From NCBI GenBank assembly GCA_021788625.1, contig JAJYKL010000008.1:1-64000 (forward strand): a stretch of DNA of 64,000 nt, in the 5' to 3' direction. How positions within the stretch are numbered: position 1 is the stretch's first letter; the number at the start of each line of letters is the position of its first letter. Below are positions 1-64,000 of the stretch, one piece after another. A program made the position numbers and the translations under genes. Below the pieces are notes generated by a model. It did not search any database. It saw only the letters and a program-made list of their open reading frames with translations, and was not told the DNA's origin. This stretch comes from Chloroflexota bacterium. GTDB lineage: Bacteria > Chloroflexota > Anaerolineae > J036 > Brachytrichaceae.

Positions 1-550
1 CCACCAGAGCCGGGCCATTGTATTCACGAATGGTACGGGCCACTTGCGCGCGGGCTTCAGCCGTGTTCATCACCACCGAGTCGCGCGTGATGCCCAACGA
101 GCAGTGTTCACTGGCAGGCTTGACGATCGCAGGATAGACACCAAAATCCACCTCGTCGCCTGCGTTATAGAAAGCCCAGGCCGGCGTGGGGACATGGTGC
201 TCCTCCATACATTGCTTCATCTCAGCCTTATACTGAGTCCGGTCCAGGCAGTTGTAGTCGGATCCGGTGTAGATATAGTTACGCGCGCTAAGCATGCGAG
301 CCACACGCGCATAGTAGAAGTCTTGTGTGGGTGAGCCTTCGCACAGGTTCAGTACCACCCATTCATGCGGGTCATAGGGCTTGAGTGGGCTGACCAGGTC
401 GTGCGACAGCATCACATCCTCAACGTGCCACCCGCGTGACCGGAGCGCCTCGTGCGCAGCCTGCACCAGGGTCGTGGTCGCCGCCGCTTCAAATGGCAGG
501 CACGCCTCATCCATTCCATACAATAGAACGACCGGAAGTTTTGTGAACAT
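1..550 (-). CDS. ATP-grasp ligase, D-Ala-D-Ala ligase-like (3' end outside window)
   Basis: Reading the minus strand from an ATG at 550 gives an open frame of 183 codons that runs off the left edge. It starts MFTKLPVVLLYG and contains VLNLCEG, YTGSDYNCLDRTQYK and AIVKPASEHCSLGI. These correspond to the N-terminal lobe and first half of the ATP-grasp fold of D-alanine-D-alanine ligase relatives, where the KPA..hCSxG loop binds the ATP phosphates. The gene begins 21 nt after the stop of the next ATP-grasp gene and is probably cotranscribed with it. The C-terminal Mg/ATP motifs lie outside the window, so activity cannot be judged. Such tandem pairs usually act on small peptides or amino acids other than cell-wall D-Ala-D-Ala; here the substrate is unknown. 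Confidence 0.8.
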   Translation of the reverse strand, partial: MFTKLPVVLLYGMDEACLPFEAAATTTLVQAAHEALRSRGWHVEDVMLSHDLVSPLKPYDPHEWVVLNLCEGSPTQDFYYARVARMLSARNYIYTGSDYNCLDRTQYKAEMKQCMEEHHVPTPAWAFYNAGDEVDFGVYPAIVKPASEHCSLGITRDSVVMNTAEARAQVARTIREYNGPALV

Positions 551-571
551 ACTCGGGTTCGCAAAGCGCAT

Positions 572-1696
572 TCAATGCAATAATCCGTAACGTCTCAAAC
601 CGGCGTCAAGCACAGCGCACACCAGATCAGCGTGCGACCAGCCTTCGGCTTCCGCCATGAGCGTCAAGTCACTGCTGGGGGTGATACCAGGCAGCGCATT
701 GATTTCCAGAATATAGGGCTGGCCGTCGTCTGTGAGGCGGAAGTCCACGCGTGCAAAGTCGCGGCAGCCGGTGATCTGGAACACCTGATGGGTCAACCGG
801 CGGATCTGGTCCGAAAGCTCGTCGCCCAGGGGGGCGGGACAGCGATTGCGGTAATAATCGGCATAGTCCACTTTTTGTTGTATACCGTAAATCGGTGCCA
901 GCCCTTGCGGGTAACCGCTAAAATCGACTTCCGTGATCGGGAAAAAATGTACCGTGTTTCCATTCCCAACCAGACCGCAGGTAATATCTCTGCCCTCGAT
1001 GTACGACTCCACCATTGCTGGTTGCCGGTATCTCTCGATGACATAGGCGACTCGCTGGCGCAGGTGGCGCTCATCGTGAACGATGCTCTCGTTGTTGATG
1101 CCCATGCCCGTGCCTTCGTGAGAAGGCTTGATGAACAAAGGGAATGCCAGGTCGCCGTTCAGAGCATCATCAGGTGTCGAGAACTCCTGAAAGTGTGGCA
1201 CGGGAAGACCATTACAGGCCAGAATACGCTGCGTCGTAGGTTTATCATGAGTAATGGCGGCCGCCAGCGGCGCGGGTCCGGTATAAGGAATGCCAAGCAT
1301 CTCGAGTAAGGCAGGCACCTGCGCCTCGCGGCTCTCGCCACCAAATCCCTCGCATGTGTTGAAGCAAATATCTGGCTGCACCCTCTCCAGCCATTCGAAT
1401 AAATATGGATTCCCCTCTTGTACGAGCACTTCAAACCTGCGCGATCGGAGCGCTTCCGCATAAGCCTCGACATTTTTATCCGCGTCCAGTTCAGCCAATA
1501 TATCGGACGGGGAGTTGCGGTGAATGGGGGGAGCGTTACGAGCGAGGTTTATTAGAAGAGCGACACGCAGCGTAGCGGTGCTGCTTCGCCAGCGTATCGG
1601 AGGCTCCAGCGATTCAGAAGGTGCCTCCTGTTCGGATGTTGTCTCTGATGTGTGGTTCCCATTAATACCTGTAGTCTTTGAATTCTTACCTGCCAT
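572..1696 (-). CDS. ATP-grasp ligase, D-alanine-D-alanine ligase family
   Basis: A 374-residue ATP-grasp protein. The ATG at 1696 is preferred over an upstream in-frame codon at 1750 because AGGAGA lies just before it. Visible motifs are FNTCEG (about 112-117), the ATP loop KPSHEGTGMG (190-199), CRDFARVDFR (311-320) and LEINALPGITPSS (330-342), the Mg/ATP and carboxylate-binding segments of the Ddl family. The first 40 residues are Ser/Thr/Glu-rich and low-complexity, which is unusual for Ddl. The family forms an amide bond between a carboxylate and an amine using ATP. It is followed at 21 nt spacing by a second ATP-grasp gene, which argues for a specialised role rather than housekeeping Ddl. 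The substrate is not predictable from sequence. Confidence 0.85.
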   Translation of the reverse strand: MAGKNSKTTGINGNHTSETTSEQEAPSESLEPPIRWRSSTATLRVALLINLARNAPPIHRNSPSDILAELDADKNVEAYAEALRSRRFEVLVQEGNPYLFEWLERVQPDICFNTCEGFGGESREAQVPALLEMLGIPYTGPAPLAAAITHDKPTTQRILACNGLPVPHFQEFSTPDDALNGDLAFPLFIKPSHEGTGMGINNESIVHDERHLRQRVAYVIERYRQPAMVESYIEGRDITCGLVGNGNTVHFFPITEVDFSGYPQGLAPIYGIQQKVDYADYYRNRCPAPLGDELSDQIRRLTHQVFQITGCRDFARVDFRLTDDGQPYILEINALPGITPSSDLTLMAEAEGWSHADLVCAVLDAGLRRYGLLH

Positions 1697-1756
1697 AACA
1701 GTAATCTTTCTCCTATTAACCAGTAAAATAGGATTATGCTCTAATATCAATGTTTT

Positions 1757-1784
1757 ATTTTATGGTCACTCGCTTTATTGTCAA
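1757..1784 (-). promoter_or_regulatory. Predicted sigma-70 type promoter of the ATP-grasp pair
   Basis: On the minus strand TTGACA (1784-1779) is followed after 16 nt by TAAAAT (1762-1757), giving a start near 1750 and a leader of about 55 nt before the ATG at 1696. The -35 box is one arm of the inverted repeat at 1778-1796. Confidence 0.55.
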
Positions 1785-1796
1785 GAGTATTGACAA
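1778..1796. promoter_or_regulatory. Inverted repeat TTGTCAA-N5-TTGACAA over the -35 box
   Basis: A perfect 7-bp inverted repeat with a 5-bp spacer overlaps the -35 element of the ATP-grasp promoter. A very similar repeat (TGTCAA-N6-TTGACA) occurs at 8643-8660. It may be a repressor operator or simply two opposed -35 boxes. Confidence 0.4.
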
Positions 1797-1837
1797 AACC
1801 TAAGCTTAAAGTTTTTTATTAACAATGTTAAAAGAAT

Positions 1838-1870
1838 AGCGCGCGAAAGCATTATTCACTTTCGCGCGCT
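1838..1870. terminator. 12-bp perfect hairpin, candidate terminator
   Basis: AGCGCGCGAAAG (1838-1849) pairs perfectly with CTTTCGCGCGCT (1859-1870) across a 9-nt loop. T-rich stretches occur on both sides but no canonical uninterrupted U tract. It lies downstream of the glycosidase gene ending at 1990 and before the ATP-grasp promoter, so it most likely ends the glycosidase transcript. Confidence 0.5.
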
Positions 1871-1989
1871 TTCAGTTGAGATACGTTTTTTTATCAGTTG
1901 GGATATTCTGGGACTAATATGTCATAAATGGAACGTTTGTTCTATTCTATTTCAGAATGTAACCATAGCAATACCCATACAATATCTAT

Positions 1990-3234
1990 TTAATAGTTCT
2001 GTCCCAGTCCCTCTCCACCCACTTTGAACAGCCGACCTTCGCCTGGGGCAAGCGTTACCAGTTGGTTATGTGGATCAGGTGGCCACAACACCCTAAATGC
2101 ACCATCATTATGATTAAAGACATAAAGTTTGTCTTTATCCATGTTCACTTTCAAAGTTACACGGGACCATGAGAACGGGTTACCATTGACCACCATAAAA
2201 TATATTTGCTCATCAGGTCCAGTGAAATAGCCAATGGTCACTGGATCACCTTCACAGTCGATGAGAGGCCGCCGATGGCTGTTATGCAAACTGCGCGTGC
2301 CACTCCACAGTGCTCCTGTGCGGAAGGTGCCAATGTTGTGCAACTGGCGCAACACAGGTGCAAGCTGATGAACATCATGGTTGACGCGACGAGCGAGCTC
2401 CCACGTAGGCGTAGTGCTACCATCCGGGCGTACCATGGCTGAATCATGTGCGTATGTGAAGTATTGCAGCCCCTGTGCCCCGTAAGCCAGGTTGTTCATC
2501 ATTTGCCAGCGGATATGCCCTTCGGTAGGTGTTGGGTAGGCACCATGGCGCACGCTGCACGCGAATGCCCAGAATGGCAGGTGGGAGGCGAGCGACAGTT
2601 GCCGGAGTAGCTCAAGGCAATCAAAGTAGTCGGGCTTGATCAGGATTTTTTCCTCAGGAAAGACGTTCGGCTCACCCTGGTGTGCGCGCAGCTCGTCAGC
2701 CGTCACGATGGTGATGGCATAGTGATCGTAACTGAGAAATTGCGGGTGGGTGATTTCGATATAACGGTACCAAAACGCCTCAGCCGTTGGCGCACCCCAT
2801 CCCTCAATAGGTGGGAAGTGATTAATGTAGAGCGCATGATAGTCGTCCAGCTCGCGCATGAAAGTGTGAACTTCAGCCAGCTGTGGCAACAGCGAGTAGT
2901 GCGGCTCGTCACGTAAGTGGTAGCCGTACAGTGCCGGATGATCGCGGATTGCCTCGACCAGTGATCGCACCAGGGCCTTGCGCTCGTCGTCAAGTTTATA
3001 GTCATCACTCACATGCCAGGCGTTGTGCACGATGAGCAGCTTGATACCGCCCTCAGCGGCAATATCCAGTGCCCTGCGTAGTTCGTCCACACCGCCGCTG
3101 ACACCTGAGTGACTGACGGTGAACCCGGCTTCTGCCATACCGCGCATCACGTCAGGTCGCAGCATCTCACCCGACGGACCCGCCCAGCCCACGATCGGGA
3201 ACGATTCCCCATTCAAAATAGTTTGTCCGGACAT
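1990..3234 (-). CDS. Glycoside hydrolase clan A-like protein (beta-galactosidase-like TIM barrel)
   Basis: A 414-residue protein whose ATG at 3234 follows GGAGGT at 6 nt spacing. The N-terminal part reads as a TIM barrel of the GH-A/GH42-like type: FPIVGWAGP at the start, GYHLRDEPHYS (the DEP segment is where the acid/base Glu sits in this clan), and FWAFACSVRHGAYPTPTEGHIRWQMMNNLAYGAQGLQYFTY near the second catalytic strand. A C-terminal beta domain (about 310-414) with YFMVVNGNPFSWSRV resembles the domain seen in similar putative glycosidases. No signal peptide, so it is probably cytoplasmic. The substrate is unknown. The neighbouring SDR gene is divergent and may belong to the same sugar pathway. 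Confidence 0.6.
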   Translation of the reverse strand: MSGQTILNGESFPIVGWAGPSGEMLRPDVMRGMAEAGFTVSHSGVSGGVDELRRALDIAAEGGIKLLIVHNAWHVSDDYKLDDERKALVRSLVEAIRDHPALYGYHLRDEPHYSLLPQLAEVHTFMRELDDYHALYINHFPPIEGWGAPTAEAFWYRYIEITHPQFLSYDHYAITIVTADELRAHQGEPNVFPEEKILIKPDYFDCLELLRQLSLASHLPFWAFACSVRHGAYPTPTEGHIRWQMMNNLAYGAQGLQYFTYAHDSAMVRPDGSTTPTWELARRVNHDVHQLAPVLRQLHNIGTFRTGALWSGTRSLHNSHRRPLIDCEGDPVTIGYFTGPDEQIYFMVVNGNPFSWSRVTLKVNMDKDKLYVFNHNDGAFRVLWPPDPHNQLVTLAPGEGRLFKVGGEGLGQNY

Positions 3235-3389
3235 CAAGTACCTCCAAATACGATCAGGTTCGAATACCTGCTGATGATTTTAGATGATGCATGTTGTGAC
3301 GGGAGAGTGATGATTGGCACCTGCAAACAAATATCGCAGCCCTGCTATGCCAGTGACTCCTTCCTGGGCTATCATGCTGCCATGATCCA

Positions 3390-3418
3390 TTGACAGAAAC
3401 ACACCGCCATCCTAAACT
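3390..3418 (+). promoter_or_regulatory. Predicted promoter of the SDR gene
   Basis: TTGACA (3390-3395), 17-nt spacer, TAAACT (3413-3418). The start would be near 3425, leaving a leader of about 14 nt before the ATG at 3439. Confidence 0.6.
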
Positions 3419-3438
3419 CTGGAAACGAAAACACAAAA

Positions 3439-4200
3439 ATGCCGATAGATCCTTTTCGCCTCGATAACCAATTGGCGTTGGTCACAGGTGGCGGCACCGG
3501 GCTCGGGCTGGCGATGTGCAGGTCGCTGGTGCGTGCGGGTGCACGAGTGGTGATTACAGGCCGTCGCGAGGAGCTTTTGAAGCAGGCGTGTTCCGAATTG
3601 GGCGATCATGCTGCGTATATCCAACACGACGTGACCGACCTGCCCTCCATTCCCGCTCTGGTTGAACAGGTGGAGTCACGCTACGGTGCGTTGGACATCC
3701 TGATCAATAACGCAGGGGTGAACAAAAAGGGACTGGCTGTGGAGACCCGTGACGCCGACCTGCAACTCATTATCCAGACACACCTATTCGGCTCGTACGC
3801 GCTCAGTCGTGAATGCGGCCGGCGCATGATCCCACGCAGGCGTGGTTCCATTCTTATGATTGTGAGCATGACGGCGCTCTTCGGTGTGCCGCAGGTAAGT
3901 GCCTATGGTGCAGCTAAATCAGCCCTGGTGGGACTGACCCGCCTGCTGGCGGTTGAGTTCTCGCCGGCCGGCGTGCGCGTGAATGCCCTCGCACCAGGCT
4001 GGATTGACACCGCCATAAGCCGTAACGCATTCGAAGGCGATCCCGCCCGCAAACAACGCGTTCTTAGCCGTACGCCGATGAACCGCATTGGCGAACCGGA
4101 CGATGTGGGCGACGCAGCAGTCTTTCTGTGTTCGTCGGCCGCGAAATTCATTACGGGCATCGTGCTGCCAGTGGATGGCGGCGTCAGTATCGGATTCTGA
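3439..4200 (+). CDS. SDR family oxidoreductase (gluconate 5-dehydrogenase-like)
   Basis: A 253-residue classical short-chain dehydrogenase. It has the TGGGTGLG nucleotide-binding motif (16-23), GR at 41-42, NNAG (90-93), and the catalytic Ser143, Tyr156 and Lys160 (SAYGAAK). It ends VLPVDGGVSIGF, as is typical of the class. These enzymes reduce or oxidise sugar, sugar-acid or steroid carbonyls with NAD(P)H. The overall pattern is closest to gluconate 5-dehydrogenase or 2-deoxygluconate 3-dehydrogenase, consistent with the nearby glycosidases, but the substrate is an inference. Its start is close behind a TTGACA/TAAACT promoter and has only a weak ribosome binding site. Confidence 0.85.
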   Translation: MPIDPFRLDNQLALVTGGGTGLGLAMCRSLVRAGARVVITGRREELLKQACSELGDHAAYIQHDVTDLPSIPALVEQVESRYGALDILINNAGVNKKGLAVETRDADLQLIIQTHLFGSYALSRECGRRMIPRRRGSILMIVSMTALFGVPQVSAYGAAKSALVGLTRLLAVEFSPAGVRVNALAPGWIDTAISRNAFEGDPARKQRVLSRTPMNRIGEPDDVGDAAVFLCSSAAKFITGIVLPVDGGVSIGF

Positions 4201-4296
4201 CTAACGAAACGGTACCACTCGATCGGGCAGGGCATCCATACCGGACGATATGAGGAAGGGTGACGTTTAGGTCGGGCGAGGGAGGCGGAGAATAGT

Positions 4297-4719
4297 GTGA
4301 TCTGGACATGCCCGCGCTGCAGGCGGCAATTTCGCTCAGCGACCAAATACCACTCGTGTGTCCATATCGAGCTGGCCGATCACTTCTCGGGCAAAGATTC
4401 CCAAGTCCGCGACCTGTTCGATAACCTGTTGGGCTCTGTGCAGGCATTTGGACCCGTGCAGGTGTATGCCCTGCGGACACGCATCGTCCTGCAGGGTGAG
4501 GTGCAATTCGCTACGCTGACTCCCCGCAAGCACTGGCTGGAAGGCACGCTGTGGCTCCGCTGGAAGGCCGAGCATCCCCTTATAAGCTGTATCGAAATGC
4601 ACGTTTTCCGCGATTATGTACGTATTTTCCGCCTGACCAGCCCTGGCGATGTGGATCCGGAATTCATCGCATTACTGCATGAAGCCTATATGCTGGTGGT
4701 ATTGGCTCCCCACACCTGA
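4297..4719 (+). CDS. DUF5655 domain protein with N-terminal zinc ribbon
   Basis: A 140-residue protein starting at GTG 4297, 6 nt after GGAGGCGGAG. The first 20 residues, MIWTCPRCRRQFRSATKYHSC, form a half zinc-ribbon (CPRC ... SC). The remainder, with LVRDLFDNLLGS-like helix, GPVQVYALRTRI, FATLTPRKHWLEGTLWL and FRDYVRIFRL, fits the DUF5655 family of small uncharacterised proteins with an alpha-beta fold. No function is known for the family. It shares the strand with the SDR gene but sits 96 nt downstream with its own strong ribosome binding site. Confidence 0.75.
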   Translation: MIWTCPRCRRQFRSATKYHSCVHIELADHFSGKDSQVRDLFDNLLGSVQAFGPVQVYALRTRIVLQGEVQFATLTPRKHWLEGTLWLRWKAEHPLISCIEMHVFRDYVRIFRLTSPGDVDPEFIALLHEAYMLVVLAPHT

Positions 4720-4789
4720 ATTAGCGGTACACTTACCACCAAGCGACGCGTCAGGTAGCGCCAGGTATCGGCAAGGAGGCGGTAATGCC

Positions 4790-5104
4790 ATGACGCACGT
4801 GCAGTTATCGCTACATGACCTTTCACAACTGGTCGTAATGCAGGCGCAGAGGGGCAAAAGCCGGGACGAGATTGTCAAGGAGTTAATGGAGCGGGGGTGG
4901 CCCGAGGTGTCGGCGCGGCAATTTGTAACGATGACCCTGATCGAGCAACAGCAACGCGCCTCGAATGCTGCAGTGCAGGGAGAAGATCAGTCGAATTCGA
5001 AGGAGTCCTATACCAACGATCAGGAGTCGCGGCGGGTGCTGTTGGTGGTGCTGCTGGTGACGGCTGTGTTCATTGTTTGCATGTTGATCGCCTTCGCACA
5101 CTAA
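4790..5104 (+). CDS. Small tail-anchored membrane protein, unknown function
   Basis: A 104-residue protein. ATG 4790 is chosen because AAGGAGG lies at 4772-4778; an in-frame upstream ATG at 4649 would overlap the previous gene. Residues 1-55 form a soluble helical segment (QRGKSRDEIVKELMERGWPE), followed by a Gln/Ser/Asn/Glu-rich linker and one hydrophobic helix at the C-terminus (VLLVVLLVTAVFIVCMLIAF). The layout implies a cytoplasmic domain tethered by a tail anchor. The family is not recognised. A 12-bp palindrome (5106-5117) lies just after the stop. Confidence 0.65.
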   Translation: MTHVQLSLHDLSQLVVMQAQRGKSRDEIVKELMERGWPEVSARQFVTMTLIEQQQRASNAAVQGEDQSNSKESYTNDQESRRVLLVVLLVTAVFIVCMLIAFAH

Positions 5105-5367
5105 TTCAAGGCCTTGAGCGATTGGTCTCGGCAGCCACCTGATCAGAACCTGCCGGTCTCGGATCATGACCCTTCCGCCAGCCTGTCACGGTCCTCATTC
5201 CAACCAGCTTTCGCCCAGTTACCGAACAAATCGGCGAGTGGCGAGCGCAGCCAGGAACCACAACCAGTTGCATGCGTGGCGGACCCATTGAGCTTGATTG
5301 GATTTGCCATTCTGCCCCACACGGTGCACACTTGCCATACCTGAACGCATAAGGAGGTCATACGAAC

Positions 5368-6423
5368 ATGTTGTTGAATAACCGCCAGTTTGGCCTGGGC
5401 GGGTTGCCTGTTCTGGGTGACTTCGAAACACGCTCCATCAGTGCCGAAAACCCAACCGGTGAGCGTGCCGGTGGTGCCAAAGCCACGCCACAGGGCCAGC
5501 GCGATCCGGCTCGCGAGTTGGGCAAAGGCTGGAAAGTGCGTCCGTGCATTACATTGCAACCCGGCACTACCACCACCCTCGCCGACATCACAGGCTGTGG
5601 GCTCATCCAGCATATCTGGATCACCGTCGACCCGAAGGCCTACCGCGACTGTATTGTGCGCATGTTTTGGGATGGTGAGGAGACGCCCTCCGTCGAAGTA
5701 CCTTTGGGTGACTTCTTTGCTTGTGGTCATGGCTTGCGCACTCGCATTACTTCCCTCGCGATAGCAGTCAACCCCAGCGGAGGTTTTAACAGCTACTGGC
5801 CCATGCCGTTCTATCGATCTGCACGTATTACTGTGGAGAACCAGCGTGACGAGGCGATCGACGGATTTTTTTATCAGATCACCTATGCCCTGGGTTCGCT
5901 GCCAGCCGACCTGGGTACATTCCATGCTCAGTGGCGCATCGGCATGACCCGGCGTGACTACCCCGAGCACATCATCCTGGAAGGTATTCGAGGCAATGGA
6001 CAGTATGTGGGTACCTACCTGGCGTGGGTACAGATGTCTGACGGTTGGTGGGGCGAGGGCGAGATTAAGTTCTACCTGGACGGTGACCAGGAGTCTCCCA
6101 CGATTTGTGGCACCGGCACCGAAGACTATTTTTGTGGCGCATGGGGATTCGGTGAACCATTCACCGGTCCCTACACAGGTTATCCACTGTGGCAGAAGGA
6201 AGGCGAGCGCGTTCCAAAGCACGGGCTCTATCGCTGGCATATCATGGACCCGATCCGATTCCACACCGATCTGAAGGTGACCATACAGGCGCTGGGTTGG
6301 TGGCCGGGAGGCAAGTTCCAACCGCTGACCGATGAGATTGCATCGGTGGGGTATTGGTATCAGCAGGAGCCGCATGCACCATTCCCGCAATTGGCATCAC
6401 GCAATGAGCGCTTGCCGCGTTAA
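5368..6423 (+). CDS. GH172 family (DUF2961) putative glycosidase
   Basis: A 351-residue protein with a strong AAGGAGGTCAT ribosome binding site 6 nt before ATG 5368. It shows the marks of the DUF2961 family, now glycoside hydrolase family GH172: early RSISAENPTGERAGG, then GWKVRPCITLQPGTTTTLADITGCGLIQHIWIT, the PLGDFFACGHG segment, NSYWPMPF, and the conserved GTGTEDYFCGAWGF. Characterised GH172 members act on alpha-D-fructofuranosyl or alpha-D-arabinofuranosyl linkages and are double jelly-roll enzymes that assemble as oligomers. No signal peptide is seen, so the enzyme is probably cytoplasmic. The substrate here is unknown; the region otherwise holds acetyltransferase and macro-domain genes and no obvious transporter. 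Confidence 0.85.
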   Translation: MLLNNRQFGLGGLPVLGDFETRSISAENPTGERAGGAKATPQGQRDPARELGKGWKVRPCITLQPGTTTTLADITGCGLIQHIWITVDPKAYRDCIVRMFWDGEETPSVEVPLGDFFACGHGLRTRITSLAIAVNPSGGFNSYWPMPFYRSARITVENQRDEAIDGFFYQITYALGSLPADLGTFHAQWRIGMTRRDYPEHIILEGIRGNGQYVGTYLAWVQMSDGWWGEGEIKFYLDGDQESPTICGTGTEDYFCGAWGFGEPFTGPYTGYPLWQKEGERVPKHGLYRWHIMDPIRFHTDLKVTIQALGWWPGGKFQPLTDEIASVGYWYQQEPHAPFPQLASRNERLPR

Positions 6424-6493
6424 TCTTGACCTCACAGGCCAGAGGAACCGGAGCCGGCGCGCTGCTGTCATAGGCTAAAGGTGGTATTCAGGG

Positions 6494-7465
6494 ATGCTGG
6501 AACCTTTTGATGTGGCAAACCCCGCGCACCTCGCTGCGGCAGCGCAGCTATGGACGGTGGCATGCGGACCAGACCTGTCCATTAGCCAGCGCTTTGTAGC
6601 CTACAACGTGGAGCCGCACACTGGCAAGCGCCAGGCTGGACAATTGGTGGTCTCACATGGCCAACCAGCAGGATTTGTGCTGGCCAGTGTGCTGAAAGGC
6701 GACCCCTCTGCGTCGTCACCCGAGCGGGGATATATCGATGCACTGGCTGTCGCTCCAACGACTCAACGCAGAGGTCATGGCCGGGAGTTACTGTCCTGGG
6801 CTGAAGGTTGGTTACACGAGCAGGGTTGTACACGCGTAACCCTCGGTGCCGGCTTCCAGCCCTTCGTTCCGGGTGTGCCGGACGAGCTGGGCACAGCGCC
6901 TTTTTTCATACAGCAGGGCTATAAGCAATCTCCCCGTCACGGAGTGGTATGGGATATGTCTGCCGACCTGAGCGACTATGACACACTATCGCCTGGGCGC
7001 CAGACCCATGGTGTGCTGGTGCGTCCAGCTCGTGCAGGGGATGAAGAGACCATGCTCAGTTTCCTGCGTCGTGAATTCAATGGTGGGTGGCGCTATGAAT
7101 GCGAAGAGCTGCTGCGTGCGGGTATACGTCTATCAGACTACATTCTACTGTTCAGCGAGCGTGGAATCGATGGCTGCTGTCTGGTGAGCTTCGAGGACTC
7201 GTTGCGTCCTCTGGACCGCTTCTATATGCACCGCCTGCCACACCCATGGGGACAACTGGGCTCGATTGGTGTGAGTGTCGACCGGCGTGGACAGGGCTAT
7301 GGCAGTGCGCTCCTCGACGGCGGACTGCGCCACCTGAGATGTAACGGCGTGCGTGGATGCGTCATCGACTGGCTGGTGCTGGTCGACTTTTACGCCAGGT
7401 TCGGTTTCCGCACCTTCCGCAAATACATCATGCTTTCGAAAGAGATGGATCAGGCGATAGCGTAA
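6494..7465 (+). CDS. GNAT acetyltransferase with two GNAT domains
   Basis: A 323-residue protein made of two GNAT folds. The first has GYIDALAVAPTTQRRGHGRELL (about residues 80-100), where the QRRGHG segment is the acetyl-CoA pyrophosphate loop. The second, in the C-terminal half, has LGSIGVSVDRRGQGYGSALL with RRGQGYG. The end, IDWLVLVDFYARFGFRTFRKYIMLSKEM, is a typical GNAT C-terminus. In tandem GNAT proteins often one domain is catalytic and the other structural; here both loops look intact. The acceptor substrate is unknown. It is 23 nt upstream of the macro-domain gene, with which it may be cotranscribed. Confidence 0.85.
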   Translation: MLEPFDVANPAHLAAAAQLWTVACGPDLSISQRFVAYNVEPHTGKRQAGQLVVSHGQPAGFVLASVLKGDPSASSPERGYIDALAVAPTTQRRGHGRELLSWAEGWLHEQGCTRVTLGAGFQPFVPGVPDELGTAPFFIQQGYKQSPRHGVVWDMSADLSDYDTLSPGRQTHGVLVRPARAGDEETMLSFLRREFNGGWRYECEELLRAGIRLSDYILLFSERGIDGCCLVSFEDSLRPLDRFYMHRLPHPWGQLGSIGVSVDRRGQGYGSALLDGGLRHLRCNGVRGCVIDWLVLVDFYARFGFRTFRKYIMLSKEMDQAIA

Positions 7466-7488
7466 ACCTGAACGTGGGAGGAATAGCT

Positions 7489-8049
7489 GTGACATCAATA
7501 ATCGGACATACCCAATTGGCACTCGTGCAAGGCGACATCACAACTCAAGATGTGGATGCCATCGTGAATGCCGCCAACAGCAGCCTGTTGGGTGGTGGAG
7601 GCGTCGACGGGGCGATCCATCGCGCAGGTGGGCCCGACATACTGGCGGAGTGTCGGCAGCTTCGCGAAACGAGCCATACCAGCGGATTACCTACGGGTCA
7701 GGCAGTAATAACGACGGGAGGCCGGCTGCCTGCCAGGCATGTCATTCATACGGTCGGGCCAGTTTGGCTCTCCGGTAGCCGAGGAGAGGCCGAGTTGCTG
7801 GCCGCATGTTATCGCAACAGCCTGCAATTGGCTATGGATCGTGGACTGCACACCGTTGCTTTCCCATCTATCAGCACGGGGATATATAGCTATCCGGTGG
7901 AACAGGCTGCACGAGTTGCACTATCGACGATTATGGCATTCCTAAAAGCCCAGCCTGACTGGTTTGACGAAGTACGCATGGTGTTGTATAGCCGGTACGA
8001 CTTCGAGGTATACCAGGCCGCTCTGGCGGAACTGCAGCAGTCCGGTTGA
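7489..8049 (+). CDS. Macro domain protein (ADP-ribose / O-acetyl-ADP-ribose hydrolase type)
   Basis: A 186-residue single-domain protein. GTG 7489 is chosen because GGGAGGAA lies 6 nt upstream; a longer frame exists upstream but overlaps the GNAT gene. Macro-domain signatures are clear: VQGDITTQDVDAIVNAANSSLLGGGGVDGAIHRAGG (ADP-ribose binding loop 1), the HVIHTVGPVW strand, and FPSISTGIYSYPVEQAA (phosphate-binding loop 2). Proteins of this MacroD/YmdB type remove ADP-ribose from acidic residues or deacetylate O-acetyl-ADP-ribose. The close coupling to a GNAT gene may be coincidental or may mean processing of acetylated or ADP-ribosylated products. Confidence 0.92.
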   Translation: MTSIIGHTQLALVQGDITTQDVDAIVNAANSSLLGGGGVDGAIHRAGGPDILAECRQLRETSHTSGLPTGQAVITTGGRLPARHVIHTVGPVWLSGSRGEAELLAACYRNSLQLAMDRGLHTVAFPSISTGIYSYPVEQAARVALSTIMAFLKAQPDWFDEVRMVLYSRYDFEVYQAALAELQQSG

Positions 8050-8118
8050 TGAATCGCGGGGTAGCAGGTACGGACAATGTGGGAGGAATATTCTTCCTCT
8101 TGCTCCGTCTCCTTTCCT

Positions 8119-8532
8119 TCACTTGGCGGTAAGTGGTCTGAGCAGACCGGAGCGAACCTCAGGCCATTCCGTGTAAATCAATATACAGATAGAGATCACC
8201 ATGCTGGCGAACGTCAGGGCAATGTAGGGGGTATTTACCAACATAACGCCGTCGACGGGGAGGGTGGCGTGTGCCCACAGCAACATTAAGCGGCTGATCA
8301 GATTGAAGCCTTGCGCGAAGGACATCAAGTACCACGGCCACGTACTTTCGCTGCGCCGGATGATGATCTCCACATCAGCGACGAGAACCATGATGGCCAG
8401 CAACACGGGAAGCCACCATTCCTGTGTATTAGGTGAAAATGATGCAGCCGGGAATAATAACAAGGAGACAATCTGCAGGACCAGGATCAGGCGGATTCCA
8501 GGACGTGTGGTGATTATTCGGCGCAAGTTCAT
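8119..8532 (-). CDS. Four-TM membrane protein, unknown function
   Basis: A 137-residue protein from ATG 8532, with GGGAG 9 nt upstream; the longer in-frame start at 8661 lies inside the promoter. The sequence has four hydrophobic segments: IRLILVLQIVSLLLFPAASF, WWLPVLLAIMVLVADVEII, WYLMSFAQGFNLISRLMLLW and TPYIALTFASMVISICILIYT. The last residues (WPEVRSGLLRPLTAK) are basic and probably cytoplasmic. No family is recognised. It is divergently transcribed from the liv operon, and its promoter (8620-8648) shares an inverted repeat with the liv promoter, so a link to the transporter is possible but unproven. Confidence 0.7.
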   Translation of the reverse strand: MNLRRIITTRPGIRLILVLQIVSLLLFPAASFSPNTQEWWLPVLLAIMVLVADVEIIIRRSESTWPWYLMSFAQGFNLISRLMLLWAHATLPVDGVMLVNTPYIALTFASMVISICILIYTEWPEVRSGLLRPLTAK

Positions 8533-8619
8533 GGTATTGATCTCCCACCTATCTCTCAGATGGGGCTGTTGCAACGCTCGTGGTGATCTTGTGTGCCAGC
8601 ATGGCCGGACTGGGGAAAG

Positions 8620-8648
8620 AGTATAGGGTAGTTCATTTAGTGTGTCAA
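8620..8648 (-). promoter_or_regulatory. Near-consensus promoter of the membrane protein gene
   Basis: Minus-strand TTGACA (8648-8643), 17-nt spacer, TATACT (8625-8620). The transcript would start near 8613 and have a leader of about 80 nt. Confidence 0.7.
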
Positions 8649-8654
8649 GTTTAG

Positions 8655-8683
8655 TTGACATTTAAAATACTGAATCCTATAAT
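8655..8683 (+). promoter_or_regulatory. Perfect consensus sigma-70 promoter of the liv operon
   Basis: TTGACA (8655-8660), exactly 17 nt, TATAAT (8678-8683). This matches the full sigma-70 consensus at all 12 positions. Start of transcription is expected near 8690, leaving a leader of about 340 nt. The -35 box is one arm of the TGTCAA-N6-TTGACA repeat shared with the divergent promoter. Confidence 0.8.
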
Positions 8684-8685
8684 AC

Positions 8686-8842
8686 CGCCTACTTTGCGAC
8701 AGTATGGTCAGTTCCTGATGCCTGGCGATACGATGAATAGGCAAGTTAGCCATGTGAGTAGAGTCCTGCGATCCAGGAGGAGTAGGCGACGGGCAGAGAC
8801 GAACTTGCCATGTCCGCTCTGGAGCGTTTGCTAGAACGCTCC
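8686..8842 (+). promoter_or_regulatory. Candidate structured leader RNA of the liv operon
   Basis: CGCCTACT (8686-8693) is complementary to AGTAGGCG (8781-8788). GGCAAGTT (8740-8747) is complementary to AACTTGCC (8802-8809). These two helices interlock as a pseudoknot. A TCCTG/CAGGA hairpin (8764-8778) is nested between, and GGAGCGTT/AACGCTCC (8821-8842, 6-nt loop) follows. The start of the first block may lie just upstream of the transcription start. I do not recognise a known riboswitch class. This is a structural inference from complementarity only. Confidence 0.4.
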
Positions 8843-9033
8843 TTGTATTGCCCGAACCTTACCATGGCATAAGCTTTCCCCCACTGATACGAGGTGACAG
8901 AAGCCCATAGATGCATTTACATATTATTGTGGGATTGGGCCTCCCGAGTTACGAAGCGACCGGGATTTATAACCGGTATCATTGAACGTCAAAATCTGAC
9001 ATAGCATCTCATCATTTCGGAGGAGAAGTTACG

Positions 9034-10206
9034 ATGCGCGCATCTAAAATTATGTCCGTGTTCTTCGCCGCATCTCTCGCGCTTACCGCCTGCAGTGGTG
9101 CTTTAGGGGGTGCGCTGGGAGGTGGCGGTAATGAACTCAAGGTTGCCATACTTGCGCCTCTGACCGGTCCTGTCCCCACTTTCGGTGTGTCCACACGCGA
9201 TGGAGCGTTGCTGGCCATCGACGAATGGAACGCCAAAGGCGGAGTGAACGGCCAAAAGGTCGTTGCACAGGTTGAAGATAGTCAATGCACACCCGATCCT
9301 GCTTTGAATGCAGCCAAGAAAGTTGTGGAGCAGGACGGCATCAAATTCATTATCGGCGAAGTCTGCTCCAATGCATCTATTCCAATTTCAGACTACGCCA
9401 ATTCGAAGAAAGTTATCCAGATCAGCCCCACCTCTACGAACCCCTCAGTAACCGTTGACGCCAATGGTAAGGTGAAGGACTACATTTTCCGCGCCTGCTT
9501 CATCGACCCCTTCCAGGGGCAGGTGGGAGCCAACTTTGCTCTCCATTCCCTCAAAGCCAAGACGGCCTTCATCATGGAAGATCAGGCGAATGACTACGTT
9601 AAAGGCCTGGCGGACTATTTCGAGAAGGCGTTCGTCGCCGGGGGAGGCAAGATTGTCGGCAAGGAGAACTACACCTCCAAAGACACGGACTTCTCGGCCA
9701 TCCTGGCCAAAGTCGCCGATGCCAAACCCGATGTGATCTACCTGCCCGACTACTACAACATTGTCAACCTGGTGACCAAGCAGGCGAAAGAAAAAGGTAT
9801 CACAACGCCGTTTATGGGCGGCGATGGTTGGGACTCGCCCGACCTGGACCTGAAGTCTGCTGATGGTGGGTATTACACCAATCACTACTCAGCCGAAGAT
9901 ACACGCCCCGAAGTGCAGGCCTTCGTCAAGGCTTATGGTGCCAAGTATAAGGATGAAAAGCAGCAGCCGAAAGTTCCAGATGCGCTGGCTGCTCTGGCCT
10001 ATGACGCGACCAACATTCTTCTCACAGCCATTCAGAACGCTCACAGCACTGATCCCTCAGTGGTGAAGGATTCGTTGGCCAAGATCAGCTTCAGCGGTAT
10101 TTCGGGCAAGATCACTTACGATCAGTTCCACAACCCGGTGAAGTCGGCCACGATTCTGCAGGTGAAAGACGGCAAGGTCTCGTTCAACTCAATCGTCAAC
10201 CCATAA
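9034..10206 (+). CDS. livK: Branched-chain amino-acid ABC transporter substrate-binding lipoprotein
   Basis: A 390-residue type I periplasmic-binding protein (Leu/Ile/Val-binding family). The signal peptide MRASKIMSVFFAASLALTAC ends in a lipobox with Cys20, so it should be lipid-anchored outside the membrane. The mature part starts LKVAILAPLTGPVPTFGVSTRDGALLAIDEWNAKGGVNG and includes FIIGEVCSNASIPISDY, both typical of the family. ATG 9034 follows GGAGGAG. It heads the liv operon, before a terminator-like hairpin that probably gives it a higher transcript level than the permeases. Family members also bind amides, urea or other small solutes, so the ligand is not certain. Confidence 0.92.
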   Translation: MRASKIMSVFFAASLALTACSGALGGALGGGGNELKVAILAPLTGPVPTFGVSTRDGALLAIDEWNAKGGVNGQKVVAQVEDSQCTPDPALNAAKKVVEQDGIKFIIGEVCSNASIPISDYANSKKVIQISPTSTNPSVTVDANGKVKDYIFRACFIDPFQGQVGANFALHSLKAKTAFIMEDQANDYVKGLADYFEKAFVAGGGKIVGKENYTSKDTDFSAILAKVADAKPDVIYLPDYYNIVNLVTKQAKEKGITTPFMGGDGWDSPDLDLKSADGGYYTNHYSAEDTRPEVQAFVKAYGAKYKDEKQQPKVPDALAALAYDATNILLTAIQNAHSTDPSVVKDSLAKISFSGISGKITYDQFHNPVKSATILQVKDGKVSFNSIVNP

Positions 10207-10239
10207 GGACTCACCAACGTCTGCGCAAAGATGCAACAG

Positions 10240-10267
10240 AGGAGGGCGGAAACCATTCCGCCCTCCT
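10240..10267 (+). terminator. Intercistronic 12-bp hairpin after livK
   Basis: A 12-bp perfect stem (10240-10251 with 10256-10267) with a 4-nt loop stands 33 nt after the livK stop, followed by TTTCAC. Such hairpins partly end transcription or protect the upstream message, giving more binding protein than permease. Confidence 0.75.
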
Positions 10268-10369
10268 TTCACGATTTGGAACATGTCCTGTTTTCCCACT
10301 CTGATAACGAAACAGCATCCGGGTTGCCACGGCAACTAACCGGACCAGCCTGCTGGAGGTATTACGCCG

Positions 10370-11497
10370 ATGCAACAGGCGAATCCATCACAACCTACGC
10401 GAGTCATTGCGCGCCATCCGGGTGCGCATCTGGCCTGGATTGGCAAGGGCTTCCTGTTGCTCCTGGCGGTTCTGGCGATCATCGTTCTGGTACGCAGTTT
10501 TTTTGATAACCCACAGCTTTTTATCCAGATTGTCATCAGTGGCCTGCAACTCGGCTTCGTCTATGCGCTGATTGCCCTGGGTTATACGATGGTCTATGGC
10601 ATTGTGCGGTTGATCAACTTCGCCCATGGCGATGTTTTCATGGTCGGTGCATTTGTCAGTTATTTTGCCGTGTCGTACTTCAACCTGCACTTGTGGCCGA
10701 CGGTGGTCTTTCCTGGCATTCCTGTCGGAGTGGCCGTAGTCATCGGTTCCATCACCGTCATCCTGTTATCCATGATCGTGTGCGCCATGATGGCGGCCGT
10801 CATCGAACGGGTGGCCTACCGGCCGCTGCGCACCGCACCACGCATCACAGCCCTCATCACAGCGATAGGTGTTTCGTTTTTCCTGGAATACTTTGGCGCG
10901 CTCAACTTTGTGTTCACGGCGCGCTTTATTCCTTACCAGCGCCCGTTTAGCGTCGTCACCTGGTATATCAAAGATGGCATCCACCTGGTGGTGGCCGGTC
11001 AGGCAGCGCCCATCGGGAGTATTACGTTTTCCAATATCGCCATCATTATCATGGTGGCATCCATCCTGATGCAGGTGGCGCTGCAGTTTTTGGTGCGGCG
11101 GACCAAAACTGGTAAAGCCATGCGCGCCACGGCTTTTGACAAGCAAACGGCGCAACTTATGGGAATTAACGCCGACCAGGTCATTTCCATCACGTTCGCC
11201 ATTGGTGCGGCGCTGGCCGGTATGGGCGGTGTGCTGTATGCCATCGCCTATCCCTCAATCAATACGCTCATGGGCATATTGCCCGGTCTCAAAGCATTTG
11301 TAGCGGCCGTGCTGGGGGGCATTGGAAGCATCCCCGGCGCGTTTGTGGGAGCGCTTATCATGGGCCAGGCCGAGTCACTCACGGCAGGCTACATCTCCAC
11401 GCCCATGCGTGACGCGATCGCTTTCTCCATTCTCATCATCGTTCTGCTGGTGCGGCCCACCGGCATCTTCGGTGAGCCTGAGGGCGAAAAGGCGTAG
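10370..11497 (+). CDS. livH: Branched-chain amino-acid ABC transporter permease
   Basis: A 375-residue inner-membrane permease of the LivH type. After a hydrophilic start and one extra N-terminal helix (GFLLLLAVLAIIVLVRSFF), it has QIVISGLQLGFVYALIALGYTMVYGIVRLINFAHGD, the characteristic LivH N-terminus, and RTKTGKAMRATAFDKQTAQLMGINADQVI, the cytoplasmic loop that docks on the ATPase. The C-terminus has FVAAVLGGIGSIPGAFVGALIMG. E. coli LivH is about 308 residues, so the extra N-terminal helix is notable. The stop at 11497 is followed 12 nt later by livM with a GGAGG site between. Confidence 0.93.
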   Translation: MQQANPSQPTRVIARHPGAHLAWIGKGFLLLLAVLAIIVLVRSFFDNPQLFIQIVISGLQLGFVYALIALGYTMVYGIVRLINFAHGDVFMVGAFVSYFAVSYFNLHLWPTVVFPGIPVGVAVVIGSITVILLSMIVCAMMAAVIERVAYRPLRTAPRITALITAIGVSFFLEYFGALNFVFTARFIPYQRPFSVVTWYIKDGIHLVVAGQAAPIGSITFSNIAIIIMVASILMQVALQFLVRRTKTGKAMRATAFDKQTAQLMGINADQVISITFAIGAALAGMGGVLYAIAYPSINTLMGILPGLKAFVAAVLGGIGSIPGAFVGALIMGQAESLTAGYISTPMRDAIAFSILIIVLLVRPTGIFGEPEGEKA

Positions 11498-11509
11498 GAG
11501 GAAGCCGTC

Positions 11510-12898
11510 ATGGAGATGAATCCTTTCTCATTGGTGATCAGCATCGTCAAGATTGTGGCGGTACTGGCCTGGTTGTATGGTCTGCTGCGTGTGATGGGCC
11601 ATGCGTCCAAGTGGGTGAAAATCGCCGGCATCATCGCGGCGTTCGGCATTATCCAACTCGCCATCTCCCTGCCGCTTGGCGGCGGTTTTACGATTCTCAA
11701 CGACTTCGATACGGGCCTGTTGTTCCAGGCCTGTACCATGGCCATGGTCGCGCTGGGGTTGAATCTCATCTATGGCTTCAATGGCCAGTTCAGCTTGGGC
11801 CAGTGGGGTTTCTATGGCCTGGGCGCCTATGCAGCCGCAGATATCACCTTCCGCTGGACCAGAGGCGACGCGAGTGGGTTGCTCGTCGCCGGCCTGGGCG
11901 TTATCCTGGTGGGGCTGGTCATTCTGGGTCTCAACCGTTATCTGCAGCGTTATCGCAGCCTGCCTGTACTGTCGGCGTTTACGTTATTTCTGATCGGCAC
12001 AGTGATTGCCGCGACGGTGGCACTGGTCATCGGGGCGCCACTCGGCCGAATGCTGAGTCCGTTATTCGGCACCTCGAATTCACCTGGTTTGCTAAGTAGC
12101 GACCTGGTGCTGCAGGTTGTCTTTGTCTTAGCCGTGCTCATTGCAGGTGTCTTCGCGGCAGAAGTGAGTTTCCTGTTTGGCTTACCCGTCCTTTCTCTTG
12201 GCAGCGATTACTTTGGCATCGCCACCCTGGGCTTTACCATCGTGGTGAACACGCTGATGGTCAATACTGACACGATCCTGCCTTTCCCCGAGATGAAAGG
12301 CGGCCGTGGCATGGTGGGCATACCGCAGCTCACAACCTGGTTCTGGGCGTTTGTTTTCCTGATCCTGGTCCTGGTGGTCATGCGCAACCTGATTCACTCC
12401 AGCACGGGCCGAGCTATTATGGCGGTTCGCGAAGATGAAACCGCGGCCAAAGCCATGGGCATTGATGTCGCCAGCCACAAGCTGCTGTCATTTGTCATCG
12501 GTAGTTTATTTGCCGGCATCGGCGGTGGGGTGTACGCCCATTACATTGGCTTCCTCAGTCCCGGCACCTTCGACTTCATCACCGGGTTCAATCCTCTGAT
12601 CATTATTGTGTTCGGGGGCCTGGGCAGCATGACGGGTACCCTGGTGGCGACCTTCGGCTGGATTTTCTTCCTGGAAGGTCTACTGAGGGTGGTCCTGGGC
12701 TATCTCGGCCCTGAGGCACCCACCTGGCGTTTCGTTCTGTACCCGATCACGCTCCTGCTGGTGATGCTGTTGAGACCCCAGGGCCTGCTGGGCAAGGTGG
12801 AGTGGGGCTTTTTGCATCCGCCCGCTGCAAAGCAACGCAAGCCAGAACCGCCAGCCATTCAACCAGGCCCCGTAGAAGCCACTCCGGTTGCCAGGTGA
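11510..12898 (+). CDS. livM: Branched-chain amino-acid ABC transporter permease
   Basis: A 462-residue permease of the LivM type. Signatures are TMAMVALGLNLIYGFNGQFSLGQWGFYGLGAYAAA (conserved first core), GSDYFGIATLGFTIVVNTLMVN, the coupling loop IMAVREDETAAKAMGIDVASHKLLSFVIGSLFAGIGG, and a final FGGLGSMTGTLVATFGW. The N-terminus carries two extra hydrophobic segments and the C-terminus a Pro-rich tail (KQRKPEPPAIQPG). It would pair with LivH to form the membrane channel. It lies in the same operon between livH and livG, with a 12-nt gap upstream and an 18-nt gap downstream. Confidence 0.93.
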   Translation: MEMNPFSLVISIVKIVAVLAWLYGLLRVMGHASKWVKIAGIIAAFGIIQLAISLPLGGGFTILNDFDTGLLFQACTMAMVALGLNLIYGFNGQFSLGQWGFYGLGAYAAADITFRWTRGDASGLLVAGLGVILVGLVILGLNRYLQRYRSLPVLSAFTLFLIGTVIAATVALVIGAPLGRMLSPLFGTSNSPGLLSSDLVLQVVFVLAVLIAGVFAAEVSFLFGLPVLSLGSDYFGIATLGFTIVVNTLMVNTDTILPFPEMKGGRGMVGIPQLTTWFWAFVFLILVLVVMRNLIHSSTGRAIMAVREDETAAKAMGIDVASHKLLSFVIGSLFAGIGGGVYAHYIGFLSPGTFDFITGFNPLIIIVFGGLGSMTGTLVATFGWIFFLEGLLRVVLGYLGPEAPTWRFVLYPITLLLVMLLRPQGLLGKVEWGFLHPPAAKQRKPEPPAIQPGPVEATPVAR

Positions 12899-12916
12899 AG
12901 GCAGAGGGATCAAACC

Positions 12917-13741
12917 ATGACTACCACAATAACGGCGACGGACGTGGCACACCAGGCGGAGACTGTACCGGCGCTTGAGATTCGCAAATTGGTGAAATTC
13001 TTCGGCGGGCTGCGCGCAGTTAACGACTTCGATCTGGTGGTGAAACAGGGTGAGCTGGCCGGGCTGATCGGACCCAACGGAGCCGGAAAGACCACGGTGT
13101 TTAACATGATCAGTGGGCTTTACGTTCCAAGCGGCGGCCGGATTCTTCTGGGGGGTGAAGACATCGAAGGCCTGGAACCGCACGAAATCACCCAGTTGGG
13201 AGTGGGACGCACCTTCCAAAACATTCGTCTGTTCCAGAACCTGAGCGTTTTGGATAACGTCCGCATCGCGTATCATGCGCACGCCGGATACAATTTGCTG
13301 GATGCCACCGTCCGAGCCCGCCGGTTCACCATTCAGGAACGTGAGTTGACTGAACGCGCACAGGACTTCCTGGCGATCTTTAAACTGGAGCGTGTCCAGG
13401 ACGAACTGGCCAGGAATCTACCCTATGGCGAGCAGCGCCGTGTGGAGATCGCGCGTGCGCTGGCGTCAAATCCGCGCCTGCTCCTGCTGGACGAACCCGC
13501 CGCAGGCATGAACCCGGCTGAGATTGTCACCTTAATGGACCTGGTCCACTTTGTTCGGGAGCGATTCAACCTGACCATCCTGTTGATTGAGCACCAGATG
13601 CGATTTGTGATGGGGATTTGCGAACGGATCTCGGTAATGGACTTTGGCGAGGTGATTGCACGCGGGACACCCACTGAAATTCAGGATAACCCGCGCGTGG
13701 TCGAAGCCTACCTGGGCAAAGGTGCGGTGCGTGTCGAGTGA
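12917..13741 (+). CDS. livG: Branched-chain amino-acid ABC transporter ATP-binding protein
   Basis: A 274-residue ABC ATPase of the LivG type. It has Walker A GPNGAGKT (52-59), the LivG hallmark GRTFQNIRLFQNLSVLDNV, a signature motif NLPYGEQRRVEIARAL and Walker B LLLLDEPAAGMNP, followed by the C-terminal extension typical of LivG (GTPTEIQDNPRVVEAYLG). The signature reads LPYGEQ rather than LSGGQ, as is common in LivG proteins. It works as a heterodimer with LivF on the cytoplasmic face to power uptake. The reading frame ends 7 nt before the livF start. Confidence 0.94.
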   Translation: MTTTITATDVAHQAETVPALEIRKLVKFFGGLRAVNDFDLVVKQGELAGLIGPNGAGKTTVFNMISGLYVPSGGRILLGGEDIEGLEPHEITQLGVGRTFQNIRLFQNLSVLDNVRIAYHAHAGYNLLDATVRARRFTIQERELTERAQDFLAIFKLERVQDELARNLPYGEQRRVEIARALASNPRLLLLDEPAAGMNPAEIVTLMDLVHFVRERFNLTILLIEHQMRFVMGICERISVMDFGEVIARGTPTEIQDNPRVVEAYLGKGAVRVE

Positions 13742-13748
13742 GGAATCC

Positions 13749-14462
13749 ATGCTACTTGAAGTTGAGAATCTGAACGTCTACTACGGAGCCATTCACGCGC
13801 TGCAAGGTATTTCATTTCACGTGGCCGAGGGTGAGATCGTCACACTCATCGGAGCCAACGGGGCAGGCAAGTCCACAACACTGCGTACGATTTCAGGCCT
13901 TCTGCGCTCACGCGGTGGCTCCATTCGCTTCCGTGACCAGGAGATAGGTACTGTGACACCTGAGCAGATCGTACGACTGGGCATCAGTCAGGTTCCAGAG
14001 GGGCGTAAAATCTTCGCACCTCTGACCGTGCAGGAGAACCTGGAGATGGGTGCCTACACGCGTCGCGACCCGAGTGAGATTCAGGCTACGATGCAGCGCG
14101 TCTTCGCCAGCTTCCCACGCCTGAAAGAACGCATGAACCAGCTGGGAGGAACCCTATCAGGTGGCGAGCAGCAGATGCTGGCCATGGGGCGCGGGCTGAT
14201 GAGCCGTCCCAGCCTGTTGCTGCTCGATGAACCGTCCATGGGCCTGAGCCCTATTCTGACAGAAGAAATTTTCCGAATCATCCGCGAGATCAATTCACAG
14301 GGTACCAGTATTCTCCTGGTTGAGCAGAACGCGCTTATGGCGCTGTCCGTGGCACACCGCGCCTACGTGCTCGAAACGGGTAACATTGTGGTACATGGCA
14401 CTGCCAGGGAGGTGAGTGAGAACCCGCAGGTGAAGAATGCCTACCTGGGTATAGCATCCTAG
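13749..14462 (+). CDS. livF: Branched-chain amino-acid ABC transporter ATP-binding protein
   Basis: A 237-residue ABC ATPase, the usual length for LivF. ATG 13749 is preceded by GAGGA and starts just after the livG stop; a longer in-frame start at 13656 would lie inside livG. It contains LNVYYGAIHALQGISF at the N-terminus, Walker A GANGAGKS (35-42), ISQVPEGRKIFAPLTVQENLEMGAY, signature LSGGEQQMLAMGR, Walker B LLLLDEPSMGLSP and the switch HIS region replaced by LLVEQN as in LivF proteins. It is the second ATPase of the transporter. Confidence 0.94.
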   Translation: MLLEVENLNVYYGAIHALQGISFHVAEGEIVTLIGANGAGKSTTLRTISGLLRSRGGSIRFRDQEIGTVTPEQIVRLGISQVPEGRKIFAPLTVQENLEMGAYTRRDPSEIQATMQRVFASFPRLKERMNQLGGTLSGGEQQMLAMGRGLMSRPSLLLLDEPSMGLSPILTEEIFRIIREINSQGTSILLVEQNALMALSVAHRAYVLETGNIVVHGTAREVSENPQVKNAYLGIAS

Positions 14463-14482
14463 ATGGCTGCGGGTCAGGAACT

Positions 14483-15787
14483 ATGAAACAGAAACCCATA
14501 ATAGAAGACTCGACGCTCCCGGCGGCGGTGATGAGAAGACTACTGTGCATCATGGCGGTCATTGCGCTGGTTGCCGCGGCATGTCAGAGCACTCCGGCTC
14601 CTGCGCCTGCCCCAACCGAGACGCCTGCCGGACCTACGGCGGAGCCAACGGAGGAACCTACTCCCACGGTGACGCCCATTCCGCCTGGGACCATCCTTAA
14701 AATCTACTCCAGCCTGCCGCTGACGGGTGCGCGCGCCAGCGAGGCACAGTCGGTAGTGAATGCCATCCACTTGGCTATCACCACACAAACCGAGGGCGGC
14801 ACACTGTGCAATGGCTTATTCAAGATCACCTATGAGTCGCTGAACGACGTGGCCTCTGGGCCGGACTACGATACGTTGCGCGAGGAGGCCAATGCCCGGA
14901 AAGCTGGTCAGGATGCGGATGCGATGGCCTACATCGGGCCTCTGGATTCCGGCGCAGCACGCGTGTCGATGCCGGTGCTGGATAAAGCTGGCCTGGCCAT
15001 GCTCAGCCCCGGCGCTGACTACATTGGCCTGACCAAGCCCTATGGACCCAGCGAGCCCGACTCCTATTTTTATATGGGGGTGCGCAATTTCATGCGCCTG
15101 GTCGCGCCACAGGATGTGCAGGGCGCAGACGCGGCCAGCTGGGCCAAAGCACTTGGCGCAAAGTCGGTGTTCATCATTGACGATGCGGAGCAGTTCGGCC
15201 ATGGCCCGTCGGATGCGTTTCAAAGGGCCGCACAGCAGGCTGACTTGCAGGTGATCGGCCGCAACCAGGTGGACCTGAAATCCGGTAACCTGCTGGTACT
15301 GGCAGGTCAGGCGATGCGTGCGGATGCCGTTTTTTATGGAGGCCTGGATCCACTAACCGCCGGGCAGGTGCTGGCGCAGATGCGCAAGGCGGGAGCAACT
15401 ACCAGGTTTATCGGCACGTCAGCCATTATGAGCACGGGATTCATCACCACGGCTGGCAGCGCAGCGGAAGGCGCTTACGCGGTGGCGGATGGTGTGGCGC
15501 TGGATAAACTGCCGCCAAAAGGTCAGAAGTTTGTTCAGGACTACCAGAGCCGCTATAACTCCGCTCCAGACAGTGCGGCTGTGTATGGATATGAGGCGGC
15601 GAGTGTCGTGCTGGCGGCCATGGGCAAGGTGTGCCTAAAGGATCGCACAACGCTGCTCAGCGCCATGTTCCACACCCACAATTTCGACGGCGTACTGGGC
15701 AAATGGTCGTTCGACGCCAATGGCGACATTACCCTGCCGACCCTGTTGCATTACAGGCTGCAGAATGGAGCCTGGCGCGTCCAGTAG
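14483..15787 (+). CDS. Second type I substrate-binding lipoprotein of the liv operon
   Basis: A 434-residue LivK-like periplasmic-binding protein. The Met at residue 17 (14531) is an alternative start that gives a classical signal MRRLLCIMAVIALVAAAC with lipobox Cys34. After the Cys comes a Pro/Ala/Thr/Glu linker of about 35 residues, then the binding domain (YSSLPLTGARASEAQSVVNAIHLAI, AMLSPGADYIGLT, VFIIDDAEQFGHGPSDAFQ). It is clearly diverged from the first binding protein, so it may deliver a different ligand to the same permeases. It begins 20 nt after livF and closes the operon. Confidence 0.85.
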   Translation: MKQKPIIEDSTLPAAVMRRLLCIMAVIALVAAACQSTPAPAPAPTETPAGPTAEPTEEPTPTVTPIPPGTILKIYSSLPLTGARASEAQSVVNAIHLAITTQTEGGTLCNGLFKITYESLNDVASGPDYDTLREEANARKAGQDADAMAYIGPLDSGAARVSMPVLDKAGLAMLSPGADYIGLTKPYGPSEPDSYFYMGVRNFMRLVAPQDVQGADAASWAKALGAKSVFIIDDAEQFGHGPSDAFQRAAQQADLQVIGRNQVDLKSGNLLVLAGQAMRADAVFYGGLDPLTAGQVLAQMRKAGATTRFIGTSAIMSTGFITTAGSAAEGAYAVADGVALDKLPPKGQKFVQDYQSRYNSAPDSAAVYGYEAASVVLAAMGKVCLKDRTTLLSAMFHTHNFDGVLGKWSFDANGDITLPTLLHYRLQNGAWRVQ

Positions 15788-15830
15788 TACATTTCGGATT
15801 CTTTTGACTTGTGGTAACATGAACCACAGT

Positions 15831-15904
15831 CGGGGAGTAGCGCAGTCTGGTAGCGCGCTGCGTTCGGGTCGCAGAGGTCCCGGGTTCAAATCCCGGTTCC
15901 CCGA
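15831..15904 (+). tRNA. tRNA-Pro (anticodon CGG)
   Basis: A 74-nt cloverleaf: acceptor CGGGGAG pairs with TTCCCCG (one G-T pair), D arm GCGC/GCGC, anticodon stem CTGCG/CGCAG with loop TTCGGGT giving CGG, T arm CCGGG/CCCGG with loop TTCAAAT. The discriminator base is A at 15904 and no CCA is encoded. A weak promoter, TTTCGG (15792-15797), 17 nt, TAACAT (15815-15820), lies just upstream. Confidence 0.97.
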
Positions 15905-16008
15905 TTGTGTCATTTTCGATTTTTGATGTGCAATAAGGATCGCGTTCTTCTGCCCCGCTACCATGCCAGTCAATCGAAAGTCGGAAATAAAAAATCAAAG
16001 ATCGAGAG

Positions 16009-17106
16009 ATGTTTACCCCAGAAGAACCGACTCGCGCGCGTAGAGAGAAAAAGCCTCCGGTATTTCCGCCTGCCAAATGGGATGCCTTCGTCGAGCAGCA
16101 TCCCTACGGGCACTTTCTGCAAACGACTCTATGGGGTGAGCTGAAAAGTTCGTATGGCTGGAGGGCGTTGCGTGCCAGTCTCGTAAACGCGAATGCCGAA
16201 CTGGTGGGCGGCTCCGTGGTGCTTTTTCGCCGACTGCCATTTGGATTGGGTACACTCGCCTATGTGCCTCGCGGGCCGGTGGTCAACTGGGACGATCGTG
16301 ACTTGGCCACGGCCGTGATCCGCACCACGAGCAAGCTGGCGCGCAGCCGCGGTGCCATTGGCATGGTCATTGAGCCGGGGCTGCTCGACACGCCTTCCGA
16401 CCAGCGCACACTACAGATGTCCAATCTGCGGCCCGTCGATCTGCACGTGCAACCACGGCGCACCATCTGGGTGAATCTGGACGTCGAAGAGGAAGTCGAC
16501 ATCCTGGCATTGATGAAGCAAAAGACGCGATACAACATCGGCCTGGCACGGCGCAAAGGCGTCAGTGTGCGTAAGGGCGATGCTGAGGACCTGCCCATGT
16601 TCTATGCCATGATGCAGGCCACTGCCAGGCGTGATATCTTTTCCATCCACCCGCTGGGATACTATCAGTTGTTTATGCAGTTGTTCAATGGCATGAATGT
16701 ACATGCCGCAGACTTGCTGATCGCCGAATATGAAAAGCGTCCACTGGCAGGGATGATCGTCGTTGCCAATGGCAAGCGGGCTACTTACCTCTATGGCGCC
16801 AGCTCGAACGATTTCCGGGAACTGATGCCCACCTACCTGCTGCAATGGGAAGGGATCCGTTGGGCGCGTGCACGCGGCTGTGTGACCTACGACCTATGGG
16901 GCATTCCTGACGAGGATGAACCGGTGCTCGAGGCTAATTTTAAAGACCGCGACGACGGGTTGTGGGGTGTTTATCGCTTTAAGCGCGGCTATGGTGGTCA
17001 GATCGTGCGCCATATCGGTGCATGGGCGCAGGTGTTCTCCCCACTCCGCTGGTGGCTCTTTAGCCAGGCACGCCGATTCAGGAAAACTTCCGGCCTTAGT
17101 GCATAA
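16009..17106 (+). CDS. FemAB family aminoacyl transferase (peptidoglycan bridge peptide ligase type)
   Basis: A 365-residue protein of the FemX/FemAB family, which uses aminoacyl-tRNA to add amino acids to the stem peptide of lipid II. Supporting segments are HPYGHFLQTTLWGELKSSYGW near the start, RGPVVNW, RTIWVNLDVEEEVDILALMKQKTRYNIGLARRKGVSVRKG (the hallmark KTRYNI-ARRKGV loop) and GASSNDFRELMPTYLLQWEGIRWARARGCVTYDLWGIPD. It fits a double GNAT-like fold. ATG 16009 is weakly preceded by GAGAG. Proteins of this family imply a peptidoglycan with cross-bridges; related homologues are used for lipid or other aminoacylation, so the substrate is not proven. Confidence 0.85.
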   Translation: MFTPEEPTRARREKKPPVFPPAKWDAFVEQHPYGHFLQTTLWGELKSSYGWRALRASLVNANAELVGGSVVLFRRLPFGLGTLAYVPRGPVVNWDDRDLATAVIRTTSKLARSRGAIGMVIEPGLLDTPSDQRTLQMSNLRPVDLHVQPRRTIWVNLDVEEEVDILALMKQKTRYNIGLARRKGVSVRKGDAEDLPMFYAMMQATARRDIFSIHPLGYYQLFMQLFNGMNVHAADLLIAEYEKRPLAGMIVVANGKRATYLYGASSNDFRELMPTYLLQWEGIRWARARGCVTYDLWGIPDEDEPVLEANFKDRDDGLWGVYRFKRGYGGQIVRHIGAWAQVFSPLRWWLFSQARRFRKTSGLSA

Positions 17107-17295
17107 GTGGAATGCAGAGGTACGGTTGACGATTTGAGACGGGAGATTTGAGATTGGCTGTCTGATGTAAAGCCGGGTACGTATCTGGCGCCGGTCCCGG
17201 TGAAAGGTCACATCGCTTAAGCTGCGATTTATTCATTTGTATCCAATCAGGTCGTATTTCATGTGCTCATTGAATTTAGCTGTTCCGTGACGCAC

Positions 17296-17320
17296 TGGGT
17301 CACCGTAAGCCGGTGACCCA
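17296..17320. terminator. 10-bp perfect hairpin between FemX and GH1 genes
   Basis: TGGGTCACCG (17296-17305) pairs with CGGTGACCCA (17311-17320) over a 5-nt loop, followed by TGGTTGATTT. It may end the FemX transcript; the U tract is weak. The remaining intergenic sequence (17107-17386) shows nothing else clear. Confidence 0.45.
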
Positions 17321-17386
17321 TGGTTGATTTGCAGCTTCCTGTCTCTAATATTCCGTTTTATTGATAACGAGTACTAATTCAAAGTT

Positions 17387-18727
17387 ATGGTTGATGCAAC
17401 GTTTAACTTCCCCAAGGACTTCCGGTGGGGAACGGCTACGGCCGCTCACCAGGTAGAGGGGAATAACAATAACAATCAATGGTGGGAATGGGAACAGACG
17501 CCTGGCCACATCCTCAATAGTGATAAATCCGGCCGTGCGTGTGACTGGTGGAACAATGCGGAAGCCGACTTCGATCGCATGGTGGAGTTGGGGCTGAATG
17601 CCCATCGCCTGTCCGTTGAGTGGAGCCGCATCGAGCCGCATGAAGGGGTTTTTGACGAGGCCGCCATCGAGCGCTATCGCACGATGCTGAAGGGCTTGCG
17701 CCAGCGCGGCATTGAGCCAATGGTCACCCTGCACCACTTCACCAATCCTCTGTGGCTGGAAGAGCGTGGTGGCTGGGAACATACTGATGTCAGTGTGCCG
17801 CTCTTCGCACGGTTCGTTACCAAAGTGGTGCAGACGATGGGCGACCTGTGCGATCTGTGGTGTACCATCAATGAACCCAACGTCTACGCCCTGCTGGGCT
17901 ACGTTACCGATGGCGACATGCCACCTGGCGTGGTGAATCATTTGCAACGTGGCATGGCGGTCTTGTGCAATATGCTGCTGGGTCACGCGGCGGCTTACCA
18001 GGTTTTGCACCAGCACCAGAGGCAGGCGCGGGTGGGGATAGCCCACCATATGCGCTACATGCACCCTTTGCGTGATGGCCACCCTCTTGATGGGCTTGTA
18101 GCGGCCTTCCAAGACGAGATCTTTAATCAAAGCATTTTGAACGCGCTTACCAAAGGGCGCTGGGATTTGTTGCTGCGTCTGGGGCACCCACCCAGTGCGC
18201 GATCTCTGCGTGGCACGTTGGACTGGATCGGCTTGAATTATTACTCCCGCCAGTGTACGGTTTACGACCCGCATAGCCCGGGTACGCTCTTTGGCAGGCT
18301 GGTGAATATGCCGGGTGCCATGATGAGCGACTTCGAATATGGCGAAGTGTATCCGGAAGGCTTGATGCCGCTGCTCAAACGGTTGGCGCGCTACAGGCTG
18401 CCGATTTACATCACGGAAAACGGTCTGCCCGATGCCGATGACGATCTGCGCCCCAGCTTCCTGGTCCGCCATTTACGTGTGCTGTGGAGCGCCATCCAGT
18501 CATCCCTCCCGGTGGCCGGTTATTATCACTGGTCGTTTATCGACAACTTCGAATGGTCCGAAGGCTGGCGCATGAAGTTTGGGCTCTATGAGATGGACCC
18601 ACTCACCCAGGTACGCAAGCCGCGCCAGAGCGCCTTCCTGTATCGCGATATCGCCAGAGCCAATGCCATCACCAGCGATATGGTGCGGATGCATACGCCG
18701 CAATTGCTGGAAGCCATCTTCCCATGA
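17387..18727 (+). CDS. Family 1 glycoside hydrolase (beta-glucosidase)
   Basis: A 446-residue GH1 enzyme of normal length. The N-terminal FPKDFRWGTATAAHQVEG holds the conserved sugar-binding Gln-His pair, TINEP (160-164) contains the acid/base Glu163, and YITENGL contains the nucleophile Glu344. The aglycone-side WSFIDNFEWSEGW is also present. No signal peptide is visible, so it acts in the cytoplasm on imported beta-linked disaccharides. It overlaps the next gene by 4 nt, so the two are translationally coupled. Substrate specificity (glucose, galactose, fucose or 6-phospho sugar) is not settled; the absence of PTS genes here argues for non-phosphorylated substrates. Confidence 0.95.
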   Translation: MVDATFNFPKDFRWGTATAAHQVEGNNNNNQWWEWEQTPGHILNSDKSGRACDWWNNAEADFDRMVELGLNAHRLSVEWSRIEPHEGVFDEAAIERYRTMLKGLRQRGIEPMVTLHHFTNPLWLEERGGWEHTDVSVPLFARFVTKVVQTMGDLCDLWCTINEPNVYALLGYVTDGDMPPGVVNHLQRGMAVLCNMLLGHAAAYQVLHQHQRQARVGIAHHMRYMHPLRDGHPLDGLVAAFQDEIFNQSILNALTKGRWDLLLRLGHPPSARSLRGTLDWIGLNYYSRQCTVYDPHSPGTLFGRLVNMPGAMMSDFEYGEVYPEGLMPLLKRLARYRLPIYITENGLPDADDDLRPSFLVRHLRVLWSAIQSSLPVAGYYHWSFIDNFEWSEGWRMKFGLYEMDPLTQVRKPRQSAFLYRDIARANAITSDMVRMHTPQLLEAIFP

Positions 18728-19620
18728 CCACAGGACGAGGCACCGCCATGGCGCATGCCAATGGCATTGAAATCTGCTACGACACCTTTGGCGACTCAAG
18801 CTCCCCGGCTCTGTTGTTGGAAGCGGGGATGGGCAACCAGATGATCGAGTGGGACGCGGCTCTGTGCTCGGCGCTCGCTGCACGGGGGTTCTGGGTGATT
18901 CGCTATGATCACCGTGATGTGGGCAAATCAAGTAAGGTGACGCAGCTCACTCAGCCAGCCGCAGGGCCTGCGGCGTCTCGCACACCCTACTCGTTTCTCG
19001 ATATGGTCCATGACGCCACAGGGTTGCTGGATTGGCTGGGTGTGGATCAGGCGCACGTTGTGGGCATTTCGATGGGCGGGTGTCTGGTGCAGCTGATGGC
19101 CATTCATCATCGCGACCGGTTGCGAACCATAACGTTAATGCAGACGTTTGCCAAAGGCGCCGATCTACCTGGCCCAGGCCTAGGCGGCTTCCCTGTAAAG
19201 ATGCCCGAGAGCACCGAGAAGGAAGCGTTTCTGCAGGAGTTCGTTGCCTGGGAGCAGTTCATCAGCGGAGCACGTTACAGGCGTGACACCGCCTTTCTGC
19301 GCGCACAGGGTGAAGCGCTCCATGCGCGTGGCCTGACCATAGAAGGTCGTGTGGGACATGCGGCGGCAATGGCTGTTACACCGGACTGGTATGCGCAGCT
19401 GCCAGGCATTACCACTCCCACCCTCGTAATCCACGGTGACGCAGACCCGCTTGTGCCGGTGGAACTGGGCCTTGCCACGGCGAAAGCGATTCCGTGTTGC
19501 GAGTTACTCGTCATCGAGGGTTGGGGGCACGGTTTCCCAGCGCAATCATTATGGCCTCAACTGATTGAGGCTATCGCCACACACGCTTCACCGAATGCAA
19601 GAAGAGCAGCGGCACCGTAA
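18724..19620 (+). CDS. Alpha/beta hydrolase (esterase-like)
   Basis: A 298-residue alpha/beta hydrolase whose ATG overlaps the GH1 stop (ATGA). The nucleophile elbow is GISMGG with Ser116, the acid is Asp241 in HGDADPLVP and the base His269 in GWGHGF. The overall pattern (VIRYDHRDVGKSS, SFLDMVHDATGLLDWLGVDQAHVVGISMGG, TPTLVIHGDAD) resembles RdmC/DhmA-like esterases and haloalkane-dehalogenase relatives. Coupling to the beta-glucosidase suggests that it may remove an acyl or ester group from a glycoside, but this is only inferred. Confidence 0.85.
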   Translation: MTTGRGTAMAHANGIEICYDTFGDSSSPALLLEAGMGNQMIEWDAALCSALAARGFWVIRYDHRDVGKSSKVTQLTQPAAGPAASRTPYSFLDMVHDATGLLDWLGVDQAHVVGISMGGCLVQLMAIHHRDRLRTITLMQTFAKGADLPGPGLGGFPVKMPESTEKEAFLQEFVAWEQFISGARYRRDTAFLRAQGEALHARGLTIEGRVGHAAAMAVTPDWYAQLPGITTPTLVIHGDADPLVPVELGLATAKAIPCCELLVIEGWGHGFPAQSLWPQLIEAIATHASPNARRAAAP

Positions 19621-19691
19621 AGCGTATAAATTGTTTGTGTCTTTCCCTGAACTGTGGACTATGGTGGATTGGTACATCGCCCAAATCGACC

Positions 19692-20141
19692 TTATTCCAC
19701 AGCGATCTTGACAACCACTTTCCTCACCGGCATGGGAGACTCATCGGCCATGCCTGGCATGTGGGCATCCTGCGGCCACAACAGCATAAAGTCACCCGGC
19801 CCCATGGGTAGCAAAACTCCTTCACCCGAGAGCGCTTGAAAGTCTTTGTCCGGATTGTAGTCGCCCAGCGTCAGGCGATCGAGCGATGCATAGCCCATCT
19901 TTTCCTTGCCGCTAACGATAAACTGCAGGTCAACATAGCGCCTGTGCGCCTCCCACCTGCCCTGTTCTTTTAGTTTACTGGTGTATTCCTGCACCATCAC
20001 GTACATTTTCTGGCCATCCAGCTCGATGCGCCCGACTGGCAACGACGCCAGATCGGTGGACTTCAGGTAATCAAAGGCCTGCCGAAAGCGAGGGCCGAGG
20101 TTGGCATAGGTTTGGGCATTCTTTATGTTGTCGTAAATCAT
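19692..20141 (-). CDS. YhcH/YjgK/YiaL family (DUF386) protein
   Basis: A 149-residue protein of the DUF386 family (YhcH, YiaL, EbgC), which has a cupin-like beta fold and binds metal. ATG 20141 is preferred because GGGAG lies 7 nt upstream. Segments such as WEAHRRYVDLQFIVSGKEKMGYASL and GDFMLLWPQDAHMPGM match the family; the His and Glu in WEAHRRYVDLQ and the HMP near the end are the usual metal ligands. Members are linked to sialic acid or sugar-acid catabolism and one is EbgC, a beta-galactosidase subunit. It is the last gene of the operon with the PdxA2-like dehydrogenase and acid sugar kinase. The reaction is unknown. Confidence 0.85.
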   Translation of the reverse strand: MIYDNIKNAQTYANLGPRFRQAFDYLKSTDLASLPVGRIELDGQKMYVMVQEYTSKLKEQGRWEAHRRYVDLQFIVSGKEKMGYASLDRLTLGDYNPDKDFQALSGEGVLLPMGPGDFMLLWPQDAHMPGMADESPMPVRKVVVKIAVE

Positions 20142-20186
20142 ATCCACACTCCCATGTCGTGAAGTATAGGATTGAAACACACATAC

Positions 20187-21470
20187 CTAGTGCAACATCG
20201 GGTTGATGCCAATCTGCCGCATCAGGGCGTCTTCGGCACCGAACCCCCCTGCTTTGGTAATAACCTGCAGCCCGGCGTAGCGCCCATCAGCCAATTCGCC
20301 TATAGCGATGCCTGGTTGCGCTTCACCAGTCAGCAGCAGCCAATGTGCGCCCAGCGCCGTGCAGACTGCTGTTGCCACATCGCCACCTGTCAACACCAGC
20401 CGGCCGAACGCCATGCGTGAAGCTACTTTTACCGCTATGGCGCCGAGTTGGCGCGCCACCGCGAGACGGCCGAGTGGCGATTCAGCAAGTCCGGAGGTGG
20501 TCAGCACCGCGCACCCCATGCGCTGTAGCTTGGTCGTGATCTCATCGGCCAGTGTAGCCGTAACGCCGGCATCGCCCGACAGCCAATCCGCGGTGGGTTG
20601 AATGACGGGGACGCCGCGCCCGTGCGCGTATTGCACCTGGCCAACCGTCGACGGGTGCAGACTGCCGGCGATGATGAGTACGGGACCGGTCGGTCCAGTC
20701 AATACTGCATGGGAGTTGCCCGGTGCCTGAAGCTGGCTGGCCAGTGCGGTGGCTAACCCGGCAGAGCCGCATAGCAGACGCACTCCTCTGGCGAGCGCCC
20801 ATCGCACGAGCAGCTCCAGGTCGGTGTCGGTCTGCGCGTCGGCGATGATGATGCCCGAGTCATACGCCAGGCGATCGGATGGCAAGGGCCGGGGCAAGGT
20901 TTGCCCTTGCCCAGGGAGCGACCGCAAGGAATCGGCCCTACGACACAGGTCGTGACGTACCTCGTCTGACGTGAGCATGTGCACGGGACGGCTGGAATGG
21001 GCAAAGACCTCTGCCAGCCGCCCGTGCGCGCCTTCGTGGGCAAATAGGGTTAGCTCGAGAGGCTGACCATGCACCATAAGCTGGCCGTTCACGACAGTAC
21101 GACCCTGGGCCGGGAACGCCGGCGTAACGAGGGCAGTATCGAGCTGCATAGCGTCCAGCAGTGCATGCAGCTCGTCTCCCGGGTGGCCGCGCAGTGTTGA
21201 ATCGATCTTCTTGTAAACAATAGCTCCTACCTTGAGAGGTAGTAATAGCATACCGGCGGCGCGAACGGCGGCCACGGCGTCTGCGTGTGGCAGGTAGCGG
21301 CTCTCTGTGTTGAGCACCAGCACATCGGGCATGCCACCAGACGGTTGATCATCAGAGTGTCTGTTGCCAGCCTGTAATGTAATCCGCACCAGGGTGCGGA
21401 ATCCACGCTGCGCAAACGCTGCTCCCGTATCGCACGCGCCGGTCAGGTCGTCGGCTATGACGGTTACCAT
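20187..21470 (-). CDS. Four-carbon acid sugar kinase family (DUF1537)
   Basis: A 427-residue protein of the DUF1537 kinase family (DtnK/OtnK), with ATG 21470 chosen because GGGA lies 6 nt upstream. The N-terminal part has IADDLTGACDTGAAFAQRG (sugar-acid site) and KKIDSTLRGH (the conserved DSTLRGH), and the C-terminal part holds the nucleotide-binding LTGGDVATAV. Known members phosphorylate D-threonate, L-threonate or D-erythronate at O4. Here the gene follows a LarA-type racemase and a PdxA2-like dehydrogenase on the same strand, so it should be the second step of a C4 (or similar) acid sugar pathway. The exact aldonate is unknown. Confidence 0.9.
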   Translation of the reverse strand: MVTVIADDLTGACDTGAAFAQRGFRTLVRITLQAGNRHSDDQPSGGMPDVLVLNTESRYLPHADAVAAVRAAGMLLLPLKVGAIVYKKIDSTLRGHPGDELHALLDAMQLDTALVTPAFPAQGRTVVNGQLMVHGQPLELTLFAHEGAHGRLAEVFAHSSRPVHMLTSDEVRHDLCRRADSLRSLPGQGQTLPRPLPSDRLAYDSGIIIADAQTDTDLELLVRWALARGVRLLCGSAGLATALASQLQAPGNSHAVLTGPTGPVLIIAGSLHPSTVGQVQYAHGRGVPVIQPTADWLSGDAGVTATLADEITTKLQRMGCAVLTTSGLAESPLGRLAVARQLGAIAVKVASRMAFGRLVLTGGDVATAVCTALGAHWLLLTGEAQPGIAIGELADGRYAGLQVITKAGGFGAEDALMRQIGINPMLH

Positions 21471-21478
21471 TGTTTTTC

Positions 21479-21609
21479 CCACGAATCTTCACGAACAGGC
21501 ACGAATAAGAAGCATGGAAAGGGGTACGTGCGTATGCACAGGGCATATCGGAGGGATACCGAGTTTGTTGGGTAATGTAACCGTTTGACACATTTGTGTT
21601 GATTCGTGG
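21479..21609. repeat. MITE-like element with 9-bp terminal inverted repeats
   Basis: The ends are CCACGAATC (21479-21487) and GATTCGTGG (21601-21609), with imperfect extension to about 18 bp (left continues TTCACGAAC, right mirrors AACACAAAT). The element is 131 bp, has no plausible gene, and its left end sits 9 bp upstream of the kinase ATG. The CACGAA-rich left end looks like a dispersed extragenic repeat. Confidence 0.45.
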
Positions 21610-21615
21610 ACGATA

Positions 21616-22890
21616 TTACGGCAGGATGGGCAGAGTGTCCGGAGCGTGGGTGAGCACACTGACGGTCGCGTCCGGGCCATGCCTGCGCAGGGCAGCCTGT
21701 AATGCATCGTCCACACTTGCATACGGTGTGAAACCCAACGCCAGTGCATTTTCTCGTGAGATGCCCTCACTCACCAAGCTGACAGGCGCGTGCTCTCGGG
21801 TTTTGGCCCACGCCAGCACCACTGCTGCCGAGACGACATCCTTCACCTCACCTCGCCGGATCATCGTGTCGATGCGTTCGGAAGGGAGGGCGGCGAACTC
21901 CAGCAGGTCGTTGTGCATCACCGACACTCCTTCGGGGCTGGGCGTTACGATGATGATGCTGCCGCCTGCTTTCACACTGATCTCAGACGGATAGAGTGAT
22001 TTATGTGCTTGCCAGAACTCAATATCACAGGGGTGTGAACCGGCAACCACGATGTCGGCCATGCCTGGAACCGGCACGCCGTACACCTGTTGCGCGCGCC
22101 GTACTCCCTCCCGGTGTGCGCGGATAAAGTCGCCATAAAAAGCCTGCACCAGACGCCCAGCAGGGTCCAATACCGTGTTGAGAATCACCTTCAGTCCGAC
22201 CTGCCCGGCGATAGCCTCCAGCTCGGCGCGCACGGGGTTCTCCACCTGACCCAGGTACGAACGCGGTGCGCGCGTGCTCAGGTAGTGTGTCGCACCCGTA
22301 GTGACCGCTCCACACACTCCAGGCTGAATAATCTTTGCACCTGCCGAGTAGCCAGGGATGTGATGCGGCACGATGCTACCCAGACCGATCAGGAAGTCTG
22401 ACTCCATCGCGAGGCGGTTGACTGATACAGGCGTGCCATTGGGTGTGGTTCCCAGGTTCACCAGAGCATCGTCTGACTGCCACTGGTGGTTGACCACACG
22501 CACGTGCCGGGTGACTTCTGCTCCATAATGGCTGTCGATCTCACGGGGAGTCATGGGACGGTGCGTACCCAACGCGATGAGCACCTTCACCTGCTCGTCG
22601 CGTATGCCGCTGGCATTCAACTCATCCAGCAGGGCTGGGATGATGAGGTGGACTGGCGTCTGGCGCGTGAGATCGTCGGCACAGATGACCACGTTCCGCG
22701 CACCACGCGCTGCCTCGCGTAATGGAGGGCTTCCAATCGGCATCTGGAGGCAGCGCCGCACTTCAGCAGCCGGATCGTCGCATGCAGGCGTGTCGCGAGG
22801 AGAAAGCACTGCCAGCAGGTTTCGCGCTGGCACCTTCAGATCCAGCCTGGCATCGCCATAGGGCATCGAAACGGTTACATTTTGTTGCAT
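21616..22890 (-). CDS. LarA family nickel-pincer racemase/epimerase
   Basis: A 424-residue LarA-family protein (DUF2088 N-terminal domain). Residues known from Lactiplantibacillus lactate racemase are conserved: the R in DDLTRQTP (72-79), His110 in GTHR, His176 in VPHHIPG, Lys186 in SAGAKIIQPG, His202 in THYLS, and the Gln294/Lys297 pair in WQAHK. The four metal/pincer residues keep the spacing of LarA (108, 174, 184, 200) with an offset of 2. LarA homologues racemise or epimerise alpha-hydroxy acids at C2 with a nickel pincer nucleotide. Placed between a PdxA2-like dehydrogenase and a four-carbon acid kinase, it probably epimerises a C4 aldonate. The cofactor genes larB/C/E are not in the window. 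Confidence 0.88.
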   Translation of the reverse strand: MQQNVTVSMPYGDARLDLKVPARNLLAVLSPRDTPACDDPAAEVRRCLQMPIGSPPLREAARGARNVVICADDLTRQTPVHLIIPALLDELNASGIRDEQVKVLIALGTHRPMTPREIDSHYGAEVTRHVRVVNHQWQSDDALVNLGTTPNGTPVSVNRLAMESDFLIGLGSIVPHHIPGYSAGAKIIQPGVCGAVTTGATHYLSTRAPRSYLGQVENPVRAELEAIAGQVGLKVILNTVLDPAGRLVQAFYGDFIRAHREGVRRAQQVYGVPVPGMADIVVAGSHPCDIEFWQAHKSLYPSEISVKAGGSIIIVTPSPEGVSVMHNDLLEFAALPSERIDTMIRRGEVKDVVSAAVVLAWAKTREHAPVSLVSEGISRENALALGFTPYASVDDALQAALRRHGPDATVSVLTHAPDTLPILP

Positions 22891-23009
22891 CCCTGCTTCA
22901 CCCCTGAACAGTTACGTTGAAGTATAAGACCGCGGATTGAGGGTTCGCGTAGCATGATGCGGGCAGTCTGCATAGACCTGGGCATTGGTTACACAAGGCT
23001 CGCGGGCAA

Positions 23010-23029
23010 CTGCCGCTCCGGTGCGGCAG
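23010..23029. terminator. 7-bp hairpin between pdxA2-like and larA-like genes
   Basis: CTGCCGC (23010-23016) pairs with GCGGCAG (23023-23029) over 6 nt. There is no clear U tract on either strand. It could modulate read-through or stability in the operon. Confidence 0.3.
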
Positions 23030-23052
23030 CTCAGTTGAGGCACATGCGGGTA

Positions 23053-24081
23053 TCAGGACGACTGGCTGTGTGCTGCCACCATCTGCAGCGCCACATCTAT
23101 GGCTGCCAGCAGGCTATCTTCGCGCGCACGACCTGTTCCGGCGATATCGAAGGCAGTGCCATGATCGACCGAGGTGCGGATAATTGGCAATCCAATGCTG
23201 ACATTCACGCCATAGTCGAAAGCCAGCAGCTTCATCGGGATATGGCCCTGGTCGTGATACATCGCCACAACAATATCAAACTCGCCCTTTACGGCACGTA
23301 AGAAGACCGTGTCCGGCGGTTGAGGGTCCGATACGTCCAGTCCGCGCTCTCGCGCGGCGCGTACGGCTGGCATGATGCCCGTCTCTTCCTGGCGGCCAAA
23401 GAGGCCACCTTCACCCGCGTGCGGGTTCAGCCCGGCCACCGCGATGCGTGGGTGCAGAATGCCGAGTGCCTGGCACGAGTGTTGGGCCAGATCGATCACC
23501 TCCCCTACGCGCTCGGGCGTTACGCGCCGGATGGCCTCTTCCAGTGAGACGTGTGTACTGACGTGCACCACGCGCAGATTGGGCCCCACCAGCAGCATAC
23601 TCACCCTGGACGCGTGCGTCCTCTCGGCCAGCAGCTCGGTGTGCCCTGCGTAATTGAAACCTGCCTGGTTCATGGCTGCCTTATTCAGTGGAGCGGTCAC
23701 CACTGCGCCAACGCGACCTTCGATAGCCAGATCGCAAGCCCTGAAGACGTACTCCACCGCGGCGCGACCCGCACTCGGGTTTATCTGACCTGGTGGGCAG
23801 TCGGCGGGAGAAGCGTTGCCCAGGTCCAGCAGGGTGATGGTTTGCCCTCCGGTGTAGCGTCCGGCGGATGGGTCGGTGATGAATTCAAACTGCGGTGCTG
23901 TGTCGCCAACCCATTTCGCAGCACGCTGCAAGATGCGTTTATCGCCAATGACGAGAGGGCGCGCGCGCAGGGTGACTTCGGGGTGCCGCAGCGCCTTGAC
24001 GACGATCTCCGGTCCAACCCCCGCCGGATCACCTATGGTAATGGCCAGGATGGGCCGCGTGTCAGGAAGCTTGTTGGTCAT
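23053..24081 (-). CDS. pdxA2: PdxA2-like 4-phospho-threonate 3-dehydrogenase
   Basis: A 342-residue protein of the PdxA superfamily. ATG 24081 is preferred because AAGGA lies 6 nt upstream. The metal-binding His177 (STH), His221 (NPHAGEGG) and His276 (MYHDQGH) match the three ligands of PdxA. The segment MYHDQGHIPMKLLAFDYGVN, together with GLPIIRTSVDHGTAFDIAGTG, fits PdxA2-type enzymes, which use 4-phospho-D-threonate/erythronate to give dihydroxyacetone phosphate and CO2, rather than the vitamin B6 enzyme. It is the first gene of a minus-strand operon with LarA-like, DUF1537 kinase and DUF386 genes. Function in pyridoxine synthesis is less likely, because no other pdx gene is nearby. Confidence 0.88.
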   Translation of the reverse strand: MTNKLPDTRPILAITIGDPAGVGPEIVVKALRHPEVTLRARPLVIGDKRILQRAAKWVGDTAPQFEFITDPSAGRYTGGQTITLLDLGNASPADCPPGQINPSAGRAAVEYVFRACDLAIEGRVGAVVTAPLNKAAMNQAGFNYAGHTELLAERTHASRVSMLLVGPNLRVVHVSTHVSLEEAIRRVTPERVGEVIDLAQHSCQALGILHPRIAVAGLNPHAGEGGLFGRQEETGIMPAVRAARERGLDVSDPQPPDTVFLRAVKGEFDIVVAMYHDQGHIPMKLLAFDYGVNVSIGLPIIRTSVDHGTAFDIAGTGRAREDSLLAAIDVALQMVAAHSQSS

Positions 24082-24227
24082 ACTGATTCCTTGCACAAGG
24101 CATAAACGGCCTCTGCTCAATCCAATGCCTGGCCTAAGTCAGACATGGTATATTCTGAAATTCATAGTGAGCATAAAAGAGTTGAGCTGATCATAACGCC
24201 AGATGAGCACGAAGTCACAGTGTTCCT

Positions 24228-24233
24228 TATAAT
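24228..24233 (+). promoter_or_regulatory. Predicted -10 box of the LysM-CAP gene
   Basis: TATAAT at 24228-24233 lies 26 nt upstream of ATG 24260; the start would be near 24240 and a GAGGA site follows. No good -35 box is seen. Confidence 0.45.
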
Positions 24234-24259
24234 CCGTGCAGGTGCGAGGAATCCAACGC

Positions 24260-25441
24260 ATGACCAACCGACGCAGCGCTCCGTGTTTCCCATCAATGGT
24301 GGCAGTCGTTGTACTGACCCTGGTGAGCGCCTGTGCCGGACAACCCAGCTCCACGCCAGACTTGACCGATCAGGCGATACACGGCGCAACAGTTCTGGCC
24401 GCCCTCCCCACTGCTGAGTCGCTGACGCCCCATCCAACCCAGACGCCAGCGCCAACGGCCACGCCTGTGATTCCGACCGCCCTGCCTACTCAGGTGCCGC
24501 CGACAGCCGTAGTCAAGCCCCCGGTTGCCACGCCAGGCACGGTTGACTACACAGTAAAGGCCGGCGATACGCTGAGTTCAATCGCAGCAGCGTACCATGT
24601 GTCCATGGCAGCCATCATGCTGGCCAACAATATGGGCGATTCGCAAGTGGTGAAACTGGGACAGGTGCTGCACATCCCAACAACCAGGTCCTGGCCCGAC
24701 GAGAACGTATTCTGGTTTGTATACATTGTCCAACCGGGCGAGGCGTTGTCCAGCATAGCTGCACGTTTTCATGTCAAGTTGGATGATCTGGTGCGGATCA
24801 ACCAACTGACTGACGCCTCGTCCATTCGCGTTGGACAAAAGCTGGTCATCCCAGCCAAGGCGTATACGCCTAACGAACGCCCAACCGCTGAGCCAACCAT
24901 CCCGCGCGGTGCCGCCGCCGCCGACGAACCGGCGACGAAGCAGGCTGTAGCACAAGCACCTGCGCCACAGAAACCGGCTGCGCCAGTCGCACCAGCACAG
25001 CAGGCCAACGTTCAGGTTTTGGCTGCACACGTGGCGAGCGTTGCCGGTTCAGAAGCGATGCGAGGAGCGCTGCTGGCGCTCTACAATCAGGCCCGCGCAG
25101 CGGCTGGTCTGGCGCCACTGGCAGCGTCTGCCATCCTGCAGTCGGCCGCGCAGGGGCATGCGGATGATTGTGCACAACGTGGCTATGGCAGCCACTTCGG
25201 ATCCGATGGGTCAACCATCCGGCAGCGCATCCTGCGCGCCGGGTATCCTGGAACGTACGTCAGCGAGAACTGGGCCTGGAGCACCAGCGTGGCGCAGGCG
25301 TTTGACATGTGGTTCAACCAGGAGGCGAGTGGCGGGCCTCACCGCAGCAACATTCTCAACACGCGCTTCACCCAGGTGGGCTTTGGCGTCTCCATTACCA
25401 CCGACGGATATTACTTTATCGCCGACTTTGGCGCTCCGTGA
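24260..25441 (+). CDS. LysM-LysM-CAP domain lipoprotein
   Basis: A 393-residue exported lipoprotein. ATG 24260 (GAGGA upstream) gives a signal with lipobox Cys25 (TLVSAC). A Thr/Pro/Ala linker follows, then two LysM domains (YTVKAGDTLSSIAAAYHVSMAAI and YIVQPGEALSSIAARFHVKLDDL) that bind peptidoglycan, an Ala/Pro linker of about 50 residues, and a C-terminal CAP/SCP domain (ALLALYNQARAAAGLAPLAAS, HADDCAQRGYGSHFGSDG, SENWAWS, GPHRSNILN). Bacterial CAP proteins are often secreted and of unknown function. The two His residues of the CAP cavity (HADDC and PHRSN) are present. It probably stays tethered to membrane and cell wall. Confidence 0.93.
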   Translation: MTNRRSAPCFPSMVAVVVLTLVSACAGQPSSTPDLTDQAIHGATVLAALPTAESLTPHPTQTPAPTATPVIPTALPTQVPPTAVVKPPVATPGTVDYTVKAGDTLSSIAAAYHVSMAAIMLANNMGDSQVVKLGQVLHIPTTRSWPDENVFWFVYIVQPGEALSSIAARFHVKLDDLVRINQLTDASSIRVGQKLVIPAKAYTPNERPTAEPTIPRGAAAADEPATKQAVAQAPAPQKPAAPVAPAQQANVQVLAAHVASVAGSEAMRGALLALYNQARAAAGLAPLAASAILQSAAQGHADDCAQRGYGSHFGSDGSTIRQRILRAGYPGTYVSENWAWSTSVAQAFDMWFNQEASGGPHRSNILNTRFTQVGFGVSITTDGYYFIADFGAP

Positions 25442-25453
25442 AGGGATCCTGGT

Positions 25454-25471
25454 GATTGGCGCTGGCCAATC
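25454..25471. terminator. Hairpin between convergent genes
   Basis: GATTGGC (25454-25460) pairs with GCCAATC (25465-25471), with outer GGAT/ATCC pairing possible. No U tract. It lies between the ends of the LysM-CAP gene and sufD, so it may act in both directions. Confidence 0.35.
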
Positions 25472-25575
25472 GCGTATCCGCTTCAACCGCCATTGCAGCA
25501 TGTGTGTTGACGAAAAAGTCGCCGCTGCAACCTGTGCCGGGGTGCCCAGGCGCGACCGCCGTTCTGAACTTTACG

Positions 25576-26949
25576 CTAGCCGATCTTCCTGCTGATCTCG
25601 CTGGTCAGCCGTTCGCGTGTCTCCTCCAGCGGGATGCGATCGATGACCGGGGCAAAGAACCCTTCCACCATCAGCCTGCGGGCGTCCACTTCGGGCAAGC
25701 CACGAGTGGCCATGTAGAACATCGGCTCCTCTTCAAGCTGTCCAACCGTAGCTCCATGCGTGCAGCGCACGTCGTCAGCCTCGATCTCCAGCCCGGGAAT
25801 AGAGTCAGCCCGCGAACGGGGTGAGAGCTGCAGGTTGCGGTTGGCCTGATAGCCGTCGCTCTTCTGCGCACCCGGGAACACGCGGATATTGCCGCGCCAT
25901 ACCGTGCGCGACTCATCGCGTAATGCGACCTTGTATAACAAGTCACTCTTGCACGCCGGGGCAATGTGGTTCTGCTGCGTGTCGATATGCATCTGCTGTT
26001 TCGAATCGGTGAAAAATACCCCCGATAGGAGCGCTGTGCTCTTCGGACCCAGCAGGTCTGCCTCCAGGAGCGTCTTGGTAAATCGGGCTCCCAGGCCACC
26101 CAGTACCCAGTGCACGGTGGCGGATTCGTATAGATGCGCACGTTCAGTGGTGAAGTTCCACACGTTGCGGCCCCAATCCTGCAGGCTAATATAGTCCAGC
26201 TGGCTATCTTTGCCCAGGATGATCTCCACTGCGCCGTTTACCAGAACCTGTGGCGGGCGTGCGCTGGAGTTTCCCGCAGGACCTTCGACCGGATCGGACG
26301 TAAACTCCTCGATCAGGGTGGCCTGTGCGCCCTCTTGCAGCACCACGAGCGTATGCGTGAAGCTGTCGGGCTGCCAAGCCGTCATGCGGGTGAGAGTGCG
26401 GAGTGGCTCCTTGATGTGCACGCCTGCCGGCACGACGAGCACCGTCCCGCCTCGCAGGTAGACGCCGTGCAGCGCAGCGAAATAGGAGTCCGACACTTTC
26501 ACGCACTCGGTCATCAAGTATTTTTGGATCAGGTCGCCATGCTGCTGGATGGCGGTGGCCAGGTCGGTAAAAACAACCCCCTGCTGAGCAAGTTCCGGGT
26601 TCAGATAAGTTCCAGTGCTTGTCCCGTTGACGTGCGCCACCCAACCGCTTGCGCTCGACGGGTGGGGTACCTCTGCCGGCATTGTGGCACTGGACGAGTT
26701 CGATGTGATAGCCGTGAGGATTTGCTCCAGTTTCAGGGTGCTCAGATCCACTCGACGCCACAACTCGTCGCTACGTTGAGGGGCGGGTGTGTCGCGAAAC
26801 ACGCGCAGCGCCTCCAGCCGGCGGGCAAGCATCCAATCGGGGTCGTTTTGCGAGGCTGAGTAGTGCTCGATCGCCTCACGATTCAATTCACCGCTCTTCA
26901 CCAGCGGCGCAGGCCTCAAGTTTACGATGGGCATGGTGTTAGCCGACAC
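25576..26949 (-). CDS. sufD: Fe-S cluster assembly scaffold SufD
   Basis: A 457-residue SufB/D-family protein. The C-terminal half carries the beta-helix core with [40 protein letters not shown], the hallmark, and [28 protein letters not shown] at the end. The N-terminal helical part is longer and less conserved, as is usual for SufD. The GTG at 26949 overlaps the sufB stop by 11 nt; the ATG at 26934 is an alternative. With SufB and SufC it builds Fe-S clusters; SufD supports iron entry. It is the last gene of sufC-sufB-sufD. Confidence 0.92.
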
Positions 26950-28360
26950 TTCCTTCCATTTGCAGGGCGATCAACCGGTTCATCTCGACAGCGTACTCCA
27001 TGGGCAGCTCCTTCACGAGCGGTTCGATGAAGCCCGATACGACCATGGTCGACGCCTCTTCCTCGCTCAGGCCGCGGCTCATGGCATAGAAGAGCTGCTC
27101 CTCACCTATTTTGCTCACCGACGCCTCGTGACCGATGCTGACATTGTCGTTATCGACCTCGATGTAGGGGTAGGTGTCGGAACGGCTCTTCTCGTCAAGC
27201 AGCAGTGCGTCGCACGTCACGCTACTGCGGCTGTTTTCGGCATCCTTGTACACCTTCAGGAGCCCGCGGTAGCTGGTACGCCCGCCGTCCTTGCTGATGG
27301 ATTTGGAGACAATTTTGGACGTGGTGTTCGGTGCGACATGTACCACCTTTCCGCCGGCGTCCTGATGCTGGCCTTTGCCCGCGAAGGCGATGGATAGGAT
27401 CTCACCATGCGCGCCCGGTTCCATCAGATATACCGCGGGATACTTCATCGTGAGTTTGGAGCCCAGATTACCATCCACCCACTCCATCGTCGCATCCTGG
27501 TAGGCAACCGCACGCTTGGTCACCAGGTTGTAGACGTTGGTGGACCAGTTCTGTATGGTGGTATAGCGGCAGCGCCCGCCTTTCTTCACGATAATCTCCA
27601 CCACCGCGCTGTGCAGCGAATCGGAAGAATAGATGGGCGCCGTACAACCTTCAACGTAGTGCACATAAGCGCCTTCATCCACGATGATGAGGGTGCGTTC
27701 AAACTGTCCCACATTCCGGGCGTTGATACGAAAATAAGCCTGCAGCGGCAGGTCGACGTGTACACCCGGCGGCACGTAGATGAACGACCCGCCTGACCAC
27801 ACCGCACTATTGAGCGCAGCGAACTTGTTGTCGCTGTAGGGAATGACGGTGCCGAAATATTCGCGCAACAACTCGGAGTGCTCCTTCAGAGCGATGTCGG
27901 TGCTGACGAAGATGACCCCTTTCTGGGCCAGCTCCCGGGTGATATTGTGATAGACCACTTCGCTTTCGTATTGTGCGCCAACTCCTGACAGATACTTCTG
28001 CTCGGCCTCGGGGATGCCCAGCTTGTCGAAGGTGCGTTTGATCTCTGGTGACACGTCCTCCCATGACTCATTTTGCTCTGCGCCGGTCGGTTTGATGTAG
28101 TAATAGATGTCGTCGAACTTGATGGTGTTCAAAGCCTCGGTGCCACCCCAATTGGGCATCGGCCTGGCCTCGAACGCCTGGAATGCCTTCATGCGGAAGT
28201 CTGTCATCCACTGCGGCTCGCCCTTCATATGCGATATCTCACGAACTACGTCCGCATCCAATCCCTTGCGGCTCTTGAACTCGTAGTTCTCTGCTTCATG
28301 GAAGCCGTACTTCTCCGCATAACTATCATTTACACTTACAGGCGACTTGTTTTCAGTCAT
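26939..28360 (-). CDS. sufB: Fe-S cluster assembly scaffold SufB
   Basis: A 473-residue SufB. ATG 28360 overlaps the sufC stop (TGATG). Typical segments are [148 protein letters not shown] and [40 protein letters not shown]. The Cys in VEGCTAP is the known conserved position near the cluster-binding groove. SufB receives sulfur from SufS and hosts the nascent cluster in the cytoplasm. No sufS or sufU follows, so sulfur donation must come from elsewhere. Confidence 0.96.
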
Positions 28361-29172
28361 CACTTTACCTCTGGCTCCGGCTCACGTAGCCAGTCGTAGC
28401 CGCGCTCTTCCAGTTGCAGCGCCAGGTCCGGCCCGCCGGATTCCGCCACCTGACCGTTAATCAAAACGTGCACGAACTGGGGCCGAATGTAGTTCAGCAG
28501 GCGCTGATAATGCGTGATCACCAGAATGCCCATCTGGGGGTCCCGCTCGTGAAGGATGTTTACGCCTTCACTCACGATGCGTAATGCGTCGATGTCCAGC
28601 CCGGAATCGGTCTCGTCCAATACGGCCAATTGTGGCTTCAGTAGCGCCATTTGCAGGATTTCTGCGCGCTTCTTCTCACCGCCGCTGAACCCGTCATTCA
28701 GGTAGCGGCTGGCAAATGAATCGTCCACCTTCAGGATGCGCATGGCATCACGCAGTTGCTTGCGGAACTCCGGAATGGAGATGCTTTTTACGTCAGCCGG
28801 CAGCACGCCGTCATGTTGTGCTGCAGCGGTGGCTTTAATACGTGCGTTGACTGCTGTACGCAGGAAGTTCGCCACGGTCACGCCAGGGATTGCCACCGGG
28901 TATTGAAATGCCAGGAATAGACCCAGCCGGCTACGTTCGTCCGGTTTCATCGCCAGCACATTCTTGCCCTCGAAGACAATATCCCCCTGCGTCACCGTGT
29001 AGTTTGGGTGACCCATGATCGAATAGGCCAGCGTACTCTTGCCGGAGCCATTTGGCCCCATGATGGCGTGCACCTCGCCGGCGTTCATGCTTAAGTTCAA
29101 GCCCTTTAAAATGGGTTTCCCTGCTACGCTGACGTGTAAATTCTTAACCTCAAACCAAATGGATGTATCCAC
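28360..29172 (-). CDS. sufC: Fe-S assembly ATPase SufC
   Basis: A 270-residue ABC-type ATPase. GTG 29172 is preceded by AGGAAA at 6 nt spacing. Walker A is GPNGSGKST, followed by SufC-specific [56 protein letters not shown]; the signature is [36 protein letters not shown]. It powers the SufBC2D complex in the cytoplasm. It is first in the operon and has a promoter about 90 nt upstream. Confidence 0.97.
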
Positions 29173-29261
29173 CTATGATTTCCTCGCTCGAGTGTGTTAT
29201 CCACACAATGACGGAGTATGTTACGCACTGCAACTTCACTCACAGTCCGAACTCAGCCCGA

Positions 29262-29290
29262 AGTATATCCCGCGTCAAGGATTAAGTCAA
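29262..29290 (-). promoter_or_regulatory. Predicted suf operon promoter
   Basis: On the minus strand TTGACT (29290-29285), 17-nt spacer, TATACT (29267-29262). Start near 29255, leader about 83 nt. A second TTGACG inside the spacer is noted. No clear IscR-type operator is seen. Confidence 0.7.
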
Positions 29291-29352
29291 TATTTATGAT
29301 CACCATCATCATTATTGTTGGTGTCCGTATTATGTGCTCTACCTGAGGCATG

Positions 29353-30447
29353 TCATGTGTGAGATGATGCCCGTCGCGAATTGGTTTCTGCCTGGTCTTG
29401 CTCTTCGGGTGGCTGAGGCTTGTGGGTTCGTGATGAGAGGATGAACAGTACGATCACGACGGCCAGGGCGAGTAGCGCCAGAGTGACTAACTTCAATAAA
29501 GGAGGTTGAGAAATAAGCGCCCCCAGACCGAAGAGGGCGCAGGTGCCCGTGTAAAGCGCAATGATTTTCTGTGCACTCCAACCCGTATCGAGCAGGCGAA
29601 AGTGCAGGTGACCCCGGTCGCCCCGAGTCGGGTTACGCCCGTGCCGGGCGCGGTCGAAGATCTGCCAGGCCACATCGGCAATCGGCAGGCCCATGACCAG
29701 CAGCAGTAACGCCACCTTGGCGCCCGCAACAATGCCCACGCAGGCCAGTGTAAATCCCAGGTACAGAGCCCCACCACCGAGGAAAATGCGGGCAGGGGGG
29801 AAGTTGAAAAGCAAAAAGCCCAGCAAAGTGCCAATCATCGCCAGTGGCAATAGCGCCACACTGTATTGCCCTTCGCGTATCATGTGAATGGCCGTGACTC
29901 CTGCAGCCACCATGGCAACACTGGCCGCCAACCCGTCGATGCCGTCCAGCCAGTTGACGGTGTTGATCATGCCCATAAACCATAACAGGCTAATGGCCAC
30001 CACAAGCGCCATCGACACGGATCTCAGCACCACCAGCTGACCATTCAGCGGATTGGTGAACCGCTCAATAAATATGGTAAACCCGATGGCGATGAGTGCA
30101 GCCACCGCCTGAGCCGCAAACTGGGGCGCGGACGAAAGCTCGAACCGGTCATCGATCACCCCAATTACAAACATGAACGTCCCACCCAATAGCAGGCCAA
30201 TCAGGCGTGTATGCTCATTGGGATCAAGAGTCGGTACATTGAAGAACTTGCTCAGCAGCACGGTTGCGGTGAATGCGCCCCATAGAGGCAAGGCACCCAG
30301 ACGCGAGGTTACGCGGGTATGCTGTCGCCGTCCACCTGGCATGGCGACGATATGGAGTCGCGGTCCCAACCAGATTGCCAGGCGGGTAAGTGCCAGCGAA
30401 AGCGCTAGGGCGATGAGCGGTGTGAGTATGGCAGGAATGATCGGCAC
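29353..30447 (-). CDS. UDP-N-acetylglucosamine/undecaprenyl-phosphate sugar-1-phosphate transferase (WecA/TagO type)
   Basis: A 364-residue multi-spanning membrane protein of the MraY/WecA superfamily. It shows GLLLGGTFMFVIGVIDDRFEL (the catalytic Asp-Asp), MINTVNWLDGIDGLAA (nucleotide/Mg site), and DRARHGRNPTRGDRGHLHFRLLDTGWS, corresponding to the HxHH-like cytoplasmic loop of WecA-type enzymes. It transfers a sugar-1-phosphate from a UDP-sugar to undecaprenyl phosphate and starts a cell surface polymer. GTG 30447 lies only 6 nt after a TAAAAT box, so a leaderless transcript is likely. It is divergent from the DUF2085 gene. Confidence 0.9.
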   Translation of the reverse strand: MPIIPAILTPLIALALSLALTRLAIWLGPRLHIVAMPGGRRQHTRVTSRLGALPLWGAFTATVLLSKFFNVPTLDPNEHTRLIGLLLGGTFMFVIGVIDDRFELSSAPQFAAQAVAALIAIGFTIFIERFTNPLNGQLVVLRSVSMALVVAISLLWFMGMINTVNWLDGIDGLAASVAMVAAGVTAIHMIREGQYSVALLPLAMIGTLLGFLLFNFPPARIFLGGGALYLGFTLACVGIVAGAKVALLLLVMGLPIADVAWQIFDRARHGRNPTRGDRGHLHFRLLDTGWSAQKIIALYTGTCALFGLGALISQPPLLKLVTLALLALAVVIVLFILSSRTHKPQPPEEQDQAETNSRRASSHT

Positions 30448-30453
30448 CCATTG

Positions 30454-30477
30454 ATTTTAAGACAACTGCCCTATAAT
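30454..30477. promoter_or_regulatory. Two divergent -10 boxes in a 37-bp intergenic gap
   Basis: Plus-strand TATAAT (30472-30477) is 7 nt before GTG 30485. Minus-strand TAAAAT (30459-30454) is 6 nt before GTG 30447. Both genes would give leaderless messages. -35 boxes are weak. Confidence 0.55.
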
Positions 30478-30484
30478 CCCACCC

Positions 30485-31186
30485 GTGCAGCAACAGTCTT
30501 CCACACGTCCGGAGATCGTACGCGCTCCCGAAGCTGGTACAGTAGTCGACGCGCTCAACGCGTTTGCCGGTTGGTTCAACCGTCACTGGCTGGCGGTCGT
30601 CGTCGGCATCCTTTTGGTCTATGCGTTGCTTCCATTTGGCGCACCGGTGCTAATGGAAGCTGGCCTGACCGATGCCGCCCAATGGATCTATCAGCCCTTC
30701 AAGCTGGTGTGCCATACCTACGCCTTTCGCACATTTTTCCTGTTCGGGCAGTCATTCGTCTACCCGCGCGGCAATGGCAATGGTGTATTTGAGCGCGCCA
30801 CAGGTATTCCGGATACGCCTGCTGGTCTGCTGCAGGCACGCCAATTTCAAGGAAACCAGCAAATGGGTTACAAGGTGGCCATCTGTGAGCGCGATAATGC
30901 CATCTACCTTGCACTGGCTGTGAATGGCATCGCATTCGCGTTGGTTCGCAAACGCGCGCGGCCGCTGCCCTGGTTGTGGTTCATCCTGATTGGTCTGGTA
31001 CCCATGGGGATCGACGGGTTCGCGCAGTTATTGAGTCAATGGCCGTTCTCCCTGCTGCCATTTTATGAAAGCTCCTGGGTGGCGCGTGTCATCACGGGCA
31101 GCCTGTTTGGCTTTGGCGTGGCATGGTTGGTCTACCCCATGGTGGAGGAAGCGGTACGCGGCATGGCTATCAAGCGTGTGGCATGA
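30485..31186 (+). CDS. DUF2085 family membrane protein
   Basis: A 233-residue membrane protein of the DUF2085 type. After an N-terminal amphipathic segment it has five or so hydrophobic helices: WLAVVVGILLVYALLPFGAPV, the CHTYAFRTFFLFGQSF segment with Cys76-His77, MGYKVAICERDNAIYLALAVNGIAFAL with Cys134, PLPWLWFILIGLVPMGIDGFAQLL and a C-terminal ITGSLFGFGVAWLVYP. The Cys-His and Cys are the conserved residues of the family and could bind a metal. Function is unknown. GTG 30485 with a TATAAT 7 nt upstream indicates a leaderless mRNA. The following gene is a TlpA-like thioredoxin, which may act on the same cysteines. Confidence 0.8.
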   Translation: MQQQSSTRPEIVRAPEAGTVVDALNAFAGWFNRHWLAVVVGILLVYALLPFGAPVLMEAGLTDAAQWIYQPFKLVCHTYAFRTFFLFGQSFVYPRGNGNGVFERATGIPDTPAGLLQARQFQGNQQMGYKVAICERDNAIYLALAVNGIAFALVRKRARPLPWLWFILIGLVPMGIDGFAQLLSQWPFSLLPFYESSWVARVITGSLFGFGVAWLVYPMVEEAVRGMAIKRVA

Positions 31187-31265
31187 ACTGCCGGCCAGCC
31201 AACCAGGCGTTCCATCTTTCGAGATGAACGACCCTGTCCTGCTGGCATTTCGCGATTGACTGGTT

Positions 31266-31835
31266 ATGGCTCAACCCAAAAAAGGATTCCCATTCAATAT
31301 CTTGATTCTCTCCGTGATCACGATGGTGTTTGGGTTCGGTATGGGACTGATCATCATCAATAGTCACTCGGCGGCTGACAGCCCAATCGTTGAGCTGCCC
31401 ACCTCCAGTGTGCGCCAACTGACCTTGAATAGCACAGCGCCCGACTTCACCCTACGTACTCTTTCCGGTCAGGCCGTCTCGCTTGACAGTTTCCGTGGCA
31501 GGCGTGTACTGGTTAACTTCTGGGCTTCTTGGTGCGGACCCTGCCAGCTTGAGACGCCTGATCTGGAGCGTGCCTATAAGCAGCTTCGCCAGCAAAACGT
31601 GGTTTTCGTCGGTATCGGTACAGGGGATGAAACGGCCCGGCTGAAGCAGTTTGTTGCGGATCACGGTGTGACCTACACTATCGTTGAGGACCCTGAAGGT
31701 ACGGTGAGTGACAGCTATGGGGTGGTCGGTCTACCCAGCACGTTCCTGATCGATTCGAAGGGTTTCGTGCGCAAGGAGTATACCGGCCCCGTGACCGCAC
31801 AACAGGTGTTGGCGGACATGGCCCAGGTGAATTGA
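31266..31835 (+). CDS. Membrane-anchored TlpA/ResA-like thioredoxin
   Basis: A 189-residue protein with an uncleaved N-terminal helix (FNILILSVITMVFGFGMGLIII) and an extracytoplasmic thioredoxin domain. The redox motif is WCGPC (Cys90, Cys93) after VLVNFWAS, the start LNSTAPDFTLRTLSGQAVSLDSFRGRRVL is typical of AhpC/TSA-Redoxin-TlpA proteins, and GLPSTFLIDSKG holds the cis-Pro loop. It probably reduces or forms disulfides, for example in cytochrome c assembly or thioredoxin-like shuttling. It lies 79 nt after the DUF2085 gene and 56 nt before the MTA phosphorylase. Confidence 0.9.
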   Translation: MAQPKKGFPFNILILSVITMVFGFGMGLIIINSHSAADSPIVELPTSSVRQLTLNSTAPDFTLRTLSGQAVSLDSFRGRRVLVNFWASWCGPCQLETPDLERAYKQLRQQNVVFVGIGTGDETARLKQFVADHGVTYTIVEDPEGTVSDSYGVVGLPSTFLIDSKGFVRKEYTGPVTAQQVLADMAQVN

Positions 31836-31891
31836 TCCATACAATCGATGTGAGCCAGGAGCTCGTTGGAGTACGTGGAGGTAACCCAATT

Positions 31892-32764
31892 ATGAGTGAC
31901 GCTCAACCCATCTTTGCCGTGATTGGAGGTAGCGGGCTGTATAGCATGCCGGGCCTGACCGATATCATCGAGCATCGTATGAGCACGCCATTTGGTGATC
32001 CATCTGACGCCATCGTCACCGGTACGCTGGCCGGGCAGCGTGTGGCATTTTTACCGCGTCACGGGCGAGGTCACCGTTATAGCCCAGGCGAAGTTCCATC
32101 GCGTGCCAATATCTACGCGCTCAAATCCCTGGGCGTGACCCACATCGTCAGCGTCAGCGCATGCGGCAGCTTGCGTGAAGAGCTGAAGCCGCTGGATATC
32201 GTCGTACCAGATCAGTTGCTGGACTACACCCGTGGCAGGCGAATCGCCTCGTTTTTTGATAATGGCATCGTGGCCCATGTGGGCGTGGCGGAACCGGTCT
32301 CACCCTCGCTCAGCGCAGCGCTGGCGCAGGCGGTGAAAGACGTGGGCGGCACCGTGCACGAAGGGGGCACATTCATCACCATCGAGGGCCCGCGCTTCAG
32401 CACCAAAGCTGAAAGCCGCGCCTACCGAGCCTGGGGGTGTGACATCATCGGTATGACGGCCTGCCCCGAGGCGTTCTTGGCGCGTGAAGCGGAAATTGAT
32501 TATGCGATCATGGCCCATGTCACCGACTATGATGTCTGGCGCGAGTCGGAGGAGGCGGTCACCGTCGCCATGGTCATCGAACGGCTGAACGCGAACCTGA
32601 CCCTGGCCCAAAAAGCCATCGCACAACTGGCGCCGGTGGTGCCCAGGCTGCCGCACGAGACTGAGGGAGCGATGAGCATATCCGTTATCACCGCGCGTGA
32701 TGCCATCGCACCGGCGACACGTGAGCGCGTCAGGTTACTGGTTGGGAAGTATTTAGGTGAATGA
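31892..32764 (+). CDS. mtnP: S-methyl-5'-thioadenosine phosphorylase
   Basis: A 290-residue PNP/UDP phosphorylase family enzyme. ATG 31892 follows GGAGGT at 9 nt; a longer in-frame start at 31832 overlaps the thioredoxin gene. Signatures: AVIGGSGLYSMPGL (phosphate site), FLPRHGRGHRYSPGEVPSRANIYALKSLGV, and DIIGMTACPEAFLAREAEIDYAIMAHVTDYDVW, where the MTA-versus-purine discriminator loop is of the MTAP/MTIP type. It cleaves methylthioadenosine with phosphate in the methionine salvage pathway. No other mtn genes are near. Methylthioinosine phosphorylase activity is possible. Confidence 0.92.
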   Translation: MSDAQPIFAVIGGSGLYSMPGLTDIIEHRMSTPFGDPSDAIVTGTLAGQRVAFLPRHGRGHRYSPGEVPSRANIYALKSLGVTHIVSVSACGSLREELKPLDIVVPDQLLDYTRGRRIASFFDNGIVAHVGVAEPVSPSLSAALAQAVKDVGGTVHEGGTFITIEGPRFSTKAESRAYRAWGCDIIGMTACPEAFLAREAEIDYAIMAHVTDYDVWRESEEAVTVAMVIERLNANLTLAQKAIAQLAPVVPRLPHETEGAMSISVITARDAIAPATRERVRLLVGKYLGE

Positions 32765-32776
32765 GGATGTGACGCT

Positions 32777-33286
32777 ATGCAGCACGAGCGGCGGAGACCT
32801 GTTTCACCCATCCTGTGGGTGCTGGCAGTTGGCTCGTTCATCCTGAACCTCCTCATCATGGCAGCTCTGATCAAGGCGGTCCTCGTTGGCCGGCAGATGG
32901 CCGCAACGATGGCGGACCAACTGGATGCCATGAGCCAGCAATCCATCAACTACACCTTTCACCTAAGCCAGACGGTGCCGGTGCATACGAGCGTCCCTTT
33001 CAGCTATACGGCGGTGGTGCCTTTCAACCAGGTTATACCCATCAGTACATCAGTGTGGGTGACCAAGGAGCTGCCCGTGGTTGGGCAGATCGCCTTCGAT
33101 GTGCCGATTCAGGCTGCCGTTCCGATCAGCCTGAGCATACCCATTCAGATAACCCGCACCATCGACGTGAACGCCGATGTTCCGCTGGACCTGAGCATCC
33201 CCCTGCAGATTGCGCTGCGTGATACGCCGCTGAAGGGGACACTGGATAACCTGATCACATCGCTCAATGCCCTGGCCGGGCGCTAG
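32777..33286 (+). CDS. Membrane-anchored protein with repetitive VPI/IPI beta segment, unknown
   Basis: A 169-residue protein with one N-terminal helix (SPILWVLAVGSFILNLLIMAALIKAVLV) and a long exterior region rich in short alternating strands: VPVHTSVPFSYTAVVPFNQVIPISTSVWV, VVGQIAFDVPIQAAVPISLSIPIQITRTIDVNADVPLDLSIPLQIALRDTPL. The periodic VPI/IPI pairs suggest an extended amphipathic beta structure, such as a lipid or protein-binding surface. No catalytic motif is seen and the family is not recognised. It follows mtnP by 12 nt and may be in the same transcript. Confidence 0.6.
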   Translation: MQHERRRPVSPILWVLAVGSFILNLLIMAALIKAVLVGRQMAATMADQLDAMSQQSINYTFHLSQTVPVHTSVPFSYTAVVPFNQVIPISTSVWVTKELPVVGQIAFDVPIQAAVPISLSIPIQITRTIDVNADVPLDLSIPLQIALRDTPLKGTLDNLITSLNALAGR

Positions 33287-33365
33287 GTTGGCGCCGGCCG
33301 TGTCGGTGCCCGTTCGTCACTCACTAGGGAGCGGCTTGCGATTGAGCGCCAGATATTGGGCATTG

Positions 33366-33385
33366 ATCCTGAGCTTGCCGAAGGA
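33366..33385. repeat. Dispersed 20-bp extragenic element (CCTGAGCTT-type)
   Basis: The sequence of 33366-33385 (ATCCTGAGCTTGCCGAAGGA) is an imperfect palindrome with TCCT/AGGA ends. It resembles a short extragenic repeat known in many bacterial genomes. It lies between the two genes at 33286 and 33453. Confidence 0.5.
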
Positions 33386-33452
33386 CGACCGGCTCACCAT
33401 GACTGCCGGGAACAGTATTCTTAACTGCAAGCTGCTCTAAATAAGGAGACTC

Positions 33453-34406
33453 ATGCGCACAGTCATCATTGGCGGGAAGGGTCACGTGGGTTCCTACCTG
33501 GTGCCACGCCTGGTGCAGGCTGGCCACGAAGTGACCTGCATCACACGCGGTCAGCGTGAACCGTATATTCCCAACGGGGCTTGGAAGGCCGTCCGGCAGA
33601 TCACTTTAGACCGGGTTGCGGAAGAAGCAACCGGCTCGTTTGGCGCTCGCGTGCGAGACCTGCGCCCCGATCTCGTCATCGACATGATCTGTTTCACGCT
33701 CGATAGTGCGCGCCAGCTGGCTGAGGCACTGCGGGGGCAGGTGCAACTGCTGCTCCATTGCGGCACCATTTGGGTGCACGGTCCAAGCATGCAGGTGCCC
33801 ACCACAGAAGAACAACCTCGCCACCCCTTCGGCGACTATGGCATCCGCAAAGCTGAAATCGAGTCTTACCTTCTGCGCGAGGCGCGCGTGAACGGCCTGC
33901 CCGCTGTGGTGCTGCATCCGGGACACATCGTCGGGCAGGGCTGGGCACCCTTGAACCCTGCCGGTCACTTCAACGCACAGGTGTTCACCCGCATCGCGCG
34001 CGGAGAAGAACTCAACCTGCCAAACCTGGGTCAGGAGACAGTGCATCATGTGCACGCCGATGACGTAGCCCAGGCGTTTATGCAGGCCATTTCCCACTGG
34101 TCAACCGCAGTAGGCGAGAGCTTCCATGTCGTCTCGCCTCAGGCGTTGTCACTGCGCGGTTATGCAGAGGCCATGTACGCATGGTTCGGGCAGACTGTGC
34201 GCCTGTCGTTCACCCCCTGGTCCATGTGGCGTACGACGGTGAGTGAGCAGGAAGCCGGTGCAACCTGGGATCATATTGCGCACAGCCCGAACTGCAGCAT
34301 TGCCAAGGCGCAACGCCTGCTCGCCTACCAGCCACGCTACAGCTCGTTGCAGGCCGTGCAGGAGTCCGTCACCTGGCTCATCGAGCACGGCGTTCTAACC
34401 ATCTAG
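33453..34406 (+). CDS. NAD-dependent epimerase/dehydratase family protein (atypical SDR)
   Basis: A 317-residue extended-SDR protein. The start MRTVIIGGKGHVGSYLVPRLVQAGHEV has the GGxGxxG-like nucleotide loop (GGKGHVG), and the ADDVAQAFMQAI segment and FHVVSPQALSLRGYAEAMYAWFG fit NAD-binding and substrate parts of atypical SDRs. The usual YxxxK is replaced by FGDYGIRKAEIESYLL, which keeps a Tyr and Lys pair (YGIRK). The substrate is unknown. ATG 33453 follows AAGGAG. It is followed by a gap of 233 nt and then a zinc dehydrogenase gene. Confidence 0.75.
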   Translation: MRTVIIGGKGHVGSYLVPRLVQAGHEVTCITRGQREPYIPNGAWKAVRQITLDRVAEEATGSFGARVRDLRPDLVIDMICFTLDSARQLAEALRGQVQLLLHCGTIWVHGPSMQVPTTEEQPRHPFGDYGIRKAEIESYLLREARVNGLPAVVLHPGHIVGQGWAPLNPAGHFNAQVFTRIARGEELNLPNLGQETVHHVHADDVAQAFMQAISHWSTAVGESFHVVSPQALSLRGYAEAMYAWFGQTVRLSFTPWSMWRTTVSEQEAGATWDHIAHSPNCSIAKAQRLLAYQPRYSSLQAVQESVTWLIEHGVLTI

Positions 34407-34585
34407 AGTGGGACGAACGGAATCTGGGTGCGCAGGTCAATCCCACGCCACCAATCACCACACGGGGTCCGTGCTGGCAGAGTGGCATCACCTGCAAGCG
34501 AGAACCCGGACCGGGCGCTGCGTGGCAATCAAAGGTGGCGGAGGCGTAGATGCCCGTTCGTCCAGGTTAGTCCTCTGCGCACACA

Positions 34586-34614
34586 TTGTGCTGTGACGCC
34601 TTTGCCGCTATATT
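34586..34614 (+). promoter_or_regulatory. Predicted promoter of the zinc dehydrogenase/isomerase pair
   Basis: TTGTGC (34586-34591), 17-nt spacer, TATATT (34609-34614), with GGGAGG at 34625-34630 before the ATG at 34640. Confidence 0.5.
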
Positions 34615-34639
34615 ATCAACAGCAGGGAGGGTGATGCAC

Positions 34640-35740
34640 ATGAGTGCGAAAACCAACTCATTGCCTGCGACGATGCAGGCTGTCGTCTGTCATGGACCAC
34701 GCGACTATCGGCTGGAGGAGTGGCCGGTGCCCACCCCCAGACCCGGCGAGGTGCTGGTGCAGATCAAGTCGGTCGGCATCTGTGCGAGCGACCTGAAGTG
34801 TTATCTCGGAGCAGCGCTTTTTTGGGGTGACAGTTACCGCGAGGGGTACTGCCAGCCACCGGTCATCCCTGGTCATGAGTTCGTTGGCGAGGTGGTGGCG
34901 CTCGGCGAAGGCGCTGGTCAGAAGTATGGTCTGGGCATGGGCGATCTGGCCATCTCGGAACAGATCGTACCGTGCTGGAACTGCCGCTTTTGCAAACGGG
35001 GCCAGTACTGGATGTGCCAGAATGGTTCCGTATATGGTTTCCGCCAAAATGCCTTCGGCGCCATGGCCCAATACATGCTGTTCCCCAGCGCGGCCATCAA
35101 CTACAAAGTGCCCCCCAGCATCCCACTGCAGTATGCTCCCTACATCGAGCCGCTGGCATGCGGTATCCATGCCGTGGAACGAGGAAACATCCAGTTCGAA
35201 GACGTGGTGGTGATTGCCGGCGCCGGACCGCTGGGACTGGGCATGGTCGCTGCGGCCCGGCTGAAGCATCCGCGCCTGCTCATCGTGCTGGATATTGACG
35301 ATCGCCGCCTGCGCGTAGCCCAGGCATGTGGTGCTGACCTGACGCTCAACCCGAAGCAGGTGGATGTCGTGGATGAAGTGGTGAAACGGACCGACGGATA
35401 TGGTTGCGACGTTTATATCGAGGCCACTGGCCATCCCTCTGCGGTAGAGCAGGGGTTACGCATGATCCGTCGGTTGGGCACTTTTGTCGAATTTAGCGTG
35501 ATGCGTGAAGCGGTCACGACCGACTGGACGGTCATCGGTGACACCAAAGAGCTGAACATTCACGGTGCGCATTTAGGTCCCTATTGCTACCCGATAGCGA
35601 TCGACATGCTGGCGAAAGGCATGCTGCCCATGGAGCAGATCATCACCCACCAGTTGCCGCTCTCGGCGTTCCAGCAAGGCATCGACCTGGTTGCGGCTGG
35701 TAATCAGTCGATCAAGGTGACTCTCATCCCAGGGGAATAG
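34640..35740 (+). CDS. Zinc-dependent medium-chain dehydrogenase, threitol/erythritol dehydrogenase-like
   Basis: A 366-residue MDR enzyme. ATG 34640 is chosen for its 9-nt spacing from GGGAGG. The catalytic zinc site is Cys48 in GICASD and His79-Glu80 in GHEF; the structural zinc site has four Cys at 112, 115, 118 and 126. The Rossmann loop is VVVIAGAGPLGLGM. The pattern GDLAISEQIVPCWNCRFCKRGQYWMCQ with a long C-terminal DTKELNIHGAHLGPYCYPIAID resembles erythritol/L-threitol dehydrogenases and sorbitol dehydrogenases, which oxidise polyols to ketoses. That assignment is by similarity of remembered motifs only. It is followed 47 nt later by a TIM-barrel isomerase gene. Confidence 0.82.
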   Translation: MSAKTNSLPATMQAVVCHGPRDYRLEEWPVPTPRPGEVLVQIKSVGICASDLKCYLGAALFWGDSYREGYCQPPVIPGHEFVGEVVALGEGAGQKYGLGMGDLAISEQIVPCWNCRFCKRGQYWMCQNGSVYGFRQNAFGAMAQYMLFPSAAINYKVPPSIPLQYAPYIEPLACGIHAVERGNIQFEDVVVIAGAGPLGLGMVAAARLKHPRLLIVLDIDDRRLRVAQACGADLTLNPKQVDVVDEVVKRTDGYGCDVYIEATGHPSAVEQGLRMIRRLGTFVEFSVMREAVTTDWTVIGDTKELNIHGAHLGPYCYPIAIDMLAKGMLPMEQIITHQLPLSAFQQGIDLVAAGNQSIKVTLIPGE

Positions 35741-35787
35741 AGATTCGAGACTGAATACAAAAGATTGCGATTTGCAGAAGGAGTTGG

Positions 35788-36630
35788 ATGGCACTCTCGA
35801 TTACGACCGATTTTGCGCGAGACACAGGAAACCCGGAACCCTACCTGCGCGAAATTGCCGAAGCGGGCTTTTCGCACATCCACTGGTGTCACCACTGGAA
35901 TACTGACTTCGTGTACAGCTCCGCGGAGATCGATCAGATCGGAATCTGGTTGCGCGCATTTGGACTGAAGCTGCTCGATATTCATGCTTCGGATGGCCGC
36001 GAGAAGAAGTGGACCTCCGAGCGTGAGTACGAGCGTCTGGCCGGTGTGGAGCTGGTGCGTAATCGCATCGATATGGCGTCCGCACTCGGGGCGGATGCCA
36101 TCGTCATGCACGTGCCCGACTTCAGCGACCCACCCACTGGCGACCCCCACTGGGCACAACTGCTCAAGTCGGTCGACGCACTGGAGTCCTATGCAGACGA
36201 GCATTACGTCCGTATAGCAATCGAGAACGGCAGCGACAACAGTGTGGCGACCATCGAGCGGCTATATGGACTTTACAGTTCCGATTATCTGGGCATGTGC
36301 TACGACTGTGGTCACGGTAACCTGACGGGGCATGGACTGGACCAACTGGCGCGCTTGAAAGATCGTCTCTATGTGGTTCACCTGCATGATAACGACGGGA
36401 CGGCTGACCAGCATAACTTGCCTTTTACTGGCACGGTGGACTGGCCACGTCTTGCGGGGTTGCTGGCGAACTCATCCTACCGGAAGCCGATCAGTATGGA
36501 GTCGAATATGCACCGTTCCGGAATCGCTGACGATCGCGCATTCCTGCAAAAAGCGTTTGCTGCGGGCACACGCCTGTCGGGGATGGTGGACGTGGCACGC
36601 CCCGATGCAACCCACGCCCCACCGGCATGA
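35788..36630 (+). CDS. Sugar phosphate isomerase/epimerase, TIM barrel (xylose isomerase-like)
   Basis: A 280-residue AP-endonuclease/xylose isomerase-like TIM barrel. Metal site candidates are His in MHVPDF, Glu in RIAIENG, Asp/His in MCYDCGHGN, His/Asp in VVHLHDND and Glu in SMESNM. Such proteins isomerise keto-sugars or hydroxypyruvate. Placed directly after a polyol dehydrogenase, it could convert the resulting ketose (for example L-erythrulose) to another sugar. ATG 35788 is preceded by AAGGAG. No other pathway gene follows on this strand. Confidence 0.8.
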   Translation: MALSITTDFARDTGNPEPYLREIAEAGFSHIHWCHHWNTDFVYSSAEIDQIGIWLRAFGLKLLDIHASDGREKKWTSEREYERLAGVELVRNRIDMASALGADAIVMHVPDFSDPPTGDPHWAQLLKSVDALESYADEHYVRIAIENGSDNSVATIERLYGLYSSDYLGMCYDCGHGNLTGHGLDQLARLKDRLYVVHLHDNDGTADQHNLPFTGTVDWPRLAGLLANSSYRKPISMESNMHRSGIADDRAFLQKAFAAGTRLSGMVDVARPDATHAPPA

Positions 36631-36718
36631 CGGCCTGTTGGTTCGCACATGGTGGCACCGGTACGGCGCTGGCTGGATGCCAGGTGAGTAGCGAATGGTT
36701 GAAGGGGACTTGATCCAT

Positions 36719-36735
36719 CTGGCATGAGGTGCCAG
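36719..36735. terminator. 6-bp hairpin between convergent genes
   Basis: CTGGCA (36719-36724) pairs with TGCCAG (36730-36735). Short and without a U tract, so weak evidence; it lies between the isomerase and pentapeptide genes. Confidence 0.25.
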
Positions 36736-36743
36736 CGTGTTGG

Positions 36744-37535
36744 TTAAGATCCATCCGCTTCCACTTTGATTGTCTCGGGGGGTGGGGTAAATCCTCTAGG
36801 CCAGTGTGTGCCCGTGTTGTATCGAGCTCCATTGAGTGTTGCTCCACTCAGATCGGCTCCACTCAGGTCAGCACCTTCCAGATTGGTCTCAGACAGGTCT
36901 GCTCCCATCATACAGGCCTCTTCCAGGTTGGCTCCGCTCAGGTTGGCTTTGCGCAAGGTGGCCCTGAAGAACATGGCCCACTTCGCATTAGCCTTGCATA
37001 AGCTGGCTTCGCTCAAATCGGCCATCAGGTGAGTTCCTGTCAGCTCAGCACCATCCAGCTTGACTCGGATGAGGATGGCATCATTCAGGAAGGCTCCACT
37101 CAGCTCAGCTTTGCTGAGATCGGCCTCCGTGAGATTGGCTCCGTCCAGGCTGGCACTGCTCAGATCAGCTCCCGCGATGATGGCACCACGAAGGTCAGCT
37201 CCATTGAGTGTTGCGCCTACCAGGATGGCATGCAACAGATTGGCACAGTGTAAATTAGCGTAGTTCAGAATCGCTCCTTTTTCCCCGTCTGCAGACCGGC
37301 CCAGATCTACGCCTCGCAGATCAGTCTCATGCAGATCGGCTCGCAGCAGGCTATCTCGACGCCCGCTGGCAGCCCACGTCAGGGCGACCTGAATCCAATG
37401 TTTACGTTTTGCGTCGAGCGACAGTCCGCACCCAAAATGGTACCAGGGCCGGCTGTGTAGCCAGACCTCCAGAGCAGCGCAAACAAAAACACCTAGAATA
37501 GCACCGGCCATCAGCCAGAACAGGTCATTGTTCAT
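36744..37535 (-). CDS. Membrane-anchored pentapeptide-repeat protein
   Basis: A 263-residue protein with one N-terminal TM helix (LFWLMAGAILGVFVCAALEVWL) and then a right-handed quadrilateral beta-helix formed by A(D/N)Lxx repeats from about residue 75 to 250: ADLHETDLRGVDL, ANLHCANLLHAILVGATLNGADLRG, ADLSSASLDGANLTEADLSKAELSGAFL and so on. The repeat count is roughly 30. Pentapeptide proteins can mimic DNA or act as scaffolds; most are unassigned. ATG 37535 follows AAGGAGG at 8 nt. Repeats are regular and there is no frameshift. Confidence 0.9.
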   Translation of the reverse strand: MNNDLFWLMAGAILGVFVCAALEVWLHSRPWYHFGCGLSLDAKRKHWIQVALTWAASGRRDSLLRADLHETDLRGVDLGRSADGEKGAILNYANLHCANLLHAILVGATLNGADLRGAIIAGADLSSASLDGANLTEADLSKAELSGAFLNDAILIRVKLDGAELTGTHLMADLSEASLCKANAKWAMFFRATLRKANLSGANLEEACMMGADLSETNLEGADLSGADLSGATLNGARYNTGTHWPRGFTPPPETIKVEADGS

Positions 37536-37841
37536 TGGCTTAGCCTCCTTCCATATCGTGCCCAATCGGACTCACTTGCCACACATCTTCAGGTGAGCCT
37601 TTATACGGAATCAAAACCTCTATCTGCCATGTCAGGAAGGGGCGATTGATCCGTTTATACCGTTCACCTCAGTTTGGTTAATCGGACTCATGCGAGACAT
37701 GTCTAGAACATAAGATGGTTGGAAGGATTACGGAGCAAGCACAACGTAGCCATCCGATCTCACCATAGATTATTATACTGGTCTAGAAGGCAGATGAATC
37801 AGGATTGTTCACCACACATTTCGTAGAACATAAGTGTCAGT
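37536..37841. other. 306-bp divergent intergenic region with an 11-bp direct repeat
   Basis: The stretch upstream of the zinc-ribbon protein and the pentapeptide gene holds no gene. TAGAACATAAG occurs twice, at 37704-37714 and 37824-37834, the second ending 7 nt before the ATG at 37842. TATACT at 37774-37779 is a possible -10 box but has no good -35 partner. Confidence 0.4.
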
Positions 37842-38453
37842 ATGCCACATCAACCATATTGGGCACCACGAGTAAAACAACAACTGATTTGGAAGTTATA
37901 TGAAACAGATGCACAGGGCATCTGTGACGAAGAGCTCATCGACGAAGTCGGTTATGCGCTGCTGGCGCGATGTGAAAGTTTCATTGCCGCCGTGGCGGCA
38001 GCACGCGGCAAGGTGTCCTGCCCATCATGCGGGGCAACGATTTTCCATGACCAGAAACCTGACACCGTCCTGATGTGTGCAGAGTGTGGCTGGGAAATGA
38101 CGTGGGCTGATTTCTTCCACTCGTTTCAACACCAGCAACTATACGGAGCTGATCCGGTACTTGATCTCTTCCGTTCGTTTACCGGCGGGTTCCTAAAAGC
38201 CCGCTCCGGGCGGGAAAAGATGGTGTTGATCGATCAACTCATCCACGGCTTTCACCTGTCGCTGCTTGGTCAGCCCACACGCACGACCGGTGTCAATCTG
38301 ATCGAGGGAAACTACCGCGAAGTGGTGCATTTTCTGGACAGCTTGAGTTACGGCGAGGCCAGCACCTCGGGCCTACATGACACACATGAAAGCTGGCGCG
38401 CCAAAATCAACCGAACAGCTGAAGAGTGGCACGATGACCGGCTCAAGCTTTAG
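37842..38453 (+). CDS. Zinc-ribbon protein, unknown function
   Basis: A 203-residue protein. The N-terminal domain (about 1-55) looks helical (KQQLIWKLYETDAQGICDEELIDEVGYALLARCESFIAAV). A zinc ribbon follows: CPSCGATIFHDQ ... MCAECGWEM (Cys at about 60, 63 and 79, 82). A C-terminal helical domain begins TWADFFHSFQHQQLYGADPVLDLFRSF and ends in a polar stretch. No enzyme motif is recognised. The last 4 nt overlap the convergent neighbour. It may be a DNA- or RNA-binding adaptor. Confidence 0.65.
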   Translation: MPHQPYWAPRVKQQLIWKLYETDAQGICDEELIDEVGYALLARCESFIAAVAAARGKVSCPSCGATIFHDQKPDTVLMCAECGWEMTWADFFHSFQHQQLYGADPVLDLFRSFTGGFLKARSGREKMVLIDQLIHGFHLSLLGQPTRTTGVNLIEGNYREVVHFLDSLSYGEASTSGLHDTHESWRAKINRTAEEWHDDRLKL

Positions 38454-39703
38454 CTTCGGTCGCGACCCGCAAAGCGCCAGAAATTATTAGCCAGCAGATC
38501 GGCCACATCCCGCTCGATCTCGGCGCGTTCCAGGCGCCATCCGGTGCTCATTACCTCAGCATATTTATCCACCAGCACGCGTGCAATAATGGCGCGCGAG
38601 TGTGCCCACTTGTAAATGACCTGCTCCAGCACTCGCGCATCAGAGTGTTGCGGAATGAAGCTGGTGCCCAGCATTTCCACACGCATGCGCGTGATGTCCT
38701 CGATGATCACCGGGTTGTTCATGAACCACCAACAACCGAAAATCATCAGATTATGGAACTTGCGCGCGAGCACGATCAACTCATGCTGATTCTCGCGCGA
38801 GAGCACCGTAACCAGGAACCGGTTGGCAGGAAACTCGCGCGCCAGACGTGTCACGGATGTCAGGTCGGCGCGGCCCGACGCGTCGCCTGCCAGGCGTAAC
38901 GCTGGGTTCACCAGCCGGTCCGATCCGATCATCATGGCAAAGGGAATGCCGGCTTCCCGGCATACTGGCAGGATGCATTGCTGCAGCATCTGAGTAGCCG
39001 TCGAAGCATCAGGGTAGGTGAAGGTGGGAGGTAGAGACACGGCCATATAGAGTGGGTTGATACGTTGCACCCACTCATGCAGGAAACGTCGGACTTCGTC
39101 GGTTGATTCACCTTTGAAATCGTGTGTCACGCGATAGCCCCAGCCCTGTAGTCGCGTCACGGCTTCGTCCCATCCGCGTAACAGGGGATCGATGCGCAAT
39201 GCGGCGTGAAAGCCCGCCATGATGTGCACGCCTTTTTCCCAGTACGGTCGCTCGGCATCGTCGAATGGGTCGTTGGTCATCACCACGTCTGAGATGTTTG
39301 CCAACTTGAGCGCACGCCGCACGGCTTCTTCGGACGTCACGCCTGCCAGTGCCTTGCGGTAGGCTGGCAGGTCGCGCGATGACAGGTCCATGCCCAGCGC
39401 CTGGAGCGAGGTGAGCACACCGTATTCGGCTTCACTTACCGGCGAGTGTTCAACGAACAGCTTTTGCCAGATGTGTGCCGCCTGTTGCTCCACAGGCCAG
39501 TCGTAGAACACGTCGGGTGGTACATCTGACCAGCGCATGACCTCGGCGACCAGGTAGTGATAGGTGAGTAGCGAGTCGACACCCCACAGCAGCAGGTTGC
39601 CCATGTTGGGTGAATAGAGGTGCGTGTGCATGTCGGTGATCGGCTGTGCCTTGACCACCTCGTGCACCACACGCGCGAGTTCGTCCTGTCGTTGGATTAC
39701 CAT
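38450..39703 (-). CDS. Uronate isomerase-like amidohydrolase superfamily protein
   Basis: A 417-residue metal-dependent TIM barrel. TDMHTHL (about 23-29) is the first metal-binding HxH as in uronate isomerase UxaC, HLMAGFHAALRIDPLLRGWDEA resembles its middle segment, and GCWWFMNNP (the WW-F-NNP signature) is typical of glucuronate/uronate isomerases. It lacks the full length of UxaC (about 470) but matches short relatives such as Bh0493-type proteins. It probably isomerises a uronate or lactonises a related acid. ATG 39703 is 7 nt after a TACAAT box, so leaderless transcription is possible. It overlaps the converging gene by 4 nt. Confidence 0.72.
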   Translation of the reverse strand: MVIQRQDELARVVHEVVKAQPITDMHTHLYSPNMGNLLLWGVDSLLTYHYLVAEVMRWSDVPPDVFYDWPVEQQAAHIWQKLFVEHSPVSEAEYGVLTSLQALGMDLSSRDLPAYRKALAGVTSEEAVRRALKLANISDVVMTNDPFDDAERPYWEKGVHIMAGFHAALRIDPLLRGWDEAVTRLQGWGYRVTHDFKGESTDEVRRFLHEWVQRINPLYMAVSLPPTFTYPDASTATQMLQQCILPVCREAGIPFAMMIGSDRLVNPALRLAGDASGRADLTSVTRLAREFPANRFLVTVLSRENQHELIVLARKFHNLMIFGCWWFMNNPVIIEDITRMRVEMLGTSFIPQHSDARVLEQVIYKWAHSRAIIARVLVDKYAEVMSTGWRLERAEIERDVADLLANNFWRFAGRDRS

Positions 39704-39727
39704 ATCCGTGATTGTAGTGCGGCTGGC

Positions 39728-40408
39728 TCAGGCGCCTCCGCGCCCGCTGATTCCGGAAAGGTGCGCGCCGCGTCGCGCAGCGGAGGACAGCGCCGCGATC
39801 ACCTGTTCATCGCTGACCTGACCAAAGTCGTCATAAAAGTTGCCTACGGCAAGGAACGGCTCAGGAGCAACAAGGAAAAGACACTCGTCACATTCGCCTT
39901 CCAGAAGCGAAACCGTCTCATGAGGGCCTACTGGTACAGCTAGCACCAGCTGCGAAGGTCTGGCTTTCCGTACCGCGCGTAGCGCGGCGATGGTGGTTGC
40001 CCCAGTCGCGATACCGTCGTCGACTACGATGACGGTGTGTCCCTCCAGCGGGCAGGCCGGGCGACCTTGACGATAGAGTACTTCACGTCGCTTGATTTCA
40101 CGCACCTGTGCGTCGCGCAAGCACGCGATGTACTGGGGTGGGAGATCCAGTTCGGCCACAATGAAATCGTTGAGGTACAGAGTGCCATCGGCCGCGACGG
40201 CGCCCATGGCGAGCTCGGGCTGCTGGGGAGCGCTGAGCTTGCGGGCTGTGCAGACATCCAGTGGGGCTTCGAGTGCGCGTGCCACCTCAGCCGCCACGAT
40301 GACGCCTCCGCGTGGGATGCCCAGGACCGTCAGGTTGGCTGCACCCGCCAGGTGCTGCAGCGAATGAGCAAGCTGGCGACCTGCATCGCTCCGATCCATG
40401 AAAAACAT
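39728..40408 (-). CDS. Phosphoribosyltransferase domain protein
   Basis: A 226-residue PRTase-fold protein. The PRPP loop VIVVDDGIATGATT is intact; LGIPRGGVIVAAEVARALEAPLDVCTARKLSAPQQPELAMGAV is the N-terminal hood typical of the uncharacterised PRT proteins found beside stress or redox genes. ATG 40408 follows GGAGTGAG. The nucleobase substrate is unknown and a true phosphoribosyl transferase reaction is not certain. It starts 5 nt after the ThpR stop, so the two are one operon. Confidence 0.88.
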   Translation of the reverse strand: MFFMDRSDAGRQLAHSLQHLAGAANLTVLGIPRGGVIVAAEVARALEAPLDVCTARKLSAPQQPELAMGAVAADGTLYLNDFIVAELDLPPQYIACLRDAQVREIKRREVLYRQGRPACPLEGHTVIVVDDGIATGATTIAALRAVRKARPSQLVLAVPVGPHETVSLLEGECDECLFLVAPEPFLAVGNFYDDFGQVSDEQVIAALSSAARRGAHLSGISGRGGA

Positions 40409-40412
40409 CTGC

Positions 40413-40988
40413 TCACTCCAACCTCACCTGTCCCAGTGGGGTGTAGAGGCTTCCCAATGGCCGGAGCTCACTTTGGATCAGGCGAACCAGGTCTGCATGG
40501 ATGACTCCATTCAGGTTAAGGTCCATTCGCCGCACCATCTCGCCAACCTGGCGGCGCTGGTTATAGTCCACCTCGCGGCCGATGCGCCCCAGAGTCAGGT
40601 GTGGTGAAAATGGCCGATCATCGGGATCAAAGCCCAGGCGAGCACACTCGTTCTCGATGCGTTGCGCCAGTAATGTGGCCACCTGCACCTGACCTATCAG
40701 GCCCGCCCAGATAACGTTGGGTCGCTGGAAGTTTGGGAAGCACCCCGCGCCGCGCACAGTCAGATCGAACGGGGCAACCCCATTACAAGCTGCTTTCATG
40801 GCAGCCAGCACATGAGGCGTCCGCTCGGGCTCCATATCGCCCAGGAACTTCAAGGTCAGGTGGATGCTTCCAGATGCAACCCAGCGCACCACGCCACTGA
40901 TCGGCTCGGCGCGCATGCGGCGCTGTAACTTCTCCAGTTCCGCTTTTACGTTAGCATCCAGCTCAATCGCGATAAAGGTGCGTATCAC
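40413..40988 (-). CDS. thpR: RNA 2',3'-cyclic phosphodiesterase (ThpR/LigT)
   Basis: A 191-residue 2H phosphoesterase. The two catalytic HxTx motifs are present as HLTL at residues 43-46 and 130-133 (from GTG 40988). The start reads VIRTFIAIELD, the usual N-terminus, so GTG 40988 is preferred to the ATG at 41027. GATAAT lies 6 nt before it (41000-40995), which would give a leaderless message. The enzyme hydrolyses 2',3'-cyclic phosphates of RNA ends to 2'-phosphates. It stands 4 nt upstream of the phosphoribosyltransferase gene. Confidence 0.92.
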   Translation of the reverse strand: MIRTFIAIELDANVKAELEKLQRRMRAEPISGVVRWVASGSIHLTLKFLGDMEPERTPHVLAAMKAACNGVAPFDLTVRGAGCFPNFQRPNVIWAGLIGQVQVATLLAQRIENECARLGFDPDDRPFSPHLTLGRIGREVDYNQRRQVGEMVRRMDLNLNGVIHADLVRLIQSELRPLGSLYTPLGQVRLE

Positions 40989-41206
40989 ACTTCTATTATC
41001 GTCTTGTCCTGCATAACCGATTGCCATTCATAAGTACCAGCCGCTATCAGAATCCAGGCCAGGCCCTGAGGCGGTGTGAGACTTTATGCAGTTTGGGTCA
41101 AGATGGCATTCACGATGCCCAGCGCCGTGTCGCCTGATGCAGTGCTCAAGCTGTATTCATGGACCGGACTTACGTAATGGGCGAGATACGCGTCTGCATG
41201 CAAGAC

Positions 41207-42019
41207 TTATCCCTTGCGGCTGCCCACCCATATGTTCACCGTGGCATGCTGAGTTGATACACGATACTCGCTGAACTCAAAACCTGTCTTTATGAAAAGG
41301 TCAGCCACAGCGGGTCGGGTGAGCACAGGCAGGGCGGTTTCGCCGGCGGCGAGGTAGGCCAGTTGGATGGCGCGAACAGCGATAGTACGTTTATTCAAAG
41401 AGGCGGCAGAAACGACAATAAACGAACCGCCATCAACCAGCACACGTCTGGTTTCGCGAAATACCTGAGGGGAGTCGATAAACTCTGCCGGGAAGGCGCT
41501 GATGCACGCATGGAAAGAGTGATCAGCGAATGGTAGCGCATAGACGCTGGCATGCGCCAGTGCGACCGGCACCCCTGCGCGTGCCAGGCGCTGCCTGGCC
41601 AGACTGCTCATTTGTGGTGAGAGATCCACACCATATGCACTATATCCGGCCTGCCGTAAAGCCAATTGCAGATGCCCGGGGCCGTGTGCCAGCTCCAGGA
41701 CTTCACGGGCCTCGCTGACGGGTGAAGTGGGTCCTCCAATAAACTGCATGGCCAGGTTACCCCAGGCTTGCCATTCCCCAAACGAAACGGCAGCGGCTAC
41801 TGTATCGTAGGCGAAGGCGTACGTGGTGTATAGCTGACTATAGGCGAAGCGCAACAGGCGCCTGCGCAGAGGCGTGAACCAGTGCTGGAGATTAGCCATT
41901 TTCCACCGGTAGTACATCTCATTGCCCAGACGCTGGGCGTAATGTGCGGGTTGGGTGTCCAGGTCGCCCTGGATGACTCTGCCCGCCATGTTAACAATAC
42001 ACGATATGGCGGCGGTCAT
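41207..42019 (-). CDS. Class I SAM-dependent methyltransferase
   Basis: A 270-residue (maximum) methyltransferase. Motif I is VLELAHGPGHLQLAL (Gly-rich loop with an unusual His), motif II YGVDLSPQMSSLAR, and ALPFADHSFHACISAFPAEFIDSPQVFRETRRVLVDGGSFIVV matches the post-I and motif III segments. The N-terminal 60 residues carry an unusual basic/aromatic stretch (MYYRWKMANLQHWFTPLRRRLLRF) that could bind lipid or nucleic acid. The start is uncertain: 42019, 41989, 41917 or 41899 are all possible. The acceptor is unknown. Confidence 0.8.
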   Translation of the reverse strand: MTAAISCIVNMAGRVIQGDLDTQPAHYAQRLGNEMYYRWKMANLQHWFTPLRRRLLRFAYSQLYTTYAFAYDTVAAAVSFGEWQAWGNLAMQFIGGPTSPVSEAREVLELAHGPGHLQLALRQAGYSAYGVDLSPQMSSLARQRLARAGVPVALAHASVYALPFADHSFHACISAFPAEFIDSPQVFRETRRVLVDGGSFIVVSAASLNKRTIAVRAIQLAYLAAGETALPVLTRPAVADLFIKTGFEFSEYRVSTQHATVNIWVGSRKG

Positions 42020-42084
42020 AGAGTGGCCTACGGGCCGCTTTTCCCGGCTGCTCTACTGCCAGCGGATAGGAGATAATAACGGGG

Positions 42085-42327
42085 GTGAGTGGTATGCAAT
42101 GGAGTCCGATCACGAAGCTCCTGATCATCGGCGGCGTGGGATTGATAGCTCTGGGCCTGGTATGGCAATTTGGATCGCACTTCCTGCCATTCCTGGGGCA
42201 CCTGCCCGGCGATATTGTCGTCAAACGCGATAACTTCCGCCTCTATTTTCCCCTTACGACGATGATTCTGGTCAGCATCGTGCTCACGCTGCTCGTTACG
42301 CTGCTGTCAAAGCTCCTTAACAAGTAA
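42085..42327 (+). CDS. DUF2905 family small membrane protein
   Basis: An 80-residue protein with two TM helices and the DUF2905 core GHLPGDIVVKRDNFRLYFPLTTMILVSIVLTLL. GATAAT (42072-42077) lies 7 nt before GTG 42085, suggesting a leaderless message; ATG 42094 is an alternative with GGGGGTGAG before it. Function unknown. Confidence 0.85.
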   Translation: MSGMQWSPITKLLIIGGVGLIALGLVWQFGSHFLPFLGHLPGDIVVKRDNFRLYFPLTTMILVSIVLTLLVTLLSKLLNK

Positions 42328-42392
42328 GGAGGAATCACACTGGCGTATTAAAATATAAGGGGGTATGTACCAACCCGGAGAATTCATTACGT

Positions 42393-43199
42393 ATGCCGCA
42401 GTTCAGAATTGTTACGTTTAACCTGCTCAATAAACCCTCACGCTGGGATGAGCGGCGCATTTTAATCACCACCGAATTGGCGCAACTGTGTCCTGACCTG
42501 ATCGCCCTGCAGGAAGTATCGCTGCCCGACAATAATGCGGCCTGGCTGGCCGAACAACTGAAACTGGCAGGCTGCGGTTTGTACACGGTGCATGTTTCGT
42601 CCAAGACTGGACCTTTACAAGGCCGAGAGGGCATCGCCATACTGAGCCGTTTGCCCGTGCAGCGTTGCCGAACACTGGACCTGTTTTCGCAGGGCCGGGT
42701 GGCACAGCTCGTACAGGTAAAAATCGATGGGCAGTCCGTTATTTTGGCCAACGGTCACTTCTTCTTCCATGTGGTCGATCATGTGGAGCGGGTTCGCCAG
42801 GTGGAGCACTTTCTGAACTGGCTGGGAAGTACCCAGCACGGGATACCGACTATAGTATGTGGTGACTTTAATGACACGCCTGCCTCGCGTTCCATTCATT
42901 TAATGCAGCAGCAATTCACCTCAGCGCACACGGCCCGTCATGGCCGCGAGCCGGAATACACCTGCCCAACACCGCTCAAATACTCGTTTAGTAGCGTGCG
43001 GAATGTTTTCAGCCGCCTCGGTAATTGCCTTACGACAGGCTCCTTCCTGCCCTGGCGCGGCACGATTGACTACATTTTCGTCAGCTCGCGCGTCAACGTA
43101 ATGGAGTGCATGCCGGTGCTGAACCAGCCTGCACCGCACGATGACACGCTGTACCCCTCCGACCACATTGGTCTGACCGCCACCCTGTCGCTGAATTAA
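42393..43199 (+). CDS. Endonuclease/exonuclease/phosphatase (EEP) family protein
   Basis: A 268-residue EEP-fold phosphohydrolase. The motifs of the family are visible: RIVTFNLLNKP (Asn for Mg), DLIALQEVSLP (Glu), VCGDFNDTPAS (Asp and Asn) and PSDHIGLTATL (Asp-His). It should hydrolyse phosphodiesters or phosphomonoesters with Mg2+. The substrate could be nucleic acid, sphingomyelin-like lipids or an inositol phosphate. No signal peptide is seen. ATG 42393 follows GGAG. It ends 3 nt before the end of a possible converging small ORF. Confidence 0.85.
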   Translation: MPQFRIVTFNLLNKPSRWDERRILITTELAQLCPDLIALQEVSLPDNNAAWLAEQLKLAGCGLYTVHVSSKTGPLQGREGIAILSRLPVQRCRTLDLFSQGRVAQLVQVKIDGQSVILANGHFFFHVVDHVERVRQVEHFLNWLGSTQHGIPTIVCGDFNDTPASRSIHLMQQQFTSAHTARHGREPEYTCPTPLKYSFSSVRNVFSRLGNCLTTGSFLPWRGTIDYIFVSSRVNVMECMPVLNQPAPHDDTLYPSDHIGLTATLSLN

Positions 43200-43202
43200 C
43201 GA

Positions 43203-43412
43203 TCATAGTGCCTGCCATTCCAATATCACAACGTGACGGTTGCCTGCCAGGCTGATCGCTTCCCTGGAACGATAATACGATCCTGCTGGCGGTATGTCGC
43301 ATAGAGCAGCTGACGAGTGGAAGTGTCGTTCATCGAAGATTGCTTTACCGGACTGGACATAAAGGTAATGCTCCAATGTGAACCTTATTGCGACAAAACT
43401 GCCGGCAGGCAA
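43203..43412 (-). CDS. Possible 69-residue protein, unknown
   Basis: A minus-strand ORF of 69 codons from a TTG at 43412 with AAGGA/GTAGG upstream. The sequence VAIRFTLEHYLYVQSGKAIFDERHFHSS and GSYYRSREAISLAGNRHVVILEWQAL has protein-like composition and could be a small beta protein. The stop converges on the nuclease gene with a 3-nt gap. There is no family match I recognise, so it may be spurious. Confidence 0.35.
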   Translation of the reverse strand: MPAGSFVAIRFTLEHYLYVQSGKAIFDERHFHSSAALCDIPPAGSYYRSREAISLAGNRHVVILEWQAL

Positions 43413-43442
43413 TCCTTACCTACAGGCGGTTCTTAAGTTCTG

Positions 43443-44834
43443 ATGCGCTTTGACCGTTTGGATAGAGCAGCACTCTTATTTGCAACCGCACTGGCAGTCA
43501 TTATCACTGCAGTTGTAGTCACGGGTAACCAGGCTGGCGTGCAGGTTATACACACGTCACCGGCCGACCACGCGCGTGACGTGTCTGTTCGCACGCAGAT
43601 CATTTTTACTTTCGGCGAACCTATGTCTCCAGCAGCCATATCCGAACACCTTTCGATCACGCCGCCTCTTTCGGGTACTCTGCAGTGGAGTGGTGTGACA
43701 GCGAAATTCGTCCCCGCGCAGCCTTTACAGCCTAATATCCCCTACACCTTTACGATCAGCGCGGGGGCGCAGAGCCTGAGCCGGCGTGCAATGCTTAACT
43801 CGTTCTCGCTGTCATTCCAGACCAGTCCGCTGCGTGTCATTTACCTGTCTCCGGCTAACGGCAGCGGTGATCTATACATCCGTGAGCTTGCGACGGGCAG
43901 CACCCCTTTGCGTCTGACCCGGGAGCCACTGGGCGTGTATGACTATTCCGTCAGCGCCAGCGGAAGCCGCATTGTTTATAGTGTCAATAACATCAGCGGT
44001 GGACGCGACCTGTGGGTGATCAACACCGATGGCAACGGACGGAGGCAACTGATCGCTTGCGATCATCAGATGTGCCAGTCGCCCACCTGGTCGGCGGATG
44101 GTAAGCGCATTGCGTTCGAACGTAGCACCATGCAACAGGGAGTCCTGGGCAGCGTGCCGGGACCGGCGCACATCTGGTTATACGACATGGCTGACCGTAC
44201 CGCAGCGCCCTTGATGAACAATCCTCAACAACTGGGTAGCATTCCCCGCTTCGCGCCAGTGGGCGACCGGCTTATGTTTTATGACCCGTCTGCCGGGATG
44301 ATCACCGTGTACGATGTGGTTAGTCAGGAGCGAGTGCAATTTGCAAGCGTCGTGGGCGATCCGGGCGCCTGGTCGCCAGACAGCAATCAGGTGATATACC
44401 CGGACCTGGAGGCAAGCGATATGGGCCAGCTCACGCAGCTTCTACGTGCAAACCTGGTCACCAACGTGATCACTCCGGTCATGCCGATCACAACGAGCAA
44501 TGGCAATGATGTGTCGGTAGCATGGTCGCCAACAGGAGAACGAATTGCTTTCACCCGCCAACCCGCTGGTGCAGCGAGTTCCTCGGGGGGGGGTCTGTTT
44601 GGACCCCAGGTGTGGGTGGGCACATGGTATGGCACGCAAGTGCATGCCCTCACCCAGCCTGGTCTCAATAGCTATGGGGGTCTGGCGTTCAGCCCAGATG
44701 GTCAATGGATTGTCGCAGTACGGAACAGAGTGCAAGAACCTGACTCCCAACCGGAGGTCTGGCTCATTCGCTCAGACGATGGACAGTTAAGCAGACTGGC
44801 CGTGAACGCTACCATTCCGGCCTGGGTGCCATAA
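43443..44834 (+). CDS. Membrane-anchored Ig-like plus PD40 beta-propeller protein
   Basis: A 463-residue exported protein. An N-terminal helix (RAALLFATALAVIITAVVVTG) anchors it. Residues about 35-125 form a Big_5-type Ig domain (PADHARDVSVRTQIIFTFGEPMSPAAISEHLSITPPLSGTLQWSG). The remainder is a TolB/PD40-like propeller with repeats such as SVSASGSRIVYSVN, SPTWSADGKRIAFERS, FAPVGDRLMFYDP, VAWSPTGERIAFTRQ and LAFSPDGQWIVAVRN. Such proteins are probable surface binding or sensor proteins; no enzyme motif is seen. The ATG has no strong ribosome binding site. Confidence 0.85.
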   Translation: MRFDRLDRAALLFATALAVIITAVVVTGNQAGVQVIHTSPADHARDVSVRTQIIFTFGEPMSPAAISEHLSITPPLSGTLQWSGVTAKFVPAQPLQPNIPYTFTISAGAQSLSRRAMLNSFSLSFQTSPLRVIYLSPANGSGDLYIRELATGSTPLRLTREPLGVYDYSVSASGSRIVYSVNNISGGRDLWVINTDGNGRRQLIACDHQMCQSPTWSADGKRIAFERSTMQQGVLGSVPGPAHIWLYDMADRTAAPLMNNPQQLGSIPRFAPVGDRLMFYDPSAGMITVYDVVSQERVQFASVVGDPGAWSPDSNQVIYPDLEASDMGQLTQLLRANLVTNVITPVMPITTSNGNDVSVAWSPTGERIAFTRQPAGAASSSGGGLFGPQVWVGTWYGTQVHALTQPGLNSYGGLAFSPDGQWIVAVRNRVQEPDSQPEVWLIRSDDGQLSRLAVNATIPAWVP

Positions 44835-44881
44835 TGCACCACCGCGACCTGTGAAGTGTTCTGGCCGGAACGGACATCCTG

Positions 44882-46261
44882 TTATTGAGGCGAGCAATCT
44901 GTGTTCAATTGGGCCTGCGCTTTAGCCTGTGCCAGTTGCAGCGTGTCCGTGACGGGCTGGCCATCGAACACCAGACGCATAGCGTCTGACAATGTGTTCT
45001 GAACGCAAGCCCACCCACTCACAAGCGGTTCCGGACGCGCCAGTGGGGCGACGGTTTTCAACACGGTTGTCTCGTTGGGCGTCAATATGGTGCCGGCCGT
45101 GCTGCCGTTCATGGCTAGAAGTTCTTGCAGTGCGGATGCACGCGCGGGTAATTCACCTGTCTGCGCGGCCCATTGAGCGGTTTGCGATTTATCCAGCAAC
45201 CAGTGCAGGAAGAGCCAGGCAGCCTGCTCGCGATCCAGGTTCTGCACACCCGGTGTCCGCGCGATTACCCAGAGTGGTGCGCGCAGGTTGGTTGTCTGTG
45301 GACGGCCCTCAATCGCGGGAAGCAGCCCGACGCCCCAATCGAAGTCGCCGCGTTGCTTGATGTCTGCACTGACGGCGCCCAACTGGTCACTCCAGCCGAA
45401 CATGAACAGAACGCGCGATGAAGCGAAGTCATCACGACTCTGTGATGATGTGGTAACCCGGTAAGCCTGATTCGATCGCACGTAGTCCGACAGGTGGTTC
45501 ATTGCATCCAGCGCAGCGGGTGTGGCGATTTGTAGCACGTTCAGATTATCCGTTGTAACCTGACCTCCAAAGGCCAGCAGCCACTGTTCGAAAGTGGTCG
45601 CACTGGGGTCGACGCCAAAGCATAGAGTACCTTTGGTCCGATCCGTCGCCGAGCCACAGGCTGTATTGAACTGGTCCCATGTGGCAGGTGAATTATCCAG
45701 CCCGATGGGCTTTAGCCAATCGCGGTTGTAGTAGACCAATCGAACGATGCCCCCAAAGGGGATGCCCACCGTCTCACCATTCGAGGTGACGCCTGCCGTC
45801 AGGATGAATGGATAGAGGTCAGCGCGGTCGCTCGCATCCCAGCCACTCCCAGGGTAGTTCCCGCCGGACGAATCGGTGATAAAACGGTCCAGTGGCGTAA
45901 GGATACCCTGGCGATAGTAGGAAGCTGCCTGCACGGTAGAAACCAACATCAAGGCTGGGAGGGCTCGCTGAGCGATACCCTGTTGCACGCTGCTGTTCAG
46001 GGTGGTGGGGTCGTGTCGTTCCGGCACTACCGTGATGTTGTAAGGGTTGGTGCGATTCCACTCGTCAACCAGATTCAACAGAGCCTGTTCCTTTAGGCCG
46101 CTCAAGGTGTGCCAGGCGACCAGCACCTGACCGCGTGCTCCCGACGGAGCCTGCGAGCACGAAGCAACAAGTGCGCAGACGACTAATACCCAGAGCGCAC
46201 GGCGGGCAAGGAGATCGAGTGGTGTGGGCAGGGTGAAGCGAGCTGCGGTTTTCTTGACCAT
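44882..46261 (-). CDS. Sugar ABC transporter substrate-binding lipoprotein
   Basis: A 459-residue bacterial extracellular solute-binding protein family 1. ATG 46261 gives a signal (RALWVLVVCALVASC) with lipobox Cys35. The mature protein starts VLVAWHTLSGLKEQALLNLVDEWNRTNPYNITVVP, and later has VGIPFGGIVRLVYYNRDWLKPIG and LFMFGWSDQLGAV, all typical of maltose or glycerol-3-phosphate binding proteins. The permeases and ATPase are not nearby, so it is an orphan binding protein. It is followed upstream (46289) by a metallo-beta-lactamase gene with which it nearly overlaps. Confidence 0.87.
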   Translation of the reverse strand: MVKKTAARFTLPTPLDLLARRALWVLVVCALVASCSQAPSGARGQVLVAWHTLSGLKEQALLNLVDEWNRTNPYNITVVPERHDPTTLNSSVQQGIAQRALPALMLVSTVQAASYYRQGILTPLDRFITDSSGGNYPGSGWDASDRADLYPFILTAGVTSNGETVGIPFGGIVRLVYYNRDWLKPIGLDNSPATWDQFNTACGSATDRTKGTLCFGVDPSATTFEQWLLAFGGQVTTDNLNVLQIATPAALDAMNHLSDYVRSNQAYRVTTSSQSRDDFASSRVLFMFGWSDQLGAVSADIKQRGDFDWGVGLLPAIEGRPQTTNLRAPLWVIARTPGVQNLDREQAAWLFLHWLLDKSQTAQWAAQTGELPARASALQELLAMNGSTAGTILTPNETTVLKTVAPLARPEPLVSGWACVQNTLSDAMRLVFDGQPVTDTLQLAQAKAQAQLNTDCSPQ

Positions 46262-46288
46262 ATTACAGTGAAGGGCGTCCGTCACCAC

Positions 46289-47251
46289 TTACGCGGTTCC
46301 AACCGTTTTCCGGACCACTTGCATGAAGCCTCTGTCATCCTTGACGAGCTCACCGGAGGGAATGAGGGTGTCATGTGGCGAAACGAGTACTGCATGTCGC
46401 TCTAGCGCCCATTGTTGCCAGTATCGCTTAGTTTCGATGGTTTGCACAGGCAGTACGTCATACGCTGTGACCCATGCCAGGCGGGCGAATTGGATCATGT
46501 ACGTAGCCATGTCCCCCAGGATGAAGACAGGACCCAGTGCGGGGGTGAGTGGCAGAAGGGGAGTTAACTCTCGATCACCCTGGCTATCCTGATTTGTGTC
46601 TCCACTACTCCGGAGCACAATGACCGACTGGTGCCCGGCTGTATGCCCAGGGGTGGGAACTGCCCGAACGGATGGAGTTATATCAGCAGGACCATCCAGT
46701 AAAGTCAGCAATCGGGCTTCCTGTAATGGGACGAAATTCTCGGCGAAATACGTGTTACGTGTGCGTTCATTGGTGTGTGTGGCGTCGTCATACTCTCGAG
46801 CCTGCACATAGTAATGCGCGTTGGCGAAGGTGGGACGGTAGTGACACTGCTTGCTGCCTTCTATACACTCAGTAGCCCAGCCGGAGTGGTCGCCATGTAG
46901 ATGGGTGAAGATCACGGTATCAATATCAGCCGGATGCAGGCCGTGACGAGCCAGATCGTCCAGCAAGGTGCCATTGGGGCGGCGCACCTCGTACTGCGTA
47001 GCCAGCACGTCGTTGGGTTTGGTTCCCACACCGCAATCCACCAGGATGTTGTGACCATCAGCGCGGATGAGGACGCAACGCAAGTCCTGGGGCACGCGGT
47101 TCATATCGTCTGGTGCAAGTATCTTGCTCCAGCGGGCCCGCGGAACCAGTCCGAAGGCGCCCCCACCATCCCAATAGCTCATACCGTCGCTAAGCAGGTC
47201 TATGCGAGGCTCTGTATCGATAACGGGTGCTGTCTTATCTTGATCAGCCAT
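46289..47251 (-). CDS. Metallo-beta-lactamase fold hydrolase (lactonase-like)
   Basis: A 320-residue MBL-fold protein. ATG 47251 is chosen as the start of the globular part; the upstream extension to 47389 reads into an Ala/Pro stretch that overlaps the secA end. The metal-binding motif THLHGDHSGW holds His117, His119, Asp121 and His122; GHTAGHQSVI supplies another His, and FILGDMATY the bridging Asp. It fits N-acyl-homoserine lactonase or lactonase-like hydrolases. Its substrate is unknown. It is one gene upstream of the sugar-binding lipoprotein, and the stop touches the next start. Confidence 0.87.
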   Translation of the reverse strand: MADQDKTAPVIDTEPRIDLLSDGMSYWDGGGAFGLVPRARWSKILAPDDMNRVPQDLRCVLIRADGHNILVDCGVGTKPNDVLATQYEVRRPNGTLLDDLARHGLHPADIDTVIFTHLHGDHSGWATECIEGSKQCHYRPTFANAHYYVQAREYDDATHTNERTRNTYFAENFVPLQEARLLTLLDGPADITPSVRAVPTPGHTAGHQSVIVLRSSGDTNQDSQGDRELTPLLPLTPALGPVFILGDMATYMIQFARLAWVTAYDVLPVQTIETKRYWQQWALERHAVLVSPHDTLIPSGELVKDDRGFMQVVRKTVGTA

Positions 47252-47348
47252 GGTCACTCTACCTTTCAACTGGCTTCTCACAGCCGGGAGGCATGTGGGC
47301 GGATTATCCGGCTCACCCCCGTCCCCGGTCTTTGGTACAGCTTTTGGG

Positions 47349-50300
47349 TTACAGCTCGCCACGGAACCGGCGGGCGCCTTCGCAGTCACAGTGCTTGACT
47401 TTCTTGCCGCTATTGCAGAAGGGGCACACGTCGTTGCGACCGACGCGGACCTTGGTCGCTACCTTTACCGGCGCGGGTCGCGCTGCTTCCGACCCGCCTG
47501 TCGCGCGCACCGGCGCAGACCTGGCAGGCGCACGCGGTAATGGCGCTTGCTGCTGGCGCTGCGGGCGCTGGCCTGGCTGTGGGTTCGAGCTGAATTGCAC
47601 ATTGAAAATGTGCTGTGCCACCTGCTCGCGGATCGAGTCGAGCAGTTCCGTGTAGGAATTGCTGGCCTCGGTACGGTAGGCCACCAGCGGATCTTGCTGA
47701 GCATAAGCGCGCAAGCCAATACCCTCGCGCAAGTCATCTAGATCGGTCAGGTGACGTACCCATAACTGGTCTACTGTCTGAATCATGATGGTGCGATCCC
47801 GGAATAGACGTACGCCATCGACGAAAGCCTTATTGACAGCTTCGCGATAGTCAGCCGGGATATTATTCAACGTCAGCGCCTCCAGATCAGGTGTCAGTGC
47901 GTCACCCAGGTGCTTCATCGCGTTGGTATAGACGCAGCGCAGGAGTGTGTCGCGGCTGTTTTTCATGGTTTCCAGCGTGACGTTAGCCAGCATGAGTTGT
48001 GTTTGTACGATACGCGCAAATTCGTCCAGCCCAGCTTCGTAGCGCTTGGTGGCCAGTGCCTGTAGCTCCTTCGTGATTTCTTCGCGTACACCCCTTTCCC
48101 AATGTGTTGCGTCGAAGTCCTTTGGTAACGGCACGATGACGCGCACCTCATTCACCAGACCTTGCAGATCCCAGTCTTCGGTTGCTTCACCTTGTGTGTG
48201 CTCATCCACCAATGACTCGATCTGCTGATTGACCATCTCCATAACTACGTCACGCAGGTCATCCTTCTCCAGAATCGTTCGGCGTTGGGCGTAGATCACC
48301 TCGCGCTGCTTATTGATGACATCGTCATACTGGATGACGTGCTTGCGCAGGTCGAAGTTATACCCTTCCACCTTCTCCTGCGCCTGCTCTATTGACTTGC
48401 TTAAGATGCCGTACTCCAGAGGAACATCATCCTCAAGCTTCAAGCGCGTCATCATATCCTTTACACGCTCGCCGCCGAAGCGCTGCATCAGCTCGTCTTC
48501 CAGTGAGACATAAAAACGCGTAGAGCCAGGGTCGCCCTGACGGGCACAACGCCCGCGCAACTGGTTGTCGATTCGGCGCGCCTCATGCCGCTCGGTGCCG
48601 ATTACATGCAGGCCGCCCAGAGATAGTACCTGTTTCTTCGCCTCGGCCATCTCAGCCTCGGCCTTGGCCAATTCGGCCAGCCACTCCTCGTGCGGCACCT
48701 CAGTCAGGTCCCGATCGGCTTTGCGGAAGCGTTCGCGGGCAATGCCTTCGGGGTTTCCGCCCAGCACGATGTCCACGCCTCGGCCGGCCATGTTGGTGGC
48801 AATGGTCACCTGACCTGGTTGGCCAGCCTGGGCAATTACCACTGCTTCGCGCTCGTGCTGTTTGGCGTTCAGCACCTGGTGCGGTACGCCTTTGCGGTGC
48901 AGCATCTGGCTAAGCAACTCGCTCGTCTCGATCGCAATCGTGCCCACCAGAACAGGCCGGCCGGCATTATGCGCGTTGATTATTTCGTTTACCACGGCTT
49001 TGAACTTGGCGTCTCTCGTCTTGAACACCAGATCCGGGTAATCCAGGCGACGGTAATATACGCGCTGCGTCCTGGGATCCATATAAGTGGTAACCGGCGT
49101 ACCGTCTACGAATTTGCCACGCTGTTCCTGCAGTTTCCTTTGCATGGCCTGATATTCGATGTTCGTTGGCAGCGGCACCACCTCAAGAACGTAAATCTTG
49201 TAAAACTCCTCGGCTTCGGTGAGTGCCGTACCCGTCATGCCGGAGAGTTTGTCGTACATCCGGAAGAAGTTCTGAAAGGTAATGGTGGCGTAGGTGAAGG
49301 ACTCGCGTTGCACCTTTACGCCTTCCTTGGCCTCGATAGCCTGATGCAGGCCCTCGCTGAAGCGCCGGCCATACATCAGGCGTCCGGTGAACTCGTCCAC
49401 GATGATGATCTCGTGCTTATCGCTCACCACGTAATCGCGGTCACGCTCATATACAGCCCAGGCGCGCAGGGCGTTATCCAGATAGGGTGTCATGTCAGCA
49501 TGCTCGGGCGAATACAGGTTCTCTATACCGAGCAATTTCTCGATCTTGGCTATCCCATCTTCAGTCAGAGTAACATTTTTACTCTTGGCTTCGATTATGT
49601 AATCTCCGTCGGGTTCCTTCGGATCATTCTTCTTGCTTGGGTCCAGCCGGCGTACCAGCTCGGCAAAGCGCCGATAGAGCGGGGAGGGCTCGTCGGCAGG
49701 ACCACTGATGATGAGCGGGGTGCGAGCTTCGTCAATCAGCAGGTTATCCACTTCATCGATGACGGCAAAGGACAGCAACGGCTGCCCGTCTTCGTCTACA
49801 CGCTGGACACAGTCCTGCAGGTCTGTGTTCATGTTGTCACGCAGGTAGTCGAAGCCATATTCGTTGTTGGTGCCGTACGTAATGTCGCAATGATAAGTAT
49901 CTGCGCGCTTTACTGGACGCAGATTGAGAAAACGATCGTCTTTGCTGGGATAAGTAGGGTCATATACGTAGGAAGCATCGTCCGGGCGCCCTTCTCCCGC
50001 CGATTGAATGATGCCAACGGTCATGCCTAGTGCATGGTATACCGCGCCCATCCACTGTGCGTCACGTTTGGCCAGGTAATCATTTTGCGTCACCAGGTGT
50101 GCGCCCAGGCCGCTCAGTGCATTCAGGTACATGGGACAGGTGGCTACCAGCGTTTTGCCTTCGCCGGTGCGCATTTCGGCGATCTTGCCCTGATGCAGCA
50201 GCGCCCCACCGACCAGTTGCACATCGAAGTGCCGCAAACCTATGGTGCGGCGCGCTGCCTCACGCACTGCGGCGAAAGCTTCCGGCATCAGATCGTCAAG

Positions 50301-50477
50301 ATCCTCGCCTTCATCCAGCCGATGACGAAACTCATCGGTCTTGGCACGTAACTCATCGTCTGTCAACTTCATCATTTCTGGTTCCAGTGCGTTGCACCGG
50401 TCGACCACAGGAGCGAGACGAGCCAGGGCCTTCTCGCCGTCGCTGCCGACGATCTTTGTCACAAAGTTCTTGAACAT
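47349..50477 (-). CDS. secA: Protein translocase ATPase SecA
   Basis: A 1042-residue SecA. Motor motifs: [14 protein letters not shown] (Walker A, about 98-110), [21 protein letters not shown], the preprotein cross-linking domain with [41 protein letters not shown] and [19 protein letters not shown]. The C-terminal SEC-C zinc-binding tail, [17 protein letters not shown], follows a Gln/Pro/Ala linker. It is longer than E. coli SecA (901), chiefly in the helical wing and linker. It drives preprotein export through SecYEG. The leader carries a hairpin that could attenuate expression. Confidence 0.98.
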   Translation of the reverse strand: [1042 protein letters not shown]

Positions 50478-50505
50478 GTCTCACTACTAAGGATAAGAAA
50501 AGAGA

Positions 50506-50524
50506 GGCAGGTGCTTCACCTGCC
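50506..50524 (-). promoter_or_regulatory. Candidate attenuator hairpin in the secA leader
   Basis: Read on the minus strand, GGCAGGTG pairs with CACCTGCC (8 bp, 3-nt loop) and is followed by TCTCTTTTCTT, an intrinsic terminator-like layout, 28 nt before the secA ATG. It could respond to export status, like SecM in E. coli, but no leader peptide is apparent. Confidence 0.5.
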
Positions 50525-50558
50525 CCATTACCATAAGTTACGGTTGTATGCTGAGGTG

Positions 50559-50567
50559 ATTATATCA
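50559..50567 (-). promoter_or_regulatory. Extended -10 promoter of secA
   Basis: Minus-strand TGATATAAT (50567-50559) matches the extended -10 TGnTATAAT. The -35 is poor. Start near 50552, leader about 75 nt, which contains the hairpin at 50506-50524. Confidence 0.6.
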
Positions 50568-50622
50568 GCCGGGTGTTAACAAAGCCTTATATGCAGTGAT
50601 CGTTGTAGAATCGCTCTCATCA

Positions 50623-53532
50623 ATGCGTACACTAGTGTCCCTCGATCTGGAAACCACCGGACTTGACGCCGAACGCGACGATATTATTGAGATAGGCATT
50701 GTCCGCTTCCGCGGAGAAGAAATACTCGAGCAATGGAGCAGCCTCATCAAGCCGCCGCGCGAGATTCCTCCCAAGATCACCGATCTCACTGGCATTACCA
50801 ACGAAATGGTACGTCAGGACGGCATCCCTTTATGGGATGGTTTACGGCAGTTGCAGCGTTTGGCGGGTAATTCACCCATCGTAGGCCATAATATTCAGTT
50901 TGACCTGGCTTTCATCCGTCGTGAGCACGTCCTCGTGGCGAACCCGCCCATCGATACGTTTGAACTGGCCGCTATTCTTATCCCCCACGCCGGGCGATAT
51001 TCCCTGGGTGCGCTGGCCAAAGAGCTGGGCATCGAACTGAACAATGCGCATCGTGCACTGAATGATGCACTCACCGCCCAGCAGCTCTATCTGAAAATAT
51101 TCGAACGTGCCACGGATTTACCTGCCGATGTCCTGGAAGAGATCGCCACACATGCCCGGCATAGTGGTTGGCCCCTGGCTGACTTCTGGCAAGATGCGCT
51201 GGAGGAACAGGCGCATGGAGTGTTTAACACCACTTTGGCTGCAAAACTGAAACGCACCAAGACAGGTCAGAGTGTCCTCACGCGCCAGGCTGCAATGAAG
51301 GCACGCATGGACGCGAAGCCCCTCAAACCGGTGGATAGCCTCACGCCCTTGAATGTGGACCAGGTGGCGCAGACGTTGGAAGAGGGTGGCTTGTTCTCAC
51401 AGCATTTTGATGGTTACGAAGTGCGCCCCCAACAGGTGGAGATGATGCGAACCGTCGCTACGGCCTTCAACGAGGGCAGCCATGCCCTGGTTGAGGCGGG
51501 TACCGGGATCGGTAAATCGCTTGCCTATCTGATTCCCTCCATCCAGTGGGCGATGCAAAACAGCGAGCGTGTCGTGGTCAGCACCAACACCATCAACCTG
51601 CAGGAGCAACTGGCCGAGAAAGATGTACCGGCTGTCAATGCCGCGCTGGGTGTGGAGGCGCGCGCAGCTGTCATGAAGGGCAAGAGCCGGTACCTTTGCC
51701 CGCTACGCCTGAACGAACTGCGCCGCAGCGGTCCCAAGTCCCAGGAAGAAGCCCGCCTGCTCACCAAGATCCTTATTTGGCTGCCGAATACACTCACCGG
51801 AGATGGAGACGAGCTGTTCACCCCTTCGCCAGGTGAACGCGCTGCGTTCGTGCGCCTCTCGGCCCAGAATCCGGCGTGTAACACGAGCACCTGCAGTGCC
51901 ACCGACTGCTATCTGAATCAGGCACGCCGGATGGCCGAAAGTGCTCATGTGGTGATCGTTAACCATGCGTTGTTATTAGCCGACATCGCTGTCGAGAACC
52001 GGGCGCTGCCCGAATACCATTACCTGGTGGTGGATGAGGCGCACCACCTGGAAGCCGCGGCCACCGACTCGCTGGCCTACCGCATCGATCGTGAAGAGTT
52101 GTTGCACCAACTGGGTGACTTGCTCTCTACCAGCGGCCGCCGCGCGACCGGTCTGCTGGCCGAGGTCACGGCCCATGCTCGGCAGTGGCTGCCGGTAAGT
52201 CAGAGCGGTGCGCTGGAGAATATCTGTGACCAGGCGGCTAATGCACTCACCCGCATGGCCAACCAGTTAGATGACTTTTACGATGGCCTGCTGGCTTTCC
52301 TGTTTGAACGCAGTGGTGGAGAAGCCGCAGAATATTCACAGCGCATCCGCATCACACGCTCCCTGCGTAACGAGTCGGGCTGGACGCGTGTGGAGTCAGC
52401 ATTCGAGGCGCTGCGGGCGGAGATGTCCTCCTTGGCCCGCAGCCTGGACAGCCTCTCTCGAGCCTTGAACGAAGTGAGTGATGGCGCCATGAGCGGGGGT
52501 AAGGATCCAGGCCAGATGCTGGAAACGCTGACAGCGCGCGCCCTGGGAGCCAAGCGCTTCATGGACGAAGCCATCGAGCAGATGAATGCCATCATCAGCC
52601 AGCCTGCTGAGCAGAGCATCTACTGGGTGGAGATGTCAGGGCAGACGGAACGTTCGAGCGGCGGATACGGCCGAAAGCCAACTGGCACGCGCGTCACGCT
52701 CAATGCCGCCCCTCTGCATGTGGGCCCGCTCATGCGCAAGTTTATCTGGGAGGCCAAGAAGTCAGTCGTGCTGACCTCGGCCACCATCCGCACCGCCACG
52801 CCAGCCACCGGGAGGCAGCCAACCTTTGATCACATCCAGGAGCGTCTGGACGCGCAGGATCCACTTACGCTGGCAGTGGACTCGCCATTTGACTTCCAGT
52901 CATCAACGCTGCTTTACTTGGTCAGTGACATGCCCGAGCCCAATCAGCCCACCTACCAGCAAAATGTGGAGCGTGCGTTACTCGATCTGTTCCGCGCCTC
53001 GCGCGGTCGCGGCATGGCACTTTTTACCAGCTACAACCAGTTGCATGTTACGGCGCGAGCCATTGCGCCGCAATTACTGCGCGATGGGATCGTCGTCTAT
53101 GAGCAGGGCGACGGGACATCGCGACGCATCATGCTGGAACAGTTCCGCGCGGCCGAGCGGGGTGTGCTCTTCGGCACACGTAGTTTCTGGGAGGGTGTCG
53201 ATGTACAGGGCGAGAAACTCAGCGCCCTGGCCATCTGCAAGCTGCCCTTCGACGTGCCGACCGACCCGATCTTCTCGGCCCGCGCTGAGACCTATGATGA
53301 TCCCTTCAACGAGTATTCCGTGCCCGAAGCCGTGCTGCGCTTCCGCCAGGGTTTTGGAAGGCTCATCCGATCGAAGACAGATCGTGGTGTGGTGGTTGTG
53401 CTGGACCGCCGCCTTATCAGCAAGAATTATGGCGTGGCGTTTATAAATGCCCTGCCTGGCCCGACCACCAGACGTGGACCGCTGTCTGGCATCGGACGGG
53501 CGGTGACTGAGTGGCTAGAGCAGCAAGCGTAA
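50623..53532 (+). CDS. dinG: DinG-family helicase with N-terminal DnaQ-like 3'-5' exonuclease
   Basis: A 969-residue fusion as seen in many non-proteobacteria. Residues about 1-170 form a DEDDh exonuclease (LDLETTGLD, GHNIQFDLAF, HRALNDALT). The helicase has Walker A AGTGIGKS, DEAH box VVDEAHHLE, motif GTRSFWEGVDVQGE and C-terminal FRQGFGRLIRS. The Fe-S cluster region has Cys in LCPLRL and NPACNTSTCSATDCYL, four in all. The protein unwinds DNA in the cytoplasm and may remove R-loops. ATG 50623 is preferred over GTG 50596; TAGAAT lies 11 nt upstream, so the message may be leaderless. Confidence 0.93.
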   Translation: MRTLVSLDLETTGLDAERDDIIEIGIVRFRGEEILEQWSSLIKPPREIPPKITDLTGITNEMVRQDGIPLWDGLRQLQRLAGNSPIVGHNIQFDLAFIRREHVLVANPPIDTFELAAILIPHAGRYSLGALAKELGIELNNAHRALNDALTAQQLYLKIFERATDLPADVLEEIATHARHSGWPLADFWQDALEEQAHGVFNTTLAAKLKRTKTGQSVLTRQAAMKARMDAKPLKPVDSLTPLNVDQVAQTLEEGGLFSQHFDGYEVRPQQVEMMRTVATAFNEGSHALVEAGTGIGKSLAYLIPSIQWAMQNSERVVVSTNTINLQEQLAEKDVPAVNAALGVEARAAVMKGKSRYLCPLRLNELRRSGPKSQEEARLLTKILIWLPNTLTGDGDELFTPSPGERAAFVRLSAQNPACNTSTCSATDCYLNQARRMAESAHVVIVNHALLLADIAVENRALPEYHYLVVDEAHHLEAAATDSLAYRIDREELLHQLGDLLSTSGRRATGLLAEVTAHARQWLPVSQSGALENICDQAANALTRMANQLDDFYDGLLAFLFERSGGEAAEYSQRIRITRSLRNESGWTRVESAFEALRAEMSSLARSLDSLSRALNEVSDGAMSGGKDPGQMLETLTARALGAKRFMDEAIEQMNAIISQPAEQSIYWVEMSGQTERSSGGYGRKPTGTRVTLNAAPLHVGPLMRKFIWEAKKSVVLTSATIRTATPATGRQPTFDHIQERLDAQDPLTLAVDSPFDFQSSTLLYLVSDMPEPNQPTYQQNVERALLDLFRASRGRGMALFTSYNQLHVTARAIAPQLLRDGIVVYEQGDGTSRRIMLEQFRAAERGVLFGTRSFWEGVDVQGEKLSALAICKLPFDVPTDPIFSARAETYDDPFNEYSVPEAVLRFRQGFGRLIRSKTDRGVVVVLDRRLISKNYGVAFINALPGPTTRRGPLSGIGRAVTEWLEQQA

Positions 53533-53626
53533 GGGTTCGCCGCCTGCCCTGGTTCGGCGTGGTGGGTAGTTCACCGCTCACCGGGTTTCGGAAGTCTGAC
53601 ATGTTTTCGTCATGGTACGGAATGGC

Positions 53627-53632
53627 TACAAT
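53627..53632 (+). promoter_or_regulatory. Predicted -10 box of glgC
   Basis: TACAAT at 53627-53632, 20 nt before ATG 53653, with GAGGGT between as ribosome binding site. No good -35. Confidence 0.4.
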
Positions 53633-53652
53633 TGCTATGAGGGTCAACAAAT

Positions 53653-54918
53653 ATGCATACGTATGCAATGATTCTGGCTGGTGGTCGTGGTAGTCGCCTC
53701 AGTGTGCTGGCTGACAAGCGAGCCAAGCCGGCCGTCCCGTTTGCAGGTAAGTACCGCATCATCGACTTCCCTCTTTCCAATTGCATTAACAGCAACGTCA
53801 CGGACGTAGGCGTCCTGACCCAATATCGCCCGCGCTCGCTGATGGACCATATTCGCGCGGGGGCGCCGTGGGACCTGGACCGGATGTATGGCGGTTTGCA
53901 GATCCTGCAGCCTTATCAAGGCCGGCGCGATTCAGACTGGTATGCCGGCAACGCTGACGCGGTATATCAGAACCTCGACGAGGTACGTAAAGTCCATGCC
54001 GATTATGTGCTGATCCTCTCGGGCGATCACGTTTACAAGATGGATTACGGCATCTTGACCAGTTTCCACCAGGACAGGCAAGCCGATGTCACGGTCGCCA
54101 CCCTGCAAGTGACACCTGAGGAAGCCGGTCGCTTCGGTATCCTGCAGACGGATAGCAATTTGCGTGTCATCAGCTTCGAGGAGAAACCGAAGGAACCCAA
54201 GGGCTTGCTGGCTTCCATGGGCATCTACGTCTTTAACTACGATACGCTCGTACGCGTGTTGACCGAAGATGCCAGGAATGAGCAGTCTACGCACGATTTT
54301 GGCAAAGATATTTTCCCCAGGATGGTCACCGGCAACCACCGGGTGTTTGCCTTCCCCTATGGAGGGTACTGGGTGGATGTCGGAACGGTACAGGCCTACT
54401 GGGAAGCGCACATGGATCTGCTGTCTGAAAACCCACCACTCGACCTGTTGGATCGCGAATGGATTATCCACACCCTTAGCGAGGAGCGCCCTCCCGTGAA
54501 CATCCGTACCGGTGCAACGGTGAACCACAGTCTCATTACCGATGGATGTGTCATCGAGGGATCGGTGGAATACTCCGTGCTTTCGCCTGGGGTGCGGGTG
54601 GCGCGCGGGGCTGTGGTACGCTATTCCATCATCCTCACCGATGCCGTAATCGAACCCGGTGCCGTGGTCGATCACAGCATTCTGGACAAGCGTGTCGTGG
54701 CAGGGGCCGGCGCGCACATCGGTTACGGAACCGACTATACCGAGAACCAGGTGCTCCGGTACACCACCGGTATCAACGTGGTGGGCAAGAATACACTCAT
54801 CCCGCCTGGCCTAAAGGTGGGGCGTAACGTCATTATTGGTAGCGACTTGACCGATCTGGACTTTAGTGGCGACTTGATCAAGAGCGGTGAGAGCATCCAC
54901 GCGGAAGCCGTGGATTGA
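53653..54918 (+). CDS. glgC: Glucose-1-phosphate adenylyltransferase
   Basis: A 421-residue ADP-glucose pyrophosphorylase of normal length. Markers are MILAGGRGSRLSVLADKRAKPAVPFAGKYRIIDFPLSNCINSNV, the sugar site GDHVYKMDY and EEKPKEPKG, and a C-terminal left-handed beta-helix domain with hexapeptide repeats (VEYSVLSPGVRVARGAVVRYSIILTDAVIEPGAVVDHSILDKRVVAGAGAHIG). It makes ADP-glucose for glycogen. No other glg genes are nearby, so it appears to be a solo locus. It is followed by a methylmalonyl-CoA epimerase-like gene. Confidence 0.97.
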   Translation: MHTYAMILAGGRGSRLSVLADKRAKPAVPFAGKYRIIDFPLSNCINSNVTDVGVLTQYRPRSLMDHIRAGAPWDLDRMYGGLQILQPYQGRRDSDWYAGNADAVYQNLDEVRKVHADYVLILSGDHVYKMDYGILTSFHQDRQADVTVATLQVTPEEAGRFGILQTDSNLRVISFEEKPKEPKGLLASMGIYVFNYDTLVRVLTEDARNEQSTHDFGKDIFPRMVTGNHRVFAFPYGGYWVDVGTVQAYWEAHMDLLSENPPLDLLDREWIIHTLSEERPPVNIRTGATVNHSLITDGCVIEGSVEYSVLSPGVRVARGAVVRYSIILTDAVIEPGAVVDHSILDKRVVAGAGAHIGYGTDYTENQVLRYTTGINVVGKNTLIPPGLKVGRNVIIGSDLTDLDFSGDLIKSGESIHAEAVD

Positions 54919-54952
54919 GAGCCGTGTTGGCTGCAGGAGTTGGATCAATTAT

Positions 54953-55429
54953 ATGGTGACTGGAACTGATGGGGCCCCCGAGGTGAGCACGCCGCATCCG
55001 GAATCCCGCGGCGGGTCCGTTCGAATGAACCACCTGGCGGTGGCCGTCACGGACCTGGACGAAGCACTGGCTTTCTATAGCGATGCGCTGGGACTGACGG
55101 TGGAGCATGTCGAAGACGTGCCCACGGAGTCGGTTCGCGTGGCTTTCCTGCCGCTCAGTAATGGTGAGATCGAACTGATGCAGTCTACGCGCGACGACAC
55201 CGGAGTGGCCCGCTGGCTGGCCAAACATGGTAATGGCATGCACCATGTATGCCTCCAGGTGTGTGACATCGCCGGGACGCTGGTGCGCTTGAAAGACCAT
55301 GGGGTGGAACTGATCAATCCAGAACCCGTGCGAAAGCACGATGGTACCCTGTATGCCTTCATCCATCCCAGAAGCGCATTTGGAGTTTTAATCGAGCTGT
55401 ACGAACTGACCAGTGGGGGTGATTCATGA
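54953..55429 (+). CDS. Methylmalonyl-CoA epimerase-like VOC protein
   Basis: A 158-residue vicinal oxygen chelate protein. ATG 54953 is chosen; a longer in-frame start overlaps glgC. After an N-terminal tail of about 25 residues, NHLAVAVTDLDEALAFYSDALGL, MHHVCLQVCD and VLIELYEL carry the metal-binding His, His and Glu of methylmalonyl-CoA epimerase (Mce). It would convert (S)- to (R)-methylmalonyl-CoA in propionate or propanoyl-CoA metabolism; other lyases of the family cannot be excluded. No mutase gene is in the window. Confidence 0.85.
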   Translation: MVTGTDGAPEVSTPHPESRGGSVRMNHLAVAVTDLDEALAFYSDALGLTVEHVEDVPTESVRVAFLPLSNGEIELMQSTRDDTGVARWLAKHGNGMHHVCLQVCDIAGTLVRLKDHGVELINPEPVRKHDGTLYAFIHPRSAFGVLIELYELTSGGDS

Positions 55430-55710
55430 GTACGGCGGCGAGTATTGCCCTGATTTTTCTCATACTCCAGGTATTAACAGTTGGACTGTTTATCCTGGCC
55501 ATCTGTGCAGGTCTGGTTTTCGCGATGGTGAAACTGCGTGGGCTGATCAAGCGCGGGCTGCTGAAGGCTCAGGGCTTCACTGATCAGGTCGCCTATACCA
55601 CGCACCAGGTGAGTGATAAAGTTGCGGCTCCATTCATCACCGCCAACGCGGCAGCAGCTCAGGTGCGCACCATTGCCGATAGTGCCAGGCACCGGCTCTC
55701 CAGGTCGTAA
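55426..55710 (+). CDS. Small membrane protein, unknown
   Basis: A 94-residue protein whose ATG overlaps the previous stop (ATGA). It has one N-terminal TM segment (SIALIFLILQVLTVGLFILAICAGLVFAMV) and a basic, amphipathic C-terminal half (LRGLIKRGLLKAQGFTDQVAYTTHQVSDKV). It resembles small inner-membrane proteins of the DUF948 kind, but I do not recognise a family with certainty. Confidence 0.7.
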   Translation: MSTAASIALIFLILQVLTVGLFILAICAGLVFAMVKLRGLIKRGLLKAQGFTDQVAYTTHQVSDKVAAPFITANAAAAQVRTIADSARHRLSRS

Positions 55711-55756
55711 TTCGTGGCGCCAGGGAACCAGGCGGATCGGGCCACTTCCCGGAATC

Positions 55757-56020
55757 TCAACCCCGATCGATAGCCGACTGGGCCGCCAGATGGCGGCGCA
55801 AAATGGTGATGACGAGGAGAGCAAAGGCGAATCCCGCCAGACCCGCCGAGATCACCGGCAGCCATCCTGGCCCTCCTGCTTCTTCCTCATCTGGAGCCAG
55901 GGTTAACAGAGCTTGCTTGGCGTCGTGGACGAACTCGGCGCGTGGCTGTACAGGGGCCATCGCCATGCTGAGGCGCTGTTCGAGCCACGCCATATCCTCG
56001 CTCGTCAATTTCGATTTCAT
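55757..56020 (-). CDS. Single-TM protein coupled to ECF sigma factor, possible anti-sigma
   Basis: An 87-residue protein starting at ATG 56020, overlapping the sigma stop (ATGA). N-terminal part: cytoplasmic helix (KLTSEDMAWLEQRLSMAMAPVQPRAEFVHDAKQALLTL) and then a TM segment (WLPVISAGLAGFAFALLVITILRR). Anti-sigma factors of this layout pair with ECF sigmas, but no HxxxCxxC zinc motif is present. Function by context only. Confidence 0.6.
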   Translation of the reverse strand: MKSKLTSEDMAWLEQRLSMAMAPVQPRAEFVHDAKQALLTLAPDEEEAGGPGWLPVISAGLAGFAFALLVITILRRHLAAQSAIDRG

Positions 56021-56667
56021 TCGCCTTTATCCAGAACTTCACGCAACTGCATCAGGGTGCGGTGATAGAGTGACTTGATGGCGCCCTCGCTGCGGTTCAT
56101 GATCTGACCTATCTCAGCATTCTGTAACTGCTCGACGAACTTCAGGATCACCAACTGCTGTCGATCCTCTGGTAACTGGCGCACCGCCCGCAACAAACGC
56201 TCACGTTCCTGTGCGCTGTCGATCTTCAGGTCGGCATCGTCATGATGTGCTCCGTGCAGCTCCACCTCATCCAGTGACACGCTGGGATGTCGGCTGTTGT
56301 CTCGATAGTAGTTCGCTACGACGTTGTGTGCGATGCGGTAGAGCCAGGCTGTAAACGGCACTCCGCGATCGTTGTATGTGTTAACGTGCTTCAGCGCGCG
56401 CATGAACACGCGCGCCGTTAAATCTTCTGCGTCTTCCGCGTTACCCACGCGGTAATACACGTAACGATAGATGGACGTCACATGCCGTTCATACAACTCA
56501 CCAAATGCGCCCACGTCATGCCTGGCAAGGTGTGCCAGGCTCTGATCGTCTTCCGCTTTTCCCGTTGTGGGGCTGGAAGCCGATTGGATGCCCATATCCT
56601 CGCTGCTGGCTGCAGGTTGGGCGTCGGGCGATTCCTCATTACCGCGTTCGCGCTCGGTTAGTTCCAT
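56017..56667 (-). CDS. ECF-type RNA polymerase sigma factor
   Basis: A 216-residue sigma-70 ECF. Region 2 has YRYVYYRVGNAEDAEDLTARVFMRALKHVNTY and FTAWLYRIAHNVVANYYR; region 4 has LPEDRQQLVILKFVEQLQNAEIGQIMNRSEGAIKSLYHRTLMQLREVL. The first 45 residues are Glu/Ser-rich and not part of the fold. It directs RNA polymerase to a small regulon. It is cotranscribed with a one-TM protein, likely its regulator, and is divergent from the glycosyltransferase gene. The ATG has a weak AGGA right next to it. Confidence 0.92.
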   Translation of the reverse strand: MELTERERGNEESPDAQPAASSEDMGIQSASSPTTGKAEDDQSLAHLARHDVGAFGELYERHVTSIYRYVYYRVGNAEDAEDLTARVFMRALKHVNTYNDRGVPFTAWLYRIAHNVVANYYRDNSRHPSVSLDEVELHGAHHDDADLKIDSAQERERLLRAVRQLPEDRQQLVILKFVEQLQNAEIGQIMNRSEGAIKSLYHRTLMQLREVLDKGE

Positions 56668-56722
56668 TCCTAAAACACCATCATGGTCGCGAGGTTCCGG
56701 TGCACTTTAATTGATGCCTACC

Positions 56723-56750
56723 TTGTCTCTATCAGTGCACGAATTATAAT
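56723..56750 (+). promoter_or_regulatory. Promoter of the glycosyltransferase gene
   Basis: TTGTCT (56723-56728), 16 nt, TATAAT (56745-56750), then 8 nt to GTG 56759. The message would be leaderless. Confidence 0.6.
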
Positions 56751-56758
56751 GACCGCCT

Positions 56759-57760
56759 GTGAGCGCCGTATTCGCTGCCATTCACTCTGTATCCGGCACC
56801 TCCGCGTGCGGCCTCGAAACAGCCCTCATCTCCGTCGTGATTCCCACCTGGAATGGCCTGCGCCACCTGCCTGTATGCCTGAATGCGTTGCGCCGGCAGG
56901 TGCTTACGCCGTTTGAGGTGATCCTGGTCGACAATGCCTCAACCGATGGAACGTCCCACCTGGTGCACCGCGATTATCCCGAAGTGCACCTGATACGCCT
57001 GCCCGAGAACCGCCGCTTCGCAGGGGCCTGCAACGCAGGCATCCGCGCCTCGAGTGGTGAATTCGTCGCCTTGTTGAACAACGACACCGAGGCCGACGAG
57101 CAGTGGTTGGCGAAGGTGGCGGCTACGTTCCGCGCTCATCCTGAGGCGGGCTTCGTGGCCAGCAAGTTGCGCCTGTTTGACCAGCGTGACCGGTTGCACT
57201 CTGCTGGCGACTTCTATAGTGTTCGCGGCGTCCCCGGCAACCGTGGTGTATGGCAGACTGATACCGGCCAATACGATACCGACTTCGTCTTTGGTGCCTG
57301 TGGTGCGGCATCCGTCTACCGGCGTTCCATGCTTGAGCAGATCGGTCTGCTGGATGAGACGTTCGAGTTCTCGTGCGAAGACGTTGATCTGTCGTGGCGG
57401 GCACAATTGGCCGGTTATTCATGCGCCTTCGCCCGCGACGCCATCGTCTATCATAAACTCAGCGCCACCGGGGGAGGCGAGCTGAATAGTTATTACGACG
57501 GGCGGAACTTCATCTGGCTTTTGGTCAAGGACGTGCCGGATGAGGTCTGGCGTGCACATGGTGGGGCTATTCTGCGATCACAATTGGGAATCACCCTCAG
57601 TGCTTTGCGCGCCTGGCGTGGACGGGCCGCACGGCTCCGTCTGAAGGGTCAGTTGGCCGGGATGCTGGGCATCCCGCGCATGTTACATCAGCGCGCCGCT
57701 ATTCAGCGCATACGCACGATCGATCCTGAGACGCTGGCGCGCATTCTCTCCGACGGATGA
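56759..57760 (+). CDS. Glycosyltransferase family 2
   Basis: A 333-residue GT2 protein. After a short N-terminal leader it has SVVIPTWNGLRHLPVCLNALRRQ, ILVDNASTDGTS and the DxD-like LLNNDTEADEQW, then FVFGACGAASVYRRSMLEQIGLLDETFEFSCEDVDLSWRAQLAGY with the ED-W motif. This resembles rhamnosyl- and other GT2 enzymes for cell surface polysaccharides. No TM helices. The GTG start lies 8 nt after a TATAAT, so leaderless. It is followed by a hotdog thioesterase gene 15 nt later. Confidence 0.92.
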   Translation: MSAVFAAIHSVSGTSACGLETALISVVIPTWNGLRHLPVCLNALRRQVLTPFEVILVDNASTDGTSHLVHRDYPEVHLIRLPENRRFAGACNAGIRASSGEFVALLNNDTEADEQWLAKVAATFRAHPEAGFVASKLRLFDQRDRLHSAGDFYSVRGVPGNRGVWQTDTGQYDTDFVFGACGAASVYRRSMLEQIGLLDETFEFSCEDVDLSWRAQLAGYSCAFARDAIVYHKLSATGGGELNSYYDGRNFIWLLVKDVPDEVWRAHGGAILRSQLGITLSALRAWRGRAARLRLKGQLAGMLGIPRMLHQRAAIQRIRTIDPETLARILSDG

Positions 57761-57775
57761 AGTCACCCAGCACCT

Positions 57776-58666
57776 ATGCCTCTCATTCATGAGCGAACTT
57801 TCCGCGTGCGATATGGCGAGTGCGATGCATTGGGGCATGTAAACAACACGCACTATCTGCGTTATATGCAGGAAGCGGCGTTCGATGCCTCAGCCGCCGC
57901 CGGTTTCGGCATGGACGCTTACTCCCGGCTGGATCGTCTCTGGTTGACACGGCAGACGGAAATTGAGTATCTCTCACCACTGCGTTATGGCGATTCCGTC
58001 ATGGTTCGCACCTGGGTGGCAGATTTCCGACGTGTCACCTCACGACGTGAGTATGAGCTGTATCGCTTGACGGTAGGCGACTCATCCTGCACTGAACCTG
58101 TGGCGCGTGCCTACACCGAATGGGCATTCATCGATCGTCACAGCGGGCGCCCGGCACCGATCCCTCCTGAAGCAGTACGGGTATTCCTCCCCGAAGGAGC
58201 TCCTGCGCATCCCCTGGCTCGAGAGCGCATCGCCCCGGCACCCCCACCTCCGCAGGGTGTATACACCATGCGCCGGCATGTGGCCTGGAATGAGATTGAC
58301 GCGGCCGGATACGTGAACAACCCGGTGTACCTTACGTATGCCGAAGACTGTGGCATCAATGCCGTCGCCCGTTTCGGCTGGTCAATGGCACGCATGATCA
58401 ACGAGGGTTACGCCATCGTGGCACGCCGCAATCAAGTGGAGTATCTGGTTCCGGCAGCGATGGACGACGAACTGGAGGTTGCTACATGGGCATCGGACGT
58501 ACGGCGCGTCAGTGCGATGCGGCACTACACCATTACTCGCGTGCAGGATGGCGTTCTCATGGCACGGGTCCATACGCTGGGGGTGTGGATGAATCTGTCG
58601 ACAGGGCAGCCCGCGCGCTTTCCGGAGTCGATGCGCGCCGACTTTGCCCCCAACATTGCGTCCTGA
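57776..58666 (+). CDS. Double hotdog acyl-CoA/ACP thioesterase
   Basis: A 296-residue protein with two hotdog folds in tandem. The first has VRYGECDALGHVNNTHYLRYMQEAAFDA (catalytic Asp and the HVNN motif) and the second AWNEIDAAGYVNNPVYLTYAEDCGINAV, with Tyr replacing His in the VNN motif, so only the first half may be active. The layout is that of acyl-ACP thioesterases and 4-hydroxybenzoyl-CoA thioesterase-like fusions. It hydrolyses acyl thioesters in the cytoplasm. It is near the glycosyltransferase but their link is unclear. Confidence 0.88.
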   Translation: MPLIHERTFRVRYGECDALGHVNNTHYLRYMQEAAFDASAAAGFGMDAYSRLDRLWLTRQTEIEYLSPLRYGDSVMVRTWVADFRRVTSRREYELYRLTVGDSSCTEPVARAYTEWAFIDRHSGRPAPIPPEAVRVFLPEGAPAHPLARERIAPAPPPPQGVYTMRRHVAWNEIDAAGYVNNPVYLTYAEDCGINAVARFGWSMARMINEGYAIVARRNQVEYLVPAAMDDELEVATWASDVRRVSAMRHYTITRVQDGVLMARVHTLGVWMNLSTGQPARFPESMRADFAPNIAS

Positions 58667-58739
58667 TTGAAGCCATCTATTGAGCGCATCGTTCGCATCA
58701 GGGCCGATCCGTCAGAAGTGCCCTTTGGAGTGAAACGAT

Positions 58740-59585
58740 ATGGACCTGCTTGGATTTATCAACCGATCGCCTATCCCTGAGCCGTGGGCTGAAGGCGACA
58801 ACATACCCTGGAACGATCCTGCTTTTAGCGAACGCATGCTGCTCGAACACCTGAGTCAGCAGCACGACGCAGCCAGCCGGCGCTTTGAGAAGATCGATCG
58901 ACAGGTGGCGTGGATTCACGGAACGGTACTGGGAAGGCGTCCTGCGCCTATTCTGGACCTGGGTTGCGGACCCGGCCTCTATGCCACGCGCCTGGCACGG
59001 CTGGGTCACCACTGCACCGGCATAGATTTCTCGCCTGCATCGGTTCGTTACGCCCGGGAGCTGGCAGGGCAGGACCATCTGCCTTGCACATTTATAGGTG
59101 AGGATATCCGTCAGGCCGTCTATGGATCGGGCTTTGGATTGGTCATGCTCATTTATGGAGAATTCAATGTATTCCGACCTTCGGATGCGCAGCATATCCT
59201 GAACAAGGCCTTTGTTGCGCTGGCGCCGGGGGGGACACTGCTTCTCGAGCCCAGCACTTTTGCGGCAACGGAGGCCATCGGCCGTGCACCGGCTGAATGG
59301 GTGACAAAACAGCGTGGTTTGTTCCTCGACCAGCCGCATGTTTACTTCGAGGAGCGCACGTGGGACCCGGTTGGCCATACGGCAACCAAACGTATCTTCA
59401 TACTGGACGCTGCCACGGCACAGGTGCAACGCTATGCTTCCACGTATCAGGCCTATACCGAATTGGAATTACAGACGCTACTGGAGTCGTGCCACTTCGG
59501 CGATGTGCACTTCTACCCGTCCCTGCTGGGTGTGCCCGACCCGGTGCAGAGTAGTTTCATAGCGGTGACGGCTTGCAGAGCATGA
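58740..59585 (+). CDS. Class I SAM-dependent methyltransferase
   Basis: A 281-residue methyltransferase. Motif I is ILDLGCGPGLYATRLARLGH, motif II CTGIDFSPASVRYAREL, and later LVMLIYGEFNVFRPSDAQHILNKAFVALAPGGTLLLEPST. The N-terminal 70 residues (LGFINRSPIPEPWAEGDNIPWNDPAFSERMLLEHLSQQHDAASR) resemble small-molecule methyltransferases of the UbiE/MenG-like group. Start ATG 58740. The acceptor is unknown. Confidence 0.9.
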   Translation: MDLLGFINRSPIPEPWAEGDNIPWNDPAFSERMLLEHLSQQHDAASRRFEKIDRQVAWIHGTVLGRRPAPILDLGCGPGLYATRLARLGHHCTGIDFSPASVRYARELAGQDHLPCTFIGEDIRQAVYGSGFGLVMLIYGEFNVFRPSDAQHILNKAFVALAPGGTLLLEPSTFAATEAIGRAPAEWVTKQRGLFLDQPHVYFEERTWDPVGHTATKRIFILDAATAQVQRYASTYQAYTELELQTLLESCHFGDVHFYPSLLGVPDPVQSSFIAVTACRA

Positions 59586-59649
59586 GACATGGCTGGTGTG
59601 TTTACAGGAGGTTCACAGGTGTCATGTCTGCCTGGGGTCAGGTAAGAAG

Positions 59650-60435
59650 ATGACCCTCTCATTGACGGCTGAGAATCTGCCGGCCCTGGCGAACTGGCTC
59701 CTGGATGAAACCGCGCCTGCGCCGCAAGGTATTTCCGAAACCCGGGCTGACATGGCGTTGAGCTGCATGCAGCAGTTGTTTCTGTGCGCGCCGCAATACG
59801 AATTGAATGGTGATCAGGTGGCAGCCTTCGACGACATTGTCCGGACCGAATTCGACCGAACCCCTGCACGCGAGATTAATGATCCTGCCATATATCCCAA
59901 GGTTGATTTCCTTTGGTACTTGGTGCACCACAGGAAGTTTCTCCTGCATGGCTCAAATTCCCGGCAGGTCGATAACCTGGAACCCAGATCCCAGGAGGAC
60001 TGGCATGGGCGGCCAAAGAAGGCGATATTTGCCACCGGAGACAATATCTGGCCCCTGTTCTTCGCGCTGCTAGATCGCCCGAAGCTGCGGGGTAGCATCC
60101 GCAATGGCTGCTTCGTGGTTGAGGCTTCACCCGCGGAAGTGAAACGCTTCTACTTCTTCTCCGTTAATGCGCTAGTCTTGCACACGGGAATATGGACGGA
60201 TGGGTTCATTCACATCCTGCCCAGAGATACGTTCACGCAAACCAGCTCGGGACCTTTACACTTTGACGAGTGGGCCAGCCCTGTGCGTGTGACTGTTGCA
60301 GCCCGCCTGCCCGTTTCACCTACGGACTTTCCCTTCATGTATGCTGTTACGGGCCACCCGGAAGAGGAGTCCCTCTTTACCACCTGGCTGCGTTATAAGG
60401 AACGGCTGCCAGATATTCCCGGGCTGAGACGATGA
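59650..60435 (+). CDS. Unknown protein with LHGSN and AIFAT motifs (possible ADP-ribosyltransferase-like)
   Basis: A 261-residue protein. ATG 59650 has AGG upstream; an ORF start at 59596 is less likely. In the middle it reads YLVHHRKFLLHGSNSRQVDNLEPRSQEDWHGRPKKAIFATGDNIWPLFFALLDRPKL. The order LHGS, LEPR, AIFAT and FFAL is reminiscent of hypothetical ART-fold proteins. The C-terminal half has a beta-rich region. I do not assign a reaction. The C-terminus overlaps a hairpin. Confidence 0.6.
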   Translation: MTLSLTAENLPALANWLLDETAPAPQGISETRADMALSCMQQLFLCAPQYELNGDQVAAFDDIVRTEFDRTPAREINDPAIYPKVDFLWYLVHHRKFLLHGSNSRQVDNLEPRSQEDWHGRPKKAIFATGDNIWPLFFALLDRPKLRGSIRNGCFVVEASPAEVKRFYFFSVNALVLHTGIWTDGFIHILPRDTFTQTSSGPLHFDEWASPVRVTVAARLPVSPTDFPFMYAVTGHPEEESLFTTWLRYKERLPDIPGLRR

Positions 60436-60442
60436 GCCCGGG
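60418..60442. terminator. 8-bp hairpin across the stop codon, convergent junction
   Basis: CCCGGGCT (60418-60425) pairs with AGCCCGGG (60435-60442), 9-nt loop, spanning the stop at 60433-60435. No U tract. It is between two convergent genes. Confidence 0.4.
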
Positions 60443-60472
60443 ACGAAACCCAGTTGGAACTATGAAGCTGCG

Positions 60473-61834
60473 TTAGCTGTCAATGGTGCCAGCGACTTCG
60501 TCCAGCACAGCCCAGATACGATCCACCCAGTAGATGTGCTCAGGCTTCATCAGGCAGGAGCGCAGGCACGCAACCTGATCCTGATCCCATTCCACATTTG
60601 GCCAGTAATGGCTAAGAATGGATCGCGGCAGCGTAGCCAGAGCCAGGTGCAGCGAATGAGCAGCAGCCCGTTCGAAGAAGGTGCGTGACCTGTGCGATAT
60701 TTCGCTGGCTGAGTGACCGCCTGGCGCCCATACTACGATGTCCAGCTCAGGCTCCATCGCAGCTAAAAGGCGAGGATCATTTCGCAGATGCTCATACAGC
60801 GTCAATGCGGCCTGACGGCAGCGTCCTAGATCAGTGGCAAACGCTCCACCTGGCGTGAGTGGCAAGAGGCGCTGGGTAGCCCACAGTGCCACCGCCGATG
60901 CACCCGCCCTCGAGCATTCCAGGCTGATTTCGCCTAAATGTAAGTCGGCAGAGCTGAAGTAAGTGTAAGGCGAGTCGTGTTTATAGAGCCCGGCCACGCG
61001 CGGGTCCTTGAAAAGAATGCACCCACAGCCATACGGCTGCAGGCCGTGCTTATGAGGGTCGATGGAAATGGAATCTGCACTGGATAGCGCATCAAACGCC
61101 ATCCGTGTTTCGGATGTCAGGTTGTTCACCAGGGAATAGTACCCGCCGTAAGCGGCATCGACGTGCACACGGAAGCCATACTGGCGCTGCAGGTCGAGGA
61201 TCGCCGGAAGTGGATCGATGGCGCCCAGAGCCGTGGTGCCGAGGGTGGCGACGACGGTGCCCACACCTCCGCGGCTTAGCTTTTCGGCCAGGGCATGCAT
61301 GTCCATACGCCCACGCGCATCGCACGGCACGGACGCAAACGGCAGCCCCAGCACGCTCGAGATACGCTCATGCGTGTAATGCGCCTGCTCTGAGGCGAGG
61401 ATCGTTTGGCCGGGCTTGAGCCGGCCTGATACCCACAATGCCTCCAGGTTGGCCATCGTCCCACCCCCGCACAGATGTCCCAGGTGAGTGTTCCATCCAA
61501 ACATGGCTGCGATGGACGCGACCGCCTCTTTTTCCATTTGCGAACTGGCCCGACCTCCATCCAGTGCATGGTTATTCGGATTGATCCACAACGATAACGC
61601 GTATGCTAATCGGGCGATCGGGTGGGGTGGCTTGAGCATCTGACCGGCGTACAGGGGGTGTTGATAGGGATAGTTATCCTTCAAACGATCGGCCACATCC
61701 ATCAAGACCCTTCTCATGGCCTGCATGTCGGCTTCACTTACTTCCGCGTTCAGGGCCGGCAAATCAGCAAAACCAGAATCCAGGCGGGAGGCTGCGTCAG
61801 CGAGCAGTGGGAGTGTATCAAGGTCCAGTGTCAT
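60473..61834 (-). CDS. PLP-dependent group II amino-acid decarboxylase
   Basis: A 453-residue fold type I PLP enzyme. Lys262 in SIDPHKHG is the Schiff-base lysine, Asp226 in HVDAAYGG contacts the pyridine N, and His152 in EQAHYTHER stacks on the ring. The N-terminal YPYQHPLYAGQMLKPPHPIARLAYALSLWINPNNHALDGGRASSQMEKEAV is typical of the glutamate/aromatic/diaminobutyrate decarboxylase family. The substrate cannot be fixed from sequence. It is divergent from the second LarA-like gene with a 95-nt gap. Confidence 0.9.
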   Translation of the reverse strand: MTLDLDTLPLLADAASRLDSGFADLPALNAEVSEADMQAMRRVLMDVADRLKDNYPYQHPLYAGQMLKPPHPIARLAYALSLWINPNNHALDGGRASSQMEKEAVASIAAMFGWNTHLGHLCGGGTMANLEALWVSGRLKPGQTILASEQAHYTHERISSVLGLPFASVPCDARGRMDMHALAEKLSRGGVGTVVATLGTTALGAIDPLPAILDLQRQYGFRVHVDAAYGGYYSLVNNLTSETRMAFDALSSADSISIDPHKHGLQPYGCGCILFKDPRVAGLYKHDSPYTYFSSADLHLGEISLECSRAGASAVALWATQRLLPLTPGGAFATDLGRCRQAALTLYEHLRNDPRLLAAMEPELDIVVWAPGGHSASEISHRSRTFFERAAAHSLHLALATLPRSILSHYWPNVEWDQDQVACLRSCLMKPEHIYWVDRIWAVLDEVAGTIDS

Positions 61835-61929
61835 GTGCCAATTCTAGCTTCGTAGACCCGGTGAGCCATGCAACCCGTATATTTAAGGTAATGGGATTAC
61901 ACTAGGCCGCAGGCAGAAAGCCAAACGAC

Positions 61930-63249
61930 ATGGATCAAACAACACTCTCTCTGCCCTGGGGTGATGGTGAACTGACACTCACCCTGCCCGCAGGGTGGCA
62001 CCTCGCCGGCATCTTGAAACCGCAGACACTCCGTGCCATTCCCGATGTTCTGGAGGCGACGCGCCAAGCGCTGGCAAACCCCATAGGCAGCCCACGCCTT
62101 CGAGACCTGGTTCGCGCCCGTCATGATCTAAAGGTGGCTTTGGTGATTGATGACGGGAGCCGTCCGACGCCCGTGGCGAAGGTCCTGCCGGCAGTGCTCC
62201 AGGAACTGGAAGCGCTGGGCGTGGAACGTTCACAGATAACCCTGCTCCCGGCTATCGGGTTGCATCGCCCCATGTCCGAGCCCGAGATCGCTCAGCGTGC
62301 TGGCCAGCAGGCATTTGCCGGATTGCGTTGGGAGAATCACGATTGCGACGATCGCTCGCGGCTGGTCTTTCTGGGCACCACCTCGCGTGGCACGCCAGTC
62401 TATCTGAACCGCACCGTCGCCCAGGCTGACTTGATCGTATCGGTGGGTTGTATTGAGCCGCATATCATTGCCAGCTTTGGCGGCGGCTGCAAGAATCTTG
62501 TGCCCGGTCTGGCTGGGCGTCAAACTGTGGCGCACAACCACAGTCTCAACTGCACCCCGGCCACGTTTAATATGGTGGGCCAGTCGATTGAGCAGAACCC
62601 GATGCGGTTGGACCTGGAAGAGGCAGCCAGACTGTTGAAACCGGTTGTTTTCATCATCAACGTCGTGCTGGATAGCCAGTTGGAGCCTGTCCGCGTGGTA
62701 ACGGGTGACCCTGTACAGGCACATCGCGAAGGCGTGCACGTTAGCGCGATGATGTACGGAGTTCCGGTTCAGAGACCCGCGGACGTGGTAATTGCTGCGT
62801 CGAACCCCATGAACCAGGATTTGCGCCAGGGTGTCAAAGCGCTGGCCAACACCATCAGGCTCGTGCGTCAGGACGGTGTTCACATCACCCTGGTACGGGC
62901 CAATGAAGGCGTCGGTGTATTCGGGTTGGCTAATCGCAAGCTTCCCTTGGGCCGTCGTGTGCTGAAAGAGATTGCACCACTCCTGCTACGGCTGGTGCCG
63001 CAAATAAAACTGCAGGGCATGGGTGAGGAAGATCGCTTCTTCCTCTACTTTGCTTTGCAGGCGATGCGGCGCGCCAGGCTGCTCATGTATGCCCCGACTC
63101 TCCCAGCGCAGGTGAAGGCGAACCTGCCGTTCGTCGAGTTTATCGACAGCGCCACCGCCGCGCTCACAGAAGCGAAACGTAGTGCGGGTGGTCGTGCCGA
63201 GGTGCTCGTTTGCCCTCATGGAGGAATCACATATCCTGTGCTTCACTGA
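61930..63249 (+). CDS. Second LarA family nickel-pincer racemase/epimerase
   Basis: A 439-residue LarA-family protein. The key residues again keep the LarA spacing, here with an offset of 4: His112 in LHRP, His178 in IEPHII, Lys188 in GGGCKNLVPG and His204 in AHNHSL; Asp-Asp in DDGSRPTP and Q/K in DLRQGVK (Gln300, Lys303) are also kept. It differs from the first copy at several loops (EPHIIASFGGGCK against PHHIPGYSAGAK), which suggests a different substrate. It precedes a zinc dehydrogenase gene, so it probably serves a separate sugar acid or hydroxy acid route. Confidence 0.88.
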   Translation: MDQTTLSLPWGDGELTLTLPAGWHLAGILKPQTLRAIPDVLEATRQALANPIGSPRLRDLVRARHDLKVALVIDDGSRPTPVAKVLPAVLQELEALGVERSQITLLPAIGLHRPMSEPEIAQRAGQQAFAGLRWENHDCDDRSRLVFLGTTSRGTPVYLNRTVAQADLIVSVGCIEPHIIASFGGGCKNLVPGLAGRQTVAHNHSLNCTPATFNMVGQSIEQNPMRLDLEEAARLLKPVVFIINVVLDSQLEPVRVVTGDPVQAHREGVHVSAMMYGVPVQRPADVVIAASNPMNQDLRQGVKALANTIRLVRQDGVHITLVRANEGVGVFGLANRKLPLGRRVLKEIAPLLLRLVPQIKLQGMGEEDRFFLYFALQAMRRARLLMYAPTLPAQVKANLPFVEFIDSATAALTEAKRSAGGRAEVLVCPHGGITYPVLH

Positions 63250-63294
63250 TTCGCCATTGTACGATTTGATGCGGTGACGGGTGATGTTGCGATG

Positions 63295-64000
63295 ATGAAA
63301 GCGATTGTGAGTACCGCGCCGAATACGCTGGTATGGATGGACCGGCCGCTGCCTCAACCAGGGCCCGGCCAAGTGCGCATCCGCACCGGAGCGTGCGGTA
63401 TATGCGCCACAGACCTGCTAATGATTGCAGGATGGCAACGCACGGGTTACCCGGCTATTCCGGGTCACGAGTGGTCTGGCACAGTCGATGCTGTTGGGCC
63501 AGGTGTGGACACCCATCTGACGGGCCAGCACTGTGTAGCCGAGAATGTGTGGGTTGCAGATGGTGGTGAGGTGGGTTTCGAGCACTCAGGTGGTTATGGA
63601 CAGTATTTGGTCACCGAGGCTGCGAAGGTGCAGGTCCTGCCCGCGGAATTCCCATTTGATGAAGCAGCCTTGATTGAGCCTCTGGCAGTGAGTGTGCGTG
63701 CGCTGCGCCGGCTCGGTCTGGTGCACGGTGGTGTGCTCGTTTTGGGAGATGGCCCGATTGGTTTGCTCGTAACCGACCTGCTGGCCCATGCTGGTGCTGA
63801 TGAGATCACTCTTGTCGGCGGACGTGCCCACCGCTTGCAACTGGCTCGCGAGTTCGGCGCACGCTTTACGATCAACCATCATGAAATACAGGGGGATCTG
63901 GCTCAGGCCATCCAGAACCGGACTGGTGTGTCGGGTCAGGGGAAGTTCTCGGCGGTGGTCGAAGCCACCGGTTCTGAGGCGGCCGTGCGCGCGGGGTTCG
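63295..64000 (+). CDS. Zinc-dependent medium-chain dehydrogenase (3' end outside window)
   Basis: An MDR protein cut by the right edge (235 codons seen). It starts MKAIVSTAPNTLVW; ATG 63292 or 63295 are both possible. The catalytic zinc residues are in GICATD (Cys) and PGHEW (His-Glu). The four-Cys structural zinc loop is missing: the loop reads HCVAENVWVADGGEVGFEHSGGYGQY with only one Cys. The Rossmann region has VLVLGDGPIGLLV. It follows the second LarA gene by 45 nt and may oxidise a product of that pathway. Confidence 0.85.
   Translation, partial: MKAIVSTAPNTLVWMDRPLPQPGPGQVRIRTGACGICATDLLMIAGWQRTGYPAIPGHEWSGTVDAVGPGVDTHLTGQHCVAENVWVADGGEVGFEHSGGYGQYLVTEAAKVQVLPAEFPFDEAALIEPLAVSVRALRRLGLVHGGVLVLGDGPIGLLVTDLLAHAGADEITLVGGRAHRLQLAREFGARFTINHHEIQGDLAQAIQNRTGVSGQGKFSAVVEATGSEAAVRAGF

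What the first reader, a model, noticed from the sequence alone, without database searches (positions are those of the whole stretch)
19692..24081. LarA racemase embedded in a PdxA2-DUF1537 four-carbon acid sugar operon
On one strand and in one order lie a PdxA2-like dehydrogenase, a LarA-family protein, a DUF1537 kinase and a DUF386 protein. DUF1537 kinase plus PdxA2 is an established route for threonate/erythronate to dihydroxyacetone phosphate. The LarA copy keeps every nickel-pincer residue with LarA spacing, so it may epimerise the C2 of the acid to give the kinase its substrate. The combined pathway (Ni-pincer epimerase, kinase, dehydrogenase) is an inference and could be a new sugar-acid catabolic variant.
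Basis: partly seen in the sequence, partly recalled or inferred. Interest (0 to 1): 0.72.

Follow-up and report, generated by a model that had tools for sequence, protein, structure and literature searches.

The report
Nickel epimerase in sugar-acid operon
A small bacterial operon joins a nickel-cofactor epimerase to a kinase and a dehydrogenase that break down four-carbon sugar acids; the same partnership recurs in distant bacteria and one archaeal contig, which points to an untested enzyme function.

Summary
In detail: PdxA-type dehydrogenase, LarA homolog, DUF1537 kinase and DUF386 protein lie in that order on the minus strand. The genome holds adjacent larB-larE-larC (24-26), one PdxA (46), one DUF1537 (48), PdxS but no PdxJ (47, 49), so this PdxA is probably not for vitamin B6. 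The LarA keeps all seven catalytic and cofactor residues and models as a LarA fold. It belongs to a clade for which no NCBIfam model passes (window and one ortholog tested), with its own pocket signature (H175, I176, H297; 54 of 56 clade rows, 0 of 48 others). DUF1537 or PdxA is found near it in 34 of 50 clade loci and 0 of 29 non-clade loci, in several gene orders and seven phylum labels. DUF386 is not part of the conserved unit (79). Best reading: a tetronate (D-threonate/D-erythronate) 2-epimerase feeding a D-threonate-kinase/PdxA2 route to dihydroxyacetone phosphate. The association is shown; substrate and direction are inferred. Some clade members sit instead with dihydroxy-acid dehydratase and PanB, so the substrate may be broader. 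My searches found no paper describing the link, but supplementary tables and most subscription papers were out of reach.

The parts
23053..24120 (-). PdxA2-type dehydrogenase (first gene of the run; in-frame ATG at 24081)
   Evidence: Pfam PdxA E=9e-107; TIGR00557 over its cut-off (379 against 290), the D-threonate 4-phosphate dehydrogenase model PRK03371 337 against a cut-off of 583; best solved chain 4jqp, named 4-hydroxythreonine-4-phosphate dehydrogenase (334 bits), then 2hi1, enzyme '2' (304), and 6e85, D-threonate 4-phosphate dehydrogenase (294), against 223 for 1ps6 (E. coli PdxA, organism recalled); the only PdxA found in the genome, which has PdxS and no PdxJ
21616..22890 (-). LarA homolog, proposed tetronate 2-epimerase using the nickel-pincer nucleotide
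   Evidence: Pfam Lar_N and LarA_C; six NCBIfam LarA models match, none over its cut-off, best LarAH6 331 against 500; catalytic and cofactor residues kept, pocket residues H, I, A, V at LarA1 175, 176, 358, 359; AlphaFold2 model mean pLDDT 96.5, TM 0.94 to Isosphaera LarA 9eid
20187..21482 (-). DUF1537 four-carbon acid sugar kinase, D-threonate-kinase-like
   Evidence: Pfam SBD_N and NBD_C; NCBIfam D-threonate kinase 218 bits against 115 for 3-oxo-tetronate kinase, both under cut-off (450 and 350); the only DUF1537 found in the genome
19692..20180 (-). DUF386 (YhcH/YjgK/YiaL) protein, last gene of the run; not conserved with the other three
   Evidence: Pfam DUF386 E=7e-45; no homolog outside the window's own loci among L001-L150

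Best explanation
The operon is a catabolic module for four-carbon aldonic acids. LarA, carrying the nickel-pincer nucleotide made by the larB-larE-larC genes elsewhere in the genome, inverts C2 of the acid (D-erythronate and D-threonate, which share the C3 configuration; stereochemistry recalled) by transient hydride transfer. The DUF1537 kinase phosphorylates O4, and the PdxA2-type dehydrogenase oxidises C3, after which decarboxylation gives dihydroxyacetone phosphate. Shown here: the genes, their families, the presence of the cofactor genes, the active-site residues and the recurrent association. Inferred: the substrate, the direction, that LarA acts before the kinase, and the PdxA2 and decarboxylation steps (Zhang 2016, recalled; the paper is not held).
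For: Association: DUF1537 or PdxA in 34 of 50 clade loci (33 DUF1537, 29 PdxA, 28 both) and 0 of 29 non-clade loci from one capped scan; 27 of 33 against 0 of 18 with 5 kb or more on both sides. Outside the one Chloroflexota branch that supplies 18 of the 50 loci it is 17 of 32 (counted). In an even draw of 400 genomes of the phylum, 21 of 22 with the clade LarA have the kinase domain within 155 bases; the exception has LarA at a contig end. Several gene orders: PdxA-LarA-kinase, LarA-kinase-PdxA, kinase-PdxA-LarA, LarA-PdxA-kinase, kinase-LarA. Cofactor: larB, larE and larC adjacent on C180; larC in 21 of 22 clade-LarA genomes against 184 of the other 378. B6 as main role argued against: PdxS present, PdxJ absent, one PdxA. 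Kinase nearer to the D-threonate kinase model than to 3-oxo-tetronate kinase in 4 of 4 tested. Pocket: LarA1 W358 is A, S or G in all 55 clade rows with a letter there and F175 is His in 55 of 56; in Isosphaera LarA the equivalent residues line the space for the substrate's side group (PMC11851776, passages). Other LarA enzymes epimerise C2 of all four 4-deoxy-threonates and -erythronates, at low efficiency (PMC11770544), the nearest tested analogues.
Against: No activity was measured. 16 of 50 clade loci show neither kinase nor PdxA; of these, L044, L057, L060, L065, L090 and L096 have at least 7 kb held on both sides. In L068 kinase and PdxA lie about 6 kb from LarA, and in L062 and L067 TRAP genes lie between. 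Five clade loci have an IlvD-type dehydratase directly upstream instead, and L060 has DmpF-DmpG-IlvD, which suggests acids other than tetronates. NCBIfam's nearest LarA model is a malate racemase, and the kinase is far below its curated cut-off. Of 30 DUF1537 loci fetched from the phylum draw, 13 have PdxA but no LarA within about 1.5 kb, 10 have LarA, 7 have neither, so the epimerase is not needed for the route itself; one genome of the main carrier family (G023) has kinase and PdxA but no clade LarA match. The window's own family has the LarA in 0 of 7 other genomes drawn, so it is patchy there. Fisher values treat related loci as independent.
Confidence: 0.6

Rival explanations
1. The LarA clade epimerises a wider or different set of 2,3-dihydroxy acids (for example 2,3-dihydroxyisovalerate, pantoate-like acids or 5-deoxypentonates), and tetronates are only one of them.
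For: Five clade loci (L048, L050, L052, L056, L059) have an IlvD-type dehydratase abutting LarA, with PanB somewhere in L048, L050 and L052; L060 and L064 have DmpG-IlvD. The four IlvD proteins and the one PanB scanned pass their NCBIfam cut-offs. L057 has a galactarate/altronate dehydratase-type gene.
Against: The pocket signature is nearly the same in these loci as in the kinase/PdxA loci, and 33 of 50 clade loci hold DUF1537. Dehydration of a tetronate to 4-hydroxy-2-oxobutanoate and cleavage by a PanB-like enzyme would also fit a C4 acid (recalled chemistry).
Confidence: 0.2
2. LarA acts after the kinase, on 4-phospho-D-erythronate and 4-phospho-D-threonate; the extra histidines bind the phosphate.
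For: Two clade-specific histidines at the positions of LarA1 F175 and V297; LarA and kinase genes are direct neighbours in three of the gene orders seen.
Against: The same signature is present in loci where no DUF1537 or PdxA was found, such as L048, L050, L052, L059 and L060. The LarA substrates named in the parts of the papers I read are unphosphorylated acids.
Confidence: 0.1
3. A malate, tartrate or lactate-type racemase that sits in the operon for an unrelated reason.
For: Best NCBIfam models are the malate racemases LarAH6 and LarAH5; best sequence match among solved structures is malate racemase Mar2.
Against: All scores lie below the curated cut-offs. The published MAR rule (H or Q then K at 358/359) and LAR rule (F, F, W, E/Q) are not met: the window has H, I, A, V (rules from PMC11770544). 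The trees place the clade apart from Mar2, Sar and LarA1.
Confidence: 0.07

Closest known systems
LarA superfamily of nickel-pincer nucleotide racemases and epimerases (LarA1, Sar/LarAH2, Mar2/LarAH6, GntE)
   Same: Same fold (TM 0.94 to 9eid), all seven catalytic and cofactor residues, larBEC in the genome.
   Different: Pocket residues match none of the four published residue rules; under every NCBIfam cut-off.
D-threonate pathway: D-threonate kinase DtnK (DUF1537) plus PdxA2 (Zhang 2016, recalled; DtnK and DenK named in a passage seen)
   Same: Kinase closest to the D-threonate kinase model, PdxA2-like dehydrogenase in the same run of genes.
   Different: An NPN epimerase lies in the operon; elsewhere D-erythronate is handled by its own kinase DenK or by dehydrogenase, isomerase and OtnK steps (passages; partly recalled).
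D-gluconate 2-epimerases GntE1/GntE2 (LarA superfamily)
   Same: LarA enzymes that invert C2 of an aldonate, GntE2 with a matching gene context (PMC7583248).
   Different: Different pocket (usual E, V, A, H against H, I, A, V here) and only distant sequence similarity (4nar 53 bits).

Membership tests
LarA superfamily (NPN-dependent 2-hydroxyacid racemase/epimerase) | Lar_N and LarA_C domains and LarA fold | tested here: met
LarA superfamily (NPN-dependent 2-hydroxyacid racemase/epimerase) | Residues D72, R75, H108, H174, K184, H200, K298 of LarA1 | tested here: met
   All seven kept in the window protein and in 56 of 56 clade rows
LarA superfamily (NPN-dependent 2-hydroxyacid racemase/epimerase) | larB, larE, larC in the same genome | tested here: met
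   C180:15041-15451, 15542-16315, 16533-17882 (larB by the AIRC domain and its place beside the other two)
LarA superfamily (NPN-dependent 2-hydroxyacid racemase/epimerase) | Racemase or epimerase activity with the cofactor | not testable with these tools
   Needs an assay
Known LarA specificity classes (LAR, MAR, HGR, GntE) | Published residues at 175, 176, 358, 359 | tested here: not met
   H, I, A, V in the window; rules from PMC11770544
Known LarA specificity classes (LAR, MAR, HGR, GntE) | Score over an NCBIfam LarA equivalog cut-off | tested here: not met
   Six models matched, none over its cut-off
DUF1537 four-carbon acid sugar kinase | SBD_N and NBD_C domains | tested here: met
DUF1537 four-carbon acid sugar kinase | D-threonate kinase equivalog cut-off | tested here: not met
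   218 against 450 bits; still the best model
PdxA2 D-threonate 4-phosphate dehydrogenase | PdxA family and not the genome's B6 enzyme | tested here: met
   PdxA domain; PdxS present, PdxJ not found, no second PdxA, in a 92% complete assembly
PdxA2 D-threonate 4-phosphate dehydrogenase | PRK03371 equivalog cut-off | tested here: not met
   337 against 583 bits

The most novel reading that the evidence does not exclude
A LarA subfamily without assigned function, marked by His-Ile after the second catalytic histidine and by His just before the catalytic lysine, is a tetronate 2-epimerase, and nickel-pincer chemistry is a widespread entry step of four-carbon sugar-acid catabolism in Chloroflexota, Bacillota, Spirochaetota, Thermodesulfobacteriota, Hydrogenedentota and a Njordarchaeota-labelled archaeon, coupled to two alternative downstream routes (kinase plus PdxA2, or dehydratase plus PanB-like enzyme).
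Probability: 0.5. Interest if true: 0.65.

Novelty: new variant of a known kind. Interest (0 to 1): 0.55.

Why it matters
The latest survey read here predicts functions for more than half of the LarA superfamily and leaves the rest open (PMC11770544). This clade offers a specific, testable substrate for one group that fits no published rule, a residue signature to recognise it by, and cultured carriers of the three-gene cluster (Sporomusa silvacetica DSM 10669 and Sporomusa sp. KB1). It would add a tetronate 2-epimerase to the nickel-pincer enzymes and a redox-neutral way to bring D-erythronate into the D-threonate pathway.

Tried and rejected
Vitamin B6 role of PdxA: judged unlikely, because the genome has PdxS and PdxJ was not found. 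Malate or lactate racemase: judged unlikely by pocket residues and cut-offs. DUF386 as part of the module: rejected; the first test of this failed half-way because no profile could be built, so it was repeated cleanly. Chance adjacency: rejected. A first gene caller chose long antisense ORFs in GC-rich loci; some Pfam scans of those ORFs were empty, and I went over to searches of all ORFs with profiles or single seeds. Contexts of L044, L047, L085, L090 and L096 showed no consistent partner among the genes scanned. The paper search for PanB and 4-hydroxy-2-oxobutanoate gave a listing from which I opened nothing; that point rests on recall. Zhang 2016 is not held. The supplements of PMC7583248, whose Table S1 lists gene contexts of LarA groups, could not be opened (no look-ups allowed), so an earlier mention of this association there is not excluded.

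Limits of the sampling: the scan kept the best 80 of 127 relatives and looked for two peptide patterns, PCDIEFW and V[ML]IA[LT]GTHR, so the constancy of F293, W294 and H108 in the loci is partly built in; H175, I176 and H297 lie outside the patterns. One search scored at most four candidates per genome. In the count of state changes on the tree (8 changes, 40 of 95 rows labelled as having kinase or PdxA) the rows of loci 34, 35, 55, 56, 79 and 88 were dropped beforehand for short contigs, the three references were not counted, and L041_4022 was set to 'none' by hand although its locus holds the operon; many labels of short-flank loci are uncertain, and I put no weight on this count. The careful tree used 51 of the 104 rows; its long branch L033 falls inside the set of the clade.
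Full report
What is there. Four ORFs lie on the minus strand in the order PdxA (23053-24120), LarA (21616-22890), DUF1537 (20187-21482) and DUF386 (19692-20180). Each passes its Pfam cut-off, the LarA C-terminal domain by a small margin. The gaps of 162, 133 and 6 bases, read from the coordinates, are compatible with one transcript; transcription was not tested. The flanking genes, GH1 glucosidase and alpha/beta hydrolase on one side and a LysM-CAP protein on the other, are on the plus strand.

The enzyme families in detail. NCBIfam places the kinase nearest to D-threonate kinase (218 bits) rather than 3-oxo-tetronate kinase (115 bits), both under the curated cut-offs. The PdxA passes the general pdxA model. 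Its best solved relative is 4jqp, named 4-hydroxythreonine-4-phosphate dehydrogenase (334 bits); next come 2hi1 (enzyme '2', 304) and 6e85 (D-threonate 4-phosphate dehydrogenase, 294), ahead of 1ps6 (223; E. coli PdxA, organism recalled). It is the only PdxA found in the genome; PdxS is present and PdxJ was not found, so pyridoxal phosphate is probably made by the other route. The DUF1537 gene is also the only one found. These are single searches of an assembly 92% complete with 2% contamination in 204 contigs.

The LarA. The genome holds six LarA homologs, two of them in the window, and larB, larE and larC lie side by side on contig C180. In an alignment of 104 LarA rows the window protein keeps all seven catalytic and cofactor residues. 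No NCBIfam LarA model reaches its cut-off (the same for the Sporomusa ortholog). The AlphaFold2 model from 30 aligned sequences has mean pLDDT 96.5, and Foldseek finds Isosphaera LarA 9eid first (TM 0.94). In the model the residues aligned with LarA1 358 and 359 lie near the start of a helix (352-367), as described for LarA helix 14.

Clade and signature. In the quick tree of 104 rows the window LarA sits in a group of 56 rows (SH-aLRT 91; 95 without the archaeal row L065). Five of the 56 repeat another row exactly, leaving 51 distinct sequences. The careful tree of 51 chosen rows gives 97/80 for the corresponding set of 29 rows, which there also takes in the long branch L033. At LarA1 numbering the 56 rows have H175 (55), I176 (56), W294 (56), H297 (55), and A, S or G at 358 (55 of 55 with a letter). 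The triple H175, I176, H297 occurs in 54 of 56 clade rows (not L057, L065) and in 0 of 48 other rows. W294 and F293 are partly built in by the search pattern PCDIEFW; the triple is not. The published rules are F, F, W, E/Q for lactate, H/Q and K at the last two for malate, Y, F, H/Q, T for hydroxyglutarate and E, V, A, H for gluconate (PMC11770544, parts 1-3 of 6 read). The window has H, I, A, V. In Isosphaera LarA the equivalents of 175, 176, 358 and 359 surround the substrate's side group (PMC11851776, passages). An emptied tryptophan position plus an added histidine is what a longer, hydroxylated side chain would ask for; that is an inference.

Conservation of the neighbourhood. One scan of genome contigs kept the best 80 of 127 relatives, 79 distinct loci. 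Of these, 50 belong to the clade and 29 do not. DUF1537 is found in 33 of 50, PdxA in 29, both in 28, either in 34; neither is found in any of the 29. With at least 5 kb held on both sides of LarA the figures are 27 of 33 and 0 of 18. One Chloroflexota branch supplies 18 of the 50 loci (17 positive); the rest give 17 of 32. Labels of positive loci are Chloroflexota, Thermomicrobiota, Bacillota (Sporomusa, Pelosinus and others), Spirochaetota, Thermodesulfobacteriota, Hydrogenedentota and one Njordarchaeota contig. Most records are metagenome-assembled, so single contigs may be misbinned. Gene orders differ: PdxA-LarA-kinase, LarA-kinase-PdxA, kinase-PdxA-LarA, LarA-PdxA-kinase, kinase-LarA, and kinase-PdxA-TRAP-LarA; in L068 kinase and PdxA lie about 6 kb away.

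Whole genomes. In an even draw of 400 genomes of the window's phylum, 29 have a LarA match at 1e-60 or better; 22 of these are at 48% identity or more (the window itself included) and form the clade's part. In 21 of the 22 the kinase domain lies within 155 bases of LarA; in the 22nd LarA ends at a contig edge. The other seven genomes have LarAs at 37-40% identity, and tblastn saw no kinase or PdxA in the short stretches fetched around them. larC is present in 21 of the 22 (not found in G181, 86% complete) and in 184 of the other 378. Fisher values are small but treat related genomes as independent. Conversely, of 30 DUF1537 loci fetched from the draw, 10 have the LarA, 13 have PdxA but no LarA within about 1.5 kb, and 7 have neither: the two-gene D-threonate route is common by itself, and LarA is an addition to it. 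The window's own family has the clade LarA in 0 of 7 other genomes drawn.

Results that point elsewhere. 16 of 50 clade loci show neither partner, six of them with at least 7 kb on both sides. In five (L048, L050, L052, L056, L059) an IlvD-type dehydratase directly precedes LarA, with PanB in L048, L050 and L052 and TRAP genes in L048 and L050. L060 has DmpF, DmpG, IlvD and an MFS transporter before LarA; L064, its nearest row, has DmpG, IlvD, MFS and also kinase and PdxA. L043 and L046 have dehydratase and kinase/PdxA together. The four IlvD proteins and the one PanB scanned pass their NCBIfam cut-offs, so an ordinary branched-chain or pantothenate role cannot be excluded. A C4 reading (tetronate dehydrated to 4-hydroxy-2-oxobutanoate, then cleaved by a PanB-like enzyme) is possible from recalled chemistry but untested, and the DmpF-DmpG context would suit a 5-deoxypentonate.

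Mechanism. Most likely LarA equilibrates D-erythronate and D-threonate at C2 through a transient 2-keto acid and a hydride held by the nickel-pincer cofactor, as described for LarA (PMC7583248, parts 1-3 of 5 of its main section read). The kinase makes the 4-phosphate, and the PdxA2-type enzyme oxidises C3 with loss of CO2 to give dihydroxyacetone phosphate (Zhang 2016, recalled; its kinases are mentioned in passages of other papers). PMC11770544 reports C2 epimerisation of the 4-deoxy analogues by other LarA enzymes at low efficiency, which shows the chemistry is within reach of the fold. The main alternatives are action on the 4-phosphates or on a broader set of dihydroxy acids.

Novelty. 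Full-text searches combined LarA with DUF1537; DUF1537 with threonate, erythronate and PdxA2; D-threonate or D-erythronate with epimerase or DUF2088; four-carbon acid sugar with lactate racemase; nickel-pincer or lactate racemase with threonate; and names of tetronate epimerases. Judged from the listings and the passages cited, none links LarA with this pathway beyond the 4-deoxy reactions of PMC11770544; the one paper listed, an E. coli ArsR proteome study that holds each word once, was not opened. The library lacks most subscription papers, and supplementary tables could not be read. I rate it a new variant of a known kind: known enzyme superfamily, known downstream route, and a recurrent combination with a subfamily that fits no published rule.

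Noticed in passing
window 61930-63249 (+): A second LarA homolog with a different pocket (I, I, F, F at LarA1 175, 176, 358, 359, locus L003) beside an alcohol-dehydrogenase-like ORF at 63274 (name by eye, not searched).
   Followed up: partly
G000, loci L001-L006: Six LarA homologs in one genome; L002 has the lactate-racemase-type residues F, F, W, E.
   Followed up: partly
L005 and L041:4022-5434: LarA-like proteins lacking the equivalents of D72, H200 and K298; in L041 one lies about 1.4 kb upstream of the PdxA-LarA-DUF1537 run, with a DNA polymerase III beta-clamp gene between.
   Followed up: partly
L048, L050, L052, L056, L059: IlvD-type dehydratase directly before LarA in contigs titled Deltaproteobacteria, Syntrophales or Acidobacteriota, with PanB in front in L048 and L052; in L048 and L050 TRAP genes, a second LarA and a PanB follow on the other strand.
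   Followed up: partly
L060:2629-9263: Pelosinus propionicus cluster acetaldehyde dehydrogenase, DmpG aldolase, IlvD, MFS, LarA: possibly a route for a 5-deoxy-aldonate.
   Followed up: no
L043:7322-8941: The DUF1537 ORF carries a C-terminal four-helix-bundle match (TIGR02436) after the kinase domains; fusion, insertion or assembly artefact not decided.
   Followed up: no
   Followed up: partly
L057 and L066: Two contigs of one assembly (DCTI01, Negativicutes UBA1444) carry the clade LarA in two contexts: galactarate-dehydratase-type gene with TRAP (L057), and kinase-PdxA-LarA with TRAP (L066). L057 is one of the two rows that depart from the signature.
   Followed up: no
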